Of a stretch of 64,000 nucleotides of DNA, positions 1-64,000 are shown in pieces. Positions within the stretch are counted from its first letter, which is position 1, and every line of letters begins with the position of its first letter. Location: NCBI RefSeq assembly GCF_002019605.1, contig NZ_KV917368.1:2945517-3009516 (forward strand), read 5' to 3'. Both the position numbers and the translations under genes were made by a program. The DNA comes from Alkalihalobacterium alkalinitrilicum. GTDB taxonomy: Bacteria; Bacillota; Bacilli; Bacillales; Bacillaceae_F. The notes beneath the pieces are model-generated. The model was not told the DNA's origin. It was given only the letters and a program-made list of their open reading frames with translations, and did no database searches.

Positions 1-451
1 TTTCTTTTATCCGGTATAACCAACCTAGCCTGAGATAAAGTCCTGCCAAAACAATATGTTTCTCTTTTTTCAATATCCCAGAAAACACTGCTAATTTATA
101 GGTTACAATAGCTTCGTTAAGCGATCGTTCCCTTCCAAAGTTTCTCGGTATCCAATGCGCTGACAATTCATTCATCACTTTGTCTTTAGCCCCTGGTGAA
201 AAATAATTAGAGAATTGGTCTGTAGCGGAAAAACCACAGTCAGGACAAACGTGGACCTCATATAAGTACGGATTGTGTTCAAGGTCTTTATACACTGTAA
301 AAAAGTCACTTTCTGTTTTGATTGCTCTAATATACCTAGTCCGTAGTCGTTTAGTAGAATACTTCTTTTCACAACATAAACAAATAATTTCCTTATCGTA
401 TAAGGGATCTATTCCATTAATCAATGATTTCACCCGCTCATCTTTTTGCAT
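1..451 (-). CDS. DUF2225 family protein, C-terminus cut off by the window edge
   Basis: An open minus-strand frame runs from ATG at 451 off the left edge (150 codons visible). Near the N-terminus it has PLYDKEIICLCCEKKY and later EVHVCPDCGFSATDQF, two CxxC pairs spaced like a zinc knuckle. This is the pattern I know from the DUF2225 family of Bacillaceae, whose function is unknown. The visible C-terminal half is helical (AVFSGILKKEK, AGLYLRLGWLYR), as in TPR-like segments of that family. The start is uncertain: only AGAAG immediately precedes the ATG, and an in-frame GTG six codons later is possible. The gene is divergent from the glycogen operon, so 452-729 must hold both promoters; I could not place either with confidence. 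Confidence 0.75.
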   Translation of the reverse strand, partial: MQKDERVKSLINGIDPLYDKEIICLCCEKKYSTKRLRTRYIRAIKTESDFFTVYKDLEHNPYLYEVHVCPDCGFSATDQFSNYFSPGAKDKVMNELSAHWIPRNFGRERSLNEAIVTYKLAVFSGILKKEKHIVLAGLYLRLGWLYRIKE

Positions 452-729
452 TCTTCTTTTATTTTAGTATAAAACCACCAAAACTTTCTACCTGGTAAAT
501 GTCTTTTTATAAATCTTTCGGACTATATATTCAACTTATTATGACAAATTGATTTGTTTTTCGTTCTTCTGGTGTTTCCGTCCTTCTTTCTTTCGTCAAC
601 ACAAATAGAATTTTGTTAGATTTTGTAACATAGTCTTTGAAAATTTACATAATTTCAAAAAGGGTTTCTTTTTATTTTGTAGAAAACGTAAATTAAAGAA
701 TTTATTTCTAGAAAGGTTGTAGGTGCCAC

Positions 730-2697
730 TTGCAAACAGAAAAGCTTAGTGAATACGATCTCTACTTATTTCAACAAGGCAACCTATTTTATAGCTACAA
801 AACACTTGGAGCTCACCTTTGTAAAAAAGATGAGGTAGAAGGGGTACGTTTTGCAATTTGGGCCCCTAATGCTGAAGCCGTATATATTGTAGGCGATTTT
901 AATAATTGGAATGGATTAAACCACTCGATGCATAAAATAAATGAGTCAGGTATTTGGTGGGGCTTTATTCCAAACCTTTCAGAGGGAACGGTCTATAAAT
1001 ACGAAATTCATTCCAAGCAAGGGAAAGTTGTTCTAAAGTCAGACCCCTATGCCTTCTACTCCGAACTCCGTCCACAAACGGCCTCCATTGTAACTGATTT
1101 AAACCACTATAGTTGGGGAGATGAAGTATGGCAAAAAGAAAAACAAGCTAGAAATTTATTAAATGAACCGTTGCTCATCTATGAAGTTCACCTTGGATCA
1201 TGGAAACTTAAAGAAAATGGTGAACTTTATACATATCGAGAATTAGCAACTACACTAATTGATTATGTTAAAGAGATGGGGTATACCCATATTGAAATAC
1301 TACCTATTACAGAACATCCTTATGATCGTTCTTGGGGATACCAAACAACAGGCTTTTTTTCAGTAACAAGCCGATATGGGACTCCTGAAGATTTCATGTA
1401 CTTCGTGGATCAATGTCATCAAAACGGAATTGGAGTTTTATTAGATTGGGTTCCAAGCCACTTTTGTAAAGACGATCACGGACTTCGTTTATTCGATGGT
1501 GAACCACTCTACGAGTATGCGGATGAACGAAAAGCAGAAAAAAAAGGTTGGGGGACTTTGTCCTTTGATTTTGGTCGTTCTGAAGTACAAAGCTTTTTAA
1601 TTTCCAATGCATTTTTCTGGCTAGATATGTTCCATATTGATGGTCTTCGAGTAGATGCAGTTTCCAGTATGCTCTATTTAAATTTCGGCAGAGAAGATGA
1701 AGAAAAAATTTACAATCAATATGGTGGCGAAGAAAATATAGAAGCTATTCAATTTCTAAGAAAACTAAACGAGTCAATTTTTCAAGTTTTTCCTAACACA
1801 TACATGATGGCAGAAGAATCTTCCTCTTGGCCATTAGTGAGTGCACCAACATATGTTGGTGGATTAGGGTTTAACTACAAATGGAATATGGGCTGGATGA
1901 ACGATATGCTCCGCTATATGGAGATCGAACCAGTCCACCGAAAATGGCATCACCAATTAATCACCTTTTCATTTTTTTATGCTTTCTCAGAAAATTTTAT
2001 CCTTCCCCTATCACATGATGAAGTTGTTCACGGAAAAAAATCGTTACTAAATAAAATGCCAGGAGACTATTGGCAAAAGTTTGCTAACTTACGTACTTTT
2101 CTTGGTTATACGATGACACACCCTGGAAAAAAGCTTCTTTTTATGGGTAGTGAATTTGGCCAATTTGATGAATGGAAAGACCTAGAAGATTTAGATTGGG
2201 AACTACTAAACTATCCATCTCACCAAGACTTTTCAAACTACACAAAATCACTTCATAATTTTTATAAAACTGAAAGATCGCTATGGGAATTAGACCATCA
2301 TTCCGATGGATTTGAGTGGATTGATCCGCACGATTATGAACAAAGTATTGTTAGTTTCATGAGAAAAAGTAAAGACTCAAATAATTTTGTTATCGTTGTT
2401 TGTAATTTTACTCCTACTGTTCGTTATGACTATCATATCGGCGTCCCTCGTATGGGGTCATACATTGAAATATTCAATAGTGATAGAAAAGAATTTGGTG
2501 GCTCTAATCAAGTCTTAGACGAACCACTAATTAGCGAAACAGAATCTTGGCACAACCAACCTTATCGTTTAACGATTAAAGTTCCTCCACTAGCTATGCT
2601 AGTTTTAAAGTTATCGGATAGTGAATTAGAAAGAGAGCGAGGCGATCATAATGAAACAAAAGAAAGAATGCGTAGGAATGTTGTTAGCAGGCGGTGA
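730..2697 (+). CDS. glgB: 1,4-alpha-glucan branching enzyme GlgB
   Basis: Makes the alpha-1,6 branches of glycogen by cutting and transferring alpha-1,4 chains. The protein has 655 residues. An N-terminal CBM48-type domain (about 35-110, [20 protein letters not shown]) precedes a GH13 barrel. The catalytic triad is visible as Asp309 (HIDGLRVDA), Glu362 (MMAEESSS) and Asp430 ([12 protein letters not shown]). The start is a TTG with AGGTG four bases upstream. It is the first gene of glgBCDAP, in the order known from Bacillus subtilis. The 3' end overlaps glgC by 47 nt, so the basic tail ([10 protein letters not shown]) is encoded by sequence shared with the GlgC N-terminus and is longer than needed for the fold. 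Confidence 0.96.
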
Positions 2698-3808
2698 AGG
2701 AAAGAGATTAGGTCTCTTAACAAAAAAAATTGCTAAGCCAGCTGTCTACTTCGGTGGAAAATATCGAATTATCGACTTTACGTTAAGTAACTGCACAAAT
2801 TCAGGGATTGATACAGTTGGTGTTTTAACCCAGTATGAACCACTAGCCTTAAACACACATTTAGGAATTGGTAGCCCGTGGGATCTTGATAGAAGAAATG
2901 GTGGCCTTTCTGCTCTCCCTCCTTTTATCGAAAAGAGTGGTGGTTCTTGGTATAAAGGAACAGCAGATGCAATTTTTCAAAATATAAATTTCATTGAACA
3001 ATACGACCCTGAATATGTTCTTATCATTTCTGGGGATCACATTTATAAAATGAATTATGCTGCTATGTTAGACTTCCACAAGAAAAATAATGCAGATGCA
3101 ACAATTTCTGTTATTGAAGTTCCATGGGATGAAGCGAGTCGTTTTGGCATTATGAACACTGGTGAAAACTATGCGATCAATGAGTTTGAAGAAAAACCAG
3201 AAAATCCGAAAAATAACTTAGCATCAATGGGGATTTACATCTTTAATTGGAAAGTTCTTAAGTCTTATTTAATAGAAGACTCAAATCAACCTTATTCTAG
3301 TAACGATTTTGGAAAAGACATTATTCCGAAAATGCTCGATGACGGTAAAAACTTAGTAGCATTCCCGTTTAGAGGTTATTGGAAAGATGTAGGGACCGTT
3401 ATTAGTTTTTGGGAAGCGAATATGGATTTATTAAAAGATTCTCCATCCTTGCAATTAAATGATCCAAATTGGAAGATTTATTCTGTAAATCCTAATCAAC
3501 CTCCTCAGTACATAGCGCCTACTGGTTTGGTTGAATGCTCAATGATCAATGAAGGTTGTCTAATATACGGCACTGTTAAACGCTCCATCTTATTTTATGG
3601 AGTAGAAATTCAACAAAATAGTCATATCATTGATTCTGTCATTATGCCAAATGTTACAGTTGGCCAAAATGTAATAATAGAAAAAGCGATTATAAATGAA
3701 GGAACAGTTATACCAGATAACATGGTAATAAAACCAAGTACACCAAAAGACATCGTCGTAATAGATAAAGATACTATCTTAACTGATATTGCAGTAGTAA
3801 ACGGATAA
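2651..3808 (+). CDS. glgC: glucose-1-phosphate adenylyltransferase, catalytic subunit GlgC
   Basis: Produces ADP-glucose from ATP and glucose-1-phosphate, the committed step of glycogen synthesis. The 385 residues show the pyrophosphorylase signature [12 protein letters not shown] (10-21), the [13 protein letters not shown] segment, WYKGTADAI (about 100-108) and the metal-binding Asp129 in [11 protein letters not shown] left-handed beta-helix follows at the C-terminus. The ATG at 2651 follows GCGAGG with a normal spacing. The start lies inside the end of glgB, which suggests translational coupling. It is expected to work with the GlgD paralogue encoded next. Confidence 0.96.
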
Positions 3809-3834
3809 TGGATGTTTGTAGGAGGGGATTATAA

Positions 3835-4941
3835 ATGGATTCTATGATGGGTGTTATTAATTTAGATAGTGAATTAGATTTACTAAACGAATTAACTTAT
3901 TTTCGTTGTGGTGCAGCTGTACCATTTGGGGGAAGGTATCGTTTAATTGATTTTGTTTTATCTAACATGACAAATGCTAAGGTCGGTGATATCGCCGTCT
4001 TTACTAGAAGAAAATATCGATCGCTAATGGACCATCTTGGTACAGGAGCAGCCTGGGACTTAGACCGAAAACGTGGTGGTTTATTTATCCTTCCACCTGA
4101 TTGGAATGATCCTTCCGACATATCCCAAGGCGATCTTCAACATTTTCATAATAACCGAGATTTCTTTGATCGAGCCATTTCCCAATATGTATTAATTACA
4201 GGTAGTCAAAATGTAGCCAACATTGATTATAACCAAGCTTTTAAATATCATATTGAAACAGGCGCAGATGTAACCGTCATTTACAAGCCTGTTCCAAACC
4301 TAGCAGAAGAACATAAACAATGTCACAAGATTGAAATGGATAACACAGGAAGAATAACTGCCATTACAAACGATCATTCTAATCATTATGTATCGTTAGA
4401 CACGATAATTATCCATAAAAAACTATTAATGGATATCGTTGACCATTGTATTGCTCGTCGAATGGATAATTTCTTTAGAGATGGCATTATCCAAAACTTA
4501 GACCAACTCAAAGTGATGGGTTACTCTTATCACGGCTATTTAGCTGTCATTAACTCTATTGAAAGTTATTATAAACATAGTATGTCATTACTTGATCCGA
4601 AAATTTATCGTAACTTATTCTTTAAAGAAAACCTCATTTATACGAAAGTAAAAGATGAACCACCAGCAAAGTATTTAAAAAACTCTTCTGTAAAAAATTC
4701 ATTAATTGCTAATGGATGCGTTATTGAAGGGACAGTCGAAAACAGCATATTATTCCGTGGGGTTCACGTTGAGAAAGGAACAACCATAAGAAACTCCATT
4801 GTGATGCAACGTTGTGATATTAAAGAAAATAGCTTACTCGAAAATGTTATTTTAGATAAAGATGTGGTTTTATCCGTTGATCGAACACTCGTCGGTTGTA
4901 GCGAACAACCATATGTAGTTGCAAAACGTAAAGTAATATAA
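3835..4941 (+). CDS. glgD: glucose-1-phosphate adenylyltransferase, regulatory subunit GlgD
   Basis: A 368-residue paralogue of GlgC. It keeps the fold (PFGGRYRLIDFVLSN, GAAWDLDRKRGG, C-terminal beta-helix repeats) but has lost the catalytic signatures. There is no AGGEGKRLG loop at the N-terminus, and the SGDH position reads TGSQN. This is the known pattern of GlgD, which forms a hetero-oligomer with GlgC in Firmicutes and raises its activity. A strong GGAGGGG lies upstream of the ATG, 27 nt after glgC, within the operon. The loss of catalytic residues is visible in the sequence; the GlgC partnership is inferred from family knowledge. Confidence 0.93.
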   Translation: MDSMMGVINLDSELDLLNELTYFRCGAAVPFGGRYRLIDFVLSNMTNAKVGDIAVFTRRKYRSLMDHLGTGAAWDLDRKRGGLFILPPDWNDPSDISQGDLQHFHNNRDFFDRAISQYVLITGSQNVANIDYNQAFKYHIETGADVTVIYKPVPNLAEEHKQCHKIEMDNTGRITAITNDHSNHYVSLDTIIIHKKLLMDIVDHCIARRMDNFFRDGIIQNLDQLKVMGYSYHGYLAVINSIESYYKHSMSLLDPKIYRNLFFKENLIYTKVKDEPPAKYLKNSSVKNSLIANGCVIEGTVENSILFRGVHVEKGTTIRNSIVMQRCDIKENSLLENVILDKDVVLSVDRTLVGCSEQPYVVAKRKVI

Positions 4942-4992
4942 TTTACATGCGGTACAAAAGAAATTTTAATGTCCTATAAGGAGATGGAAAAA

Positions 4993-6417
4993 TTGAACGT
5001 ACTCTTCATTGCATCAGAATGCACACCATTTATTAAGACGGGTGGATTAGCCGATGTTATCGGTTCTCTACCCTCCTCCTTAAAAAAAACTGGTGTCAAT
5101 GTATCCATTATGTTACCCAACTACAGTGATATCCCAGAAGAATATAAGGAACGAATGACACTAGTAAAAACATTAACCGTCCATGTTGGCTGGAGAAAAC
5201 AATATTGTGGGTTAATGAAAATCGTTCATCAAGATATGACGTATTATTTTATTGATAATGAGTATTATTTTAAGCGCAAAGGTCTTTATGGACATTATGA
5301 CGACGGTGAACGCTTTGCATTTTTTAATCATGCGGTTATCGATGTGCTTCCTTATTTAGACGAAAAACCACAAGTTATTCATTGTCATGATTGGCAAACA
5401 GGTCTAATACCTGCATACATTAAAACTATGTATACATACCAACCGTTTTATCGTGATATAAAGACAGTGTTTACAATTCATAACCTTATGTATCAAGGGA
5501 TTTATCCTGCAACCATCTTTCAAGATCTTCTTAATTTTTCAGATGAGCACTATTTTGGAATTGAATTCAATGGCTGTATTAATTTTATGAAAGCCGCCCT
5601 TTTTCACGCCGATATATTAACAACGGTGAGTGAAACATACTCAAAAGAAATTCAGTATCCTTATTTTGGTGAGAATTTAGATAATATCCTTGGTCATCGA
5701 AAAGAAGATTTACACGGAATTGTGAATGGGTTAGATTACGATGAGTATAATCCCCAAACCGACCCGTATATCTTTAAGAATTTCAAACATTCACCCATTG
5801 AAAAGTTGGTAAATAAGCTTCTCTTGCAAGAAGAGTTAGGGCTTCCAAAAGCAGAAGACATTCCAATGATTGCGATTGTAAGTCGGTTTGTTGAGCAAAA
5901 AGGGTTTCCACTTATTACTCATGTTTTAGAAGAGCTCCTTTCCCTAGATATTCAGTTAGTCATTTTAGGAACGGGAGATGCAGAATTTGAGCATGCATTT
6001 AAGGATGCCGCATATCGTTATCCCGAGAAAGTTTCAACACGTGTTACCTTTAGCGAACCTCTAGCTAGGAAAATTTATGCAGCATCTGATTTGTTTTTAA
6101 TGCCTTCACGCTTTGAACCATGTGGAATTGGTCAGCTGATCGCCTTAAGATATGAAAGTGTTCCAATTGTAAGAGAAACTGGTGGATTGAAAGACACAAT
6201 TGTACCTTATGATGAGTTTACTAGTAGCGGAAACGGATTTAGCTTTACCCATTACAATGCACACGACATGCTATATACGATTAAACGAGCAATTGAATTT
6301 TATCATGACAAAGACCATTGGTTTACATTACTCGAAAATGTTTATCAAGCTAATTATTCATGGGAACATTCGGCCAAACGTTATACAGATCTGTATATGA
6401 AAACCTTAAAGGGTTAA
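4993..6417 (+). CDS. glgA: glycogen synthase GlgA (ADP-glucose type, GT5)
   Basis: Extends alpha-1,4-glucan chains from ADP-glucose. The N-terminus reads NVLFIASECTPFIKTGGLADV, with the KTGGL loop that binds ADP-glucose at residues 15-19. The second Rossmann domain carries the retaining-glycosyltransferase motif SRFEPCGIGQLIALRYE followed by ETGGLKD. I chose TTG at 4993 because AAGGAG (4978-4983) lies nine bases upstream and the protein then begins exactly where GlgA homologues do. ATG codons at 4969 and 4984 are in frame but poorly spaced. The protein has 474 residues. It is the fourth gene of the glg operon. Confidence 0.95.
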   Translation: MNVLFIASECTPFIKTGGLADVIGSLPSSLKKTGVNVSIMLPNYSDIPEEYKERMTLVKTLTVHVGWRKQYCGLMKIVHQDMTYYFIDNEYYFKRKGLYGHYDDGERFAFFNHAVIDVLPYLDEKPQVIHCHDWQTGLIPAYIKTMYTYQPFYRDIKTVFTIHNLMYQGIYPATIFQDLLNFSDEHYFGIEFNGCINFMKAALFHADILTTVSETYSKEIQYPYFGENLDNILGHRKEDLHGIVNGLDYDEYNPQTDPYIFKNFKHSPIEKLVNKLLLQEELGLPKAEDIPMIAIVSRFVEQKGFPLITHVLEELLSLDIQLVILGTGDAEFEHAFKDAAYRYPEKVSTRVTFSEPLARKIYAASDLFLMPSRFEPCGIGQLIALRYESVPIVRETGGLKDTIVPYDEFTSSGNGFSFTHYNAHDMLYTIKRAIEFYHDKDHWFTLLENVYQANYSWEHSAKRYTDLYMKTLKG

Positions 6418-6429
6418 GGAGTGGAGAGT

Positions 6430-8859
6430 ATGTTTTCAAGCAAAGAGTCATTTAAACTCGCTTTTATCGATAATTTGGAAACAAAGTTTGGAAAAGTACT
6501 AGAAGAAGCCACCCCTATGGAAATTTACCAAACGATTGGAACGCTCGTGAAAGAAAAAATGAATAGAAGTTGGATGGCAACGAATAAACGGTATTTAAAA
6601 AATGAAGAAAAACAAGTTTATTATTTTTCAATGGAGTTTTTGTTAGGAAGACTACTAGAAAGTAATTTACTTAATACAGGTACATTAAATATTGTTAAGG
6701 AAGCACTATTAGAATTAGGAATTAATCCAGAACATATTTTTGAACAAGAGCATGATGCTGGTTTAGGTAATGGTGGTTTAGGTCGGCTCGCTGCTTGTTT
6801 TTTAGATTCCTTAGCTTCTCTCGGACTTCCAGGCCACGGAGTTGGAATTCGATATAAATACGGACTATTTCAACAAAAGTTGATAGACGGACATCAAGTA
6901 GAACTACCAGATTATTGGTTAGAAGAAGACTATGTTTGGGAAGTACGTCGCTCTGATAAAGCAATTGGGGTTCGTTTTGGTGGAGAAGTACACCCTGAGG
7001 TTGTCGATGGCAAATTGATATTCCATCATACCGATTTCGAAACTGTTATGGCTGTTCCATATGATGTTCCTATTGTTGGTTACGAAAACCAAACCGTTAA
7101 TACGTTACGTTTATGGAGTGCCGAGTCAACGACTAACGATTTCAACTTCCATTCTTCTAATAGAAATGACTATTATAAATATCTAGAATACAAACGTTCA
7201 ATTGAATCCATTTCCGAATTTCTTTATCCCGATGATTCATTTTACGAGGGGAAACTACTTCGCCTTAAGCAACAATATTTTCTTGTTTCAGCTGGGATTC
7301 AAAGCATCATTAAAATGTTTAAACACAAATATAACAATGACTTAAAAAAGTTGCCCGATAAAATTACATTACAAATTAATGATACTCATCCAAGCTTAGT
7401 CGTCCCAGAGTTAATGAGAATCTTAATTGATGAAGAAGGCTTAGGTTGGGATGAAGCCTGGCAGATTACTACTCAAACAGTCGCATATACAAACCATACA
7501 ACATTGAGTGAAGCACTTGAGAAGTGGCCCGTTTCTTTAGTTCAACAGCTTATTCCACGAATTTATATGATTATTGAAGAAATTAATGAACGGTTCTGTC
7601 AAATGCTATGGTTCGATTTCCCTGAATTACGTGATAAAATTCCGCAAATGGCTATCATTGCCTATGATCAAGTTCATATGGCTCATTTAGCCATCGTTGG
7701 GAGTTTCAGTGTTAACGGCGTAGCAAAAATTCATACAGATATTTTAAAAGCAAAAGAAATGAAAGACTTCTATACTGTTTATCCAAATAAATATAATAAT
7801 AAAACAAATGGAATTACTCATAGGCGTTGGCTCATGAATGCGAATCCAAAATTAGCCGATTTAATTAGTGAAACTATCGGTAATAAGTGGATCAGCCAAC
7901 CAAAAGAACTAATTGGTTTACTAAAGTATGCTTCTGATCCAGCGTTTCAGCAAAAAGTGAGTATGGTCAAACAAGAGAATAAAAGAACACTCGCCAAATT
8001 AATTAAAGAGCAATGTAATATTATAGTTGATGAACAGTCCATTTTCGATGTTCAAATTAAACGACTACATGGATATAAACGCCAACTAATGAATATTTTC
8101 CATATTATTCATTTATATAATGTACTAAGAGAAAATCCAAACCTAGATATAACACCGCGTACTTTTATTTTTGGTGCCAAAGCAGCACCTAGTTATTACT
8201 TTGCAAAAGAGGTCATCAATCTTATTGTCACAGCGGCCAATCTAATTAATAATGACCCGATTGTTAACAATAAACTAAAAATCGTTTTCCTTGAAAACTA
8301 CAGTGTTTCTCTTGCTGAACAAATTATTCCAGCAGCCGATGTTAGCCAACAAATTTCAACAGCGAGTAAAGAAGCCTCTGGAACAGGTAATATGAAACTC
8401 ATGATGAATGGTGCACTAACACTCGGAACGTTAGATGGAGCTAATCTAGAGATTAAAGAAATGGTTGGAGACGATAATATTTTCATATTTGGTTTAACAG
8501 CTGAAGAAGTGTTAAATTATTATCAATATGGTGGCTATAATGCTAGATATATCTACAATACTGATCATCGTATTCGAACTATACTCGATCAATTAGTCAA
8601 TGGATTTTTCAATAAAGATGAATATGAATTTAAGGATATTTATTACAATATACTTTCAAACAACGATGAGTTTTTTGTTTTAAAAGACTTCGATAGTTAT
8701 ATTGAAGCTCAAGAAATGGTCGATCAAAATTATCGAAATCAAAAAAATTGGTTAAAGAAAAGTATTACCAACATTGCTCATTCAGGTAAGTTCTCCAGTG
8801 ACCGTACGATTTCCGAGTATGCTAGTGAAATATGGCAACTAAGCCCTGTTCAAGTTTAA
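6430..8859 (+). CDS. glgP: glycogen/maltodextrin phosphorylase GlgP
   Basis: Releases glucose-1-phosphate from glycogen with phosphate. It is a 809-residue GT35 enzyme with GLGNGGLGRLAACFLDSLA near residue 110 and the pyridoxal-phosphate lysine in GTGNMKLMMNGALTLGTLDG. The start is set by AAGGAG at 6416-6421, eight bases before ATG 6430; an in-frame GTG at 6421 overlaps that site and is unlikely. It is the last gene of the operon, placed with the synthetic genes as in B. subtilis, so the same transcript encodes storage and mobilisation. A strong hairpin follows at once. Confidence 0.96.
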   Translation: MFSSKESFKLAFIDNLETKFGKVLEEATPMEIYQTIGTLVKEKMNRSWMATNKRYLKNEEKQVYYFSMEFLLGRLLESNLLNTGTLNIVKEALLELGINPEHIFEQEHDAGLGNGGLGRLAACFLDSLASLGLPGHGVGIRYKYGLFQQKLIDGHQVELPDYWLEEDYVWEVRRSDKAIGVRFGGEVHPEVVDGKLIFHHTDFETVMAVPYDVPIVGYENQTVNTLRLWSAESTTNDFNFHSSNRNDYYKYLEYKRSIESISEFLYPDDSFYEGKLLRLKQQYFLVSAGIQSIIKMFKHKYNNDLKKLPDKITLQINDTHPSLVVPELMRILIDEEGLGWDEAWQITTQTVAYTNHTTLSEALEKWPVSLVQQLIPRIYMIIEEINERFCQMLWFDFPELRDKIPQMAIIAYDQVHMAHLAIVGSFSVNGVAKIHTDILKAKEMKDFYTVYPNKYNNKTNGITHRRWLMNANPKLADLISETIGNKWISQPKELIGLLKYASDPAFQQKVSMVKQENKRTLAKLIKEQCNIIVDEQSIFDVQIKRLHGYKRQLMNIFHIIHLYNVLRENPNLDITPRTFIFGAKAAPSYYFAKEVINLIVTAANLINNDPIVNNKLKIVFLENYSVSLAEQIIPAADVSQQISTASKEASGTGNMKLMMNGALTLGTLDGANLEIKEMVGDDNIFIFGLTAEEVLNYYQYGGYNARYIYNTDHRIRTILDQLVNGFFNKDEYEFKDIYYNILSNNDEFFVLKDFDSYIEAQEMVDQNYRNQKNWLKKSITNIAHSGKFSSDRTISEYASEIWQLSPVQV

Positions 8860-8880
8860 TAGATAAACACCTTACGACAA

Positions 8881-8911
8881 AAAGGCTTTGAGGTAACCTC
8901 AAAGCCTTTTT
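8881..8911. terminator. bidirectional intrinsic terminator between glgP and the glycerophosphodiesterase gene
   Basis: A 13-bp perfect stem (AAAGGCTTTGAGG with CCTCAAAGCCTTT) and a 3-nt loop, with T-runs on both strands. It closes the glg operon on the plus strand and the converging gene on the minus strand. Confidence 0.92.
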
Positions 8912-8928
8912 GTTATTTATCCTATTCC

Positions 8929-9678
8929 TTATTTATAATTAGATAGTTCCTCTCTAATTTTTAGAGCGATATGTGGGTAATCTGTAAATATTCCTTTAAC
9001 ACCCAATTGGTACGAATATTTCATCATTTCTACATCATTGATCGTATAAGGTCTAACTTGGATGCCAGCTCGAAGTAAGGCCTTCGTTTCTTCGTTTAAC
9101 ATCATAGGATAATAATAGTGAAAACCTTCTGTACCAATCGATCGAATATAGGATAACGGCTGGTACATACTTGATGTAACGATAATTGCCGTTTCAATAG
9201 TTGGTCCTTCTTTTAATATGTTTGCTATTAACACATGGTCAAAGGAAGATATTAAAACTTGTGTACTCATTTTATATTGATCGATAAGCATTTTTACTTT
9301 TTCCCACAAATCTTCACGGTCACAAGCTACCCCTTTCAACTCTAGATTTACTTTCAATGGGTAGTTCCTCGCCCATATTAAAACTTCCTCTAACGTCGGA
9401 ACTCGCTCCTTACGATATTCCTCACTAAACCAAGCACCTGCACTATACGTTCGTATTTGTTGAAAAGTATGATCACGAACCAATCCTTGCCCTTCTGTCG
9501 TACGATCCAACGCTAAATCGTGAATAATAACTGGTACTTTATCTTTTGTTAACTGTACATCCATTTCAATTGCTTCAATCGGTAGCTTTGCCGCTTCTTT
9601 AAATGCGAGCATTGTATTTTCAGGATATAGTGCAGATAATCCTCGATGTGCAATAACCTCAGTATGTATATTATTCAT
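8929..9678 (-). CDS. glycerophosphodiester phosphodiesterase
   Basis: Hydrolyses glycerophosphodiesters from phospholipid turnover to glycerol-3-phosphate and alcohol. Family motifs are clear: VIAHRGLSALYPENT near the N-terminus, EMDVQLTKD, VPVIIHDLALDRTT, and NLELKG in the middle of the TIM barrel. The protein has 249 residues, a usual length for cytoplasmic UgpQ-type enzymes, with no signal peptide. ATG 9678 has AGGTGA five bases upstream; an upstream in-frame GTG at 9687 overlaps that site, so I rejected it. The gene converges on glgP and seems monocistronic. Confidence 0.9.
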   Translation of the reverse strand: MNNIHTEVIAHRGLSALYPENTMLAFKEAAKLPIEAIEMDVQLTKDKVPVIIHDLALDRTTEGQGLVRDHTFQQIRTYSAGAWFSEEYRKERVPTLEEVLIWARNYPLKVNLELKGVACDREDLWEKVKMLIDQYKMSTQVLISSFDHVLIANILKEGPTIETAIIVTSSMYQPLSYIRSIGTEGFHYYYPMMLNEETKALLRAGIQVRPYTINDVEMMKYSYQLGVKGIFTDYPHIALKIREELSNYK

Positions 9679-9805
9679 TTTTATCACCTACTCTTTTATT
9701 TTAGTGTTACGCATGTATTATTGGTTTGAAGCTGAAGAAAGGATAACAATGTATTATTTTATGTATATTAATTGCAACTAATTTATATATTTAGTTTTCA
9801 CCTTA

Positions 9806-9838
9806 AAAAAGGAAAAACCCACATGGTTTTTCCTTTTA
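9806..9838 (-). terminator. intrinsic terminator of ald
   Basis: An inverted repeat (AAAGGAAAAACC / GGTTTTTCCTTT, four- to six-base loop) followed on the minus strand by a T-rich run. It sits 36 bases past the ald stop. Confidence 0.8.
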
Positions 9839-9873
9839 CTTCTATATTAACATTCTAGGGATAACAAATTTAA

Positions 9874-11001
9874 TTAAGCGGTTACTTCAGTGATTACCTC
9901 TTCAACAGGGACATATGCCATATCTAATGCTGTTGCAACTGCTTCATACGTAATCGCACCATTTGCAACATTGACTCCTAGTTTCAGTGGACCATTTTCA
10001 GAAAGCGCTTTTTGAACACCTTTGTTTGCGATTTGTAACGCATAAGGAACAGTAACATTTGTCAAAGCAATAGTAGATGTACGTGGAACTGCACCTGGCA
10101 TATTCGCAACTGCATAATGAACAACGCCATGCTTTACATATGTCGGATTATCATGTGTTGTAATTTGGTCGACGGTTTCGATAATTCCGCCTTGATCAAT
10201 GGCGACATCGACTACTACTGAACCGGGTGACATCGATTGGATCATTTCCTCGGTAACAAGCTTTGGTGCTTTTGCTCCAGGAATTAGAACAGCTCCAATA
10301 ATGAGATCGCTTTCCTTTACAGCTTCAGCAATATTAAATGGATTTGAAATTAACGTTTGAATTGAATTTCCGAAAATATCATCAAGCTGTCGTAGTCGCT
10401 CAGGATTTAAGTCGATAATCGTTACTTCTGCGCCTAAGCCAATTGCAATTTTCGCTGCATTTGTACCAACCACGCCTCCACCAATAATTGTAACTTTACC
10501 TCTTTTCACACCTGGAACACCCGAAAGTAGTATTCCTTTACCACCTTTAGGCTTTTCAAGGAACTGTGCACCAATTTGTGCTGCCATTCGTCCTGCTACT
10601 TCACTCATTGGAGTAAGTAATGGTAAAGTACGGTTAACTTCAACTGTCTCATAAGCTATTGCAGTTACTTCATTTTCTACTAAAGCTTTTGCTAAGTTAG
10701 GTTCAGCTGCTAAATGTAAGTAAGTAAATAAGATTAGTCCTTTACGAAAGTATTCGTATTCTGATGGTAATGGTTCTTTTACCTTCATCACCATTTCCGC
10801 TTGAAGCCAAACTTCTTTGGCAGAAGCAACCATTTGCGCTCCAGCTGCTATATAATCTTCGTTAGTAAACCCGCTTCCCACTCCTGCTTTGTCTTCAATT
10901 AATACTTTATGACCTGCATTTGTTAATGTAACAACTCCAGCTGGAGTCAAAGCGACACGGTTTTCATTATTTTTTATCTCTGTAGGAACGCCTATAATCA
11001 T
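9874..11001 (-). CDS. ald: alanine dehydrogenase
   Basis: NAD-dependent oxidative deamination of L-alanine to pyruvate and ammonia, needed in Bacillus for growth on alanine and for normal sporulation. The 375 residues begin [20 protein letters not shown]. Lys75 (MKVKEP), His96 (TYLHLAAEP) and Asp270 ([10 protein letters not shown]) match the known active site. The nucleotide fold is at about 172-198 ([15 protein letters not shown]). Gene order, with a PucR-type regulator directly upstream on the same strand, reproduces the adeR-ald arrangement. Activation by that regulator in response to alanine is therefore likely. Confidence 0.96.
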
Positions 11002-11114
11002 TGGACATGCCTCCCATAATCTAGATACTTTACTAAATTATATAAGGTATACACGATTTTGGCTTTGTGTATTTTTTAAAAAAAGAGCAAGCTTTTTTGT
11101 GTAATTTTACAAAG

Positions 11115-12365
11115 TTACTTTCCCATCCATTTTCTTATTTTAAATTCTAAATATAAGTCGATCTTTACTTTAGGATCTTTATACTTAATACCCGTTAATT
11201 CTACAATTCTTTTCATTCGATAATTTAATGTATTTGGATGAACATGTAATTCCTTCGAAGCTTCATTTACATTACCATCCGTATTCAAAAAAACTTCTAG
11301 TGTTTCCAACAAATTGGTTTGGTTTTTCTCATCGTAATCTGTTAAAAACCTAATCGGAAAACAATCCATACTTTCTTCTTCCGTTTTTCTATCAATCAAG
11401 ATATCAAGATACTTAAACACTCCCAACTCCCAATACCCATTCACTGACGTTAACTCACTAGCATATGTTTCTTTTAAATCCACTACAGTTAAAGCTTCAT
11501 GATAAGCTTTATCAATACGTTCAATTTTCGTAAACAAATGACTACAACCACCGATCACTTTAATAGGCTTTTTTTCTTTTTCACTAAAAGAATGTACGAT
11601 GTCTTCAATCAAATGTGGTAGCTTTTGTAACGTAATCTGGGAATGTTTCGGTGAAAGTAATAATGTAAAATCATATTGATCGATATGGTAAAATACCATC
11701 TCTATGTCATGATTGGCATGAAGATATGTTATAAATTGTTGTTCTTGTCTAGCTGTTATTCTTGTAGAAAAGCGGAAAATCGCAATCGAAAAACGTTCCG
11801 GAATGTCAACTTGAAGTTTGTTAAATCCTGAAATAATATCTTCTTTCTTTTGATTACTTTTGTTAAGTAATCGCCAAAAGAAACGCTGTTGACCTTCTGT
11901 TTCTTTTCTTTGTTGGAGACGGTGCTTCAGTAAAAACATTCGAAGAGTTTGAGCCGCTTCCGTAAGAATTTCAAAACCAACAGTATCTAACGTATTTTCC
12001 ATTTCTATGACCCAAATGTATCCTAATACATCATCTTTTTGGCGAATCGAAATGGCCACTCGATTTCCTAAACCAATATCTTGGATCGCTTTTATCCTTA
12101 TCGGTTGACTACTTTCATTTAACTTTTGAATAATTCCTTGCTTCCACAAACGTTGAGTTACTTTAAACGGAACTTGCCGACTAATAATGGTCTCTAGTCT
12201 AGCGGGGTCTGTATGAATATCATGCTTACTATACGTGATTAATCGATGGGTCTCATCTTCTAGCGTAACAGGGCAATGAAGTAGCTCACTTATTTTATCT
12301 ACTACTTCTTGTAAATTACTGAATGCTACCTTTAATTCATCTTTTTTTGAGTTATATTCACTCAT
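11115..12365 (-). CDS. adeR: PucR-family transcriptional activator of ald (AdeR-like)
   Basis: A 416-residue regulator. The N-terminal half contains a GAF-like ligand domain (EDETHRLITYSKHD; AISIRQKDDVLGYIWVIEM). The C-terminus is the PucR helix-turn-helix: LLETLEVFLNTDGNVNEASK, then HVHPNTLNYRMKRIVELTG. Proteins of this type activate neighbouring catabolic genes; AdeR does so for ald in B. subtilis and is likewise encoded next to it. Here ald starts 113 nt downstream in the same direction. The gap has an AT-rich stretch and a weak hairpin near 11080-11100, so ald could have its own promoter. The start has AAGGGG upstream. Assignment to AdeR rests on context and architecture. Confidence 0.85.
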   Translation of the reverse strand: MSEYNSKKDELKVAFSNLQEVVDKISELLHCPVTLEDETHRLITYSKHDIHTDPARLETIISRQVPFKVTQRLWKQGIIQKLNESSQPIRIKAIQDIGLGNRVAISIRQKDDVLGYIWVIEMENTLDTVGFEILTEAAQTLRMFLLKHRLQQRKETEGQQRFFWRLLNKSNQKKEDIISGFNKLQVDIPERFSIAIFRFSTRITARQEQQFITYLHANHDIEMVFYHIDQYDFTLLLSPKHSQITLQKLPHLIEDIVHSFSEKEKKPIKVIGGCSHLFTKIERIDKAYHEALTVVDLKETYASELTSVNGYWELGVFKYLDILIDRKTEEESMDCFPIRFLTDYDEKNQTNLLETLEVFLNTDGNVNEASKELHVHPNTLNYRMKRIVELTGIKYKDPKVKIDLYLEFKIRKWMGK

Positions 12366-12465
12366 TTTCTATCCCCTTGTTCGTTCGTCATCTCTACCTC
12401 TATTGTACCGAATTATTAATCTACTAACTAGGAGTATGTTGGAAACTTTAGGATCAGAGAACATA

Positions 12466-12501
12466 AAAAAAACGTTCAGTACAATTCAGAACGTTGGTCC
12501 A
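12466..12501 (-). terminator. intrinsic terminator of the proline dehydrogenase gene, displaced by a repeat
   Basis: Arms AACGTTC (12471-12477) and GAACGTT (12489-12495) around an 11-nt loop, followed on the minus strand by eight T residues. It lies about 190 bases after the proline dehydrogenase stop, and repeat copy A occupies the space between. Confidence 0.8.
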
Positions 12502-12523
12502 TATTGGGAGTATTGTGGGTGAA

Positions 12524-12670
12524 AGTGAAACTTCCACCAGTGAGGTTTTCCTCTTCCCCCACTGATGGTTAGTTGAGGCTCACACAGACGTTGCCACAGG
12601 ACGTGGCTCATTTAATCTTGGTTCAATTAGTTGTTACTAGCAGTTTATCCCCTACTATTTATTCCTTCCA
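12524..12670 (+). repeat. dispersed structured repeat, copy A (3'-degraded)
   Basis: Begins AGTGAAACTTCC like copies B-D. It contains the first hairpin (arms CCACCAGTG / CACTGATGG) and the GCCAC-AGGAC-GTGGC hairpin. It lacks the CCACA/TGTGG hairpin and the 3' segment with AAGTCTTGAAGTG and GGGATAAA. The outer stem is degraded on one side (CACAGAC opposite ATCTTGG). It is probably an old, decayed copy. It lies antisense to the transcript of the upstream gene, between its stop and terminator. Confidence 0.8.
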
Positions 12671-12685
12671 CATCATACTTTCAGT

Positions 12686-13606
12686 CTAAGATTTTGAAAG
12701 CAATCCTTTCAAAGCAAATGACACGTTTTGAGGACGTTCTGCTAGCCTTCTCATGAAGTACCCAAACCAATCATTTCCATATGGTACATAGACCCTCATC
12801 TTATATCCTTCTTTTGCGATTTGTTCTTGTAATTCCGTTCTAAAACCAAATAGCATTTGAAATTCAAATTGGTCCTTACTAATTTTTTCTTCCTTACAAA
12901 AACCTTTCACCTTATCTATAATATGATGATCATGAGTTGCAACCGCTGTATAACTTCCACTTCGTAAATGTTGCTTTATCATCACTAAATAATTGGCGTC
13001 AATTTCTTCCTTTTTTTGATAAGCAATCTCTGGTGGTTCTTTATACGCCCCTTTGACAAGACGAAGATTTAAACCTTTTAAGTGTTTTACATCATCTAAC
13101 GCCCGGTACAAATAAGCTTGAATAGCTGTTCCAACTAAACCAACATATTCATTTCTTAATTTTTCTAACAAGTCAATCGTTTGTTGACAATGAGAATAGT
13201 CTTCCATATCAATCCGAACGAAAATACGATGTTTTTTTGCACACGACAATATTTTTTTCATATTTTCATAACATAAACGCGAATCGACATCTAGGCCAAG
13301 CTGAGTAAGTTTTAAGGAAAGATTACAATTCACACCCGTTTTGGCTATCGCATTCAATGTACGAATACAATAGTCTGCGGATTGTATAGCCTCTTCTTTT
13401 GTTGTGACAAACTCACCTAAATGATCAACTGTACAAACTAACCCTTTTTGATTAAGCTGACGAACGACCTTCATGGCTTGAGAGATCGTTTCACCAGCCA
13501 CAACTTGAGAAGCTCCTAATTTTAAACCCCATTTTCTTGCGCTTTGATTTAATAGTTGGTTTTTTGATAAGAACAAAAAGAAGTTTCTAAGAATTACATG
13601 GACCAT
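12686..13606 (-). CDS. putB: proline dehydrogenase (ProDH, PutB-like)
   Basis: FAD enzyme oxidising proline to pyrroline-5-carboxylate. The 306-residue single-domain form is typical of Bacillus (not the bifunctional PutA). ProDH motifs include LRLVKGAYKEPPEIAY, YTAVATHDHHIID, FQMLFGFR and RVYVPYGNDWFGYFMRRLAERP. ATG 13606 is preceded by GAGGGG with eight bases of spacing; the in-frame TTG at 13612 is too close to that site. No pyrroline-5-carboxylate dehydrogenase gene is adjacent, so the second step must be encoded elsewhere. Its terminator is separated from the stop codon by repeat copy A. Confidence 0.92.
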   Translation of the reverse strand: MVHVILRNFFLFLSKNQLLNQSARKWGLKLGASQVVAGETISQAMKVVRQLNQKGLVCTVDHLGEFVTTKEEAIQSADYCIRTLNAIAKTGVNCNLSLKLTQLGLDVDSRLCYENMKKILSCAKKHRIFVRIDMEDYSHCQQTIDLLEKLRNEYVGLVGTAIQAYLYRALDDVKHLKGLNLRLVKGAYKEPPEIAYQKKEEIDANYLVMIKQHLRSGSYTAVATHDHHIIDKVKGFCKEEKISKDQFEFQMLFGFRTELQEQIAKEGYKMRVYVPYGNDWFGYFMRRLAERPQNVSFALKGLLSKS

Positions 13607-13707
13607 ATGCAAAACCCCTCACTTCTAATGTTCAGTAATGTCACCTCCCTCATACTTATTGCATAATAATTGTCAATATGTATAATTGGTTAAAATCAAA
13701 CTGATTT

Positions 13708-14733
13708 TTACTGCATTTTTATTTTTTTATAAGTTGGCTCATCACAGATAACATATAACTTTGCACCATCTGGTACTTCATCGTGCAGTCGACGAATAAT
13801 GCTAAAATCATTACCATGAGATAATAAATTAGCCCCCATCTGTCTTAGTGCATCAAACGCATCATTGTATGTTTTCCAATCTTGTTTTTTCTCAATTTCC
13901 CATACGTTATCAGCATATTCTCTACTCAATAAATGCATAAATACCTTCGTTGAACCTTTATGTAATGCAGACTTCGCCATTAAATCAGAAAACGCCTCGC
14001 TAGATAAAACAAATTCATCTACTCGTGCATGTTTAAAAGTGGGAATGTGACTTTCCCGAACAATTTCAACGATCGTATATATCTCTTTTTTCTTCTCACT
14101 AGCTAAATGTTCAATAGAAGAAGCAATTAATAATGACCTTCCATCAACAAATAACGGATCATCGACAGTGTCTGGTGCAAAAATAAGCACCGCATCTGCT
14201 TGTGTAATGTTTGCTTTTTCAAGAACTGTAGGGTCAGTAGCATCACCTTGAATATAATGAATTTGTTCTTTTGCATAAGGCGTTACTTGGTGAAGGTCAA
14301 TAATAAGGACATGAGCTGTTTCTTTGGCTAACAAAAGCTCATCAATTGTTTTTTTCGCCTTTTGGGACCATCCGATGATAACATAATGATCCCTTCCTTT
14401 ATATCGCAATTTCCCTTCCTCCTTGAGTTTTCGGTAAACACCTACTCCTTCAACCATTTTTCCAATAAAAACTCCAATTAACGTAATACCAAAAAGATAC
14501 AAAAAAAGGGCAAACCATTTTCCAGCAATTGTTTGCGGTACAAAATCACCATATCCTGTCGTTGTAATCGTCGTCATGACATACCAAAAACCTATAAAAA
14601 GCGTAGGAAATGTTTCAGGTTCCAAGTAATGAATGATAAAAGAGCTAACGATAATGAAAAGAGTTGTTCCAATAAGTAAAGTAATATTTTTTACTTTCAC
14701 TACGATCTTCATTAAGTCGAAGATGAATAACAC
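13708..14733 (-). CDS. two-helix potassium channel with RCK (TrkA-N) domain, YugO/MthK type
   Basis: 341 residues. Two transmembrane helices (about 17-36 and 72-95) flank a pore loop with the K+ selectivity filter TTTGYGD at residues 57-63. A cytoplasmic RCK domain follows, beginning near 115 (HYVIIGWSQKAKKTI) with a Rossmann fold, then a C-terminal regulatory part. Such channels release K+ under control of ligands bound to the RCK ring. B. subtilis YugO has the same architecture and acts in biofilm electrical signalling; whether this is its ortholog cannot be decided here. No mstX-like gene is next to it. GTG 14733 has GAGGAG about ten bases upstream. Confidence 0.88.
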   Translation of the reverse strand: MLFIFDLMKIVVKVKNITLLIGTTLFIIVSSFIIHYLEPETFPTLFIGFWYVMTTITTTGYGDFVPQTIAGKWFALFLYLFGITLIGVFIGKMVEGVGVYRKLKEEGKLRYKGRDHYVIIGWSQKAKKTIDELLLAKETAHVLIIDLHQVTPYAKEQIHYIQGDATDPTVLEKANITQADAVLIFAPDTVDDPLFVDGRSLLIASSIEHLASEKKKEIYTIVEIVRESHIPTFKHARVDEFVLSSEAFSDLMAKSALHKGSTKVFMHLLSREYADNVWEIEKKQDWKTYNDAFDALRQMGANLLSHGNDFSIIRRLHDEVPDGAKLYVICDEPTYKKIKMQ

Positions 14734-14793
14734 AACTTCTCACTCCTCAACTTACATAGATGCCAAGCACCTTTAAGATGATCAATGTACTCC

Positions 14794-15006
14794 CTATAAG
14801 TTTTCATTTTGTTGTTTAATTTCTTCTCCTGCAATGCCTTCATTAGCTTCTTCTTGCTCTTTATGTTTATTTACCGAGTCACCAGCATAATATGCATTCG
14901 TGTTATTTGGTGCATAGCTACTCATATCAGAACGAATCGTATATTCTTCCTTTTGTGGTGTATTGGTTAAGGTTGGGTTATCTTGAGCATAATTTTTCTT
15001 TTTCAT
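14794..15006 (-). CDS. small hydrophilic protein of unknown function
   Basis: 70 residues, strongly polar and rich in Asn, Gln, Glu and Lys (NTPQKEEYTIRSDMSSYAPN; EANEGIAGEEIKQQNENL). There is no membrane segment or cysteine. ATG 15006 has GAGGAG upstream, which supports translation. Composition is like that of small spore or stress proteins of Bacillus, but I recognise no family motif. It lies 60 nt upstream of the potassium channel gene in the same direction, so co-transcription is possible. Confidence 0.6.
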   Translation of the reverse strand: MKKKNYAQDNPTLTNTPQKEEYTIRSDMSSYAPNNTNAYYAGDSVNKHKEQEEANEGIAGEEIKQQNENL

Positions 15007-15217
15007 CTAAGAGCATCTCCTCTAATTTGTAGTGTAGTAATCACTTTAATGCGATATTACTTAGGGTTTCTAACATAGGAAATAATTATGTATCATCTAC
15101 TTGATCAATAAGAATGATTGCTGAAACAGACTGTAATATCTTCACCTACGATTAGTATCTTGCAACCTTAATAATTGGACATTTCTCAGAATGGCAACTC
15201 CTATAGTCCTTCTATTT

Positions 15218-15445
15218 AAAAAATCACCAGGTTTGCTACCTAGTGATTTTAGATGTAATGTTAGTCCCCTGCACTATAATGCGACTCATTTCAACAGGCT
15301 TATGCTATTTGATTAACATTGGAATGTAGGTGAGATGTTCTAATCAGGTTGAGTCGAGACTCCATCTGATTCCCCAATGTTCCAGTTTGCTGAAACGAGC
15401 TCGCTTGATCATCTACATCCTTCTACTCATCGTATTTTTCTTAGT
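15218..15445 (-). ncRNA. candidate structured minus-strand RNA with its own terminator
   Basis: The 488-nt gap between two divergent genes (15007-15494) has no convincing gene but much structure. Read on the minus strand, AACATTGG pairs with CCAATGTT and encloses AATCAG/CTGATT with an inner GAGTC-TC-GACTC hairpin. An outer GGATGTAG can pair imperfectly with CTACATTCC. The segment ends in AAAATCAC/GTGATTTT followed by six T residues on the minus strand, a terminator that belongs to neither flanking gene. No clear promoter was found. A 22-codon ATG frame exists inside but its Shine-Dalgarno is weak. Confidence 0.4.
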
Positions 15446-15494
15446 AATAGCGTATACTGAGAAGATGAAATGTTTTCTCGAAAGGGTGTAATAT

Positions 15495-16145
15495 TTGGCT
15501 AAGACTCATACATTTACGAAGAAAGAAGAAGTTGTTAATGCGATCACTCATGGAATTGGAGTAGTTCTGAGCATTACTGCGCTTGTTTTCCTAATAATAT
15601 TTTCTGTGAAACACGGAACCGCTTGGCATACCGTCAGCTTTACAATATATGGTGCCACAATGATCCTACTTTATGTTTCATCAACGCTTGTTCATAGTTT
15701 TCCTCCAGGAAAAGTAAAAAACTTATTTGAAATATTTGACCACTCAGCAATTTATTTATTTATCGCTGGCACATACACACCATTTACTTTAGTTGTCTTA
15801 AATGGTGCTCTCGGATGGACCTTACTTTCAATTGTTTGGGGGATTGCTATCATTGGGGTGGTTTTTAAATCATTTTTCACGAAACGCTTTTTATATTTAT
15901 CGACGATCCTGTATATTGCCATGGGTTGGATAATCGTTATTGCGTGGAAACCACTTGTAGATACACTTCCATTTGAAGGAATGGTGTTGTTAGTATTAGG
16001 CGGTATTTTTTATACTGTAGGCACTATTTTTTATGTGTGGCGAGGCTTTCAATTTCACCATGCAGTTTGGCATTTATTCGTATTAGCAGGCACGGTTGCT
16101 CATTTTTTTGCAGTCATTAAATATGTCCTACCCATAAGTATATAA
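15495..16145 (+). CDS. trhA: hemolysin III family membrane protein TrhA (YplQ-like)
   Basis: 216 residues with seven predicted transmembrane helices. Family residues are visible: NAITHGIG at 15-22, STLVHSF at 63-69, DHSAIYLFIAGTYTP at 82-96, and C-terminal HHAVWHLFVLAGTVAHFFAV. The conserved His and Asp residues are thought to form a metal site as in PAQR receptors. Bacterial members affect membrane energetics and unsaturated lipid homeostasis rather than being proven toxins. TTG start with AAAGGGTG upstream. It is followed directly by a terminator, so it is monocistronic. Confidence 0.9.
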   Translation: MAKTHTFTKKEEVVNAITHGIGVVLSITALVFLIIFSVKHGTAWHTVSFTIYGATMILLYVSSTLVHSFPPGKVKNLFEIFDHSAIYLFIAGTYTPFTLVVLNGALGWTLLSIVWGIAIIGVVFKSFFTKRFLYLSTILYIAMGWIIVIAWKPLVDTLPFEGMVLLVLGGIFYTVGTIFYVWRGFQFHHAVWHLFVLAGTVAHFFAVIKYVLPISI

Positions 16146-16153
16146 AACTTAGA

Positions 16154-16182
16154 AGAGGTTGATGAAGTCAACCTCTTTTTTA
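16154..16182 (+). terminator. intrinsic terminator of trhA
   Basis: Nine-base stem (AGAGGTTGA / TCAACCTCT) and five-base loop, followed by six T residues. Confidence 0.9.
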
Positions 16183-16297
16183 TGTGGACGAAATACATTT
16201 CTTCCAATCAAGTCACTCCTTGCTAGCCATCCATGCGCGATTTTAATTAGGCTAATTAGAGTTCCAACTTAATTGTTAACTTTACTATTTTTCCCTC

Positions 16298-16327
16298 TCA
16301 TGAAAAAACTGCTGCTTGCTCATAATA
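16298..16327 (+). promoter_or_regulatory. candidate forespore (sigma-G/F type) promoter for the DUF3231 gene
   Basis: TCATG at 16298-16302, an 18-base spacer, then CATAATA at 16321-16327. These resemble the sigma-G -35 (GHATR) and -10 (CATWMTA) elements with one mismatch. The start codon lies 31 bases downstream. It is a pattern match only. Confidence 0.4.
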
Positions 16328-16357
16328 GCTTTGTACCAAAAAGAAGGAGGGGATTAA

Positions 16358-16873
16358 ATGGGAATTTTAAGTGGAAATCAAAAAAATGAACCTTTACATT
16401 ATGGAGAAATATCTAGCTTATGGGCTTATTTATCAGGAGTAAATGCTCACATAGCAGAATATCAAACACTTTTTAACCATACGGGTGATGATGATCTTCG
16501 GAAGTTTATTGAAGATAAAATTAACAATGCCATGAAGCCTCAAGCCCAAGAAATTGAAACGATATTAAAAGAGAATGGAATCGCTATTCCTCCAGCTCCG
16601 CCTGAGCGAGCAAATGCAAATATTGAAGAAATCCCTGCAGGTGCAAGATTTAATGATCCTGAAATTGCTAATGCAATTAGTATGAATATTGCTACAGGTC
16701 TCGTTTCTTTAAGTCAGATTATGGGGCAAAGTACACGAGAAGACATTGCTATGATGGCAGGCAAATTCCACGTTGAAAAAGCTCAATATGGCTTACGCCT
16801 TTTGAAAATGCAAAAGGAAAAAGGTTGGTTAATTGTACCACCTTTACACACGAAAATACCTGAGCTTGTTTAA
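16358..16873 (+). CDS. DUF3231 family protein
   Basis: 171 residues, helical and ferritin-like in character (LHYGEISSLWAYLSGVNAHI; MNIATGLVSLSQIMGQSTRE; FHVEKAQYGLRLLKM). It is a single DUF3231 unit, where many relatives carry two. There is no signal peptide or membrane segment. The function of the family is not established; members are common in Bacillus and several are made during sporulation. The ribosome binding site is very strong (AAGGAGGGG). A candidate sigma-G promoter lies upstream and a 14-bp-stem terminator downstream, so it is an isolated transcription unit. Confidence 0.85.
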   Translation: MGILSGNQKNEPLHYGEISSLWAYLSGVNAHIAEYQTLFNHTGDDDLRKFIEDKINNAMKPQAQEIETILKENGIAIPPAPPERANANIEEIPAGARFNDPEIANAISMNIATGLVSLSQIMGQSTREDIAMMAGKFHVEKAQYGLRLLKMQKEKGWLIVPPLHTKIPELV

Positions 16874-16878
16874 CTAAA

Positions 16879-16919
16879 AATACCCTCTAGTGCAAATGAT
16901 TTTGACACTAGAGGGTATT
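16879..16919. terminator. terminator after the DUF3231 gene
   Basis: Perfect 14-bp stem (AATACCCTCTAGTG / CACTAGAGGGTATT) with a 13-nt loop. The T-tract is weak, but the stem is unusually stable. Confidence 0.75.
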
Positions 16920-17017
16920 CATTATTTTCATTTACCGACTTTATTCACTATTTGCTTTAGTACAATCGATTGCAACGAAAAAGAAGCTACATTATCGGCA
17001 GCTCCTTTTAATATCTA

Positions 17018-17329
17018 TTAATGCTGTATTCCTTTACTCATTTCCTCGAACACCTCATCAAGCGATGAAAAACCTCTCAAATCGCCTTCATCTGTTTCAA
17101 TTACCCACTCTTTTTTTTCTGGTCTCAAAAGCCCTTCCTCATTTCTTACATATGGAGTATGCGTCATAAAAACTGCGCCAGCTTTTCTTATGGTATATCC
17201 AATAAAATAATGATTTCCTTCGCCTTGTTCTTCAAATACTCCAATATCATCGACATTGTACTTTTCCATAATTGTTCGTAACGAATGGTTCATTTCGTCT
17301 AATATTTCTTCTCGAGATAAATACTCCAT
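17018..17329 (-). CDS. small conserved protein, probably DUF5634
   Basis: 103 residues: MEYLSREEILDEMNHSL, NVDDIGVFEEQGEGNHYF, then GYTIRKAGAVFMTHTPYVRN, WVIETDEGDLRGF and a C-terminal helix. This is the layout I associate with DUF5634 proteins of Bacillus, function unknown. It is acidic and cytosolic. The start has a modest AAAGGAG upstream. It stands alone between DUF3231 and the ger operon and is on the same strand as the latter. Confidence 0.7.
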   Translation of the reverse strand: MEYLSREEILDEMNHSLRTIMEKYNVDDIGVFEEQGEGNHYFIGYTIRKAGAVFMTHTPYVRNEEGLLRPEKKEWVIETDEGDLRGFSSLDEVFEEMSKGIQH

Positions 17330-17437
17330 CGCTAAACTCCTTTATCGTATCATTTTTATCTTTAATATGTTTCCACCTTCGTCATTTTATTATTTAGCTT
17401 CTTTCTTTAAGGGTGTGGCTATTTACTTTTGAGACCA

Positions 17438-17602
17438 TTAGACTCTAATCGTTAGCCAAACGGGTAAAATTATTAGTGGAATACTTAATAAAATTAAGAA
17501 AATGATAAACCCTTTTTCTTTTTTGTTTTGTAAAAGAGAATGTGCATACATTAATGTATAATAAGCACAAAAAAAAGAAATTGGTATCATGATCCACTCC
17601 AT
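17438..17602 (-). CDS. two-helix germinant receptor D subunit (candidate)
   Basis: A 54-residue gene that begins four bases after the gerC stop, with AAGGA eight bases upstream of ATG 17602. The protein is almost entirely two membrane helices: IMIPISFFCAYYTLMYAHSL, a KKEKG turn, and GFIIFLILLSIPLIILPVWL. Many gerA-type operons of spore formers end in such a small two-helix protein, called the D subunit, which modulates receptor function. Position, size and topology all fit. There is no other family motif to test, so the assignment is by analogy. Confidence 0.75.
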   Translation of the reverse strand: MEWIMIPISFFCAYYTLMYAHSLLQNKKEKGFIIFLILLSIPLIILPVWLTIRV

Positions 17603-17606
17603 CGTA

Positions 17607-18839
17607 TCAGTCCTTAATTAGTTCTATATTTGGTGGGCGTAATTGCTTACCGTATTCTGTAACCTCTACGTTTACCTTCAAATTCACTTGTGCATCAGGG
17701 TACTTTTTCATCCAATCGTACTCCCAGTATTCTTGCAGAGTAAGAAAGTTTTTTCTTGCCATAAGTCCCCAACGGAAGGGATCTCCTTGAAATTGTTGTT
17801 GTGTCTTTCTTATAAAATTCCCAGCTACTTCTTTATACTTTTCTTCTATATGACGCTTTAGCTGAGCTTGTTTTTCTAAATCTTCTATATAATCAATATG
17901 ACTTGTGATTGCCAAAATTTCGAGCATTACAGGTACTTCTACATCAATGATCGGATAGTCTTGATTGGTATTTACATTCACCCTCGTCCTTTTTTCATTT
18001 AATACTCTAGCCGTTATATGTTTCCCTTTGGCTATTGGATCTTCATAAGTTACGATCATTTGACTCGCTTCAATATGTGGCCGCAGTAATAGCGCCATTC
18101 GAGTTTCTTCTCCATCCATTGTTCCAATCATCGTTCCTTCTTTTATCACTGCAGATCCTATCGTTTGAACTGGATTTCCACCTTCTTTTTCAATCTCACC
18201 TGCAACATATCGATCTTCCATTCCTTCTTTTTCCGTAGTTACTTCTTCGGTTGTACTATACGTTGCTAAAAACACACCCGTATCTTCTTCTAATGTATGT
18301 AAAAATTCTTGTAAGGTCGAATCGGGGATTAACCCTGTTTCTTCCCAGCGATCCTTCATCAACTCAAAAAACTTATGTGGTCTCGTTTCTAGTGTTGGTT
18401 TGTTATTCCGCAAATAATCGGCTGCTTTTTCACGACACACAATGAAAGTAAGTCTACGGTCAAATTCACGTTCTCTTACAGCAGGTTTAATATAATCGAT
18501 AAACCGCTCTTCTCTTGCTATATCCTCACTAACAATGAGTACTTTCATATGCGTAAAAACAACCTCCCTAGATACAAAGGATACGAGCATATCTCTAGCC
18601 GAAAGAAAATCTGGAGCATTTATAGTGATAATATCTGAAGCAGCCTCGTCTGTCCCTCCTTTGGGCTCCCCTGCTTCAGGGTTTGCGATTTGGTACGTGA
18701 TACTCATGCCATACCCTTCGCTTTGATCTATGCCTATTGCAATAACATATGCTAATTCTTCTAAATCATGGCGATCCCAACACCCCATTAAAGTAATGCA
18801 GCTTAAGACTATGAAGAAAAATACGACCCACTTAGCCAT
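17607..18839 (-). CDS. spore germination lipoprotein, GerC family (Ger(x)C)
   Basis: C subunit of a germinant receptor of the spore inner membrane. The 410 residues begin with a signal peptide and lipobox ITLMGC, so Cys20 would be lipidated. The family opening CWDRHDLEELAYVIAIGID follows directly. Three-domain Ger(x)C features include FVSREVVFTHMKVLIVSEDI and a C-terminal VNLKVNVEVTEYG strand region. The start overlaps the gerB end by eight nucleotides, indicating translational coupling. Which germinant is sensed cannot be inferred. Confidence 0.92.
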   Translation of the reverse strand: MAKWVVFFFIVLSCITLMGCWDRHDLEELAYVIAIGIDQSEGYGMSITYQIANPEAGEPKGGTDEAASDIITINAPDFLSARDMLVSFVSREVVFTHMKVLIVSEDIAREERFIDYIKPAVREREFDRRLTFIVCREKAADYLRNNKPTLETRPHKFFELMKDRWEETGLIPDSTLQEFLHTLEEDTGVFLATYSTTEEVTTEKEGMEDRYVAGEIEKEGGNPVQTIGSAVIKEGTMIGTMDGEETRMALLLRPHIEASQMIVTYEDPIAKGKHITARVLNEKRTRVNVNTNQDYPIIDVEVPVMLEILAITSHIDYIEDLEKQAQLKRHIEEKYKEVAGNFIRKTQQQFQGDPFRWGLMARKNFLTLQEYWEYDWMKKYPDAQVNLKVNVEVTEYGKQLRPPNIELIKD

Positions 18840-19926
18840 TGACTCGCTCCTTCACTTTTATAATCAACCACAATATTAAAGGGAGTACGGTTACAAAGTA
18901 CCAACTCGTTTGAATGAAGATATCGCGCATTAAAACATTCGTTTCTGTTTGATTTTCAGGAAATAACCCAATTAACAGCGTAATACAAGCTAATGGTAGT
19001 AATAGCGGTTTAAACTCATTTACTTGAAACATAGATTGTATAATGAAAACGGAAAACAGAAGGTAAATAGCAAACCGAACGACTGAGGCCATTATCCAAA
19101 AAGATAAATAAAACCCTTCATAGCTCTCGACAATCGTACCTAATTCCAACATCTTTGTTAATTGTTGAAATGGAAAAGCGATGTGTTTGACTTGAGGGTA
19201 GTCAAACAACATTACAAAGTATGCCATTGTAATTGTCATCTCTGCTACGATAAATCCAAGAGCGATTAAAGTACCTGTCTTATAACTTTTATGATCTCGA
19301 ACAAAAGGAAAAAATAAAGCAAATAGAATAAACTCAAAAAAAATCGTATGAAAAGACAGCGACTTTTGTACTAAAACGTCTAAACCTGGGCCTGCTATCG
19401 GAAAAAGATAATCAAAACGAATTTCAAATAGAATAAACAAAAACAAGAATAACAAAACACCTTTTAAATAAGGAAGAACAATCCAAGCGGTTCTTGCAAC
19501 TGCTTCTAAACCAAGCCTTGCAATCGCAAAACTTCCCCCCATTAACAAAATGAAAATAATAACAACCGGTGTTGTCGGAAAAAACATCGTACTAATAATG
19601 TTTACGGTTGTTCGTTGGTTTAGTGCATTTGCAAAAATGATGGCTAAAAGGATAATCAAACAGAATATAAATCCTATGTATTTACCCGTTACATTAAAAA
19701 TAAGGTCAACTAAATTTTTATCTTCGTATTTCTTCAAAAGCGATAAAATAATCAAAGTAGGTAATAAAATAAATACACCAGCTAAAATAGGGATAACCCA
19801 TGTCGCATTTTTTCCAGCTTCTAAAAGGAGCATAGGTGTTCCGTCCGATAATTTAATGCCCACCGTTATGGCAAGTATGGCAAACAATTCTCTCGTTCCT
19901 ACTTTTCCATCAGCTGGTTGTAGCAT
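18832..19926 (-). CDS. germinant receptor B subunit (GerAB family, amino-acid permease fold)
   Basis: 364 residues with about ten transmembrane helices, related to APC-type amino-acid transporters. In the receptor this subunit is the likely site of germinant recognition. I set the start at ATG 19926, after GGGGGAG with normal spacing. The frame stays open further upstream inside gerA, but that sequence is not GerB-like. The true protein begins LQPADGKVGTRELFAILAIT, the standard GerB opening (operators bind before the first helix). It is spaced one base from the gerA stop and overlaps gerC. Confidence 0.92.
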   Translation of the reverse strand: MLQPADGKVGTRELFAILAITVGIKLSDGTPMLLLEAGKNATWVIPILAGVFILLPTLIILSLLKKYEDKNLVDLIFNVTGKYIGFIFCLIILLAIIFANALNQRTTVNIISTMFFPTTPVVIIFILLMGGSFAIARLGLEAVARTAWIVLPYLKGVLLFLFLFILFEIRFDYLFPIAGPGLDVLVQKSLSFHTIFFEFILFALFFPFVRDHKSYKTGTLIALGFIVAEMTITMAYFVMLFDYPQVKHIAFPFQQLTKMLELGTIVESYEGFYLSFWIMASVVRFAIYLLFSVFIIQSMFQVNEFKPLLLPLACITLLIGLFPENQTETNVLMRDIFIQTSWYFVTVLPLILWLIIKVKERVNG

Positions 19927-19927
19927 G

Positions 19928-21451
19928 TTATCTCCCCCTTGGTTCACTTCCTCTAACTTTTTCTTTTGGAAATACATAAAAAGGTCGTAACCATAATTTC
20001 CACACAGGTGGACGAACGAGCATATCTTTAGAAGAACGCGTATGTGGTGCCATTGGTGAAAAAAATGGAACTCCAAACGACTTAGCGTGATTTGCGTACG
20101 TAATGGCAAAGACTAAAAAAATACTAATGCCAAAAAAGCCCAGTGTTGCTGCAAAAAATAAACAAATAAAACGAGAGATTCGGACCGTAAAGTTCATACT
20201 CATATCAGGAATCGCAAAAGAGGCTAAACCAGTAATAGCGACGATAATAACAAGGATCGGACTAATAATGCCGGCTTCTACCGCTGCTTGTCCTAATATT
20301 AATGCACCCACAATCCCAATTGTTGGCCCTATTGGTGTTGGTATACGAACCCCTGCTTCTCGAATTAACTCAAAGGAAAGTTCCATCATAATTACTTCTA
20401 CAATTGCAGGAAACGGTACTCGTTCTCTCGTTGCCGATATGGCTAACAATAAATCAGTTGGAAACATTTCAATATGAAAATTTGAAATCGCTATATAAAG
20501 CGAAGGTGTCAGTAAAGCAATAAAAAATGAAAGCAAGCGAATTATTCGAATAAAATTACCAAAAGCCCAACGGTGGTAATAATCTTCGGCTGTATGAAAG
20601 AGTCCCCAAAATGTAATCGGTACAACTAAACATGCTGGAGAATTATCCATTAATATCACGATATGTCCTTCATTCAAAAAAGCAGTTCCTCGGTCTGGCC
20701 GCTCTGTATATAAAGTGGTCGGCAGTAGAGAATATGGGCGCTCCTCAATATATTGTTCAAGTATAGCTAATCCTTGAACAGCATCAACTTCAATTTGTTC
20801 TATTCGATCACGAACATTCTCTAACAATTCTTCATTGACGAGAGATTTAATATACATAACGGATACTCTACTAATAGCCTTCTTCCCTACCGTTATTTCT
20901 TCTGTCACAAGGTCTTCACTTTTCAACTGCTTTCTAATAAGAGAGCGGTTAACAGAAGCTGATTCTGTAAAACCTTCCATCGGCCCTTTAATAACATTTT
21001 CCGTTTGTGGATGTTCAATCCCTCGATGTTCAAATGAAGTAGTCGCAATCGCAATTCCACAATTCATATCCTCAACGAACATCAATGTTTGGCCATTAAT
21101 TAATACCTCTACTAACTCTTTTGGCTCTGTAACCATTTGAGCTTCTTTTACAGATAATACATTTTTTATTAAATACTGATGGAGATCTTCCCCTTCATAC
21201 CTTTCTTTATCCATTTGTTGCAAAGCTTTAATGATGTATTGTTGTACTTCATCGTAGTTCACCATTCCATTAACAAAAAACAACGTTGCGGTTTTATTTA
21301 TTCCTTTTAAACTAACATTTCGAGAGATCAAATCTTTATTCTTAGGATAAGTAAAAACGTCTTTAATATAATCAGCGGCTTCAGCATAGAAATTTTCTTC
21401 TTTAAAATGGTTATTTGGATCTTGTCTTGGTCGAATAATCTTTCTCTTCAC
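19928..21451 (-). CDS. germinant receptor A subunit (GerA family)
   Basis: 507 residues. A hydrophilic N-terminal region (about 1-290) has LFFVNGMVNYDEVQQYIIKAL, DMNCGIAIATTSFEHRGIEHP and RTAFLNEGHIVILMDNSPA. A membrane domain of about five helices follows, with VPFPAIVEVIMMELSFELIR and RIPTPIGPTIGIVGALILGQ, hallmarks of GerA/SpoVAF proteins. I chose GTG 21451 because GGAGGT lies eight bases upstream. It is the first gene of a four-gene gerA-B-C-D operon. A sigma-G-like promoter is placed just upstream, as expected for forespore expression. Confidence 0.92.
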   Translation of the reverse strand: MKRKIIRPRQDPNNHFKEENFYAEAADYIKDVFTYPKNKDLISRNVSLKGINKTATLFFVNGMVNYDEVQQYIIKALQQMDKERYEGEDLHQYLIKNVLSVKEAQMVTEPKELVEVLINGQTLMFVEDMNCGIAIATTSFEHRGIEHPQTENVIKGPMEGFTESASVNRSLIRKQLKSEDLVTEEITVGKKAISRVSVMYIKSLVNEELLENVRDRIEQIEVDAVQGLAILEQYIEERPYSLLPTTLYTERPDRGTAFLNEGHIVILMDNSPACLVVPITFWGLFHTAEDYYHRWAFGNFIRIIRLLSFFIALLTPSLYIAISNFHIEMFPTDLLLAISATRERVPFPAIVEVIMMELSFELIREAGVRIPTPIGPTIGIVGALILGQAAVEAGIISPILVIIVAITGLASFAIPDMSMNFTVRISRFICLFFAATLGFFGISIFLVFAITYANHAKSFGVPFFSPMAPHTRSSKDMLVRPPVWKLWLRPFYVFPKEKVRGSEPRGR

Positions 21452-21504
21452 GAGAAATACCTCCAGTGTAACGCTATATTTAGTAATATTTCCAAAAGGA
21501 GGAT

Positions 21505-21533
21505 TATCATGTATTCTTATGTTTAGGTCATAG
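21505..21533 (-). promoter_or_regulatory. candidate sigma-G promoter of the ger operon
   Basis: On the minus strand: CTATG (21529-21533), a 17-base spacer, then CATGATA (21505-21511). This fits sigma-G (GHATR, CATWMTA) with one -35 mismatch. The gerA GTG is about 50 bases downstream. Upstream of it, 21534-21773 holds no gene that I can see. Confidence 0.45.
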
Positions 21534-21773
21534 TTACTTTGCAACTGTAAATTATTTTTTTTACGGACCGCGAAGCCTAATCTCAAAGAAAAAATCACTT
21601 TTTGAAACTTTGAAGAATTTGGGTTCCCTTATGTTCTGAATTTTATTATTAAATGTCCTAACCTAAACAACACTAATAGAACTGAATTCCGTTAGCCTCC
21701 TAAACTCAAAGCTTATTAACAAAATAGAAGCTCTCTATTGCACTTCAGCTAACAATATCCTTTATAAAAATTG

Positions 21774-21824
21774 AAAAACACGATATCGCCATGAAAATAC
21801 ACTGGAGAAATCGTGTTTTTTATA
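21774..21824. terminator. bidirectional terminator hairpin
   Basis: Arms AAAAACACGAT and ATCGTGTTTTT around a loop of about 25 nt, with T-runs on both strands. It follows the acetyltransferase/DUF2935 remnant on the minus strand. Confidence 0.7.
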
Positions 21825-21830
21825 TTTTAT

Positions 21831-21983
21831 TCACTTACTTGGTACTAGAACATTAAGAATTTCTGAGAATGATCGGATGTAATCATCGGCTAATTGAACC
21901 CACTTTTGTTCACTAGGTGACAAGTGATCTTTTACAAAATAAGCATGATCTTGTAGGATCTCTAACCAAAAGAGATGGACTTC
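21831..21983 (-). pseudogene. DUF2935 family gene remnant
   Basis: A 50-residue open stretch with no start codon: HLFWLEILQDHAYFVKDHLS, then PSEQKWVQLADDYIRSF, ending at TGA. This matches the N-terminal repeat of DUF2935 proteins, which are normally 250-300 residues with two such repeats. The frame opens inside the last codons of the preceding acetyltransferase gene and stops after one partial repeat. It therefore looks like the leftover of a deletion. Family recognition is by eye; the lack of a start and the short length are seen directly. Confidence 0.6.
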
Positions 21984-22402
21984 TTAAACACAAAACTCGG
22001 TTTATCGTATCCCATCTTTTCTTCATAAAACCGATGTGCATCTGTACGTTGTATACCTGATGAAAGTGCAATATTTGAGCAATTCTTTTCTATTGCCCAC
22101 CTTTCAACAAATTCAAGAAGTATTTTACCGTATCCTTTCGACCTTTCAGTAGCTGTAGACACTAAATCATTGACCCACACATGCTTTCCAGAGTAAAGGT
22201 TCGTTAAGACAATAAATCCTGTTACAGCAACAATTTTTTCTGAATCACATAAAGCATATAGCTTGTATCCTTGTGATTGCATTTCTTCCCGCAACTGGAG
22301 AAATTCCACTTCACTTAATTCCGTACGTAGTTCTTTCATAATTTCGAAAGCTTCTCTCCATTCATTTTCTGTTGTCAACTCTCTAATCACCGTATCAATC
22401 AA
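21962..22402 (-). CDS. GNAT family N-acetyltransferase
   Basis: 146 residues with the GNAT core: YALCDSEKIVAVTGFIVL, VNDLVSTATERSKGYGKILLEFVERWA (acetyl-CoA loop R-SKGYG-K), and ALSSGIQRTDAHRFYEEKMGY. TTG start with AAGGGGG upstream. The substrate is unknown; the sequence resembles YhbS/RimI-like single-domain enzymes. The C-terminal residues KKSISFG and the stop overlap a DUF2935 remnant in another frame, so the natural end of this gene may have been altered by a deletion junction. Confidence 0.85.
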   Translation of the reverse strand: MIDTVIRELTTENEWREAFEIMKELRTELSEVEFLQLREEMQSQGYKLYALCDSEKIVAVTGFIVLTNLYSGKHVWVNDLVSTATERSKGYGKILLEFVERWAIEKNCSNIALSSGIQRTDAHRFYEEKMGYDKPSFVFKKSISFG

Positions 22403-22502
22403 GTTTTATTCCCCCTTCATTATTTAAGCGTCCCAACGTGAACTCCCCCCACTTATCATCCTTACGGGTTGCTTAAAGAGCGAGATTTCTTTCGGAAAAG
22501 CG

Positions 22503-23567
22503 TTAAATAAACGTAAATTCCGTATCCTCTTTCATTGATAAGATAAACTCTTTTAATAAACCTTTGGTTGCCTCTAAATCAGCCATATCAATGACTTCTA
22601 CAGGAGAATGAGCATAACGAGATGGAATAGACAACACACCTGTTGGTATTCCTTTATTCGCTAAACTAACAGCTCCACCATCGGTTCCGATTCCTGGAAA
22701 CACTTCATATTGAAAATTAATGCTTGTTCTTTTTGCTAGTTCAAGTAATTTTTCTTTTACCATTGGATGAGAAATTAAACTAAAATCAATCACCTTTACC
22801 CCTGTACCTCGTCCTAAATGTAGTGTTTGATCCATTGTATCCTCTGGAGTATCGCTGACCGCCGTAGTATCAATCGCTATAGCTACGTCCGCTTCTACAT
22901 TTCTTGCAGCTACTTGTGCACCACGAAGACCGACCTCCTCTTGGACAGTAAAAATTGCAATTACCTCTCCAGCAAAATGAACTCCTTGAAGGTCTCGTAA
23001 TGTTTGAATAATTACCGCACAACCTGCTCGATCATCAAACCCTTTACCTACTACCCTTCCTGTTTGTTCGTTTCCTAAAAAGTCCATCGATGGCCACCAA
23101 GTAATGAGGTTGCCAATCTCAACTCCCAATGCCACTGCGTTTTCTTTTGATGTTGCACCGATATCTATGTATAACTGCCTATGGTTACGTACTTTGTTAG
23201 GATCATCAAATTTAGCAAAATGAGCTGAAATCGTACCGATAACCCCTGCTAATAGCCCTGTCTTTGTTCGAACTTGAACTTTTTGTGCAAGCAATATTCG
23301 ATCATCATGCCCCCCTAGCTTTTCAAACCGAATTAACCCATTATTTTCAATTTTTTTTACGATAAAACCGATCTCATCCATATGAGCAGTTATAATGGTT
23401 TTAGGTCCAGGAGATGTGCCTTTTTTATGAGCAATGACATTTCCTAAACTATCAACCGTTAGTTCGTCTACCAATCCTTCAATCGTATGTTTTATCCAAC
23501 TTGTTACTGGTTGCTCGTACCCACAAGGACCGTGTAATGATGTTAATGTTTTTAATAGTTCGTACAT
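22503..23567 (-). CDS. M42 family metallopeptidase (aminopeptidase/FrvX-like)
   Basis: A 354-residue two-metal aminopeptidase of the TET type. Visible metal and catalytic positions are TAHMDEIGF, GKGFDDRAGCA, FTVQEEVGLRGAQ (Glu pair), AIDTTAVSDTP and the C-terminal RYAHSPVEV. Such enzymes trim short peptides in the cytosol; no signal peptide is present. The ATG has GTGAGGG upstream. It is separate from the acetyltransferase and divergent from the DMT transporter. Confidence 0.9.
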   Translation of the reverse strand: MYELLKTLTSLHGPCGYEQPVTSWIKHTIEGLVDELTVDSLGNVIAHKKGTSPGPKTIITAHMDEIGFIVKKIENNGLIRFEKLGGHDDRILLAQKVQVRTKTGLLAGVIGTISAHFAKFDDPNKVRNHRQLYIDIGATSKENAVALGVEIGNLITWWPSMDFLGNEQTGRVVGKGFDDRAGCAVIIQTLRDLQGVHFAGEVIAIFTVQEEVGLRGAQVAARNVEADVAIAIDTTAVSDTPEDTMDQTLHLGRGTGVKVIDFSLISHPMVKEKLLELAKRTSINFQYEVFPGIGTDGGAVSLANKGIPTGVLSIPSRYAHSPVEVIDMADLEATKGLLKEFILSMKEDTEFTFI

Positions 23568-23656
23568 ATCAAACCCTCACTTCAAAAATATTATTTAGCA
23601 AATCGAACAAAGTTAAATTATATCATAATGTCTATTTCATTTTTCTGAATAATGTG

Positions 23657-23691
23657 TATAATATAATTTACATAATGGTTGTTATATTATA
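23657..23691. promoter_or_regulatory. promoter with inverted repeat upstream of the DMT transporter gene
   Basis: TATAATATAA (23657-23666) and TTATATTATA (23682-23691) form perfect 10-base arms around 15 bases. The left arm contains a consensus -10 TATAAT. The symmetry across a promoter suggests an operator, though AT-rich chance palindromes occur in this genome. Confidence 0.35.
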
Positions 23692-23713
23692 CTCTTCTAG
23701 GTTGGTGTTAAAT

Positions 23714-24676
23714 ATGAAAGGTATTTTGATCGGAATATTGGCGGCTTTCTTTTTCTCTTTCACTTTTATTTTTAATCGCTCAATGGAACTTACGGGTGGG
23801 AGTTGGCTTTGGAGTGCGTCATTACGTTTTCTCTTCATGATTCCGTTCTTTTTATTGATCGTCTTTTTTAGAAACAATTTAAAAGAATTATTTTTAGAAA
23901 TGAAACAAAATTTAGGTGCTTGGGTGTTGTGGAGTTTTGTAGGTTTTGTCCTCTTTTATGCACCTATTACATTTGCAGCAGCTTATGGTCCTAGTTGGCT
24001 TACTGCAGGAACTTGGCAATTTACGATTATCTCAGGGTTGCTTCTAACTCCTTTGTTTTCTACAATGGTTCAAACAGATAACGGACTAAGAAAAGTAAGG
24101 AATACTATCCCAAAAAAGGCCCTTATAATCTCTTCGATTATATTTATAGGTATATTATTCATTCAAAGCACACAGTTTCAACATTCTAACTTACACGTTT
24201 TTTTATTAGGATTTCTCCCTGTTATTATTTCAACCTTCGCTTATCCATTAGGTAACCGAAAAATGATGGAATTGTGCGATGGACGATTAGACACATTTCA
24301 ACGAATACTTGGTATGACGATCGCAAGTACACCTTTCTGGATACTAATGGCTGGTTATGGCTTAGTTACGGTTGGACCTCCTAGTGTAATTCAAGTACAA
24401 CAAACGTTACTTGTGGCCATTTGTTCTGGTGTAATAGCAACGTCATTATTTTTTTATGCAACTGAGTTAACGAGGCATTCACCAGAGAAATTAGGTGCTG
24501 TTGAAGCAACCCAATCTACTCAAATTGTTTTTGTTATGTTAGGAGACGTTTTATGGTTAGCTTCTCCCCTTCCAAACTCGATTGCTTTAGTAGGTGTATT
24601 TATTATTATGCTTGGTATACTATCACATAGTCTATTATCAAATATACCGTATCAAAAATTTAAAAAAGCTGTTTAA
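23714..24676 (+). CDS. DMT-superfamily transporter (multidrug resistance efflux / EmrE-like, ten helices)
   Basis: 320 residues with about ten transmembrane helices in two related halves (MKGILIGILAAFFFSFTFIF; LGAVEATQSTQIVFVMLGDV). It belongs to the drug/metabolite transporter superfamily, in the group annotated as multidrug resistance efflux transporters. The substrate is unknown. ATG 23714 starts the protein at the first helix; the frame is open for 71 codons upstream, but that part overlaps the promoter of this gene and the start of the divergent peptidase and is not coding-like. The Shine-Dalgarno (AGGTTGG) is modest. Confidence 0.85.
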   Translation: MKGILIGILAAFFFSFTFIFNRSMELTGGSWLWSASLRFLFMIPFFLLIVFFRNNLKELFLEMKQNLGAWVLWSFVGFVLFYAPITFAAAYGPSWLTAGTWQFTIISGLLLTPLFSTMVQTDNGLRKVRNTIPKKALIISSIIFIGILFIQSTQFQHSNLHVFLLGFLPVIISTFAYPLGNRKMMELCDGRLDTFQRILGMTIASTPFWILMAGYGLVTVGPPSVIQVQQTLLVAICSGVIATSLFFYATELTRHSPEKLGAVEATQSTQIVFVMLGDVLWLASPLPNSIALVGVFIIMLGILSHSLLSNIPYQKFKKAV

Positions 24677-24725
24677 AACAAACTTCCCTACTAAAACAGG
24701 CCTCTCTCCTAATACACTTAGATAT

Positions 24726-24934
24726 AGTGAACCTTCCATCAGTGAGGGGGGTTCCTCTTGGGCGACTGATGGTTAGTTGAGGCCACATGGTGTGGGTCAC
24801 ACATACGTTGCCACAGGATGTGGCGCATTTAGTCTGTGTTCATTTAGTTGTTACTGGCAGTTTATCCACATATCCTTCTTTAATTACTCGAAGTCTTGAA
24901 GTGAGGGTATTACTGCCAGTTGTTGCGGGGTAAA
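24726..24934 (+). repeat. dispersed structured repeat, copy B
   Basis: 209 nt from AGTGAACCTTCC to GCGGGGTAAA. It holds hairpin 1 (CCATCAGTG / GACTGATGG), hairpin 2 (CCACA-TGG-TGTGG), hairpin 3 (GCCAC-AGGAT-GTGGC) within an outer stem closed by GTCTGTG, and the 3' block AAGTCTTGAAGTG. ACTGGCAGT and ACTGCCAGT, about 50 nt apart, are exact reverse complements and add a long-range stem. It ends 16 bases before the ATG of the DUF2515 gene. Confidence 0.88.
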
Positions 24935-24949
24935 GGGAGGGACCTGTTT

Positions 24950-26146
24950 ATGTTTACACCTTTAAAACAGCTTGTGACATTACCTTTCCAATTAGTAAGT
25001 TTAGCCTCAAACCAACTCCAAAAGTACAAATATCAATCCAACACCTCTTTCGTTTGGAAGGAAATTGAAATACCTACCACTACTACCGAAACCTTAAAAC
25101 AGATGTTACAGGAACACTCTTCTTCCATTCTCAAACCTACTATTTTTACTAAAGAACGTCTTATCATAAAAAAAATTCAACAAAGAACAAAACAATTCAA
25201 TCAAAACAATATCACGCGTACCAAAGCCTACCTGAACTTTTACAAGGACCATCCTGAGGTCCATTGGGCTTTTCTTGCACATCTCGTATCTCGTAATGGT
25301 GGCTGGAATATGACCGATTTGAAAGGAAACTTATTAAGCAATTTGCTGTCTAATCAACAGCAAAACGATTATTGTATGTTCTTAGAAACAGCTAATGCAC
25401 TTATTTTTCATGATGCTTATCCACAACTTTTATTATATGAAGAAAGTAAACGGCAGAACAAAAGTTTATTTCACTTATTACACCATTTCAATATTTCATC
25501 ATTCATGTACCCAGTATGGGAGCTTTTCTTCAACGAGAAAAACTCGCAGTTCCTTACTATCGCTCTAATTATTAATGAACAACATTACATTGAAAAACGT
25601 GTGATACAAAACCACTACTTTCAGGAGACAGTCCTTCACTCTTTTTTATTTCAAGCTCAAGAACTATTACAGTTTACTCAAGTCCAACTACCTTACATTT
25701 ACCAAAATCAGAAAGTAAGATTAGCAGGGGTTGCCGTGCAAAATTTTTCCTCAATTAACGAAAGAATTGACATCGGAAAACGACTTTACTCGATTTTATT
25801 TGGAATCGAACCACTTATTAAAGACATATCAAAATTTGCTCTCACTACCAATCATACTGGATCAAGAAGCGATTATTGGAAGCATATTTTCTCAATAAAA
25901 AATAGCCCTAAAATACCGATTTCTACCAAAAATATTTGTAATAGCAAAAACCCTTTTATTTATAGCCCACCTTTAGTAAACGTTTGGGATAACGTTCCTC
26001 ATTCTTTTTCAGACTTGAGCGATTGGTATAAGGGGCCAAATGTTTTAAACAATTTTTCAACCATACGTACACCAAAAGAATTTGACATTACACATACTTA
26101 TTGTTTAAAGCTTCAAAAAACACTATTCGCATCTTCCATTCTATAA
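24950..26146 (+). CDS. DUF2515 family protein (YppC-like)
   Basis: 398 residues. The conserved DUF2515 core is visible: NNITRTKAYLNFYKDHPEVH, WAFLAHLVSRNGGWNMTDLK, and FLETANALIFHDAYPQLLLY. There is no signal peptide or catalytic motif that I can name, and the family function is unknown. ATG 24950 has GGGAGGG eight bases upstream. The gene has an odd position: only its ribosome binding site separates it from repeat copy B, and repeat copy C begins in its stop codon. The gene is thus framed by direct repeats. It is intact, so it is probably functional. Confidence 0.85.
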   Translation: MFTPLKQLVTLPFQLVSLASNQLQKYKYQSNTSFVWKEIEIPTTTTETLKQMLQEHSSSILKPTIFTKERLIIKKIQQRTKQFNQNNITRTKAYLNFYKDHPEVHWAFLAHLVSRNGGWNMTDLKGNLLSNLLSNQQQNDYCMFLETANALIFHDAYPQLLLYEESKRQNKSLFHLLHHFNISSFMYPVWELFFNEKNSQFLTIALIINEQHYIEKRVIQNHYFQETVLHSFLFQAQELLQFTQVQLPYIYQNQKVRLAGVAVQNFSSINERIDIGKRLYSILFGIEPLIKDISKFALTTNHTGSRSDYWKHIFSIKNSPKIPISTKNICNSKNPFIYSPPLVNVWDNVPHSFSDLSDWYKGPNVLNNFSTIRTPKEFDITHTYCLKLQKTLFASSIL

Positions 26147-26325
26147 GTGAAACCTCCACCTGTGAGGGTTAGTTACAGCCCACACGATATGGGGTCACAC
26201 AGATGGGGTCACAGGACTTGGCGCTGTCTGTGTTCATTTAGTGGTTACTGGCCGTTGATCCTCAACTTAAGCTTCTTTGATTTCTCTATAGTGGGGGTCT
26301 TAACATCTGTTAAACAGGATAAAAA
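26146..26325 (+). repeat. dispersed structured repeat, copy C
   Basis: Starts at the last base of the DUF2515 stop codon (TAA|GTGAAACC) and runs to GGATAAAA. It keeps the outer stem with a G-U pair (CACAGAT / GTCTGTG), a variant of hairpin 2 and the 3' block AGTGGGGGTC...GTTAAACAGGATAAA. Hairpin 1 is shortened by deletion (CACCTGTGAGGGTTAGTT). Same orientation as A, B and D. Confidence 0.82.
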
Positions 26326-26399
26326 TAAAAAAAATAGACAAGTTCCCCCCTCTATCATGCATATAGTGTATTAAGCATATTTTTAAGGGGGCAAATTTC

Positions 26400-26840
26400 A
26401 TGTTAATCGTTATTAAAAAGAAGTGGTTTTTTCTCGCCATTGCAGTACTATTCATTGGATTTAGTTGGTATATTTTCAACGCAAGAGCGGTAACTGAAGC
26501 AGGATCACAGTCAGTCGAAGAGGGATTTGAAATTCATATGGTGACTAGCGAATTAAAGTCAAAAACAGATGATGGCAGAGAAATTGAATCTTACCGGTGG
26601 GACCCAGGTACAATTTATTTACCTAAGGACAAAAATGTAAAGTTGACTATTTATGGGGTTAATGGAAAAGAGCATCCTTTTATTATTGAAGGTACTGACA
26701 TCAAAGGAACTGTAAAAAAAGGTGAGGAAACCGTACTTAATCTTCATTTTACTGAAAAAGGGATTTATCGTCTCATCTGTACGACCCATTCCCATATTGA
26801 TCATAATGGACCTATGATCGCTTATATTATTGTCGACTAA
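26400..26840 (+). CDS. membrane-anchored cupredoxin-like protein
   Basis: 146 residues. An N-terminal membrane anchor (WFFLAIAVLFIGFSWYIF) is followed by an extracytoplasmic beta-sandwich. Candidate copper ligands are His92 (KEHPFIIEG) and the loop Cys127-His130-His132-Met139 (LICTTHSHIDHNGPM). This resembles the CuA/plastocyanin-type fold of cytochrome oxidase subunit II and nitrous oxide reductase, but only single-copper spacing is present. It may carry electrons or copper at the cell surface. The Shine-Dalgarno is AAGGGGG. No oxidase genes are adjacent. Confidence 0.82.
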   Translation: MLIVIKKKWFFLAIAVLFIGFSWYIFNARAVTEAGSQSVEEGFEIHMVTSELKSKTDDGREIESYRWDPGTIYLPKDKNVKLTIYGVNGKEHPFIIEGTDIKGTVKKGEETVLNLHFTEKGIYRLICTTHSHIDHNGPMIAYIIVD

Positions 26841-26859
26841 AATTTAAATCCCACTCATT

Positions 26860-26928
26860 GGCTGACTCATACTAGTCGAGCTTGTCCGTTTCATGCAAGA
26901 GCTATGATACTGAGTCAGCCTTTCTTTT
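26860..26928 (+). terminator. long-stem terminator after the cupredoxin gene
   Basis: GGCTGACTCA (26860-26869) pairs exactly with TGAGTCAGCC (26911-26920), followed by TTTCTTTT. The 41-nt intervening part can form a further imperfect helix (AGCTTG / CAAGAGCT). Confidence 0.75.
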
Positions 26929-26954
26929 GCTTGATCGTTTAGAAGATTTTATTT

Positions 26955-27524
26955 TCAATATATATAAGAATATAATTCTTCTACATTTTGATCATTACCG
27001 TAATGGGTTATAAAATATAATATGCCGTCTGCTGCATTTCCGTTGAGATAATAATCTAAATCATGCATAATTCGATGAGCTAAAATAACACCTTCAACGT
27101 CATGGTCATTTATTGCTTTTTCTATACAAGCGACAACGTTCATAATATCCTGTTCTAAACTAGATTCAGAAACGTTTTCTAATATAGAATTTGTTTTTGC
27201 TAAAAGAGATTTTAATTCTTCTTGTCTATTTGTCCATGAAAAGTTTTGATGCCCTTGCCATCCTACAGCTACATTGAGCGTTTTATGAGAGCTAGAAATC
27301 ACTTGTTTTACTTCTTCTATTTCACTAACGTCTATATTTTCGTTTTTTTCTTCTTCATTTGATACCTCTTCAACTCCTTCAATGGATGGTATAATTTCTT
27401 CACTTTCTTCATTTACCTGTACGGTACTATCTTTACTTTGTTGATAAATAACCCCTGTTAGGGCTCCAATGAAAATTAGTAGAACTACAGCAATGCCCCC
27501 ATAACCCAAGGTTTTTCTAGTCAT
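26955..27524 (-). CDS. membrane-anchored protein of unknown function
   Basis: 189 residues from ATG 27524, chosen because AGGAGGGG lies five bases upstream. Residues 7-30 form one membrane anchor (GGIAVVLLIFIGALTGVIY). A strongly acidic linker follows (EESEEIIPSIEGVEEVSNEE), then a helical external domain containing LNVAVGWQGHQNFSWTNRQE, ACIEKAINDHDVEGVILAHR and IMHDLDYYLNG. I do not recognise the family. The conserved-looking histidines could be functional, but nothing in the context identifies a role. Confidence 0.7.
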   Translation of the reverse strand: MTRKTLGYGGIAVVLLIFIGALTGVIYQQSKDSTVQVNEESEEIIPSIEGVEEVSNEEEKNENIDVSEIEEVKQVISSSHKTLNVAVGWQGHQNFSWTNRQEELKSLLAKTNSILENVSESSLEQDIMNVVACIEKAINDHDVEGVILAHRIMHDLDYYLNGNAADGILYFITHYGNDQNVEELYSYIY

Positions 27525-27860
27525 GAAACCCCTCCTAATAGAATACTTACTTTCCACTATAAGGGAATATAGAATTAGTAACAAGAAAAGAAAATCGTAG
27601 TTTACTGGTCATTTCTAACAATATGTCACAAAGTTTCCTTTATTTATTTTTGTTATGACAAATCTTATAACTTTTTTCATTATAATTATTGCTTTTATGC
27701 TATTATTTTCTAAAAAGTGTCGAAAAATTTCACCAAATCACCTCCCTTCTTTTTACATTTTTTGTTATTATTTTTATTTATAATTTTTATAACTTTTAAA
27801 TCTATTAAGAGTTGATGTAAAATCAAAGATAACCATAAAGAAGTCGAATATTCACTTGAA

Positions 27861-27927
27861 AAGGAGTTTATGGTAACCGAATAATAAGACCATGCATGCC
27901 TTGCACTAGCTAATCCTGGTGCAAGGC
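27861..27927 (+). promoter_or_regulatory. structured leader or small RNA upstream of the aimR-like gene
   Basis: The 587-nt gap 27525-28111 is AT-rich and gene-free. Inside it, AAGGAG precedes a four-codon frame ATG GTA ACC GAA TAA (27870-27884). ATGGT then pairs with a downstream ACCAT, and a perfect 9-bp hairpin GCCTTGCAC / GTGCAAGGC (12-nt loop) ends at 27927. No T-run follows, so it is not a standard terminator. It may be a translational leader, an mRNA-processing site or a small RNA. Confidence 0.35.
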
Positions 27928-28033
27928 ATCTGTTTCGTATTACAATGAGAGATATATTGTGTTACTTTTTCTCTTATTATGTTTTTAAACCTAGTATTCC
28001 TCTTAATTTTACAATAATAGTACTTTTAATTCA

Positions 28034-28083
28034 TTGACTACAACAAAATTAAGGTGTTATATTCAATTTGTGGAATAATTCCA
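28034..28083 (+). promoter_or_regulatory. sigma-A promoter and palindrome of the aimR-like gene
   Basis: TTGACT (28034-28039), 18-base spacer, TATATT (28058-28063). Just downstream is the palindrome TGGAAT-A-ATTCCA (28071-28083), placed where a bound protein would block or modulate initiation. No ComA-box was found. Confidence 0.55.
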
Positions 28084-28111
28084 AAAAAACAGATCAAAAG
28101 GGCTGATAGAA

Positions 28112-29137
28112 ATGGATGATAATAATCAAGACATCTTAGAATATCTTTCTTCAGCAGATGATATTAAACAAACGATAATTAGTTTAAATCCTGCCACTGC
28201 TCTAGCACGAACAGCACTAGAATATGTCATAAACAATAATATGACTGATGTACTAGACCACTTAATAGAGAATTTATCAGCTTCTGAAAATGAAGAAAGT
28301 CAGATCTGGGCAGAAGTTTATCGAATTGATCGCGAAGTCGTAAAAGGTCAGTTAAGTTTAATAGAGGCAACTAGTACATTAACATACATACAAACGAACT
28401 CCAAAGAAATCAATGCTTTGAGAAAAGTCCTTCAATTATATAATTACTATGACTTAAAAAGTTTCGAAATGATTTCTAGTATGAGTGAGTTAGTACGTGC
28501 CGAAATTGAGCATTTAGAAGATGGCTATATGAAAAATTCTTTACTAACAAGATTTGGGTTAATTATGCAGTCAGTTTATGTACACTTAAATCAGTTAGAA
28601 TTATCAAGAAACTACGGAAACTTTATTTGCAAAAATGAAGTTAATGAACTTGCTATAGGAATAGCTTTTAAGAATTTAGGCAACTCTTTTATTCAATCTA
28701 ATTTAGATTTTGCTGTTGCCGCTTTTAACAAATCAAAAGAAGTATTTAAAAAATTAGGCCACCATGTTGAACTAACCAATGCACAGAGTAGCCTTAATTT
28801 TGCCTATTGTTTCTGGAACAGACCTGAAAAGTATAGTAGAACATCACCTTACAGCGCTCTTGAAGAAAAACAGGGATACGCTTTTTACTTAATCAAAACT
28901 AAGAACTTTGAAGAAGCAAAAAAGCTCTTAGATGAAGTAAAACCAAAAATTACAAATAATTTCCAACTAGGCTTCCATTACTATTACAGAGGAATATTAG
29001 AAAATAATGAAGATCGATTTTATGAGTCAGTTACACACTTTAAAAAAGCAGGTGATTACTACTATAGAAATTTACCTCTAATCGAGTTAAAAAAACTCGG
29101 GGTAAATAACGCAGTACTCGATGCTTTGCGTGTATAA
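28112..29137 (+). CDS. AimR-like (arbitrium-family) TPR peptide receptor without helix-turn-helix
   Basis: 341 residues of tandem TPR-like helices. Several segments match phage SPbeta/phi3T AimR as I remember it: ARTALEYVINNNM (AimR ARSALEY), EVYRIDREVVKGQLSLIEAT (KVYKIHRELSKGE..EAT) and VLQLYNYYDLKSF (LLLYNYYDMQDY). AimR proteins of about 380 residues start with a DNA-binding helix-turn-helix. Here the matching part begins about 48 residues earlier in the chain, and an in-frame TAA at 28076-28078 prevents extension, so that domain is missing. AAAAGGG precedes the ATG. The gene is followed by a secreted propeptide gene in the same transcript. Rap-type regulators are the main alternative. It probably binds the peptide and another macromolecule. 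Confidence 0.8.
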   Translation: MDDNNQDILEYLSSADDIKQTIISLNPATALARTALEYVINNNMTDVLDHLIENLSASENEESQIWAEVYRIDREVVKGQLSLIEATSTLTYIQTNSKEINALRKVLQLYNYYDLKSFEMISSMSELVRAEIEHLEDGYMKNSLLTRFGLIMQSVYVHLNQLELSRNYGNFICKNEVNELAIGIAFKNLGNSFIQSNLDFAVAAFNKSKEVFKKLGHHVELTNAQSSLNFAYCFWNRPEKYSRTSPYSALEEKQGYAFYLIKTKNFEEAKKLLDEVKPKITNNFQLGFHYYYRGILENNEDRFYESVTHFKKAGDYYYRNLPLIELKKLGVNNAVLDALRV

Positions 29138-29171
29138 CTATAAATATTTCAAAGATAAGGAGAAATTATTG

Positions 29172-29336
29172 ATGAAAAAGTTTCTTTGTGGATTGTTATT
29201 AATCTCTGCTTTAGTAATTAGTTCACCATTTGCAGAAACAGCTGACCCTAATGGGAGTCCAAGAATTCAAAGCACACCAATCGAATTAGCTGATCCTAAT
29301 GGAAGTCCAAGAATTCAAAGTGGAGACCTAATATAA
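29172..29336 (+). CDS. AimP/Phr-like secreted signal propeptide with duplicated peptide unit
   Basis: 54 residues starting at ATG 29172, with AAGGAG nine bases upstream, 34 nt after the receptor gene. The N-terminus is a signal peptide (MKKFLCGLLLISALVISSPFA) like that of AimP and Phr precursors. The rest is two copies of ADPNGSPRIQS (residues 24-34 and 40-50) separated by TPIEL and ending GDLI. The two 33-nt units differ at three positions, all synonymous third bases. The mature peptide, probably 5-10 residues within the unit, would be exported, processed and re-imported by an oligopeptide permease to bind the receptor. The exact cut sites cannot be read from sequence. Confidence 0.82.
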   Translation: MKKFLCGLLLISALVISSPFAETADPNGSPRIQSTPIELADPNGSPRIQSGDLI

Positions 29337-29367
29337 AAAACAGTGGGAAAATCCCACTGTTTTTTAT
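29335..29367 (+). terminator. intrinsic terminator of the receptor-propeptide operon
   Basis: AAAACAGTGGGA pairs with TCCCACTGTTTT around a three-base loop, followed by T residues. It begins at the propeptide stop, marking a two-gene unit. Confidence 0.92.
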
Positions 29368-29461
29368 TTTACCTTAAACATATGCATTGAAATTATCGTA
29401 TAACAATTAAAGAACTTCACAGACTACGCACCGAGTTACTTTAACTCGAAACGTTTCAATC

Positions 29462-29863
29462 TTATTCTTTGACCTCATACAAATGTTCAGATAACGTTTT
29501 TTTAATTTCATTAGGTATGGGTTCTGGTTTTTGCGTTTCAAAGTTAAAATTCACATACGTAGAGTTCCCTTTTGCACAAACTATCCCATCTTGATGAATC
29601 TCTTCGTACACTTCAAAACTTGAATTTCCAACTCTTGCAATCCACGTATGAACAGTCACTGGACGTCCGTAGTAAATTTGACTTACATAATCAACATTCA
29701 TTTTTATGATGACACATCGCCAATTCGAAAACGATAAATCAGGTGTAAACAAGCGAAAGATCTCATCTCTTCCTGACTCAAACCAAATAGGTATTGTTGT
29801 ATTATTAATATGGCCCGCGCCGTCTGTTTCTGAGACGCGTGGTTCTATAATTTTATGAAACAT
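29462..29863 (-). CDS. hotdog-fold acyl-CoA thioesterase (YbgC/FadM type)
   Basis: 133 residues. The 4HBT signature with catalytic Asp is visible as SETDGAGHINNTTIPIWFES near residue 11, then VIIKMNVDYVSQIYYGRPVTV and a central long helix. Such enzymes hydrolyse acyl-CoA thioesters; the chain length is unknown. It lies 33 nt after the iron-containing alcohol dehydrogenase gene on the same strand, so the two are probably co-transcribed. That would suggest shared work in acyl or alcohol metabolism, which is an inference. Confidence 0.85.
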   Translation of the reverse strand: MFHKIIEPRVSETDGAGHINNTTIPIWFESGRDEIFRLFTPDLSFSNWRCVIIKMNVDYVSQIYYGRPVTVHTWIARVGNSSFEVYEEIHQDGIVCAKGNSTYVNFNFETQKPEPIPNEIKKTLSEHLYEVKE

Positions 29864-29896
29864 TTAAAACACCTCGTCCGTCTAATCTCTTTTACC

Positions 29897-31066
29897 CTAT
29901 AACGTTTTTCCCTCATAGGCTGAAGAATAAATTTGATAAATATCTTCCCACTGTAACTCAACTGGACTTCGTGCTAGCAGTCTTGTTTGTTTTACTGCAT
30001 CATCGGATAACATTTTAATATGTTGTTTTTCAATACCATAATCTTTCAAACTCGTTGGTAAATTGAGATTTTGGTTGAGCTTGAAAAGAGTATTGACACA
30101 GTCCTTAGACATTTGCTCAACGCTTCCTATTTGTTGAACTTGTTGATTTAATTTTAAATTAACTTCGGCTAACTTATCTTGGCATCCACCCCGAATGTAA
30201 TCCATAACATAAGGAAGTAGGACAGCATTTGACTCACCATGCGGTAACTTAAACCTATTGCCTAGAGGATACGCAAGTGCGTGAACACCACCAACTCCAG
30301 CATTATAGAAGGCCAGTCCTGCCATATAACTTGCCGTACTCATTTGTTCTCTAGCTTCTTCATTATTCCCGTTTGAATAAGCAATTTCCAATGACTTTCC
30401 TACGAGTTCAATTGCCTTTACTGCGATACCATCAGTTACATCGTTTGCATTCACTGAAATATAAGCTTCAATTGCATGAGTTAAAGCATCAATACCAGTA
30501 GCTGCGGTTATTCTTGGAGGTACTGACATCGTCAACAATGGATCAACAATAGCAATATCAGATAACAAGTACGGATGTGTTACGACATCTTTTGTGCCAT
30601 CTAAAGAGAGAACAGCAATATCTGTCACTTCTGAACCTGTTCCAGAAGTCGTTGGAATCATAATCTTCGGCAAACCCTTCTGCATGATCTGTTTTGACCC
30701 CGTTAAATTTAAGTAATCCTTCACATCACCGTCATTTTTTGCAAGGACTGCACCTAATTTTGCTAAATCGAGAGCGCTTCCACCACCAACACCAATAACC
30801 AAATCAAACTTTCCATTTCTTATATGTTGAACTAGTTTCTCAGCCGTATGGAGGGGTGGTTCTGGAACAACATCCGTATAAAGTTCAATCGAGTAGGCAG
30901 ACATAATCGATTTTAATGCTTTTGAACAAATTCCAAGGTCGACTAGGTTCTTTTCCGTAATTACAATAATTCTACTAACTTTAAGTTTCTTTACCTCATT
31001 ATAAAGATTATCAATAGCTCCTAAACCGACATAGCTAAGTTCAGGAAAAATTAGCTTTGATTGCAT
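29897..31066 (-). CDS. iron-containing alcohol dehydrogenase
   Basis: 389 residues of the group III metal-dependent dehydrogenase family. NAD-binding GVGGGSALDLAKLGAV is followed by PTTSGTGSEVTDIAV. Metal ligands are seen in ITAATGIDALTHAIEAY (Asp, His), GGVHALAYPLG (His) and LPHGESNAVLLP (His). The substrate may be a primary alcohol, lactaldehyde or hydroxyacid semialdehyde; the sequence alone does not decide. The ATG has AGGAGG upstream. A 13-codon reading frame with its own strong ribosome binding site ends 18 nt before it. Confidence 0.9.
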   Translation of the reverse strand: MQSKLIFPELSYVGLGAIDNLYNEVKKLKVSRIIVITEKNLVDLGICSKALKSIMSAYSIELYTDVVPEPPLHTAEKLVQHIRNGKFDLVIGVGGGSALDLAKLGAVLAKNDGDVKDYLNLTGSKQIMQKGLPKIMIPTTSGTGSEVTDIAVLSLDGTKDVVTHPYLLSDIAIVDPLLTMSVPPRITAATGIDALTHAIEAYISVNANDVTDGIAVKAIELVGKSLEIAYSNGNNEEAREQMSTASYMAGLAFYNAGVGGVHALAYPLGNRFKLPHGESNAVLLPYVMDYIRGGCQDKLAEVNLKLNQQVQQIGSVEQMSKDCVNTLFKLNQNLNLPTSLKDYGIEKQHIKMLSDDAVKQTRLLARSPVELQWEDIYQIYSSAYEGKTL

Positions 31067-31084
31067 CCGTTCGTTCCTCCTAAC

Positions 31085-31126
31085 CTACTCTAAAATAGTA
31101 AGTAATACACTCATTCTCGCTTCCAT
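31085..31126 (-). CDS. 13-residue leader peptide upstream of the alcohol dehydrogenase
   Basis: ATG 31126 is preceded by AAGGAGG at good distance and encodes MEARMSVLLTILE before TAG. The stop is 18 nt upstream of the dehydrogenase ATG, whose own AGGAGG lies in between. This may be a regulatory leader that couples ribosome passage to expression of the main gene, or a microprotein. Only the signals are visible; no function is known. Confidence 0.45.
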   Translation of the reverse strand: MEARMSVLLTILE

Positions 31127-31220
31127 TTTAAAAATCCTCCTTAACCTATAAAAAACTTCTTTCATTTCATGATTAAAAATACGTCCGTCACCTACCAAAA
31201 TTATGGATTTACAAAACAGC

Positions 31221-31266
31221 AAAAAAACATCCGTTATCGCATTGAAGCTAATAATTGATGTTTTTT
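31221..31266. terminator. bidirectional terminator between the alcohol dehydrogenase and a TPR-like gene
   Basis: AAAAAACATC and GATGTTTTTT, 10-bp stem around a loop of roughly 25 nt, with T-runs on both strands. It closes the minus-strand gene that ends at 31391. Confidence 0.65.
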
Positions 31267-31390
31267 ATACATTTCACTACGTATGGAGAAACAAAACTAC
31301 GACAACTATGTTCAGTTATGATTGAATAAATAAAAAGCTATCTCATATAATCACTAAGTGCATCTTTTGAGACTGTCTTATTGGGAGTAT

Positions 31391-32029
31391 TCATTGGTTT
31401 TCTATTTTGTATTCCCTTTTATATTCACAGTAGAGCAAGTACCATTGCAACCCCCGTGTTCTTTCAAGAGCTAGATTTGCATAGTGAGTTGCGGCAGGTT
31501 GATCGCCCTTCTTATTTTGTAATTCAGCTTGCAACGAATATTTTACCCAACCTTCTTTTAACTTGTCGATTTCGATAGCAGCTTTTTCTAACGAACCTGT
31601 TTCCATTTCAACACCTATTTTATAATACTCTTTTATTTTTTCAGGTTTTATTCCTTCAAGAGATTCTTTTGCAGCTATGTAATTCTGATTATAAAAATGC
31701 AGGATAGTCTGATACAGTGCACGATGATGCTCTGCCTTATTTTTTTCTAGCAATTCAGTAATCGTATCCTTTACATCTTCGTCAAGCTTGTTTGCTAACG
31801 CAAAAAATAAATAAACTTGAGGATTTTGTTTGTTTTTTAATATAAACCTCTCAACCCTTTTTTCATTTTTAGATACATAGGCTGGTAAAAGATGCGGAAT
31901 ATATAATACTATAAACAATATAACTAGTATAATGATGAAATAGATAATGATAGGGTTTAATCGTAAAGCTGATAGTAAAACGGTTAGAATTATTCCTAAA
32001 ACAAATGCAATGATAATTTTTTTAATCAT
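31391..32029 (-). CDS. membrane protein with cytoplasmic TPR-like domain, unknown function
   Basis: 212 residues from ATG 32029, which has AGAGGAAA upstream. Two N-terminal membrane helices (IIIAFVLGIILTVLLSALRL; IIIYFIIILVILFIVLYIPH) are followed by a helical domain with TPR-like spacing (ALYQTILHFYNQNYIAAKES; KYSLQAELQNKKGDQPAATH). I do not recognise a named family. It probably serves as a scaffold at the membrane. It stands alone between the alcohol dehydrogenase and ppaC, on the same strand as both. Confidence 0.72.
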   Translation of the reverse strand: MIKKIIIAFVLGIILTVLLSALRLNPIIIYFIIILVILFIVLYIPHLLPAYVSKNEKRVERFILKNKQNPQVYLFFALANKLDEDVKDTITELLEKNKAEHHRALYQTILHFYNQNYIAAKESLEGIKPEKIKEYYKIGVEMETGSLEKAAIEIDKLKEGWVKYSLQAELQNKKGDQPAATHYANLALERTRGLQWYLLYCEYKREYKIENQ

Positions 32030-32185
32030 GCAAATTTCCTCTTCCACTTTTAATAGTCTAATACCTGATTATCAATTGGTCCCATGGTCACCTAATTTAT
32101 TTTCTCTTTGTTTTGAAAAAAGACTGCCTCATTTTTACTGAGTCAGCCTCTTTTTCCTGTATCTAAAATAAGTTGAGATACTTTA

Positions 32186-33124
32186 TTATGCTTTAATTTT
32201 ATTTAATGTTGTCGTAAGAATTGGCACGATTTGTTTTTTACGTGAGACTACACCTTTTAACGTTGCTGTATTATTCGTTAATTTAACGTTGAAGGCTTGC
32301 TCTACAGCATCTGTAGCTTCACCAATTGCTACACCGACCGAGTCGTTATTTAAAATATCTGTTACGACAAACAGGAATAAATCTAACTTTTTGTCAGCTA
32401 CTACTTGTTTCAAAGCTGCTTCTAGTTCATCTTGGCGAGCTAGTACGTCATTCGTATCGACTACATTGACTTGAGCTATTTCAACTTTCTTAGAGCCCAT
32501 ATCGAACTCTTTTGCATCTAAAGAAATCAGTTCAGCGATTGTTTTTCCACTTAAATCTGCACCCGCTTTTAACATCTCTAAACCGTAACTTTCTAATTCC
32601 ACCCCAGCAATTGTAGCTAATTCACGTGCTGCAGCAACATCTTGCTCTGTGCATGTCGGTGATTTTAACAATAGCGTGTCTGAAATAATTGCAGACAACA
32701 TTAATCCAGCCATTTCTTTCGTTACTTCTACTCCGTGTTCTTTATGTAATTTATTTAAAATTGTTGTTGTACATCCAACTGGCTCTGCACGATAATACAA
32801 AGGATCACTTGTTTCAAAATTAGCAATTCGATGATGATCAATAACTTCTAATACTCGTACTTCATTAATATCATCTGCACTTTGTTGACGCTCATTATGA
32901 TCCACTAAGATAACACTTTCTACCTCTTTTGAAACATTTTCGACTAAACGAGGGACCGCTACTTGAAAATGGTCTAACACATATTGTGTTTCACCATTCA
33001 GTTGACCTAAACGAATAGGCTCAGCGTTCATTCCAAGTTTATTTTTTAAATTAGCGTAAACAATAGCAGAACAAATCGAATCAGTATCTGGATTCTTATG
33101 TCCCAAAACAAAAACTTTCTCCAT
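32186..33124 (-). CDS. ppaC: manganese-dependent inorganic pyrophosphatase (family II)
   Basis: Hydrolyses pyrophosphate to drive biosynthetic reactions. The 312 residues show the DHH-superfamily metal motifs: [13 protein letters not shown] (His9, Asp13, Asp15), LVDHNE (Asp75), VIDHHR (DHH) and the [13 protein letters not shown] segment. The C-terminal domain ends with the substrate-binding SRKKQIVP. Length and sequence are typical for Bacillus PpaC. A weak hairpin at 32110-32152 may terminate it. A long gap of nearly 400 nt separates it from the divergent transporter. Confidence 0.96.
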
Positions 33125-33411
33125 TTTTACTCCTCCTAGCCGTTAGTAGAAATTGATGGAAATCAACTTTAATATATATCTTTATGATTACCCAAATTAT
33201 AGTTTATCATATACTTGCTATCTTTCACTCACAAATTTTAAATAAACATATATGGGTTTTACCATTTTTTTATACTTGCCTCCATTTTAATAATTACAAT
33301 AGTCCCCTTGTCGTTTTTTAGAGGAACATGAAGAATTCCGTCTTATTTTGTAGTATTTTTATATGATCAAAAGATAATTCTATGTTCTTCTTCATAATAG
33401 GTCAATTTACC

Positions 33412-33438
33412 ACGATATCCATGAGTATCGTTTTTTTA
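33412..33438 (+). terminator. orphan plus-strand terminator upstream of the betaine transporter gene
   Basis: ACGATA (33412-33417) pairs with TATCGT (33426-33431) and is followed by seven T residues. No plus-strand gene lies upstream, since ppaC is divergent. It could be a transcription attenuator in the transporter leader or the end of a small RNA. The remainder of the 397-nt gap 33125-33521 is AT-rich, and I see nothing else in it. Confidence 0.45.
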
Positions 33439-33521
33439 TAATTTACTAGCTTGTGATTAAATAGTATAAGGTATGGATTTTTTCCTTATCAATGACATAG
33501 AAACCAAAGGAAGTGTACGAT

Positions 33522-35057
33522 TTGGATAGTAGTGATAGGTCGATTTTTAAAATTTCTGTAGGGATAGCTGCCATTTTTGTATTAATTGGTGTGCTTATAC
33601 CTAACCAACTAAATACCGCAATGGGAGTAGCTCAAAGCTTTGTACTTGAATCCTTCGGGTGGTTCTACCAGTTAGTAGCCACGTTTTTCCTTGGCTTCAC
33701 GATTTATATGATCTTTAGTAAATACGGAAAAATCAAGTTAGGAAAGCCAGATTCAAAACCAGAATACAGTCGTCCAACTTGGTTTGCAATGTTATTTTCA
33801 GCGGGTATGGGAATTGGACTCTTATTCTACGGAGTTTCAGAACCTATTGCCCACTTTACAAACCCGCCATTCGGTGACGGAAGTACAGAACAATCAGCTA
33901 TTTTAGGTATGCGATACACATGGCTTCACTGGGGCTTACATGCATGGGCTATTTATGCCATTGTAGCGTTAGCACTTGCTTATCAAAAATTTAACAAAGG
34001 TGCACCTGGATTAATGAGTGCCACTCTTTACCCTGTGCTTGGTGAAAAGGTGAAAGGTCCGATCGGTCAAACGGTTGATGTCGTAGCCGTTTTTGCAACA
34101 TTGTTTGGGGTAGCTGCCTCGCTTGGATTAGGCTCACAACAAATCAATGCTGGCTTAGAATACTTAATTGGTATTCCTAACAACTTCATGGTTCAAATGG
34201 TGATTATGGGGATCATCACTGTTCTTTTCATCATCTCAGCAAACACAGGAATTTCACGTGGAATTAAATATTTAAGTAACGCAAATATGTCGATTGCCAC
34301 GCTATTATTTTTTGCCATGTTAATTCTGGGTCCTACTTTGTTCTTACTTAATATGTTTACTACAAGCTTAGGAGCATACATCCAAAATGTTGCTCTAATG
34401 GGATTACGTATTTCTCCATTTGATGCGAATGAAGCAGCATGGACTCAAGGCTGGACGATTTTCTATTGGGCTTGGTGGATTTCATGGACACCGTTTGTCG
34501 GTATGTTCATTGCTCGTGTATCAAAAGGGAGAACCATCCGTGAGTTTACAATAGCCGTACTTCTTGTCCCATCTCTCGTATGTGGTCTATGGTTTACTGT
34601 CTTTGGCGGAACTGGAATATACTTAGAACTTGTTCAAGGATTAAATGTTTCTAGCCAAGGTCTTGAAACGGCTTTATTCTATGTATATCAACAATTAACA
34701 TTTGGAATTTTACTTTCAATCTTAACTGTCGCATTAATTACTACGTTTTTCGTTACTTCCGCTGACTCTGCTACTTTCGTCTTAGGGATGCTAACGACAG
34801 GAGGAAAGTTAAACCCTTCAAGTCGTGTCAAAGTAACGTGGGGAATTATTTTAGTTTCTGCTACACTTGTATTAATGGCATCTGGTGGTTTAGCTGGATT
34901 GCAGACAGCAATTATCGTAAGTGCCCTTCCGTTAACTTTTATTGTTTTGGTCATGTGTTATGGTTTAATTAAAGCACTTAATCAAGAACTTAATGATGAT
35001 CAGTTAGTTAAACAAAAGAAAAAAGAGAAGCTGTTTTCTAAAAAGACAGCAAGTTAG
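33522..35057 (+). CDS. opuD: BCCT-family glycine betaine transporter (OpuD-like)
   Basis: Secondary Na+-coupled uptake of glycine betaine or related osmoprotectants. The 511 residues have 12 membrane helices, the glycine-rich SAGMGIGLLFYGVSEPI stretch and the BCCT signature WAWWISWTPFVGMFIARVSK. The C-terminal tail is charged (KQKKKEKLFSKK). I take TTG 33522 because AAAGGAAG lies eight bases upstream; a GTG at 33513 overlaps that site. Choline or carnitine cannot be excluded as substrate. A strong terminator follows, so it is a single-gene unit. Confidence 0.92.
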   Translation: MDSSDRSIFKISVGIAAIFVLIGVLIPNQLNTAMGVAQSFVLESFGWFYQLVATFFLGFTIYMIFSKYGKIKLGKPDSKPEYSRPTWFAMLFSAGMGIGLLFYGVSEPIAHFTNPPFGDGSTEQSAILGMRYTWLHWGLHAWAIYAIVALALAYQKFNKGAPGLMSATLYPVLGEKVKGPIGQTVDVVAVFATLFGVAASLGLGSQQINAGLEYLIGIPNNFMVQMVIMGIITVLFIISANTGISRGIKYLSNANMSIATLLFFAMLILGPTLFLLNMFTTSLGAYIQNVALMGLRISPFDANEAAWTQGWTIFYWAWWISWTPFVGMFIARVSKGRTIREFTIAVLLVPSLVCGLWFTVFGGTGIYLELVQGLNVSSQGLETALFYVYQQLTFGILLSILTVALITTFFVTSADSATFVLGMLTTGGKLNPSSRVKVTWGIILVSATLVLMASGGLAGLQTAIIVSALPLTFIVLVMCYGLIKALNQELNDDQLVKQKKKEKLFSKKTAS

Positions 35058-35064
35058 TAAGTTT

Positions 35065-35100
35065 AGAGACTCAACCCAAATTTTGGGTTGAGTCTCTTTT
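35065..35100 (+). terminator. intrinsic terminator of the betaine transporter gene
   Basis: Perfect stem of about 15 bp (AGAGACTCAACCCAAA / TTTGGGTTGAGTCTCT) followed by T residues. Confidence 0.93.
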
Positions 35101-35153
35101 GTCATATAATAAATAAACGATTAACCTATATAATCAATTAAAGAGGTGAAATA

Positions 35154-35993
35154 ATGAAAAACAATCCAACTAATACAATTTTTGATTTACATACTCATCA
35201 CGAGCGTTGTGGACATGCGAAAGGAAAAATAGAAGATTATATTGAATCCGCCATTACAAATGGCTTACATGTGATTGGAATTGCAGATCATGCTCCTTAC
35301 TTCCATATGAAAGAAGATCACCCTAGCCCAGGTATTACAATGGCCAAAAGTGATTTTTCCAATTATGTAAATGAAGTTTTAACTTTAAAAGAAAAATACC
35401 AAGACAAAATTCAAGTATTACTAGGGGTAGAGGCTGATTTTTTCCCTGGAGAAATGGACCATTATGAAAAACAACTTAAAAAGTATCCATTTGATTATAT
35501 TATCGGCTCCGTTCATTTTGTAGAGAGCTTAAGTATTTTTAAAAAAGGACGCTGGGAAGGATTAACCAAGGAACAAAAACAAAAAACAAAAGAGGAATAT
35601 TACCGACTCATTGAATTATCGGCTCGCAGTGGAATGTTTCAAGTCCTCGGACATATTGATGCCATGAAAGGCTTTTATCCTGAGTTTTCACAGATTGAAA
35701 CGGATGTAATCGAAAAAACCCTTCCCATTATTGCAGAACATGGCCTAGCTATTGAAATTAATACCTCTGGAAAAACAAAAGATTCTGGTGGCTGGTATCC
35801 ATCTGATGAAATATTAGAAAGAGCCCTTTACTACAACTTGTCGGTTACTTTCGGTTCTGATGCTCACGTACCTGATCGTGTAGGCGATGAATTCAATCTT
35901 GTACAACAACACTTAAAGGAAATTGGCTTCAAAGAATGGGTATACTTCGATGACAAAAAGAGAATTAGTGTACAATTAGGTAGCAAGGCATAA
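35154..35993 (+). CDS. hisJ: histidinol-phosphatase, PHP type (HisJ family)
   Basis: Dephosphorylates histidinol phosphate in histidine synthesis. The 279 residues show the PHP metal sites in order: DLHTHHERCGHA, IGIADHAPYF, GVEADFFPGE, IGSVHFV, LGHIDAMKGF, IEINTSG and FGSDAHVPDRVGDEF. There is an AGAGGTG ribosome site. It lies outside a his operon, which is also seen in B. subtilis. No other histidine gene is in the window, so the substrate is inferred from family membership. Confidence 0.9.
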   Translation: MKNNPTNTIFDLHTHHERCGHAKGKIEDYIESAITNGLHVIGIADHAPYFHMKEDHPSPGITMAKSDFSNYVNEVLTLKEKYQDKIQVLLGVEADFFPGEMDHYEKQLKKYPFDYIIGSVHFVESLSIFKKGRWEGLTKEQKQKTKEEYYRLIELSARSGMFQVLGHIDAMKGFYPEFSQIETDVIEKTLPIIAEHGLAIEINTSGKTKDSGGWYPSDEILERALYYNLSVTFGSDAHVPDRVGDEFNLVQQHLKEIGFKEWVYFDDKKRISVQLGSKA

Positions 35994-36046
35994 TAAAACG
36001 TGTGAAAAGTATGGATTATATGTCAGTTTGCTTTCTCAAAAACAAT

Positions 36047-36087
36047 GCCCGATACCTATACTCTACGGTATAGGTATTGGGCTCTTT
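36047..36087. terminator. terminator between convergent hisJ and transporter genes
   Basis: GCCCGATACCTATAC pairs with GGTATAGGTATTGGGC (one G-T position) around a short loop, then CTCTTTT. Confidence 0.82.
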
Positions 36088-36100
36088 TACGCAAAAAACA

Positions 36101-37480
36101 TTAACTAGCTTTGTCTTCTTCGGATGTAGTTTCCTCTTCTTTGTTTGACTTAGGTTTAAACAAGCTTGTTTTTTCAATTAAAAAGTATAAAACGACCCCT
36201 GCAATTAAACCATATGTCGCACCATGTATAGCTAGCACAACAGCCATAATACCTGCTACACCACGTTCTGTAGTCGTATGAACTTGTTCTACACCGACAC
36301 TAATACATACGTATGCTGTAATAATTAATGTCAATGATAAAGCAATCGGTAAAACTGGCTGGAACAAGCTTACCAACGGTAAAATAAATAGAGCAATAAA
36401 TCCAGCAATCCAAAATGTCCCCATTCCACTATGAATGGAATCCATTGCTTTACGTCCGTGCATATAACGTTCAACCATTGTTGCTTGAACAGGTGTCCAC
36501 ATCGGTCCAGCTAACCCTGGATACGGCGCAAAGAATGCATGAATGAAGTTTCGAATAGCTGTCACAAGATGAACTCTATTAACATTTGTATCGATTAATT
36601 CGTCTTTACGAATATGATCCGCACGTTGTAAGAGTGTTTTCCCGACAATAATATCACCAAAAGCAATAATATAAGCAATAACCGCTGTTGGAACTGCCAT
36701 TAAAAAGATATCGATACCTGGAAAACCAACGGCAAAAGGAAGATAGCTCCACATTTCTACAAATGCTGGTTGTGTAATTCCCCACTCTACATTTGCCAAC
36801 GGATATTCACTTACAATCCAACCAATGACCATTGCAATTATCATTGCAGGAACTAGTCCAAAGTCGGCAATCGATTTAGCCAACTTGTTTTTTTCTACTA
36901 ATTTTTTAAATGACAATGAAAATAAGATATAGAAAGCAACTAAACTCCCAATGATAAGTGAAATCGGTGTATTCATTAAACGTCCACCATGTTGAATTTC
37001 TCCCATTAAAGCAGCAAGACCTGCCCCAATCAAAATTCCTGCTTTTAATGAATTCGGAACCAGTTCGACTAACTTGCCCCCTAATTTCGTAATTCCCATT
37101 ATAAAAAAGATAGCAAATACAATAAACTGTAGTGCAAACAATGCTTGAATTGCTTCTGGTCCAGGTTCAAAATTCCCTAAAAATAACAAGACTACAGGAA
37201 TCGCAGGGGTAATCCAACCTGGTACCATTGCTACCCCTAATAATGTAGGAAGCATAAAGCCAATACCCCCAACAACGACATAAGCTAACGCTACTTGATA
37301 AGGTAACCCAAGATATTCTGTCAATAATGGAATCATTCCAAGACTAACAACAAACATGATAAGTGCTTGAATAAATTCGGCTTTCTCCCATCGGTAATGA
37401 ACAAACGGTAACCTGACTTTAAATGGTCCAACTGGCCAATATGGATGTTCTTGTCCTTCTTTACGTTCATAAATTGGCAT
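36101..37480 (-). CDS. SLC23/SLC26-like membrane transporter, substrate unknown
   Basis: 459 residues with at least 11 hydrophobic segments. The N-terminal VGPFKVRLPFVHYRWEKAEF precedes the first helix, and the acidic C-terminus (KSNKEEETTSEEDKAS) is cytosolic. The helix pattern and the PNSLKAGILIGAGLAALMGEI and FFAPYPGLAGPMWTPVQAT segments suggest the xanthine/uracil-sulfate permease superfamily. DUF3360 transporters open in a similar way. It is not a typical purine permease. A candidate CcpA site lies about 40 bases upstream of the start, so catabolite control is possible. Confidence 0.75.
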   Translation of the reverse strand: MPIYERKEGQEHPYWPVGPFKVRLPFVHYRWEKAEFIQALIMFVVSLGMIPLLTEYLGLPYQVALAYVVVGGIGFMLPTLLGVAMVPGWITPAIPVVLLFLGNFEPGPEAIQALFALQFIVFAIFFIMGITKLGGKLVELVPNSLKAGILIGAGLAALMGEIQHGGRLMNTPISLIIGSLVAFYILFSLSFKKLVEKNKLAKSIADFGLVPAMIIAMVIGWIVSEYPLANVEWGITQPAFVEMWSYLPFAVGFPGIDIFLMAVPTAVIAYIIAFGDIIVGKTLLQRADHIRKDELIDTNVNRVHLVTAIRNFIHAFFAPYPGLAGPMWTPVQATMVERYMHGRKAMDSIHSGMGTFWIAGFIALFILPLVSLFQPVLPIALSLTLIITAYVCISVGVEQVHTTTERGVAGIMAVVLAIHGATYGLIAGVVLYFLIEKTSLFKPKSNKEEETTSEEDKAS

Positions 37481-37520
37481 ACTATTCCCCCCACTGTTTG
37501 ATCTTACTTCCTACCCTTTT

Positions 37521-37534
37521 TTAAAACGCTTTCA
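37521..37534 (-). promoter_or_regulatory. candidate cre (CcpA) site upstream of the transporter gene
   Basis: Minus strand TGAAAGCGTTTTAA matches the cre pattern TGAAARCGNWWWCA at all but one position. It lies 41 bases upstream of the transporter ATG, a repressing position. Confidence 0.4.
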
Positions 37535-37672
37535 ATTTTGTTTCTTATTCTATTACTTCGAATAAGAAGCTTTAAGTCATTTTTATTTTATAATTTATAA
37601 TTTTAAGAAAAATTAAGTTGGTATTGTTATAGATTTTTGGGATAATCACTTTCAAATTTTTGCTTGTTTCAC

Positions 37673-38437
37673 TTATTCACGTAATCTCAAAAACATATTA
37701 CGATATTCACTCGGAGTTAAACCTTCTATCTTTTTAAATGTCGTTGAAAAATAAGCCGCACTTGAAAAACCGTTATTACTGGCAATAACTTCAATTGGTA
37801 GCATCGACATTTTCAGTTGAAGTTTAGATTGGTCAACTCGGAATTTCATTAAATACTCTACAAAGTTTAAACCTGTCACTTCTTTAAACAGACGACTAAA
37901 GTGAGACGGACTTAAATAAACGAGGTTTGAAACATCTTTTAATGTTATGGCTTCAAAATAATTACCTTCGATAAATTTTATCGCTGTATCAATGGGGTTA
38001 GCAAGATCTGTTTCAAAAATACGATTAGCCATTTGTTTATTTTCTATAAATTGTTCCTCTTTACGGATATTTTTTTCTGTTAAAATGCGACCAACAACAG
38101 CCAAAAAATCACCTTTCGCAACTGGTTTTAGGAGATACCCCGAAAAACCTGCATTTATACATTTTTGTACTATTTCAAACATCTTTAAATGAGTGAGAAC
38201 AACAACAGGTAACTGCGGGTACATGTCTAATGCCTTTATCCCAAACTCTAGGCCATCTTCGTCAGGAAGGGAAAGGTCTAATAACAAAATGGTCGGTTGT
38301 TTTTGTCTTAATAAATGCATTCCTTTTGTAGCAGTCTCTACTGCATTAATTGTAAAATAGTCATAATGACTGTCTACGAGAATTGCTTCGACTGATTGCC
38401 TACTCTCTAGATCATCTACTATTAAAATCTCGGCCAT
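37673..38437 (-). CDS. orphan response regulator with AraC-type DNA-binding domain
   Basis: 254 residues. The receiver domain (1-120) has Asp8-Asp9 (ILIVDDL), the phosphoacceptor Asp54 (LLLDLSLPDEDG), VVLTHL and LLKPVAKGDF with the conserved Lys. The C-terminus has two AraC helix-turn-helix motifs (ITLKDVSNLVYLSPSHFSRL; PIEVIASNNGFSSAAYFSTT) closing with GLTPSEYRNM. No histidine kinase is adjacent, so the partner is unknown. The neighbours (transporter downstream, acyl-CoA ligase operon upstream) are candidate targets. It is YesN-like in architecture. Confidence 0.88.
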   Translation of the reverse strand: MAEILIVDDLESRQSVEAILVDSHYDYFTINAVETATKGMHLLRQKQPTILLLDLSLPDEDGLEFGIKALDMYPQLPVVVLTHLKMFEIVQKCINAGFSGYLLKPVAKGDFLAVVGRILTEKNIRKEEQFIENKQMANRIFETDLANPIDTAIKFIEGNYFEAITLKDVSNLVYLSPSHFSRLFKEVTGLNFVEYLMKFRVDQSKLQLKMSMLPIEVIASNNGFSSAAYFSTTFKKIEGLTPSEYRNMFLRLRE

Positions 38438-38563
38438 ATAGCATCCACCCTTTTGTTATGCATTTCGACTATACCCTCTTTTTTATGAATAAAAGTAAAA
38501 ATCTAGATAACTATTTCGAATTCAACTAATAACTCATCCTTACTGTATAGTAGGTTAACCCTA

Positions 38564-40084
38564 TTAACAGTTGTGTAATTCTTTTCTTAAAATTTTTCCA
38601 GTTGCACTTCTTGGAAGCATTTCTATAAATACATATCTTCGTGGTCGTTGATTACTAGATAAATGATTATGATACTTGCAAAACCGATCCAACTCTTGAA
38701 AGCTGAGCGACTGATCGGTTGGTACAATATAAGCTACGACACTCTGCCCCCAGCGTTCATCGTCCTCTCCAACGATAACAGCTTCCTCCACTTTTGGATG
38801 CTCAACTAAAATTTTTTCAATCAGTTCAGGATAAATATTCTCCCCACCAGAAATAATCATATCATCTGCTCGTCCTATAACGGTTAAATCTCCATCTTCA
38901 TCAATAAAACCTAAATCTCCTGTGTAATACCAATCTTCAAATATAATCTCCTTTGTTATTTCAGGACGATTCCAATAGCCTTTAAAAGCTTCAGGAGACT
39001 TCATATTTACAATGACTTCACCAACTTCACCTTGAGCAACAACCTTGGTAGATGATCTACTTTTATGATCTGGATTAATGAGCCTTATACTTTGATGAAT
39101 TCCAGGTTTTCCCGCGCTACCTGGCTTTTTCCGTACATCAGGACAATACGTAAAAGTATAAATTTCGGTACTTCCATATTGATTAACAATCCGTTCAGGT
39201 TGTATGAGTTCGTCACATTTCTTAATTAACTCTTTAGACATCGACGCCCCAGAATAAGCGAGCGTATGAAGACTCGAAAAATCGACTTCTTTTGCATAGG
39301 GGTGAAAAACTAAATCATGATACATCGTGGGCGTAAGAAATAAACAGCTCACATTTTCTCTATCAATCAGTTGTAATGATTCATAACTATCAAAATCATG
39401 CATAGCAATATAAGTACCGTTTAACGCAGTTACAGCCTGTAATGAGCGTAAACCAATTACATGATATAAAGGAGCAACCCCTAATGTTCGATCCAAAATT
39501 TGATATTGACATTGGACAATATGAGCCAAAGCTGAAGCATACTCATTGCGATGCGAACGAGGAACTCCTTTTGGTACCCCAGTTGTTCCTGAAGTGTAGT
39601 AAATAATTGCAATATCATGTTCTCGAATTTGGACAGGTTTATACGAATTTGTGCTTTGTTCCTCTAATTCTAATAAACTTATATCTGCAAGTTGACTATG
39701 CGTATGAATACTAATAAAAATGGGTCTTTCTTTAAACATATCCTTCATAATTAAGTATTCACTTGCATCTTCAAAAATAACGAGTTTAGGTTCGATATCT
39801 TGAATACAAAACATGATATCTTCGCGAGACAACCGAAAATTGATGGGCGTAAAAATCGCACCAAGCTTTTGGATAGCCCAAAATAAAACAACCGTTTCAA
39901 TTCTATTCTTTAATAATACCATGACTCGTTCTTGCTTTCCTAACCCTAATTTTTGTAATGACGATGCAACTCGATTGGCTTTTTCATTAAGTTCATAATA
40001 ATTTAATCTACTTTTTCGATCAATTACTGCAGTTTGGTTAAGATTTCTCTCCACTGAAAATTCAAAAAAATTTTGTAAGTTCAA
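38564..40084 (-). CDS. class I AMP-dependent acyl/aryl-CoA ligase
   Basis: 506 residues of the adenylate-forming superfamily. The P-loop IIYYTSGTTGVPKGVPRSH lies near residue 160, then QYGSTEIYTF, WYYTGDLGFIDEDG, GRADDMIISGGENIYP and the C-terminal catalytic lysine in RSATGKILRKEL. It activates a carboxylic acid to its CoA thioester; the overall look is that of benzoate/crotonobetaine/medium-chain ligases. It follows the regulator gene by 29 nt and forms an operon with it and an upstream amidohydrolase. One reading is that the hydrolase frees an acid that this enzyme then activates. Confidence 0.88.
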   Translation of the reverse strand: MNLQNFFEFSVERNLNQTAVIDRKSRLNYYELNEKANRVASSLQKLGLGKQERVMVLLKNRIETVVLFWAIQKLGAIFTPINFRLSREDIMFCIQDIEPKLVIFEDASEYLIMKDMFKERPIFISIHTHSQLADISLLELEEQSTNSYKPVQIREHDIAIIYYTSGTTGVPKGVPRSHRNEYASALAHIVQCQYQILDRTLGVAPLYHVIGLRSLQAVTALNGTYIAMHDFDSYESLQLIDRENVSCLFLTPTMYHDLVFHPYAKEVDFSSLHTLAYSGASMSKELIKKCDELIQPERIVNQYGSTEIYTFTYCPDVRKKPGSAGKPGIHQSIRLINPDHKSRSSTKVVAQGEVGEVIVNMKSPEAFKGYWNRPEITKEIIFEDWYYTGDLGFIDEDGDLTVIGRADDMIISGGENIYPELIEKILVEHPKVEEAVIVGEDDERWGQSVVAYIVPTDQSLSFQELDRFCKYHNHLSSNQRPRRYVFIEMLPRSATGKILRKELHNC

Positions 40085-40113
40085 TTTCTTTCCCTCCTGT
40101 TAAAATGTACGTT

Positions 40114-41451
40114 TTAGTCATCTGTTGTTTCAAGCAACAACTCATACACTTTACGTGGACGTCCGCGATTCCCAACCTGTTCTTCCCTTAATATTTTAGC
40201 TAGTCCTAGTTTATCTAGTTCTGTTAAGATCCGCCTAGCATTACGTTCTGTACGATTTAACCATTGAGCAAGTTCACTAGCTGTTACAATGTTGTTCTTA
40301 TATCGTTGCACAACTGATTCGATTTTTGATACAACTTTAGGACTAAGTTGGGCTGCCTTAAACTTCTGTTCCCAATCCTTTCCCCACTTTTGTTCTGAAT
40401 AGGAAATTAATTCTAGGTCCTCATTTTTAAAATGTTCTTCTATTTTCTTTTCTTCGTTTACACTCACGATCGTTGGTTCATTGTATTCACGAGCCTGCCT
40501 CAAGGCAATACGAACGTTTTGTTCCGCATGATAAGCCGTTAATCCATAACCAATTCCCATTCTAATATGAAGATTACTATGCAAAAACACGTCATCTAAC
40601 ATAGCAAAACGCAAACGCTCACTAAACCGAATATCAACTTCGCCTCTCGTCGTATATATAAAAAATAAACCATCACCAATTTGTACAAATGAACCATGAA
40701 CATTTTTTGCATGTCGTAACAATATATGTTTTAAATCTAGCTCCTTGTGTTTCATTTCATACGAATAATAATGCTCCTCTAGACTTAAATCAGAATGAAT
40801 AACTTCAATACCTAAAATTGCAATCTGGGACTGACGATACCGACTAGATTGGCCTCTTTCCTTTAATAAAGTCAATACTCTTTTAACCGATAATTCTGAA
40901 GGGATAACTCGATAACATGGGATTCCTAACTTTTTAAGTTGATAGTGTACTTCCTTAATACAAGTAACGGCGACTTGACTACGACCTTGTTCAAATAACT
41001 GTTGATGAAATTTTATAATGTCTTCAGCTGGTTCATAACCAGAATAGGAATAAGAATATATGTTTAACGAATTTAATGCATGAGCCTTTTGCACTTGAGC
41101 TATTTCTTCTTTTTGTATTGTATCTAAACTTAATTCCTTTACACTATTTCCTTCATGAATTACAATTTCAAGAAATGTCCCTAATAAACTTGATCCGTTT
41201 AACGTCAAAAAAGTTGCTTCTTGTGCTTGAATTAACCCTTTGTTTAGCGCGTAATAATAGGGAGCCTGTCCTGAAAACAACCATTGATCAATTTGACCTA
41301 CATTATCTCGGATAATCTGTTCAGTCTCCTCTGTTTTATCATAAGAAAATGGAAGGAGCTTCACTTTTTCATGCTTTGAGAACTCTTCAGCAAAACTTAA
41401 AATTTGTTGCACTGAATCCTCTGGTCCTACGATCGCAATTCGTACTTTCAT
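40114..41451 (-). CDS. multidomain transcriptional regulator with C-terminal winged helix
   Basis: 445 residues. Residues 1-190 look like a periplasmic-binding-protein or MDR-like sensory half (IAIVGPEDSVQQILSFAEEF; GIPCYRVIPSELSVKRVLTL). Residues 210-340 resemble a degenerate nucleotidyl-cyclase/GGDEF fold (IAILGIEVIHSD; SFVQIGDGLFFIYTT; HIRMGIGYGLTAYHAEQN). The C-terminus is a winged helix (TASELAQWLNRTERNARRIL, TELDKLGLAKIL). I recognise the layout as a Bacillus regulator but cannot name the ligand. It sits in the middle of an amidohydrolase-regulator-ligase operon, so it probably controls that operon. Confidence 0.72.
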   Translation of the reverse strand: MKVRIAIVGPEDSVQQILSFAEEFSKHEKVKLLPFSYDKTEETEQIIRDNVGQIDQWLFSGQAPYYYALNKGLIQAQEATFLTLNGSSLLGTFLEIVIHEGNSVKELSLDTIQKEEIAQVQKAHALNSLNIYSYSYSGYEPAEDIIKFHQQLFEQGRSQVAVTCIKEVHYQLKKLGIPCYRVIPSELSVKRVLTLLKERGQSSRYRQSQIAILGIEVIHSDLSLEEHYYSYEMKHKELDLKHILLRHAKNVHGSFVQIGDGLFFIYTTRGEVDIRFSERLRFAMLDDVFLHSNLHIRMGIGYGLTAYHAEQNVRIALRQAREYNEPTIVSVNEEKKIEEHFKNEDLELISYSEQKWGKDWEQKFKAAQLSPKVVSKIESVVQRYKNNIVTASELAQWLNRTERNARRILTELDKLGLAKILREEQVGNRGRPRKVYELLLETTDD

Positions 41452-41505
41452 TTTTTCACCTACTCTACCTAGACAGTCTATTCCATATTAACTAAATTAT
41501 AATAA

Positions 41506-42753
41506 TTACTGAAAATTAGCAACTTTCCCTAGCACAGATTGAAGTTCAGACTGTTCTACTTCTACCTGAAAATGGTTAAGTGCATCTATGGCAATTTGTG
41601 CCATTAATTCCATTCCGATTTGTATTGCACTTTCATTCAACATAAACATGGGATCATGTAATGGGTTTTGCTTTATCACTCCAGGAATCGCTGTTCCTAA
41701 CCAAAAATAGGCCCCAGGATATTTTAAAAGGAAACGGCTAAAGTCCTCACCCCCTAAGCAAGGCTCTACTACAGGAGTTGAGTTAGGACCTAATAGTTGT
41801 TGTGAGGTTCGTTTAATATGGTTAGCCCATTGTTCGTCATTTACTGTTGCAGGATAACCATCATAATACTCAATCTTAGCTTTGGCTCCCATCGAATCAG
41901 TCACGCCTTGAACAATGGACTGAAATCGTTCTTTTACCATTTGTTTAGTTTTATTTTTAAATGTTCGTATCGTTCCCTCAAAGGTAACTTTGTCTGCAAC
42001 CACGTTGTAACGGTATCCACCTTCGATTCTACCTATCGTTAAAACAGCAGAGTCAACAGGGTTTACATTACGACTGACAATGGTTTGTAAGTTTCCAATG
42101 ACCGAATTAGCGACGATGATCGCATCCACAGTTTGATGTGGCATGCTAGCATGTCCACCAGATCCTTCAATTTCAACTATAAATCGATCGGAAGCTCCCA
42201 TCATTGGACCAGGTAGAACACCCACTTGTCCAACAGGTAAGTCAGGCCATACGTGTTGGGCAAAAATAACATCTGGGGTATGCTCAGCAAATACTTGATC
42301 TTCCAACATTGGACCTGCCCCACCTATTGGTGTAATTTCTTCAGATGGTTGAAAAACAAGGAGTACCTTTCCTGAAAGCTTATCTTTTGTTTCGTTCAAT
42401 AGGCGAGCTGTCCCTAAAAGCATGGCAACATGAGCATCATGTCCACATGCATGCATAGTCCCTTTTTTCTTTGATGCATAAGGAAGATTTGTTTCTTCTG
42501 TAATTGGTAAAGCATCCATATCGGCTCGTAAAGCTACTGTTTTACCTGGACGCCCCCCTTCAATAACACCTAAAATTCCCGTTTTGGCATAGCCAGTTGT
42601 AAAAGGAATATTATATTCTCTTAGTTTTTCTTGCACTTTTTTTGAGGTTTCAAATTCCTCACCACTCAATTCTGGATACTGATGAAAATGTCGTCTTAAC
42701 TTAATTATTTCCTGTATATGTTTCTTACCTTCACCTTTTAAGTTTAATTTCAT
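41506..42753 (-). CDS. M20 family amidohydrolase (N-acyl amino acid hydrolase-like)
   Basis: 415 residues from ATG 42753, which has AAAAGGAG eight bases upstream. M20D motifs include LRRHFHQYPELSGEEFET, ALRADMDALPI, GTMHACGHDAHVAMLLG, FQPSEEITPIGGAGPM, a dimerisation domain after SGGHASMPHQTVDA, and CLGGEDFSRFLLKYPGAYFW. These enzymes remove acyl groups from amino acids or split indole-acetyl and hippuryl conjugates. It is the first gene of an operon with a regulator and a CoA ligase. A 17-nt perfect palindrome sits upstream. A decayed copy of its 3' part lies beyond repeat D. Confidence 0.9.
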   Translation of the reverse strand: MKLNLKGEGKKHIQEIIKLRRHFHQYPELSGEEFETSKKVQEKLREYNIPFTTGYAKTGILGVIEGGRPGKTVALRADMDALPITEETNLPYASKKKGTMHACGHDAHVAMLLGTARLLNETKDKLSGKVLLVFQPSEEITPIGGAGPMLEDQVFAEHTPDVIFAQHVWPDLPVGQVGVLPGPMMGASDRFIVEIEGSGGHASMPHQTVDAIIVANSVIGNLQTIVSRNVNPVDSAVLTIGRIEGGYRYNVVADKVTFEGTIRTFKNKTKQMVKERFQSIVQGVTDSMGAKAKIEYYDGYPATVNDEQWANHIKRTSQQLLGPNSTPVVEPCLGGEDFSRFLLKYPGAYFWLGTAIPGVIKQNPLHDPMFMLNESAIQIGMELMAQIAIDALNHFQVEVEQSELQSVLGKVANFQ

Positions 42754-42805
42754 TTCATCTTCTCCTTTTCTAACTGACACTGATTATAGTAATTCAATAA
42801 TTATT

Positions 42806-42822
42806 AAAGGAAACTTTCCTTT
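42806..42822. promoter_or_regulatory. 17-nt palindromic operator candidate upstream of the amidohydrolase operon
   Basis: AAAGGAAA-C-TTTCCTTT, perfect eight-base arms about one base, 53 nt before the ATG. A regulator is encoded within the operon. Confidence 0.45.
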
Positions 42823-42879
42823 ATACTTCCATTATTATAACTCATTTGCTTATAAATGCAAAATATTGTCTGAAAATAA

Positions 42880-43092
42880 AGTAAAACTTCCATCAGTGAG
42901 GGGTTTTCCTCTTCCCCCACTGATGGTTAGTTGAGGTCCACACGATGTGGGTCACACAGACGTTGCAACAGGACGTGGCCCATTTAGTTTGTGTTCATTT
43001 AGCTGTTACTGTCTATTTATCCTCCACTTATCCTTCTGTATTTCCTCGAAGTCTTGAAGTGGGGGTATTACTGTCAGTTGTTGCGGGATAAA
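42880..43092 (+). repeat. dispersed structured repeat, copy D (best preserved)
   Basis: 213 nt from AGTAAAACTTCC to GCGGGATAAA. All stems are present: hairpin 1 (CCATCAGTG / CACTGATGG with inner AGGGG / CCCC), hairpin 2 (CCACA-CGA-TGTGG), and the outer stem with one G-U pair (CACAGAC / GTTTGTG) around hairpin 3. A distal stem pairs CCTCCAC with GTGGGGG. CCCCCACT of hairpin 1 is also an exact complement of AGTGGGGG near the 3' end, so an alternative fold is possible. It lies in the 483-nt gap 42754-43236, which is otherwise gene-free except for the fragment just downstream. Confidence 0.9.
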
Positions 43093-43097
43093 CTTGG

Positions 43098-43190
43098 AAT
43101 TATGTAGTAGCTTTTGCTTTTTCACTCCAGGCATCGCTGTTCCTATCCAACAAAACGGAAAAGACTACTTTCTCCAGTCCCAGAAGATAA
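43098..43190 (-). pseudogene. fragment of an M20 amidohydrolase gene
   Basis: Minus-strand translation gives WIGTAMPGVKKQKLLHN, aligning with WLGTAIPGVIKQNPLHD of the intact amidohydrolase (whose codons lie near 41670-41720). On DNA level the blocks share long runs such as ACTCCAGG.ATCGCTGTTCCTA. Upstream codons decay with gaps around an SRF-like segment. It lies directly beyond the 3' end of repeat copy D. It is probably the residue of a duplicated or lost paralogue. Confidence 0.6.
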
Positions 43191-43236
43191 GTAGCCTTAT
43201 ACCCATTATTTTTCGAGCACTTTTCTCGCAATCGAC

Positions 43237-44406
43237 TTAAGCCATTACCCCTGTTTCCTCTTTCCTAAAGAAACTCTTCATCGCATGGAACACATCCGCT
43301 TTTTCCTTTAGGATGTAATAACGAAAACTCTCATCTTTAATGTTTTTATACGCTGACATTAAGGTGGAATGACGGCTATACTGGTTTACCTCACCATATC
43401 CAAACATACTCGAAACATTCATTAATTCATTCACTAACTTTAAACAACGGGCATTGTCTGATGTTAAATTGTCACCATCTGAAAAGTGGAACGGATAAAT
43501 GTTATATCGTTTTGGATCATATTTTCCATCAATAAGTTCAAGCGCTTTTCGATATGCTGATGAACAAATGGTCCCACCGCTTTCTCCTTTTGAGAAAAAG
43601 TCTTCTTCAGAAACAACTTTAGCTTCAGTATGATGAGCTATAAACTCAATATCGACGGTTTCGTACTTCGACCTTAGAAAACGAGTCATCCAGAAGAAAA
43701 AGCTACGAGCCATATATTTTTCCCAACGCCCCATACTTCCACTCGTATCCATCATCGCTAAAACTACTGCTTTAGATTCTGGTTTTACTTTCTCACTCCA
43801 CGTTTTAAAACGTAAATCATCATTGTATATAGGGACAATGCCTGGCCTTCCTTCTAACGCATTTCTTTTGATTGCAGAAAGGATCGTCCTTCTCTTGTCA
43901 ATATTACCCATGAGTCCTTTTCTGCGAATGTCATTAAACTCAATTTCCTCTACGATAATCTCATCTTGTTCTTTTCTTTGTAAGTTCGGTAACTCCAGCT
44001 CGTTAAACAACATTTCCTGGACTTCCATAATTGACACTTCTGCCTCGTAGTAATCTTCACCTGCTTGATCTCCCGCACCTTGCCCTTTTCCTGGACCTTG
44101 TTGACCCGAAGCATTCGGGTCCCTTGCTACTACGTCACCTACTTTACTGTCACCTTTACCTTGCCCAACATGTTTGTTTTTGTCGTAATTGTAACGAATT
44201 TTATATTCATCTAGGGACCGAATTGGAATTTTAATAACCTCTCTACCGTTAGACATGATAATATTCTCTTCACTTACTAAGTCAGGTAGGTTTTTACGAA
44301 TTGCATCTTGGACCTTTTCTTGATGCCTTCTCTGATCTTGGTATCCTTTACGGTGGAGGGACCAATTCTCCTTTGAAACAGCATAATTGATTTTGTTGTT
44401 TTTCAT
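43237..44406 (-). CDS. yhbH: sporulation protein YhbH (VWA domain)
   Basis: 389 residues. A charged N-terminal half includes a Gly/Gln-rich linker ([20 protein letters not shown]). The C-terminal von Willebrand A-like domain has the MIDAS motif MMDTSGSMG, plus THAT-like [20 protein letters not shown]. YhbH is made early in sporulation in B. subtilis and its genomic partner everywhere is PrkA; the E. coli counterparts are YeaH and YeaG. Here prkA lies just upstream on the same strand, but an opposite-strand gene sits between them. The start has a strong GGAGGGG. Confidence 0.93.
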
Positions 44407-44895
44407 TTTATTCCCCTCCTTGATTTTTACTCTCTCTACACTACATTTTCAAATATTAACTTTTTATTCACAAACCCCATCGTCTCCACATATAATGCTT
44501 TTGAGACTGCCCTTTTTAGTTATTCTTATAAAACAATAACTAAAACAGATGCTTACTCTATCCTATGCAGCTAGACAAGAGAGTTGACAATAAATTCTGA
44601 CAAATTAAACTCTTTTTTTATTGGACAAGTACTTCGAATAAATTTCCCTATTAAATTAGATCTTGTTTTTTAGTCTCCTCCTCTTTAGAGATAAGTACAT
44701 CAATCACAACTTAACTCTTTAAGATATAATCAGTTCGTCTTAATCAAAATGTAGGAATTATAATCTTTTTGAAACTTTTTCGTTTTAAAAGCCGTCTATA
44801 GTATAGTGGAAAGATAAGTCTGAAAGCCCTGCATGAATGTGAGTTTTTATGGCTATATATAGTATGAAGGTAAAATTAAAGAATTGGAGGTTTTT
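44407..44895. other. 489-nt gap between yhbH and the secreted Ig-like protein gene
   Basis: It holds the minus-strand promoter region of yhbH and the plus-strand promoter of the next gene. I see only AT-rich sequence and short TATAGT-like -10 candidates near 44805-44815, without a convincing -35, and no reading frame with a ribosome binding site. It lacks the dispersed repeat found in gaps of similar size. Confidence 0.4.
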
Positions 44896-45597
44896 ATGAA
44901 GATATGGTCCTTAACGCTTCTAATTCTCACTTTATACGTTTTATCTATTACAACAGAAGCAAAAGCTCAAACTACCCCCTTATTTAAAGTTGAATATGAG
45001 GAAGCCGATCCGAAGAAACCATTCAACGAAGGTAATGTATTTAAACCATTAGGAGTTTATCAAGATGTACCTAATAATAAGACTTGGTCGTTTACTTTTA
45101 ATGACAACATTAATTCGGCCACTATCGCTCCTAACAGTCTCTATGTTCTCGATGCTACCGGAACTAAAGTCGACAGTTTAATCATTAACGATAATGAACA
45201 AACAATCACTGTTTTACCACCGCCTAATCGTTATCTAGAAGGTGAGACATATAGTATTTATTTTACTTCGAAGTTAAAATCCAGCACAGGGGTTCCTTTA
45301 TTAAATAATTATCAATTAAAGTTTTCAGTAGGCTACTCAGAAAACTTAATTTCAGATCCCGAAGATGAGTTTAAATATAACATTCCAATTGAAACTTCAA
45401 TTATCAAAACTTATAAAAGTCAATCTAATGAATCCATTAAAGAATTTGATATTGTAAATATAAACGGTAAACAGGAACATTTTGAGAGTCCTATGGTTTC
45501 CAGTTTTGATCAAACATTTATTTACACCCCTAATTCTTTCTACGCAAAGATAAAAGAGATGATGATTAGAAAGTATACACCCCCAGTCTACTATTGA
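44896..45597 (+). CDS. secreted protein with a bacterial Ig-like (SbsA/Big_5) domain
   Basis: 233 residues. A signal peptide (MKIWSLTLLILTLYVLSITT, cleavage near AKA-QT) is followed by an Ig-like domain at about 55-145. The domain has the Big_5 pattern WSFTFNDNINSATI, NSLYVLDATGTKV, ILDNEQTITVLPP-like strands, YSIYFTSKLKSSTGVPL and KFSVGY. The remaining C-terminal 85 residues are unfamiliar. It may bind the cell wall or be a spore-surface component. ATG 44896 has GGAGG five bases upstream. Its location between prkA and yhbH, on the opposite strand, is unusual. Confidence 0.82.
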   Translation: MKIWSLTLLILTLYVLSITTEAKAQTTPLFKVEYEEADPKKPFNEGNVFKPLGVYQDVPNNKTWSFTFNDNINSATIAPNSLYVLDATGTKVDSLIINDNEQTITVLPPPNRYLEGETYSIYFTSKLKSSTGVPLLNNYQLKFSVGYSENLISDPEDEFKYNIPIETSIIKTYKSQSNESIKEFDIVNINGKQEHFESPMVSSFDQTFIYTPNSFYAKIKEMMIRKYTPPVYY

Positions 45598-45612
45598 CTG
45601 AGGGTGTTTGTT
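45577..45612. terminator. hairpin overlapping the end of the secreted-protein gene
   Basis: ACACCC-CCAGTC and GACTG-AGGGTGT flank the stop codon, followed by TTTGTTT. It serves the plus-strand gene and may also end prkA transcription. Confidence 0.7.
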
Positions 45613-45617
45613 TGTAA

Positions 45618-47513
45618 CTATCTGTTTAGTAAACTTCCAACGTAGCGAAGTAATTCATTGGCAGATACCGAATTATAACCGTGTTCATCAATTAATCTTG
45701 CAATTACTTCATTTACCTTCTTCAATTGTGACTCATCTGGAGTTTTTGTTGATGTCGTAATTTTAACAATATCTTTCAAATCAGCAAAGAGCTTCTTCTG
45801 AATCGCTTCTCTTAAACGTTCATGTGAATTGTAATCAAATTTCTTACCTTTTCTCGCATATGCAGAAATACGGATAAGAATTTCTTCACGAAACGCTTTT
45901 TTCGCATTTTCTGAAATTCCAATTTGCTCTTCAATCGAACGCATTAATTTCTCATCTGGTGACATTTCATCACCTGTTAATGGATCATGCAACTTATTTT
46001 TATTACAATAAGCCTCTACATTATCTAAATAGTTATCCATAAGTGTTTTTGCGGATTCATCATATGAATATACAAATGCCTTTTGGACTTCTTTCTTCGC
46101 AATATCATCATATTCTTTTCTAGCAATTGATATAAAATCAATGTATCTCTCACGGTCTTCCTTATTAATCGACGCATGTTGATCTAAACCTTCTTTAATC
46201 GACCGAAGGACATCCAAAGCGTTGATTGATGTCATTTCCTTGCGAATAATTGCCGAGGAAATACGGTTAATGACATATCTTGGGTCAATCCCTGTCATAC
46301 CTTCATCTGGATATTCCTTCTTCAACTCTTCTAAGTCTTGACTATTAAAGCCTTCGACAATTTCCCCATCGTATAACTTCATTTTCTTTACAATGTCTAC
46401 ACTTTGCTTTTTCGGTTCTTTCAACCTTGTTAAAATAGTAAAGATAGCCGCTATTCTTAAAGCGTGGGGTGCAATGTGTACATTTGAAATGTCACTATCT
46501 CTTATCATCTTCTTATAGATGCGTTCTTCTTCAGAAACTTTCAGATTATACGGAATTTTCATAACAATCATCCGAGAGTGAAGTGCTTCATTTTTCTTAT
46601 TTGCTATAAACGATTTGTACTCTGATTCATTCGTATGAGCAACAATCAGTTCATCTGCAGAAATAAGTGCAAAGCGTCCTGCCTTGAAATTACCCTCTTG
46701 AGTAAGAGACAACAAGTGCCATAAAAACTTCTCATCACACTTTAACATTTCCTGGAATTCCATGATCCCACGGTTCGCTTTATTTAATTCTCCATCAAAT
46801 CGATAGGCACGAGGATCTGATTCTGACCCGTACTCTGCAATAGTAGAGAAGTCAATACTACCTGTTAAATCAGCAATATCTTGTGATTTCGGATCTGAAG
46901 GACTAAACGTACCAACACCAATACGCTTATCTTCAGATAAGAATATTCTTTCAATTAGAACATCTTCAATGCGTCCTCCATACTCTTTCTCAACTCGCAT
47001 CATATTCAGTGGCGATAAGTTCCCTTCTATCTTAATCCCATACTCTTCATAGAATTCTTCACGTAAATGCTGTGGAATTAAGTGAAGCGGATCTTCATGC
47101 ATCGGACATCCTGCAATCGCATATACTGCCCCAGCATCTGTACGCGTATATTGTTCTAATCCGCGCTTTAGCATAGTTACTAGTGTCGATTTACCTCCAC
47201 TAACTGGCCCCATTAATAACAATATTCGTTTACGTACATCTAAGCGCTTAGCAGCAGAGTGAAAATACTCTTCTACCAATTTTTCAATTGATTCTTCCAC
47301 CCCATAGATTTGATCACTAAAAAACTTGTATTCTTTCTTGCCATTTACTTCTTCAACACCTGCGTCTTTAATCATATTGTAAACACGTGAATGTGCCGTT
47401 TGAGCAACCTGTGGAGTTTCCCTAATGATCTGTAAGTACTCAGCAAATGTACCGCGCCAATGTAGTTTCTCTTCTTCTTCCCGGTGGTATCTAATCCTAC
47501 CTAAAATATCCAT
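45618..47513 (-). CDS. prkA: PrkA serine protein kinase / AAA ATPase
   Basis: 631 residues of the PrkA family. The AAA part has a P-loop LLMGPVSGGKSTLVTMLKRG near residue 100, ISADELIVAHTNESEYKSF, and a C-terminal kinase-like domain ending NEVIARLIDEHGYNS. In B. subtilis PrkA is a sigma-E-controlled sporulation protein that affects sigma-K-dependent gene expression; some recent work describes a protease-like (Lon-type) function. Its usual partner YhbH is encoded downstream. The AAAGGAGG ribosome site is strong, and a sigma-E-like promoter can be drawn upstream. Confidence 0.94.
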   Translation of the reverse strand: MDILGRIRYHREEEEKLHWRGTFAEYLQIIRETPQVAQTAHSRVYNMIKDAGVEEVNGKKEYKFFSDQIYGVEESIEKLVEEYFHSAAKRLDVRKRILLLMGPVSGGKSTLVTMLKRGLEQYTRTDAGAVYAIAGCPMHEDPLHLIPQHLREEFYEEYGIKIEGNLSPLNMMRVEKEYGGRIEDVLIERIFLSEDKRIGVGTFSPSDPKSQDIADLTGSIDFSTIAEYGSESDPRAYRFDGELNKANRGIMEFQEMLKCDEKFLWHLLSLTQEGNFKAGRFALISADELIVAHTNESEYKSFIANKKNEALHSRMIVMKIPYNLKVSEEERIYKKMIRDSDISNVHIAPHALRIAAIFTILTRLKEPKKQSVDIVKKMKLYDGEIVEGFNSQDLEELKKEYPDEGMTGIDPRYVINRISSAIIRKEMTSINALDVLRSIKEGLDQHASINKEDRERYIDFISIARKEYDDIAKKEVQKAFVYSYDESAKTLMDNYLDNVEAYCNKNKLHDPLTGDEMSPDEKLMRSIEEQIGISENAKKAFREEILIRISAYARKGKKFDYNSHERLREAIQKKLFADLKDIVKITTSTKTPDESQLKKVNEVIARLIDEHGYNSVSANELLRYVGSLLNR

Positions 47514-47559
47514 TAATATAGTTCCTCCTTTCGAGTCTAAACATTTGCGCTGTTACTTC

Positions 47560-47588
47560 ATCCTATGCAATCAATAACATAATCATGC
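47560..47588 (-). promoter_or_regulatory. candidate sigma-E promoter of prkA
   Basis: On the minus strand GCATGATT (47581-47588), a 13-base gap, then CATAGGAT (47560-47567). This is a partial match to KMATATT...CATACAHT. The expectation comes from the known sigma-E control of prkA. Confidence 0.28.
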
Positions 47589-47729
47589 CCTCGATTCTAG
47601 AAATCTATTTGACAAGTAGAAAAAATTAACAACGTTATATCTTGGTAAAAATTGATTAGGATAGGTAGTTTTGTAACCTTTTATCATATAAAATATGAAA
47701 ATATACCTAAAAAGAGATGAGTGTTAATC

Positions 47730-49583
47730 ATGCGGATTGGAACAGGTTTTTTTATTATCACCATCCTATTATTTATTTTTTCATATATGCTTATTATCGT
47801 TGTTGATGAAATGGGCAAAGTGCATTCGATTGAATCTGTTTTAGATGAACACGTTAATATAAAAGAAATACATTTACCAACTAACAGTTACATTTATGAC
47901 CGACATGGAAACCTAATTTCAGAGATCTATAACGGTGAAAATCGCATTTACTTATCTTTTGAAGATATTCCACAAACAATAATTGATGCTTTTATTTCAA
48001 CAGAAGACCGGCGATTTTTTGACCATAAAGGGTATGACCCTTCTGCAATACTTAGAGCTTTTTTAACAAACTATAAGAACAATAGTATTGAAGAGGGTGC
48101 TAGTACGGTCACGCAGCAACTCGTCCGGAACATCTTTCTTTCTCATGATCAAACTTATGATCGTAAACTCAGTGAACTATTATATGCCTATAAAATCGAA
48201 CAAATGTACAGTAAAGAAAAAATTATAGAACTTTATATAAATTCAATTTTTTTCTATAATGGAGTTTATGGTTTTGAAGCAGCCAGCCAATATTATTTTA
48301 GTAAATCAAGCAATGAATTAACTTTAGCTGAGATTACGTTTTTAAGTGCTATACCTAATAATCCATCCCACTACAACCCAATACAAAACATTGAAAATAC
48401 AAAGTTGAGACAAAAATGGATTTTACAAAAAATGTTGGAAAATAATACTATTAATGAAGGGAATTACGCAGAAGCAATACAAGAAGAGATACGTTTAAAC
48501 CTTTCACAAAAAGTGGATCTTTTTCCTGACTATATAACTTATGTCCATTATGAATTAACTCAGCTAATAGCCGAAAAAGAAGGCTACAATGAGCAATTAG
48601 CCAAGGCTTCTCCTGAAAAAAAGCAGGCAGTACAAGAAAATTTAGATCAGCGAGTCAAAACACTCTATGAGAAAGGAATTAAAATAGATACAGCATTAGA
48701 CCCTCATATTCAGCATAAGTCCATACAAGCAATCCAGAAAAATATATCAAATGCCGACATTCAAAGTTCAGCAGTAGTGATTTATCACCCTACTCATGAA
48801 GTTGTGGCGATTACTGGTGGGAAAAACTATAAAAAATTTGATTTTCACCGCGGCTTTCAAGCCTATCGACAACCTGGGTCTGCCATTAAACCCTTACTTG
48901 TTTATGCACCATATATAGCTGAATATAACGTTTCAAACCAAAGTTCAGTGAATGCTAATAGTTTTTGTAAAAATAATTATTGTCCAAATAACTTTGGTGG
49001 GGCTCAATACGGTAGTGTCACACTTGAAACAGCCTTTAAAAATTCTTACAATACACCTGCTGTCCGTATCCTTGATCAAACAGGAATTGATACATCATTC
49101 CGTTATTTGCAAACATTCAATTTCAATCAAGTCCTACCTCAAGATTATGGTTTACCCGCTGCTCTTGGCGGTTTCACACATGGGATGTCACCTTTAGAAT
49201 TAACCAAAGCTTATACTACTTTTGCAAATAATGGAGTTTATCAAAGTTCATATAGTATTAGAAGAGTAACGGATCTGGAAGGAAATGTACTTTATGAATG
49301 GCAAGAGATGTCCCAACATGTCTGGAATCAAAGTGTCAATCAACAGATGAAGGCACTTCTTCATAAAGTAGTATTGGAAGGAACTGGAAAAAGAGCGAAT
49401 CTACCTAGCTCATATATTGGGGGGAAAACAGGAACAACCAATTCGTTTCACGACATTTGGTTTGTTGGAATTCGTGATGATTACACAGCTGGAGTCTGGG
49501 TCGGAAAAGACCGTCCCGCCTCCCTTCAATCTGTATACAACCAAGGACCCCATCTAACTATTTGGCGTGACATCATGCGTTGA
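47730..49583 (+). CDS. class A penicillin-binding protein (transglycosylase-transpeptidase, PbpG/PbpF-like)
   Basis: 617 residues. One N-terminal membrane helix (FFIITILLFIFSYMLIIVV) anchors an extracellular GT51 domain with EDRRFFDHKGYDPSAILRA and GASTVTQQLVRNIFLS. A transpeptidase domain follows with the active-site SAIK (RQPGSAIKP), SYN (KNSYNTP) and KTGT (GGKTGTT). It polymerises and cross-links peptidoglycan. Its size and short C-terminus fit the sporulation-related PbpF/PbpG group better than PBP1. ATG 47730 or GTG 47721 could be the start. Neighbouring sporulation genes prkA and yhbH are consistent with a role in spore peptidoglycan. Confidence 0.9.
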   Translation: MRIGTGFFIITILLFIFSYMLIIVVDEMGKVHSIESVLDEHVNIKEIHLPTNSYIYDRHGNLISEIYNGENRIYLSFEDIPQTIIDAFISTEDRRFFDHKGYDPSAILRAFLTNYKNNSIEEGASTVTQQLVRNIFLSHDQTYDRKLSELLYAYKIEQMYSKEKIIELYINSIFFYNGVYGFEAASQYYFSKSSNELTLAEITFLSAIPNNPSHYNPIQNIENTKLRQKWILQKMLENNTINEGNYAEAIQEEIRLNLSQKVDLFPDYITYVHYELTQLIAEKEGYNEQLAKASPEKKQAVQENLDQRVKTLYEKGIKIDTALDPHIQHKSIQAIQKNISNADIQSSAVVIYHPTHEVVAITGGKNYKKFDFHRGFQAYRQPGSAIKPLLVYAPYIAEYNVSNQSSVNANSFCKNNYCPNNFGGAQYGSVTLETAFKNSYNTPAVRILDQTGIDTSFRYLQTFNFNQVLPQDYGLPAALGGFTHGMSPLELTKAYTTFANNGVYQSSYSIRRVTDLEGNVLYEWQEMSQHVWNQSVNQQMKALLHKVVLEGTGKRANLPSSYIGGKTGTTNSFHDIWFVGIRDDYTAGVWVGKDRPASLQSVYNQGPHLTIWRDIMR

Positions 49584-49586
49584 TAT

Positions 49587-49757
49587 AGAAAAGTGGAAGG
49601 CTCTTGTTCAGCCCCGACAAGCAAATGTTCCGTAAGAATCAAAGTCCGCTTTTTGACTTTTTTCTTGCGGGTTATTTGACCTCGAGGGGCTAGAGCCTGA
49701 AACTAGACCATAGAAAAGTGGAAGGCTCTCGTTTGGCCCCGACAAGCAAAAATTCAC
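49587..49757 (+). repeat. second repeat family: full unit plus partial tandem copy
   Basis: A 124-nt unit opens AGAAAAGTGGAAGGCTCTTG, continues with AGCCCCGACAAGC, and ends GGGGCTAGAGCCTGAAACTAGACCAT. GGCTCT...AGCCCC at its start pairs with GGGGCT...AGAGCC at its end. The first 47 nt are then repeated at 49711-49757 (AGAAAAGTGGAAGGCTCTCG). A third, shorter copy is at 53309-53346. It sits after the PBP gene. This resembles the short palindromic intergenic repeats frequent in Bacillus genomes. Confidence 0.75.
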
Positions 49758-49763
49758 CAAAAT

Positions 49764-49792
49764 AAAAAGGCCTCCATTGTAGTGGCCTTTTT
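49764..49792. terminator. bidirectional terminator between PBP and DUF5366-like genes
   Basis: AAAAAGGCC / GGCCTTTTT, 9-bp stem, 11-nt loop, T-rich on both strands. Confidence 0.9.
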
Positions 49793-50348
49793 ATAAGGGT
49801 AAGCTAGCAATAAAACTATTGTAGAGCTTGATGAATGCGTAAGTGACCGCCATAACCAGACTAAACCAAAACAATAAATGGAACATTATTAATCCGAACA
49901 TACTTAATGGTGTTAAAAAATCACTTAATTTATATAAAAAGAAAACAAAATATAAGAACGTAGCACTAATAAATACTATGATAATTACAACGACAGAATG
50001 GAAAAAGAATAAAGCAACAACACTTGATACTAAATAAATCCAAGTGCCAGAGCGAATTTTCTTTAATTCATCTCCTTTTTCATCACGAGAAAAAAACAAA
50101 AGCGAAAGTTGGACAACCGTATCTGATAATAATTTTAAAGCTGAAAATAACATGAAGGAAAATAATAATAACAAGAATAATAAAGTCAGTTTAATACCAC
50201 TTTCCGAAAAAAACTCCATCATCCCATCATATATACCAAGTACTTGCAATTGATCAACAATATACCCTTGAGTAAATAGCGCAAGGGATGTGCTATAAAT
50301 TAAAATTGAAAACAAAGGGAAATGACTTGTTATATACGTGTTTTTCAT
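49791..50348 (-). CDS. multi-pass membrane protein, probably DUF5366 (YufK-like)
   Basis: 185 residues with five or six hydrophobic segments (FPLFSILIYSTSLALFTQGY; LTLLFLLLLFSFMLFSALKL; VVIIIVFISATFLYFVFF). The cytoplasmic loop SLLFFSRDEKGDELKKIRSG between helices is like that of B. subtilis YufK. The function is unknown. GGAG is upstream of the ATG. It stands alone, separated from its upstream neighbour by a palindromic repeat. Confidence 0.68.
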   Translation of the reverse strand: MKNTYITSHFPLFSILIYSTSLALFTQGYIVDQLQVLGIYDGMMEFFSESGIKLTLLFLLLLFSFMLFSALKLLSDTVVQLSLLFFSRDEKGDELKKIRSGTWIYLVSSVVALFFFHSVVVIIIVFISATFLYFVFFLYKLSDFLTPLSMFGLIMFHLLFWFSLVMAVTYAFIKLYNSFIASLPL

Positions 50349-50378
50349 ACAATATATCTCCTAAAAGCCAAATGTAAA

Positions 50379-50411
50379 GTGCCAGGTCTCCAGTAACCTG
50401 GAGCCTGACAC
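50379..50411. repeat. palindromic intergenic repeat of the GTGYCAGG type
   Basis: GTGCCAGG-T-CTCCAG, a four-base turn, then CTGGAG-C-CTGACAC. This is a near-perfect hairpin typical of the widespread short repeats that pair GTGYCAGG with CCTGRCAC in Bacillus. I find one copy in the window. Confidence 0.65.
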
Positions 50412-50460
50412 ACGGTTAACCTATTCTTTAATCAGAGAATTAGCTTGAAAGATAACAATT

Positions 50461-50766
50461 TTAGGTATGATGAATCACACGGTAAGCGTTTAGTTCGTTC
50501 CCTGTAGATGGTCCCTTTTCTTTTGACTCCCGTTTTTCTTGATGCGCACGTTTAAATGCATCACTATTTAACCATGCCTCATAGTCTTCTTTCGTTTCCC
50601 ACTTTGTAAATACAACTTGTTTTCCTTCTTCATTCTCATTATCAAGAAACAAGAACTCTAAGCAACCTGGTACATTCTTCATGTTTTCTGAGCTCTTCCC
50701 AAAACGCTCAGATAAATGTTCCTTTGCTTGTTTCGGTACATGAAGCTCATTCATTACTACGTACAT
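50461..50766 (-). CDS. antibiotic biosynthesis monooxygenase domain protein, HmoA/IsdG-like
   Basis: 101 residues with the ABM fold: YVVMNELHVPKQAKEHLSER, NVPGCLEFLFLDNENEEGKQ, and VVFTKWETKEDYEAWLNSDAFKRAH. The Asn-Trp-His pattern used by IsdG-type heme monooxygenases is approximated by Asn28-29 region, Trp56 and His75. B. subtilis HmoA has this size and N-terminus (VVMxE). Heme degradation to release iron is likely but not proven. The ATG has AGGAGG. No Fur box was identified upstream. Confidence 0.75.
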   Translation of the reverse strand: MYVVMNELHVPKQAKEHLSERFGKSSENMKNVPGCLEFLFLDNENEEGKQVVFTKWETKEDYEAWLNSDAFKRAHQEKRESKEKGPSTGNELNAYRVIHHT

Positions 50767-50882
50767 TATAATTCCTCCTTTATTTTACCATCACTATTAT
50801 ACACAAAAGTTCAATATATATATAAATTATAGCCTGTTCATAGAAAAATCATATTTATAAAAATAAAACTTGGCCACATACA

Positions 50883-50911
50883 TTCACAACGGCAATATGT
50901 TACATTATAAT
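50883..50911 (+). promoter_or_regulatory. sigma-A promoter of the 29-residue membrane peptide gene
   Basis: TTCACA (50883-50888), 17-base spacer, TATAAT (50906-50911). The match to the vegetative consensus is close to perfect, so expression in growth is likely. Confidence 0.75.
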
Positions 50912-50953
50912 AAGGAAATAAGGACTGATTGCATTTAAGGAGGAAAACCAACG

Positions 50954-51043
50954 ATGGGATTAATACTTATTCTTGCTATTTGTGTAGCATTTCTTTCAGC
51001 TATCTTTACTGCGGGATACGATGAAAAGCCTCACAAAAATTAA
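50954..51043 (+). CDS. 29-residue single-helix membrane peptide
   Basis: ATG 50954 follows AAGGAGG at good spacing. The protein is one membrane helix with a short charged tail (GLILILAICVAFLSAIFTAG, then YDEKPHKN). A near-consensus promoter lies 43 bases upstream and a terminator starts eight bases after the stop, so the whole unit is built for this one small gene. It may be a regulator or subunit of a membrane complex, as with CydS or similar microproteins. I cannot name a family. Confidence 0.8.
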   Translation: MGLILILAICVAFLSAIFTAGYDEKPHKN

Positions 51044-51050
51044 TACTTAT

Positions 51051-51089
51051 AAAAATGGACCAACTCTTTTTAGGGTAGGTCCATTTTTT
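51051..51089 (+). terminator. intrinsic terminator of the membrane peptide gene
   Basis: AAAATGGACC pairs with GGTCCATTTT around a 16-nt loop, followed by T residues. Confidence 0.88.
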
Positions 51090-51166
51090 ATTATGAAAGA
51101 CTAACATCCCATCGAACTAAAGCGAAAACAGCCCAATACCGTCATACCGCATTTCTTAAAGTCTTT

Positions 51167-51640
51167 TTATAATAATCCACGAAAACCCTGTTGACGAATC
51201 GCCTCATAAATAACAATAGCCGCGGTATTTGAAAGGTTTAACGAACGAATTTTTTCTGTTTGTGGAATTCGCAAACAATATTTTTTTCGTCCTTCTAATA
51301 ACTCATTAGGTAACCCAGTCGTTTCCCGACCAAATACAAAGAATATATCCTTTTCTTCATCACTGTAGTCAAACTCGGTATAATTTTTCGTACCGACAGT
51401 TTCAATAAAATAAAATAGACCGTTCGGGAATAGATTAAAAAGCTCTTCAATCGAGTCATAATAATTTATTTTAACGTTAGGCCAATAATCACAACCTGCA
51501 CGTTTTAGCATTTTATCATCTGTTGAAAAGCCTAATGGTCGAATTAAATGTAATGATGTATTAGTCCCTGCACACGTTCTTGCAATATTCCCCGTATTTG
51601 CAGGTATTTCAGGTTGATATAAAACAATATGTAATCCCAC
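51167..51640 (-). CDS. trmL: tRNA (cytidine/uridine-2'-O-)-methyltransferase TrmL
   Basis: Methylates the ribose of the wobble base (position 34) of leucine tRNAs. It is a 157-residue SPOUT methyltransferase with knotted C-terminus: LYQPEIPANTGNIARTCAGT, LIRPLGFSTDDKMLKRAGCD, FVFGRETTGLPNELL and RSLNLSNTAAIVIYEAIRQQ. It is the minimal TrmL form. The start lies within a normal context (GTACATAAAGTGGG). Monocistronic. Confidence 0.95.
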   Translation of the reverse strand: MGLHIVLYQPEIPANTGNIARTCAGTNTSLHLIRPLGFSTDDKMLKRAGCDYWPNVKINYYDSIEELFNLFPNGLFYFIETVGTKNYTEFDYSDEEKDIFFVFGRETTGLPNELLEGRKKYCLRIPQTEKIRSLNLSNTAAIVIYEAIRQQGFRGLL

Positions 51641-51863
51641 TTTATGTACACCTCAATCAATTTAATCTGCTACGAATTATTATAACACTTGTTTTTCTGA
51701 AGAAAAGCTTCTAACCTCCTGCTATATTCTAATATTAGGCACCAATCTATGTGAAGTATGCAATCAACCATATAAAGGATTGAGATACTATGAGTGGTTG
51801 CTTAATTTAGTTGGGATAAAAATTAAAATCTGAAAAAAAGGAACATTTATCCAATTTCCCTTT

Positions 51864-52208
51864 TTATAAAGAGATTTTATCTTTGTTTGTTATCCTAATA
51901 ATGCCGATAATACTTCTACATAATAATAGCTTAACAGCTAAACTTATAAACGAGTGATACCATGACCACCCTTTTTTCCAAGTAATTAACTTTGTCTTCT
52001 TCGCTGCAATACTCTCTATGATTACTTGAGGTATTACAAAGGGAAAAAGTTTTAAAAAAACACCTGTTGGCTTGCTATTTAGTGTCCATTGATTGTAATA
52101 AAGGAGCATTAAAGGGTAAAGACTGAAATCAAAGGGTAATAATATTAATGAAATAAATGTGGCTACAGATAAAAAGGTAACAGAAATTGTTGAATTTATC
52201 CTCTTCAA
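51864..52208 (-). CDS. small membrane protein of the CBO0543 family (short form)
   Basis: 114 residues from TTG 52208, preceded by AGGAGGTG at ideal distance. It has three to four hydrophobic segments (ISVTFLSVATFISLILLPFD; LKLFPFVIPQVIIESIAAK), then TKLITWKKGWSWYHSFISL, the GW-WY-SF signature that I associate with CBO0543 proteins. The family is normally longer by two N-terminal helices, so this may be a trimmed version. The function is unknown. Confidence 0.65.
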   Translation of the reverse strand: MKRINSTISVTFLSVATFISLILLPFDFSLYPLMLLYYNQWTLNSKPTGVFLKLFPFVIPQVIIESIAAKKTKLITWKKGWSWYHSFISLAVKLLLCRSIIGIIRITNKDKISL

Positions 52209-52294
52209 GATAACACCTCCTATTATAGTGTGACACTTTAATGACACTGTTATGTAATGTAAAATATCACTCCAACCTTACACACAACCACAAA

Positions 52295-52330
52295 TAAAAA
52301 AGGTACAGCGTTTATAAGAAACTGTACCTT
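52295..52330 (-). terminator. intrinsic terminator of the amidase-domain gene
   Basis: AAGGTACAG / CTGTACCTT around 13 nt, with six T residues on the minus strand directly after the stem. Confidence 0.9.
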
Positions 52331-52337
52331 ACTTGGA

Positions 52338-53234
52338 TTATGAGTCTGTAATTCGAAAAAATTTATACTTAATGTTTGGAGTCCAAGCGGTTGAGTCCTC
52401 ATATTTCCAATAGCGCATCCTACTATTTGTTGTTTGTGCATTTACAAGTGGTTCACCATTTTCATCTTTCGCAACAACAATTGTGTTATGTTGCCACCTG
52501 CCATCACCTGTAAAATCATAACAAATCACATCACCTGGTATCAATTCACTCGCCGCAGACATTTCTTTTCCTCTCAAACCTGCTTGTGCACCACTTAAAT
52601 GCCATCGAAGCGAGTGGGCAACTGACCAACTAAAACTCCAGTTCTTGCCTTGATACCACCAACCGTTAGACCGATTTGGAAAACCCGTCATTGGTGCACC
52701 TCCCGCTTTCAAACACTGAGATATGAAATTGGTACAGTTATCTCCAAACTTTTTATAAGCAGGATTATAATTGTTCCACCATCTTTCAGCATATCTAACT
52801 GCTTCTCTGCGATCATAATGCCAACGTTCTAGTGTCTCTTCACCATTGCTCATCCTCTCAAGGCTAGGTGTTGTTTCTCCCTCCCTATCAACTTGTATTT
52901 CCACGTCATCTACTAACTCGTTTTGATTAAACTTAGCTTGACGGTGTTGAATGATTTCTTCTATATAAAAATTGTTATTTTGTTTTATTGAATGTTGAAA
53001 ATGCAATACATAGTCAATTTTTTCATTGCCATCATAGGTTTGGTTTCCTAGGACTTGAGCATTTACAATAGAATTTACAAGTTCACTCTTTCTTGTTTTC
53101 AGGCTACTTAATTTTCGTCCTAAACACTCTCTTTCATCCGTTGTTAAAAAAACTTCATCATTGCGAAAACTGTCCACATACATGCGATTTCTTTTTTCAA
53201 TTAGACGCTTTAATTGTTCATACCGATCTGTCAT
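52338..53234 (-). CDS. amidase-domain protein (putative amidase family, PF12671 type)
   Basis: 298 residues. The N-terminal 150 residues are helical and charged, without a signal peptide. The C-terminal domain is a NlpC/P60-like cysteine peptidase: YDRREAVRYAERWWNNYNPA, FGDNCTNFISQCLKAGG (catalytic Cys), GDVICYDFTGDGRWQHNTIV (catalytic His) and TTNSRMRYWKY. Relatives in Bacillus are linked to spores or cell wall. The lack of an export signal suggests action in the mother cell or forespore, or non-classical export. GGAGGGGC is upstream of the start. Confidence 0.86.
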   Translation of the reverse strand: MTDRYEQLKRLIEKRNRMYVDSFRNDEVFLTTDERECLGRKLSSLKTRKSELVNSIVNAQVLGNQTYDGNEKIDYVLHFQHSIKQNNNFYIEEIIQHRQAKFNQNELVDDVEIQVDREGETTPSLERMSNGEETLERWHYDRREAVRYAERWWNNYNPAYKKFGDNCTNFISQCLKAGGAPMTGFPNRSNGWWYQGKNWSFSWSVAHSLRWHLSGAQAGLRGKEMSAASELIPGDVICYDFTGDGRWQHNTIVVAKDENGEPLVNAQTTNSRMRYWKYEDSTAWTPNIKYKFFRITDS

Positions 53235-53308
53235 AGGAGATGCCCCTCCTTTTAATCATTTTTCCTCACTAAAGATCCATATTCAACAACGAAACCAGTA
53301 AGAACAAA

Positions 53309-53346
53309 GAAAAGCGGAAGGCTCTTGTTTAGCCCCCCAACAAATC
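53309..53346 (+). repeat. second repeat family, short copy
   Basis: AAAGCGGAAGGCTCTTGTTTAG followed by CCCCCCAACAA matches the first 38 nt of the unit at 49587. Its pairing partner is absent here, so it is a truncated copy. Confidence 0.6.
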
Positions 53347-53351
53347 GACAT

Positions 53352-53382
53352 AAAAAAAGGTAGGAATTCTTCCTACCCTTTA
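53352..53382 (-). terminator. intrinsic terminator of ogt
   Basis: AAAGGTAGGAA / TTCCTACCCTTT hairpin with a three-base loop and seven T residues on the minus strand. Confidence 0.88.
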
Positions 53383-53391
53383 AGCGATGTT

Positions 53392-53922
53392 CTATGAAAT
53401 TTTTTCAATCGCACCTTCCATCTGAAGGAGTATTTCTTTTTTATCTAATCCCCCTCCATACCCTACCATTGCGCCATTACTACCGATTACGCGATGGCAC
53501 GGGATAATGATTGGAATTGGATTTTGGTTATTGGCTCCCCCGATTGCCCTTACAGCTTTAGGTGCACCAATCGCCTGCGCGATTTGCTTGTATGATCGCG
53601 TCTCTCCGTATCCTATGTTTCTAAGTGCTTCCCAAACCTTCTTTTGAAAACCTGTTCCATAAAGATCAATTGGCAGTTGAAAGTGGTTACGCTCACCTAG
53701 AAAATACTCTGTTAATTGCTCAATAGCAGGAGATATCTTTTCTTTATTATGTTCAAGTTCTCCTTTAATTCCTTGCTTTTTTAACCATGCCTTAAGGATC
53801 GGTAAACTAAATTCTGTTGAACCAAAGTGAATGTGGCAAATTCCTTGATCGGTTGCCGAAATTGTTAAAGTCCCAATTGGGCTATCCATTTCATCATAAT
53901 ACACCGTTGACTGAGCCGACAT
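53392..53922 (-). CDS. ogt: methylated-DNA--[protein]-cysteine S-methyltransferase (Ogt)
   Basis: Suicide repair of O6-methylguanine. 176 residues from ATG 53922, preceded by GGAAGGG. The N-terminal domain (YYDEMDSPIGTLTISAT) is followed by GTGFQKKVWEALRNIGYGET, the DNA-binding RAIGGANNQNPIPIIIPCHR with acceptor Cys, and GAMVGYGGGLDKKE. It follows queG on the same strand, 69 nt downstream, so co-transcription is possible. There is no Ada-type regulatory domain, so constitutive expression is more likely. Confidence 0.94.
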   Translation of the reverse strand: MSAQSTVYYDEMDSPIGTLTISATDQGICHIHFGSTEFSLPILKAWLKKQGIKGELEHNKEKISPAIEQLTEYFLGERNHFQLPIDLYGTGFQKKVWEALRNIGYGETRSYKQIAQAIGAPKAVRAIGGANNQNPIPIIIPCHRVIGSNGAMVGYGGGLDKKEILLQMEGAIEKIS

Positions 53923-53991
53923 GTTATCCCTTCCTTCCAACTCCAGTCTTGTACCTATCTTACTGAATAAATAAAATCTTTTCCACGGACG

Positions 53992-55131
53992 TTATGGCCC
54001 TTGAGCGATGATTTCAAGCCCTCTATTTATCTCACCTACAACATCCGTGTCTTTTTCTTGGTCTTTCGCATATTTTAGCTGTTTTTCTACAGATTTGCCA
54101 CCAATAATTGCTAAGGCCCATGCTGCGGTTCCACGAATAACAGGGCGTGGATCTTTCTTTAGTAGTTCAGTTAAAGGCTCAATTGCTTTTTCTTCTTTAA
54201 AGTGGGCTAACGCAATAATCGCATTTCGTTGAATGGGTTTTTTTCCTCTCCATGCTCCTGAAACATGACCAAACCGCTCTTTAAACTCTCGATTACTCAA
54301 TGATAACAATGGTAAAAGCAGTGGTTTAGCAATTTCGGGATCAGGTTCCATTTCACCATGGAGCCGAAAATCTTTTCCTCTATTCTCTGGACATACTTGT
54401 TGACATGTGTCACACCCATATAAACGATTTCCTAATTTTGTTCGAAACTGTTCAGGTAAAAAGCCTTTCGTTTGTGTGAGGTACGCAATGCACTTTTGAG
54501 AATTCAACTGGCCACCTTGAACGAGTGCACTTGTAGGGCAAGCATCGATACAGCGCTGACATGAACCGCACTGGTCTTCAAGTGGTTGATCTGGTGGAAA
54601 TGGAATCGATGTTATCATTTCCCCCAAATATACGTAGCTACCGAACTCAGGTGTAATAATTGCACAATTTTTACCACTCCAACCAATACCTGCTCTTTCA
54701 GCTACTGCTCGATCCGAAAGTTCACCTGTATCAACCATCGATTTCATATGAACATTAGGTACTTTCTCTAATATAAAATTTTCTAAGAGCTGTAATTTTT
54801 CTTTTAAAATGTGATGATAATCTTCCCCCCAGGATGCTCTACAAAAAGTCCCCCTTCTTTCACCTTTAATACTTTTTGGTGGATTTTGCATTTTAGAAGG
54901 ATATGCTAAGGCAATTGCAATAATTGATCTTGCTTCAGGAGTGATATATTTCGGATCAACCCGTTTCAGTAAATCTGGTTCCTCAAATCCTGATTCATAA
55001 CCTAATTCGCGGTGGGTAGTAAGTCTATCCTTTAATGTCAAAAATGGATTAGCACTAGTAAAGCCAATTTTATCTATTTCAATACTTTTACTATATGCAA
55101 TGATTTCATCTTTTAACTGGGCATATGCCAT
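53992..55131 (-). CDS. queG: epoxyqueuosine reductase QueG
   Basis: Last step of queuosine synthesis in tRNA, a cobalamin-dependent reduction of epoxyqueuosine. 379 residues from ATG 55131. The cobalamin-binding N-terminal half contains MVDTGELSDRAVAERAGIGW and GKNCAIITPEFGSYVYLGE. Two [4Fe-4S] motifs follow: CGSCQRCIDACP and CDTCQQVCPENRG. HEAT-like repeats at the end (NAIIALAHFKEEKAIEPLTE; VIRGTAAWALAIIGG) match the tRNA-binding extension of Bacillus QueG. Divergent from the B3/B4 gene. Confidence 0.94.
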   Translation of the reverse strand: MAYAQLKDEIIAYSKSIEIDKIGFTSANPFLTLKDRLTTHRELGYESGFEEPDLLKRVDPKYITPEARSIIAIALAYPSKMQNPPKSIKGERRGTFCRASWGEDYHHILKEKLQLLENFILEKVPNVHMKSMVDTGELSDRAVAERAGIGWSGKNCAIITPEFGSYVYLGEMITSIPFPPDQPLEDQCGSCQRCIDACPTSALVQGGQLNSQKCIAYLTQTKGFLPEQFRTKLGNRLYGCDTCQQVCPENRGKDFRLHGEMEPDPEIAKPLLLPLLSLSNREFKERFGHVSGAWRGKKPIQRNAIIALAHFKEEKAIEPLTELLKKDPRPVIRGTAAWALAIIGGKSVEKQLKYAKDQEKDTDVVGEINRGLEIIAQGP

Positions 55132-55208
55132 ATAAAAAACCCTTTCTTTCAAAGTTACATTAATTATATGCTACACTAAATGAAAACTAAAAATAAAGAG
55201 GTGTTCTT

Positions 55209-55886
55209 TTGGAAGATATGGTGCAGCTAACAATAGCTGATGAAGTTAAAAAACTTGTACCTCAATTCAAAATCGGTATGATTACGTATCAACCAATTGT
55301 CGTTTCAGACTCCCCGCAAATGTTAAAAGGAAGAATTCGTTTTTATCAGGAGGAAATGGTACTGCAACTTGAAGATAATGAACTTCATCAATACCCTTCA
55401 ATTGCTGAATGGCGAAAAACTTTTAAGATACTTAATATGGACCCTATAAGGTATCGGCCATCATCTGAAGCTCTCTTACGAAGGTTGAAAAAAGGGGAAT
55501 TTTTACCATCTATAAATTCAGCGGTCGATATAAATAATTTCTTGTCTTTACGTCATCAAATTCCAATCGGTATATATGATTTAGACCAGTTAAATGGACC
55601 TATTTCCATTGGAATTGGCACTAATAAAGATTATTACATAGGAATTAACGAAAAAAAAAACAATATGGAGGGAAAACTTTTATCTTCTGATAATAAAGGA
55701 CCTTTTGGTAGTCCGATCGTGGATTCAAAACGCTCCATCGTAACCGAAGAAACATCTCAAGCCCTTCACCTCATTTATCTTCAACCCTCAATGAAGGAAA
55801 GCGAATGTAAACTATTACTTCAGTCTGTTGGTGAAATGTTCACTCAAATTCATGGTGGTAACTTTCAACTTACAATCGTCACATAA
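55209..55886 (+). CDS. B3/B4 tRNA-binding domain protein (PheT-like)
   Basis: 225 residues matching the stand-alone B3/B4 domain of the phenylalanyl-tRNA synthetase beta chain. Visible segments are WRKTFKILNMDPIRYRPSSE, LRRLKKGEFLPSINSAVDIN, LSLRHQIPIGIYDLDQLNGP and the end ETSQALHLIYLQPS. Such proteins are presumed to edit or bind mischarged tRNA. TTG start with AGAGGTG upstream. It sits alone between queG (divergent) and dps. Confidence 0.88.
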   Translation: MEDMVQLTIADEVKKLVPQFKIGMITYQPIVVSDSPQMLKGRIRFYQEEMVLQLEDNELHQYPSIAEWRKTFKILNMDPIRYRPSSEALLRRLKKGEFLPSINSAVDINNFLSLRHQIPIGIYDLDQLNGPISIGIGTNKDYYIGINEKKNNMEGKLLSSDNKGPFGSPIVDSKRSIVTEETSQALHLIYLQPSMKESECKLLLQSVGEMFTQIHGGNFQLTIVT

Positions 55887-55921
55887 TTGGAATATATTTC
55901 ACGAAAAGGTCACTAAAACTG

Positions 55922-55947
55922 GTTTATTTATAAGCTAACATGGGAAT
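55922..55947 (+). promoter_or_regulatory. candidate sigma-B promoter of dps
   Basis: GTTTAT (55922-55927), 14-base spacer, GGGAAT (55942-55947), one mismatch in each hexamer from GTTTAA...GGGTAT. The position, 38 bases before the ATG, is right for the gene. Confidence 0.5.
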
Positions 55948-55985
55948 TAGTAAAGTGTGAAGATAATTGAAAGGATGATGATTGA

Positions 55986-56426
55986 ATGAGTCAAGAAAAA
56001 GTATCTATAATTCTGAATAAGCAAATCGCAAACTGGAGTGTACTGTTCGTTAAACTTCACAATTACCACTGGTATGTTAAAGGACCACAATTTTTCACTC
56101 TTCATGCCAAGTTCGAAGAGTTCTATAATGAAGCAGCACTTCATATTGACGAGCTAGCTGAACGATTGTTAGCTCTAAGAGGACAGCCTGTAGCAACAAT
56201 GAAAGAATACTTAGAAACTGCTTCTGTTTCTGAAGCAACTGGAAATGAAACAGCTGATGAAATGGTGTCTTCAATTATTCAAGATTTTGATACGTTAATT
56301 GAGGAATTAAAAGAAGGTATGGAAGCAGCAGACACACTTGGTGATGAAACGACTGCAGATATGCTTCTTGCGATTCACCAATCATTAGAGAAACACAACT
56401 GGATGTTACGTTCTTTCTTAAAATAA
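55986..56426 (+). CDS. dps: Dps-family ferritin-like DNA-protection protein
   Basis: 146 residues. The inter-subunit ferroxidase ligands His28, His40, Asp55 and Glu59 are in place ([33 protein letters not shown]). The protein oxidises and stores iron, using peroxide, and protects DNA in starvation or stress. B. subtilis has two such genes; this one resembles sigma-B-dependent Dps more than PerR-controlled MrgA, as there is a sigma-B-like promoter and no PerR box that I can find. GAAAGGATG is the ribosome site. Confidence 0.93.
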
Positions 56427-56442
56427 TATTCTCACCTAGTAA

Positions 56443-56481
56443 AAATCTGGTCCTCATTTTATAGAAGGACCAGATTTTTTT
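56443..56481 (+). terminator. intrinsic terminator of dps
   Basis: AATCTGGTCCT / AGGACCAGATT (11 bp), 11-nt loop, six T residues. Confidence 0.92.
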
Positions 56482-56843
56482 ACATCTTCACATTTTGCTT
56501 TTTATCACCAATAATAAAAGGGATATTCATAAATTTGTACAGTTCCCCAGGTAAAATAAACGTACTCATCGCAATATGAGCTTCTTTGATCATTTGACTG
56601 TAATTTTTTGCTCAGTTCATCTTCATAAAGGTTACCTAGAGGTAACAAAGTAAAAAAACTAGTCCATCTTTAGTTGTTAGGTAGTGCAACTGGTAATTCA
56701 ATCGTATACGCATGATACTGATTTTCATATACTAACTTTTCCATCTCCTGCTCCATTACTTCCTCTACTTGATTTTGTAAGGTATCTCCTTGTGTTGTTT
56801 CTTGTTCTACTTCAATTGTGAGTAAATCTATTAATTTTCCCAT
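56480..56843 (-). pseudogene. region with two decayed or doubtful minus-strand reading frames
   Basis: In the 581-nt gap 56427-57007 two minus-strand frames can be read. 56670-56843 would encode 57 acidic residues (MGKLIDLLTIEVEQE...ENQYHAYTIELPVALPNN), and 56480-56593 would encode 37 residues (MIKEAHIAMSTFILPGELYK...) that continue upstream through a TGA. Neither has a ribosome binding site and I recognise neither family. The second runs into the dps terminator. The codon texture looks protein-like, so a degraded gene is plausible. Confidence 0.3.
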
Positions 56844-56909
56844 AATTTTATATCATTTTTGTTGGTTATTCAGTTTCGCGTAACAGGTCTTACATATTGG
56901 AGTAATTTG

Positions 56910-56926
56910 TGTAAAGTATTTGTTAA
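56910..56926 (+). promoter_or_regulatory. WalR binding site upstream of the yocH-like gene
   Basis: TGTAAA-GTATT-TGTTAA fits the WalR consensus TGTWAH-N5-TGTWAH exactly. A TATCAT -10 with a weak -35 lies about 35-45 bases downstream, so the site is placed for activation. Confidence 0.72.
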
Positions 56927-57007
56927 CAGCTTGTTCTTTGTCTGACCACTTTTTGTGCTATCATAAAAACCACTTAAAGTATTTACAGAAAAAAATGGAG
57001 GTAGCAT

Positions 57008-57871
57008 ATGAAGAAAAGTTTCATTTCTTTAATGACTGTAGCTGCAGTTTGCGGAACATTTAGTGGAGGGGCTCATATTTCTGCTAAAGAAGTTACCGTT
57101 GAAAAAGGAGATACATTATGGGGAATTGCACAAGAGAATAATATATTAGTAGATGACTTAAAAGAATGGAACAACCTATCAAGTCACCTTATCTACCCTG
57201 ATGACCAGTTAAAAGTGGCGCTCACAGAGGAATACCTTATTGAAAAAGGGGATACATTGTCATATATTGTTGAAAAATATGAAGGAGTTACTTTAAAAGA
57301 GTTACAGGAGTGGAACCAGTTAGAAGATCCAGACCTTATTAAATCAGGCGATACGCTAACGATTTATGTAAAAGGCGCCCCTTATAATAAAAAAATCGTG
57401 ACTACTTCTCTAGAAACAAATGAAAACCAATCTATAGAAGAGAGTAATGTAAAAGTAAACGAACAAGGTGAAACAAAAAGCACTACCAATGAAAAACCAA
57501 TTGTTCAAGAACAAGAAGCTTCAGCAGCTGTGGACGAGCCTATTAAAAGTCAAGAAGATACAAAAGAAGATACTGACGTAGCTATGGAGTTGACAATGAC
57601 TGCTACAGCATACACCGCATCTTGTGATGGGTGTTCAGGTATTACAGCAACGGGGATTAATTTAATCGATAACCCTGATAAAAAAGTCATCTCAGTTGAC
57701 CCCGATGTCATCCCATTAGGGTCAAAAGTTTACGTTGAGGGTTACGGTAATGCCATCGCAGGTGATACTGGCGGTGCCATTCAAGGAAACAAAATTGATA
57801 TTTTCATTCCAAACAAGCAAGATGCAATCAATTGGGGAGTACAAGAGGTTAAGGTTAAAGTATTTAACTAA
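57008..57871 (+). CDS. yocH: secreted cell-wall protein with two LysM and a 3D domain (YocH-like)
   Basis: 287 residues. The signal peptide ends near HISA-KE. Two LysM modules follow (VEKGDTLWGIAQENNI at about 31-70; IEKGDTLSYIVEKYEG at about 77-120), then a Glu/Thr-rich linker. The C-terminal 3D domain has MTATAYTASCDGCSG-type opening, VISVDPDVIPLGSKVYVEGY and AIAGDTGGAIQGNKIDIF, with the three Asp residues of MltA-like lytic enzymes. It probably cleaves peptidoglycan during growth. B. subtilis yocH is activated by WalRK, and a perfect WalR box lies upstream here. Confidence 0.9.
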   Translation: MKKSFISLMTVAAVCGTFSGGAHISAKEVTVEKGDTLWGIAQENNILVDDLKEWNNLSSHLIYPDDQLKVALTEEYLIEKGDTLSYIVEKYEGVTLKELQEWNQLEDPDLIKSGDTLTIYVKGAPYNKKIVTTSLETNENQSIEESNVKVNEQGETKSTTNEKPIVQEQEASAAVDEPIKSQEDTKEDTDVAMELTMTATAYTASCDGCSGITATGINLIDNPDKKVISVDPDVIPLGSKVYVEGYGNAIAGDTGGAIQGNKIDIFIPNKQDAINWGVQEVKVKVFN

Positions 57872-57874
57872 AAT

Positions 57875-57911
57875 AAAACTACCATGTCAACTACGATATG
57901 GTAGTTTTTCT
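57875..57911 (+). terminator. intrinsic terminator of the yocH-like gene
   Basis: AAAACTACCAT / ATGGTAGTTTT, 11-bp stem, 12-nt loop, T-run. Confidence 0.92.
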
Positions 57912-58068
57912 TTAGTTTAAACCTCTACTTCAACTGTCCATTTTTCCAAAATATGAAACTCTTGTAAGCTACTGAGCATATAATATCAATATTATAGATG
58001 ATACTGTTCTTTATTATCAGTTTTGAGCGTACTCATGATTTAAACGAGAGAGGATGGTGGGATAAATA

Positions 58069-58242
58069 ATGATGAGTACACCGTTTTACTGTAACCAGTG
58101 CGGGAGAGACTTAATAGCTGAAGATCATAAAAATAGCGGCGATTTTTGTAATCATTGCAAGAACAAAACAGAAACTCAGATTGAAAATAGTACTTATAAA
58201 GGACTATTAGGTGAGTCAACATGGTGGAAGGAGCGCAAATAA
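58069..58242 (+). CDS. 57-residue zinc-ribbon-like protein
   Basis: Starts at ATG 58069 (or 58072) after GGTGGGAT. It has four cysteines in two CxxC pairs (FYCNQCGRDL and DFCNHCKNKT) 16 residues apart, a compact zinc-ribbon pattern, then a polar tail ending WWKERK. A terminator hairpin overlaps the stop codon, which supports a real transcription unit. Such mini-ribbons are common as predicted regulators or cofactors. No family is recognised. Confidence 0.7.
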   Translation: MMSTPFYCNQCGRDLIAEDHKNSGDFCNHCKNKTETQIENSTYKGLLGESTWWKERK

Positions 58243-58256
58243 TGCGCTTTTTTTCT
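58231..58256 (+). terminator. terminator overlapping the zinc-ribbon gene stop
   Basis: AGCGCA / TGCGCT stem, five-base loop containing the TAA, then seven T residues. Confidence 0.85.
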
Positions 58257-58328
58257 GAAATTTTTTTTCCATAAGGATGAACAACCTCCCGTTAAACAAA
58301 TAATTTAACGAGAGGCCAACCACTACCA

Positions 58329-59936
58329 TTATCCTTCAATGTCACGTTTATTGTACCCCCAGAAACCGAGGAAAACGAAAATGACTGCAATACTTGTTAA
58401 GATGAAAATGTTCAAAATTCCAACTTCCTCTATTGGATATTGTGGAATATGACCAAATGGCGATAGCTTCCCCATCCATTCGGGGAATTGAAGTAAGCCA
58501 CCTAAATAGACTACAAAGAACGAATATCCTAGATACAACCAAGTAATGCTTGTCAGCTGTGGGAAGTAACCAATCAAAAACACAGCTACTCCAATCATGA
58601 GCCATATCGCTGGCAAATAAATCAGGCCAGCATTAAATATGGTAGAAAATGATATAGCGCTTTCCATTACAGATTCAGCTGCAAACCATAAACCAACCAA
58701 TGATAGCAACAACATGAAGGTCCCAAAGATAATGGAAACTAAAAAATAACTCCCAATTAACTTTGTACGAGAAACTGCTCTTGCTACTAAATGTTCTGTC
58801 ATATTCTTCTTTTCTTCGCTTCTTAGCTTTATCATAAAGAGTAGCGCTGGAACGGTACAAAGCATAGCAATAACAGACATTAACATTGGTAAAAATTGAT
58901 CAATTAAAGAAAGTCCTTCTACTGGTGTTAAAAATTCAGCTAACATTTCATTACTTGCAAAAAATGACTCTAAATCTCCAAATACAGAACCGTAGGATGC
59001 TCCTAAAATAAACATACCAATCGCCCAGGCAATAATAGCTGTACGTTGTAACCGAATAGCTAAGCCAAATGGATTTTTCAGAAAGCGTGATGCGTGTATT
59101 TTACCTGGCTTTGCTGTGAAAAATCCTGCTCCTAGATCACGGATCGTATTTAAATATAAAGCAACGATCATTAAAATAAATGCGGCAACCATCGTTAAAA
59201 CAATCGGCCACCAATAATTATTAACATACACTTCTGTTCCTAAAATCCACCCTAGCGGTGAAAACCAAGAAAGGGTTTCATTACTAACATCTCCTACAGC
59301 ACGGATTAAATAAGATACACCTAACACCGTAAAGGAATATCCTATCGCTCCTCGCGAATTTTCTGAAGCTTGAGCAAACAATGCTGTGACACTCATGAAG
59401 AAAATACCCGTTGCTCCTAAAGCAGCTCCATATAATAAAGAACCTTGAAGATCTATACTTTCTATTTGTAAAGCAAACAATCCAAAACCAACGATGATAG
59501 CTAAAAGTATATTCATAATACACATCACGATCATTGATGAACTAACATTCGCTAACCTTCCCACAGGTAAAGAACGAATGAGTTCAATCCGACCTTCTTC
59601 TTCATCAGCACGAGTATGACGAGTAACAAGTAAGATATTCATAATCGCCACAGTGATCGCTGTGAATAGCAACATTTGATGAGCCATCATGGCTCCTGCA
59701 GTGTAATTATCTAACCCATATCCAGGTCCAACCATAGCAGTCATTGCTGGGTTTCTCATCGTCTCAGCAATCGCTTGTCGTTCTTGTTCCGACTGATATA
59801 AACCTGTGAAGGAAGAAGCCGTAATAATAGTTATTAGACTTATCGCCGGTAACCAAATTGAAAGACGAATTCGATCACTTCTTACAATAAATCGAGACAA
59901 ACTTCCCGTATGATTATAAAGAGGCTTCCACATCAT
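58329..59936 (-). CDS. ABC transporter permease (ABC-2, antibiotic exporter-like)
   Basis: 535 residues with about 12 membrane helices in two halves, each beginning with a cytosolic stretch (SRFIVRSDRIRLSIWLPAIS; NPFGLAIRLQRTAIIAWAIG). It contains the loops TRADEEEGRIELIRSLPVGR and RSEEKKNMTEHLVARAVSRT typical of the tetronasin/antibiotic exporter permeases. The start codon overlaps the ATPase stop (ATGA), so the two are translationally coupled. It probably exports a hydrophobic compound. Confidence 0.88.
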   Translation of the reverse strand: MMWKPLYNHTGSLSRFIVRSDRIRLSIWLPAISLITIITASSFTGLYQSEQERQAIAETMRNPAMTAMVGPGYGLDNYTAGAMMAHQMLLFTAITVAIMNILLVTRHTRADEEEGRIELIRSLPVGRLANVSSSMIVMCIMNILLAIIVGFGLFALQIESIDLQGSLLYGAALGATGIFFMSVTALFAQASENSRGAIGYSFTVLGVSYLIRAVGDVSNETLSWFSPLGWILGTEVYVNNYWWPIVLTMVAAFILMIVALYLNTIRDLGAGFFTAKPGKIHASRFLKNPFGLAIRLQRTAIIAWAIGMFILGASYGSVFGDLESFFASNEMLAEFLTPVEGLSLIDQFLPMLMSVIAMLCTVPALLFMIKLRSEEKKNMTEHLVARAVSRTKLIGSYFLVSIIFGTFMLLLSLVGLWFAAESVMESAISFSTIFNAGLIYLPAIWLMIGVAVFLIGYFPQLTSITWLYLGYSFFVVYLGGLLQFPEWMGKLSPFGHIPQYPIEEVGILNIFILTSIAVIFVFLGFWGYNKRDIEG

Positions 59937-60850
59937 TCGGCCCCTCCTACTCCTGTTTTAGAAGAATGATTCTCTCCTTCATAATGACGCATAAATAATT
60001 CTTCTAATGTAGGTGGTGAGCTTTCTAGCTTCACTATTCCAAGCTGACTAACATATCTCATGACTTCATCCAACTCATCTGCATCCACTTGAAATGAAAA
60101 TGACTCGTCTTTTATTTCTATATCATGAACACCTTTAAATTCACTTAATGCTGTCATCGGTTGTTTCGTCTCCACGAGTAAATTTATTCTTGTTAAATGA
60201 CGTAGCTCTTGCAATGTACCAGACTCGATTACTTTGCCTTCCCGAATAATTCCAACTTTATCACACAGCTTTTCTACTTCAGATAAAATATGACTAGAAA
60301 GCAAGACACTTTTCCCAGCTTGTTTGGCCTCATTCACACAATCTTGAAATATTTTCTCCATTAAAGGATCCAGACCTGAAGTCGGCTCATCAAAAATGTA
60401 CAGATCGGCATCCGCTAGAAATGCAGCCACTAAGGCAACCTTTTGCCGATTACCTTTAGAATACGTACGGCACTTTTTCGATGGATCTAGTTTAAACATT
60501 TCGATTAATTCTTCACGTCGAATAGAATGATGCGTCCCTCGTAGTTTCATAAATAAATCAATAACTTCCCCACCAGTTAAATTGGGCCATAGATTTACAT
60601 CTCCAGGTACATACGCAATTCGTTTATGAATTTCGACCGCATCTTTCCAAGCATCCTTTCCAAAGATTTCAACTTTCCCCTCAGTCGCCTTCAAAATACC
60701 TAGTAGAACACGAATAGCCGTTGACTTCCCTGCCCCATTTGGTCCAATAAAGCCGTATATTTCTCCTTTATTGACCTCCAAATTAACACCGTCTAATGCT
60801 TTAAATTTTCCAAACGTTTTTGTTAAATTGGATGCTTTTAGTATAGTCAT
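59933..60850 (-). CDS. ABC transporter ATP-binding protein
   Basis: 305 residues. Walker A GPNGAGKST is near residue 37, the Q-loop region follows, then the signature YSKGNRQKVALVAAFLADAD and Walker B LYIFDEPTSGLDP with H-loop LLSSHILSEVEKL. A C-terminal extension of about 85 residues follows, as in drug and antibiotic exporters. It is coupled to the permease gene downstream. The divergent TetR regulator and shared operator region suggest that the pump is induced by its substrate. Confidence 0.92.
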   Translation of the reverse strand: MTILKASNLTKTFGKFKALDGVNLEVNKGEIYGFIGPNGAGKSTAIRVLLGILKATEGKVEIFGKDAWKDAVEIHKRIAYVPGDVNLWPNLTGGEVIDLFMKLRGTHHSIRREELIEMFKLDPSKKCRTYSKGNRQKVALVAAFLADADLYIFDEPTSGLDPLMEKIFQDCVNEAKQAGKSVLLSSHILSEVEKLCDKVGIIREGKVIESGTLQELRHLTRINLLVETKQPMTALSEFKGVHDIEIKDESFSFQVDADELDEVMRYVSQLGIVKLESSPPTLEELFMRHYEGENHSSKTGVGGAE

Positions 60851-60913
60851 GACGTCCTCCTCTTATATTCCACCTTACTTTTACCATTCTTTAACTACAA
60901 ACTTTAAATTTAA

Positions 60914-60984
60914 ATTATGAAATTTTTTCACTTATATATTTCATAATATATATTAATATTAAACTTTACAACTAGTTATGAAAT
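60914..60984. promoter_or_regulatory. candidate TetR operators between the divergent pump and regulator genes
   Basis: ATTATGAAAT (60914-60923) and ATTTCATAAT (60938-60947) are perfect 10-base inverted arms. A third TTATGAAAT half-site is at 60976-60984. All lie in the 188-nt region where both promoters must be. Confidence 0.55.
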
Positions 60985-61038
60985 ATTTTATTTGTTTTAT
61001 TACATATCTTTTATTAAACTAACAGTGAGGTGACAGAA

Positions 61039-61626
61039 ATGGACGGATTTCAAAGGCGTAGAGAACAGAAGAAAAAAGATATACTAGAAGCAGCCACAGT
61101 TCTATTTATGGAGCACGGAATTCAAAAAGTTTCGATTTCAGAAATTGCGAAAGAAGCAAGCGTTTCACAAGTTACAATATATAATTATTTTGAAAGCAAG
61201 CATAACTTAATTCATGATACGTTTCTTTATTATGTTAATAAGGCTGTCACTGATTTTGAAGAAGTAATTCATAGTGATGTTCCTTTCCCTGATAAAATCA
61301 AGAAAATTATTTTTAATAAAAAAGAAGTAGCAAATCATATCCATGAAGAATTTTATCAATACTTAATGAAAGAAAACTCAGCTGAGGGGAATTTTATCGA
61401 GAAGATTTACGTAGAAAAAGTAATCCCTTACTTCAAACAACTATTCGAAGATGGAAAAAACCAAGGATTTGTTGATCCAAATTTATCAGAAGAAGCGATT
61501 TTATTTTATATTAAAATGCTAAAAGATTATATCCAACAAGAAACCGTCTACCAAAAAGTCTTGCCACTAACGGAAGATATAACGAACATTTTCTTCTATG
61601 GAATTTGTGGAAAAAAAGATGAATGA
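61039..61626 (+). CDS. TetR/AcrR-family transcriptional regulator
   Basis: 195 residues from ATG 61039 (AGGTGA upstream; an in-frame GTG at 61030 overlaps that site). The N-terminal helix-turn-helix reads ISEIAKEASVSQVTIYNYFE, preceded by ILEAATVLFMEHGIQKVS. The C-terminal ligand domain is unrelated to named subgroups as far as I can see. It is divergent from the ABC exporter, so it probably represses that pump and itself through the intervening inverted repeats. Confidence 0.9.
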   Translation: MDGFQRRREQKKKDILEAATVLFMEHGIQKVSISEIAKEASVSQVTIYNYFESKHNLIHDTFLYYVNKAVTDFEEVIHSDVPFPDKIKKIIFNKKEVANHIHEEFYQYLMKENSAEGNFIEKIYVEKVIPYFKQLFEDGKNQGFVDPNLSEEAILFYIKMLKDYIQQETVYQKVLPLTEDITNIFFYGICGKKDE

Positions 61627-61714
61627 TCCGTATAAAACATTGTTATATAAAACAATAGAATTACCTAATCTCCCAAATTTTCTTTTTTTAAATCTCAACA
61701 TAATTTTCATATAA

Positions 61715-61750
61715 CAAAAAAGCATAACCTCTTTATCATAGAGGTTACGC
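61715..61750 (-). terminator. intrinsic terminator of the class II aldolase gene
   Basis: AACCTCT / AGAGGTT stem, seven-base loop, followed on the minus strand by ATGC and six T residues. Confidence 0.8.
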
Positions 61751-61758
61751 CATAGTGC

Positions 61759-62601
61759 TTATCTTTTACTATTAGAAAACAACTGAACAAACTTCGTCAT
61801 GACAGGCTCGATCGTTTCTTGCACATCTGACATCACTGTAGAAAGATGAACGATATCGTTCGTTTCAAAGTATTCTTTTAAATACGATACCGCTGCCATT
61901 GATACTTCTGTATTGACATTTATTTTACAAATCCCTCGATTAATCGATTCAGAAATAATTTCGTCTGGAGTTCCAGAGCCACCATGAAGCACAAGTGGGA
62001 CAGCAACTTCTTCTTGAATTTTCTCTAGTAACTCTAAGTTAATTTTTGGTTCACCTTGAGACATACCGTGAACTGTCCCAATCGCTGCTGCTAAGAAATC
62101 TACACCTGTCTCCTCGACAAAGTGTCTTGCAGATTGAGGATCGGTAAGCGTTCCTGAACCTTCCTCCTCATCAGAATAAGCACCTTTGGCAAGCGAGCCA
62201 ATTTCCGCTTCTACTGATACACCAGCCATATGTGCAATCTCAACAATTTCCTTCGTGTGTTTAATGTTTTCCTCTAAATCGAATTTTGATCCATCATACA
62301 TAACAGAAGAAAATCCACAACGGATTGCCCGAATAATCGATTCTTTCTCATAAGCATGATCTAAATGAAGTGCTACTGGCACTGGTACTTTTGCTGCTAA
62401 CGCGTGTACCATCGCAGCAAAGCCTTCGACATCAACGGTTGGAAAATATCTTTCTCCAAGTGCAATAATTACTGGTTTATTTTCCTTAACTGCCACGTTG
62501 ATAGCGGCTTGAACCGTTTCTAAATTATAAACATTAAAGGCCGCAACAGCATATTTGTCTTTTTGGGCATCTTTCAAAATTTCTAACGTATTTACAAGCA
62601 T
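61759..62601 (-). CDS. class II ketose-bisphosphate aldolase
   Basis: 280 residues from ATG 62601 (AGAGGTG seven bases upstream). The zinc and catalytic sites are visible: ALHLDHAYEKESIIRAI (Asp, His), VEAEIGSLAKG (Glu), GTVHGMSQGEP (His), LVLHGGSGTPD (His) and KINVNTEVSMAA. The family covers fructose- and tagatose-bisphosphate aldolases and related sugar-acid enzymes. The preceding gene encodes a GntP-type permease. A role in breakdown of a sugar acid or related ketose is therefore more likely than central glycolysis, but this is an inference from context. Confidence 0.9.
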   Translation of the reverse strand: MLVNTLEILKDAQKDKYAVAAFNVYNLETVQAAINVAVKENKPVIIALGERYFPTVDVEGFAAMVHALAAKVPVPVALHLDHAYEKESIIRAIRCGFSSVMYDGSKFDLEENIKHTKEIVEIAHMAGVSVEAEIGSLAKGAYSDEEEGSGTLTDPQSARHFVEETGVDFLAAAIGTVHGMSQGEPKINLELLEKIQEEVAVPLVLHGGSGTPDEIISESINRGICKINVNTEVSMAAVSYLKEYFETNDIVHLSTVMSDVQETIEPVMTKFVQLFSNSKR

Positions 62602-62631
62602 TATGTACACCTCTTCTTCTTTTAGATTAAA

Positions 62632-62675
62632 GAACGTCTAGAAAGTCACTATTCTAACCAACTTCCTAGACGTTC
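62632..62675. other. palindromic hairpin in front of the aldolase gene
   Basis: GAACGTCTAG (62632-62641) and CTAGACGTTC (62666-62675) are exact 10-base arms, and inner bases GAAAGT/AACTTC nearly pair too. It lies 18 nt from the 3' end of repeat copy E. It could be an RNA processing or attenuation element, or an operator. Confidence 0.5.
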
Positions 62676-62692
62676 ATCTTGAGTTTTATCCC

Positions 62693-62892
62693 GTTTAACT
62701 GGCGCTAAGACTCCCACTTCAAGACTTTGAGGTAACAAGAAAGACTAAATGGGAGACGGTTTGAACACAGACTAAGGTCGCCACGTCCTGTGGCAACGTC
62801 TGTGTGACCCACATCCTGTGGGCCTCAGTAAACAACCCGATTGGTTTAACTAACATTCAGTGGGGATGAAAGAAAACCCCCACTAAACTTTA
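62693..62892 (-). repeat. dispersed structured repeat, copy E (longest internal form)
   Basis: Read on the minus strand it starts in the GntP stop codon (TAA|AGTTTAGTGGGGG) and ends GTTAAACGGGATAAAA. Hairpin 2 is extended to six pairs (CCCACA-GGA-TGTGGG), hairpin 3 and the outer stem are perfect (CACAGAC / GTCTGTG), and the 3' strand GTGGGAG pairs with CTCCCAT. It has a 22-nt insert (AAACCAATCGGGTTG...) that forms an extra stem missing in the other copies, so it may be the ancestral form. Confidence 0.88.
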
Positions 62893-64000
62893 TAGTCCTG
62901 GTAAAATTCCAGAGAATAAGCTTAAAATATAAACAGTTGTAAGCGCTGTTAGTCCAGCGATAAATCCACCTACTGTCCATGCTTTCAATGTTTGTGGGAT
63001 CGTTAATTTACCAAATTTATTAACTACCCAGAAGCCTGAGTCATTTGGTAATGATAAACCGATTGCACCCGCACAAATCGCAAGACCTAATAAAATTGGA
63101 GTCACACCTAAATCAATTGCAAGCGGTCCTAAAATACTAGAAGTTGTTACAAGTGCTACCGTCGCAGAACCTAATGAAGCACGTAAAATTTGCGAGAAAA
63201 TAAAGGCTAGTAATAGAACTGGGATGCTCCAACTTTGCATCGTCGTAATTAAATGATCACCAATTCCACTTTGGTTAATTACAGCCCCAAACGCTCCACC
63301 TGCACCAGTAATTAATAAAATAATTCCTGCAGAGTTAATCGCTTCTGTATAAAGAGTTTGCTTAGACTTATTGATATAAGGCGTTAATACAATAATGGCA
63401 ACAATAACACTGATAAATAACGCTACGTTTTTATCTCCGATAAACCCTAACACTAATGATAATGTTGTATCTGGGAACAATAATTTTGAAAATGTGTTTA
63501 ATAAAATTAATAGAATTGGTAAAGCTAACATCCATAACGATAAACTAGTACTAATTTCTTTTTTCGGTGTAAATTCTGAAGTTACAACCTCTTCTTCAAT
63601 CTCACCAGAGTGGTTAAATCTTTTCCCAATAAACATCCCATACAAATATCCACCGACTAATGTTGCTGGAATGGCACAAATAATACCGTATAAAATGAAT
63701 AACCCTAAATCTGATTGTGTGTTCTCTGCTACAATTAACGGTCCTGGCGTTGGTGCGATCATACTATGTGAAACGATTAAACCAACACCTAAAGCGGTAA
63801 CAAACGATACAATTGAAATGCCTGTTTTCTTAGATAAGCTTTTAATTAAACCACTTAAAATAACGAATGCTGCATCAAAGAATACTGGAATAGATACAGC
63901 TGTACCTGTAATCGCTAAACCTGCAGGTGATTTTTCCTTTCCGAAAGCTTTTAAAACTGCTTGAGCAATCTTTTCGATTGCACCCGAAGCCGCTAAAAAT
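62890..64000 (-). CDS. GntP-family gluconate-type permease, N-terminus beyond the window
   Basis: The minus-strand frame is open from 62890 to the right edge (370 codons seen). The MIAPTPGPLIVAENTQSDLG segment at 63762 is internal, because the coding pattern continues upstream (ITGTAVSIPVFFDAAFVILS; IVSFVTALGVGLIVSHS). GntP signatures include GIILLITGAGGAFGAVINQS and LGSATVALVTTSSILGP, with ten or more membrane helices. It imports gluconate or a related sugar acid with protons. It is followed by repeat E and a class II aldolase gene in the same direction. Confidence 0.9.
   Translation of the reverse strand, partial: FLAASGAIEKIAQAVLKAFGKEKSPAGLAITGTAVSIPVFFDAAFVILSGLIKSLSKKTGISIVSFVTALGVGLIVSHSMIAPTPGPLIVAENTQSDLGLFILYGIICAIPATLVGGYLYGMFIGKRFNHSGEIEEEVVTSEFTPKKEISTSLSLWMLALPILLILLNTFSKLLFPDTTLSLVLGFIGDKNVALFISVIVAIIVLTPYINKSKQTLYTEAINSAGIILLITGAGGAFGAVINQSGIGDHLITTMQSWSIPVLLLAFIFSQILRASLGSATVALVTTSSILGPLAIDLGVTPILLGLAICAGAIGLSLPNDSGFWVVNKFGKLTIPQTLKAWTVGGFIAGLTALTTVYILSLFSGILPGL

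What the first reader, a model, noticed from the sequence alone, without database searches (positions are those of the whole stretch)
28034..29367. Orphan arbitrium-like receptor-propeptide module on the chromosome
A receptor with several AimR-like segments (ARTALEY, EVYRIDRE..GQ..EAT, QLYNYYDL) is followed by a secreted propeptide and a strong terminator, with its own sigma-A promoter. Arbitrium pairs are known from SPbeta-like phages, where they control lysis-lysogeny, but no phage gene is seen within more than 25 kb on either side. The pair may be a host-domesticated signalling system with a new output. The similarity is from memory of AimR sequences, not a search.
Basis: partly seen in the sequence, partly recalled or inferred. 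Interest (0 to 1): 0.9.

Follow-up and report, generated by a model that had tools for sequence, protein, structure and literature searches.

The report
Chromosomal arbitrium-type receptor without DNA-binding domain
Alkali-loving bacilli carry on their own chromosome a signal peptide and a receptor of the kind that phages use to decide between killing and staying dormant, but this receptor has lost the part that binds DNA, so it probably passes the message on to another protein.

Summary
ORF 28112-29137 belongs to the AimR clade of RRNPPA peptide receptors (Pfam AimR E 9e-74; AlphaFold pLDDT 95.5; the 16 best PDB matches are AimR). A secreted propeptide with two ADPNGSPRIQS units follows 34 nt downstream, behind one promoter and before one terminator. 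It is no prophage: the same host genes flank it in two relatives of its genus (Alkalihalobacterium/Alkalihalobacillus group), and on the visible side in the third; dN/dS is about 0.11.

The clade holds 13 receptors from 12 genomes, all HTH-less; 12 have a propeptide with an xxxR[IV]x core. Seven of seven Evansella and Halalkalibacter genomes searched hold no HTH-bearing AimR above cut-off. Best reading: a host cell-cell signalling pair whose receptor acts through an unknown protein partner, in parallel to Rap-Phr.

The genus also keeps an AimR with HTH and without propeptide inside a molybdenum-cofactor cluster, and a separate large HTH-less AimR clade occurs across the order. Whether the HTH was lost once or more often is open (AU p 0.29). 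Chromosomal AimR genes are in print; I found no description of HTH-less ones in the searches and passages seen.

The parts
28034..28063 (+). promoter-like site TTGACT-18-TATATT with TG before the -10
   Evidence: found by consensus scan (number of such sites at chance level), nearly identical in 4 of 4 genus genomes
28064..28111 (+). 5' leader, nearly invariant in 4 of 4 genus genomes
   Evidence: alignment
28071..28083 (.). perfect palindrome TGGAATAATTCCA just after the -10; candidate operator or RNA hairpin
   Evidence: not seen upstream of the Evansella, Halalkalibacter and G395 receptors; no regulon seen
28112..29137 (+). HTH-less AimR-clade TPR receptor, 341 aa
29054..29056 (+). codon of Asp315, aligned with SPbeta AimR D360, which binds the peptide arginine
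   Evidence: alignment; role of D360 from passages of PMC6458997
29172..29336 (+). secreted propeptide, 54 aa, signal-peptide-like N-terminus
   Evidence: NCBIfam AimP_fam only 12.8 bits, cut-off 35
29241..29273 (+). repeat unit 1, ADPNGSPRIQS (putative pheromone)
29289..29321 (+). repeat unit 2, ADPNGSPRIQS
29333..29367 (+). intrinsic terminator
   Evidence: a similar stretch follows in BA299 and A. chitinilyticum, the aligned piece of A. elongatum is cut short

Best explanation
This is a host-encoded cell-cell signalling pair of the AimR clade. Receptor and propeptide are transcribed together (inferred from one promoter, a 34-nt gap and one terminator). The propeptide is exported by Sec and cut (inferred) to a short peptide around xxxR[IV]x(S), here GSPRIQ(S), given twice per molecule. 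The peptide returns through an oligopeptide permease (inferred from RRNPPA biology, recalled) and binds the concave side of the receptor's TPR superhelix, its arginine held by Asp315 (inferred from alignment with AimR D360). The receptor has no HTH, so it cannot act on an operator as AimR does. It most likely works as Rap does: peptide-driven closing of the superhelix makes or breaks binding to a protein partner, which is encoded elsewhere and unknown. Shown: AimR fold and kinship, HTH absence, linked propeptide, conservation in at least three genera, host location, purifying selection. Inferred: transport, maturation, peptide binding, protein partner.
For: AimR by profile and fold; AlphaFold model pLDDT 95.5, pTM 0.91; the 16 best PDB matches are AimR, TM on the model length 0.78-0.90, E 3.5e-16 to 6.7e-14; next come a MalT domain (3.9e-4) and a Rap (4.8e-4). 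HTH absent: a profile of 5 members aligns to PDB AimR chains only from residue 61-68, while the HTH paralogue of the same genome aligns from residue 1-7. An HTH profile gives 12-17 bits in the 4 genus members and 20 bits in G395, all from profile positions 66-90, the start of the TPR part, against 29-116 bits in the 36 receptors counted as HTH-bearing, most of which are its own seeds. No free-standing AimR-type HTH in the genome (only other hit E 0.21, broken frame). Conserved pair: 13 HTH-less receptors in 12 genomes; 12 have a propeptide that starts [ML][KR]K behind AGGAG, from 4 nt of overlap to 35 nt downstream, and 23 of 23 repeat units read xxxR[IV]x. Asp at the D360 column in 10 of 12, Asn in 2. 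Host locus. Self-contained: 0 of 7 Evansella/Halalkalibacter genomes have an HTH-bearing AimR above the Pfam cut-off. The 4 Halalkalibacter members lack the C-terminal helix by which AimR dimerises (its role from PMC6458997). Rap N-terminal domain: found in 0 of 4 genus genomes.
Against: No partner protein is known, and no neighbour was seen to be shared between Evansella, Halalkalibacter and the window's genus apart from the receptor (one weak 33%-identical match of an Evansella neighbour to a window protein some 7 kb from the receptor). The Rap-type three-helix bundle is missing too; only short helices 8-13 and 18-23 precede the TPRs. R228, which holds the C-terminus of AimP in SPbeta AimR, is not conserved; N202 is Ser, Ala or Gly and N206 is His, so peptide binding may differ. 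In the genus and in Evansella the C-terminal dimer helix is kept, so dimers or heterodimers remain possible. The AimP profile is not met. No expression or binding data.
Confidence: 0.6

Rival explanations
1. Split regulator: the HTH-less receptor forms mixed dimers with the HTH-bearing AimR of the same genome and blocks or tunes it, so that the peptide acts through the molybdenum-cofactor cluster where that paralogue lies.
For: Both are present in 4 of 4 genus genomes; the paralogue has an HTH but no propeptide was found behind it; the C-terminal dimer helix is kept in the genus.
Against: HTH-less receptors occur without an HTH-bearing AimR above cut-off in 7 of 7 Evansella and Halalkalibacter genomes (two sub-cut-off TPR-like matches there), so this cannot be the general function. 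The paralogue has Gln in place of D360 and a 4-residue gap at the N202 helix in 4 of 4, so it probably does not bind the same peptide.
Confidence: 0.15
2. Signal sink or jammer: the host receptor soaks up, or the host peptide imitates, arbitrium peptides and so disturbs the lysis-lysogeny choice of phages.
For: The peptide core xxxR[IV]x can be read in the register of AimP hexapeptides such as GMPRGA; a sink needs no DNA-binding part.
Against: The one alignment-based scan of viral contigs gave only 7 remote hits, 22-23% identity. Each receptor has its own propeptide in 12 of 13 cases, as in a self-signalling pair. Phages with matching peptides were not searched for.
Confidence: 0.1
3. The receptor still controls transcription directly, through a DNA- or RNA-polymerase-contacting surface outside the lost HTH.
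For: R82, which touches the DNA backbone in SPbeta AimR, is conserved in 12 of 12, and a perfect palindrome lies in the conserved leader.
Against: The base-reading positions N30, N32 and Y35 are gaps in 12 of 12; R82 is conserved in nearly all AimRs compared, so it says little; the palindrome was seen only in the genus.
Confidence: 0.07
4. Decaying relic of a prophage.
For: AimR is best known from phages.
Against: Intact 341-aa frame in 4 of 4 genus genomes, conserved flanks, dN/dS about 0.11, propeptide kept in 12 of 13.
Confidence: 0.02

Closest known systems
AimR-AimP arbitrium pair of SPbeta-group phages
   Same: TPR fold (TM 0.78-0.90), gene order receptor-propeptide, arginine-centred short peptide, Asp at the arginine-binding site in 10 of 12
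   Different: No HTH, host chromosomal locus, peptide units repeated up to six times, pocket residue R228 not kept; no link to lysogeny known (aimX was not searched for specifically)
Rap-Phr
   Same: Receptor without HTH, downstream secreted propeptide, presumed protein output
   Different: Sequence and fold closer to AimR; Rap N-terminal three-helix domain absent
RRNPP 'subfamily 21', chromosomal systems of Alkalihalobacilli (PMC12700828, Extended Data Fig. 10 legend, passage read)
   Same: Host group, and placement inside AimR in a sequence tree; may be these very genes
   Different: Its authors treat that placement as a discrepancy of the sequence tree. The members are in supplements that I could not read. 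The parts I read name HTH loss only for Rap and subfamily 17
Chromosomal AimR 'eavesdroppers' (PMC9765709, passages read)
   Same: AimR outside prophages
   Different: Almost 90% of those have no propeptide, this pair has one; the paper describes AimR as carrying an HTH

Membership tests
AimR (arbitrium receptor) | AimR TPR core by curated profile | tested here: met
   Pfam 248.8 bits (cut-off 26.7); NCBIfam 164.3 (cut-off 70)
[quoted passage not shown]
   positive control: the HTH paralogue
AimR (arbitrium receptor) | downstream AimP-type propeptide | tested here: inconclusive
   position, signal-like N-terminus and R-centred unit met; AimP_fam profile 12.8 bits against 35 not met
AimR (arbitrium receptor) | carried by a phage or other mobile element | tested here: not met
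   conserved host flanks: both sides in 3 genomes including the window, one side in the fourth; no structural, lysis or integration family among 10 neighbours
AimR (arbitrium receptor) | peptide-dependent control of aimX and lysogeny | not testable with these tools
   needs experiment; the next gene of 100 aa or more after the terminator is a thioesterase on the other strand; aimX was not searched for
Rap | N-terminal three-helix bundle (RapH_N) | tested here: not met
   only helices 8-13 and 18-23 before the TPRs; PF18801 in 0 of 4 genus genomes, control B. subtilis positive
Rap | no HTH; acts on a protein partner | tested here: inconclusive
   HTH absence shown; partner not testable here
RRNPPA superfamily | TPR superhelix receptor with adjacent secreted propeptide | tested here: met
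   (TPRs were not counted one by one)

The most novel reading that the evidence does not exclude
The AimR clade, known as the transcription factors of phage arbitrium, has given rise, possibly more than once, to DNA-binding-free host receptors with their own pheromones: a second, Rap-like way of peptide signalling. One branch is the alkaliphile clade of this window (13 receptors, 12 genomes); the other is a large clade across the order (73 of the receptors sampled), some with DPG-repeat propeptides. They signal through proteins, not DNA, and the curated name 'lysis-lysogeny pheromone receptor' misdescribes them.
Probability: 0.45. Interest if true: 0.85.

Novelty: new variant of a known kind. 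Interest (0 to 1): 0.7.

Why it matters
AimR is treated as the transcription factor of a phage decision. A host clade that kept the TPR fold, the arginine-binding Asp in most members and the propeptide, but has no DNA-binding domain, shows that the module can be rewired to a new output, as is proposed for the origin of Rap (PMC12700828). It is a small, testable system in culturable alkaliphiles. It also means that the curated NCBIfam name that these proteins would receive (AimR family lysis-lysogeny pheromone receptor; 7 of 7 proteins of several branches scanned pass its cut-off) says too much about function, and that AimR counts should not be read as phage communication.

Tried and rejected
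Single-protein pattern scans found nothing: genome contigs (9 stretches, no relative) and viral contigs (2 stretches, no relative); the five-member alignment did find relatives. A first AlphaFold run on 4 orthologues was poor (pLDDT 63) and is not used. The conserved palindrome was tried as an operator of a regulon: 19 matches in the genome against 12 for the reversed pattern, and the two one-mismatch matches lie inside coding frames; rejected. One HTH loss or more: the trees place the window clade inside the HTH-bearing clade, but an AU test does not reject all HTH-less receptors as one clade (p 0.286), so two losses are not claimed. The split-system idea was weakened. Decay was rejected. Generic Pfam cannot tell HTH from no HTH here (the HTH paralogue also hits AimR only), so I used a profile made from HTH-bearing members; most of its high scorers are its own seeds. 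Left out before the group counts: L036 and L023 (fragment, non-AimR TPR), L038 and one frame of L021 (cut by the locus edge), L055 (doubtful start), and L096, L102, L115, L122, which lie in the HTH-bearing half of the first tree but score only 2.5-10 bits for HTH and may be a further HTH-less or HTH-degenerate group.

Full report
WHERE IT LIES. The window is G000:C1:2945517-3009516 of a 5.5-Mb genome.

THE OBSERVATION. ORF 28112-29137 (341 aa) hits Pfam AimR at E 9.1e-74, NCBIfam lysogeny_AimR at 164 bits (cut-off 70) and PHROG 1728 at E 4.7e-47. After 34 nt follows a 54-aa ORF with AAGGAG before its ATG, a hydrophobic N-terminus and two ADPNGSPRIQS units, then a terminator. The promoter TTGACT-18-TATATT and the leader down to the start codon are nearly identical in 4 of 4 genomes, although synonymous sites of the receptor gene differ by 56-77% between them.

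HOST, NOT PHAGE. A cupredoxin-like gene, the receptor, a thioesterase gene and an iron-type alcohol dehydrogenase gene lie in the same order in the window, BA299 and A. chitinilyticum; A. elongatum shows only the upstream side because its contig ends just after the propeptide. ORF 26955-27584 is present in 3 of 4 and absent in BA299; A. elongatum has one extra gene upstream of the receptor. dN/dS is 0.107-0.122 in 4 of 6 pairs; in 2 pairs dS was saturated. Of 10 neighbours scanned against PHROGs, 4 hit (one peptidase family, three of unknown function, among them a strong match of the transporter at 33513-35057) and 6 did not; no structural, lysis or integration family appeared.

THE MISSING DOMAIN. 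In phmmer against the PDB the window protein aligns with AimR chains only from chain residue 62-71, and a five-member profile only from 61-68. The other AimR of the same genome aligns from chain residue 1-7, so the search sees the HTH when it is there. NCBIfam positions agree: 59-365 for the window, from 57-62 on for four relatives, 1-365 for the paralogue. A profile built from HTH N-termini scores 12-17 bits in the four genus members and 20 bits in G395, all from the start of the TPR part; the 36 receptors counted as HTH-bearing score 29-116. The three frames upstream (27800-28111) hold stops. The genome has no free-standing AimR-type HTH apart from one E 0.21 match in a broken frame. The AlphaFold model from 95 sequences (pLDDT 95.5, pTM 0.91) shows two short helices, 8-13 and 18-23, and then a run of helices like TPRs. 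Foldseek ranks 16 AimR chains first (TM 0.78-0.90 on the model length); a MalT domain follows at 3.9e-4 and a Rap at 4.8e-4.

THE CLADE. A genome-contig scan with the alignment gave 10 loci: 3 of the same genus, 4 Halalkalibacter, 3 Evansella. With the window, G395 (L040, another family of the order) and a second copy in E. vedderi this makes 13 receptors in 12 genomes, 328-347 aa, all without HTH (12 of 12 in the alignment; the 13th by its sequence). Twelve of 13 have a propeptide, starting between 4 nt before and 35 nt after the end of the receptor gene, each behind AGGAG; for the first E. vedderi copy none was seen before the next receptor. The 12 propeptides hold 23 units xxxR[IV]x; 21 are followed by Ser, one by Thr, and one ends the chain. 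Units: GSPRIQ, TSPRIQ, TSPRIE (genus), DNIRVN, DNIRIN, GSDRVN, GSDRVK (Halalkalibacter), ASFRVR, ASFRVC (Evansella), VDFRVR (G395). Units per propeptide: 2, 1, 6, 1 (window, BA299, A. chitinilyticum, A. elongatum); 2, 2, 1, 2 (H. okhensis, alkaliphilus, alkalisediminis, akibai); 1, 1, 1 (Evansella); 3 (G395). In G395 the last unit ends the chain at VDFRVR, which puts the arginine at position 4 of a C-terminal hexapeptide, as in GMPRGA and SAIRGA; that the mature peptide is such a hexamer is my inference. Repeated pheromones, up to six copies, are known in AimR-type propeptides (PMC9765709, passages).

THE POCKET. SPbeta AimR residues were taken from passages of PMC6458997 and mapped by alignment. 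D360, which binds the peptide arginine, is Asp in 10 of 12 clade members and Asn in 2. F276 and Y159 are kept in 12 of 12. Against a simple AimP-like mode, N202 is Ser, Ala or Gly, N206 is His in 12 of 12, and R228, which holds the peptide C-terminus, is not conserved. N30, N32 and Y35, which read the bases, are gaps in 12 of 12. The C-terminal dimer helix is kept in the genus and in Evansella but absent in 4 of 4 Halalkalibacter.

TREE. In a first tree of 118 receptors (of 123 distinct ones extracted) the window clade sits among HTH-bearing AimRs, and 73 HTH-less receptors stand apart. In a careful tree of 66 rows the window clade has 100/100 support and lies within the half that holds the HTH-bearing AimRs (34 rows 100/100; the nearer fork of 29 rows 96/90), near phage AimRs; 32 sampled rows of the other HTH-less clade are also 100/100. 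Holding all HTH-less rows together costs 7 log units and is not rejected (p-AU 0.286). So separate losses are the better tree, not a proven one. The order search covered 397 genomes, 85 with a hit at E 1e-3 and 79 over the cut-off. At most 5 candidates per genome were scored, its list was cut, and I left most of the weakest listed matches unfetched.

PARTNERS. All 4 genus genomes also hold an HTH-bearing AimR. Of 7 Evansella and Halalkalibacter genomes none has one above the Pfam cut-off; two of them have a weak sub-cut-off match of the TPR kind. Neighbours are shared within Halalkalibacter but not between the genera. Of 10 neighbours chosen there, Pfam names 9 with metabolic, transport or repair functions and one as an ArsR-type HTH protein; two more had no Pfam hit. 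The Rap N-terminal domain was found in 0 of 4 genus genomes, with B. subtilis positive among the controls. The viral scan gave 7 hits, all 22-23% identity; phage and plasmid records give 22-30%.

MECHANISM. The best reading is a self-signalling pair in which the peptide changes the shape of a receptor that acts on a protein partner. Shown: fold, kinship, HTH absence, linked propeptide, conservation, host site. Inferred: export, cutting, uptake, binding, partner. I put the whole at 0.6, and the AimR-clade and HTH-less parts above 0.95.

LITERATURE. PMC9765709 (passages) reports that 87% of AimR hits lie in mobile elements and that almost 90% of those outside prophages have no propeptide. PMC12700828 (passages and section 7) mentions chromosomal systems of Alkalihalobacilli ('subfamily 21') inside AimR in a sequence tree, which its authors hold to be a discrepancy of that tree, and names HTH loss only for Rap and its subfamily 17. 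PMC10075063 (passages and section 7) lists novel RRNPP clusters; its main text does not name these genera. The paper searches (30 of 285 listed; 20 of 26; 0 papers; 6; 8) showed no title or abstract start on an HTH-less AimR; I saw listings and the passages named, no supplements.

Noticed in passing
G000:C1:1890855-1891793 (L017, minus strand); L014, L015, L016: A second AimR, with HTH and no propeptide found, lies in all 4 genus genomes in a cluster with moaC, a moaB-like gene, mobB and a molybdopterin oxidoreductase gene, with moeA, moaE and moaD in 3 of 4 and nitrite reductase farther on (Pfam run on the A. elongatum copy), next to a conserved small protein that reads MKIGTKVKYKDK... in the window's genome. 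It has Gln at the peptide-arginine site: perhaps an AimR turned into a host regulator of anaerobic metabolism.
   Followed up: partly
G005:C7:92176-100440 and G006:C1:4444491-4454041 (L021-L038): In the sister genus, tandem arrays of HTH-bearing AimR genes: seven in G005; in G006 five whole ones and one split into two pieces around genes that look like a transposon (by recall). They lie beside a gene that looks like hpf (by recall). The last gene is followed by a propeptide with three VxPL...GG-type units.
   Followed up: partly
among L041-L124, e.g. L106, L108, L116, L118, L123: A large HTH-less AimR clade across the order (73 sampled receptors, by low HTH score and tree). By a strict filter 27 of 73 have a ribosome-site-bearing, signal-like small ORF downstream, 13 of these with DPG and 9 with DPG more than once.
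   Followed up: partly
L096, L102, L115, L122: Four more receptors score only 2.5-10 bits for HTH although they sit in the HTH-bearing half of the first tree: a possible further loss or decay of the HTH.
   Followed up: no
28071-28083: Perfect palindrome TGGAATAATTCCA in a 5' leader that is nearly invariant in 4 of 4 genomes; not seen in the other genera.
   Followed up: yes
27896-27929: 14-pair hairpin with T-rich sequence behind it on the + strand, upstream of the promoter, with no + strand ORF of 100 aa or more since 26840; possible end of a small RNA.
   Followed up: no
26955-27584 (-): ORF of 209 aa, signal-like, no Pfam hit, present in 3 of 4 genomes near the receptor and absent in BA299.
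   Followed up: no
L055 (G142): AimR with an N-terminal extension of only 10 aa but a phage-type propeptide ending GFGRGA; start or truncation not resolved.
   Followed up: no
L140:4715-5758 and 5965-6984: E. vedderi has two HTH-less receptors in tandem; a propeptide was found only behind the second: a possible sender-listener pair.
   Followed up: partly
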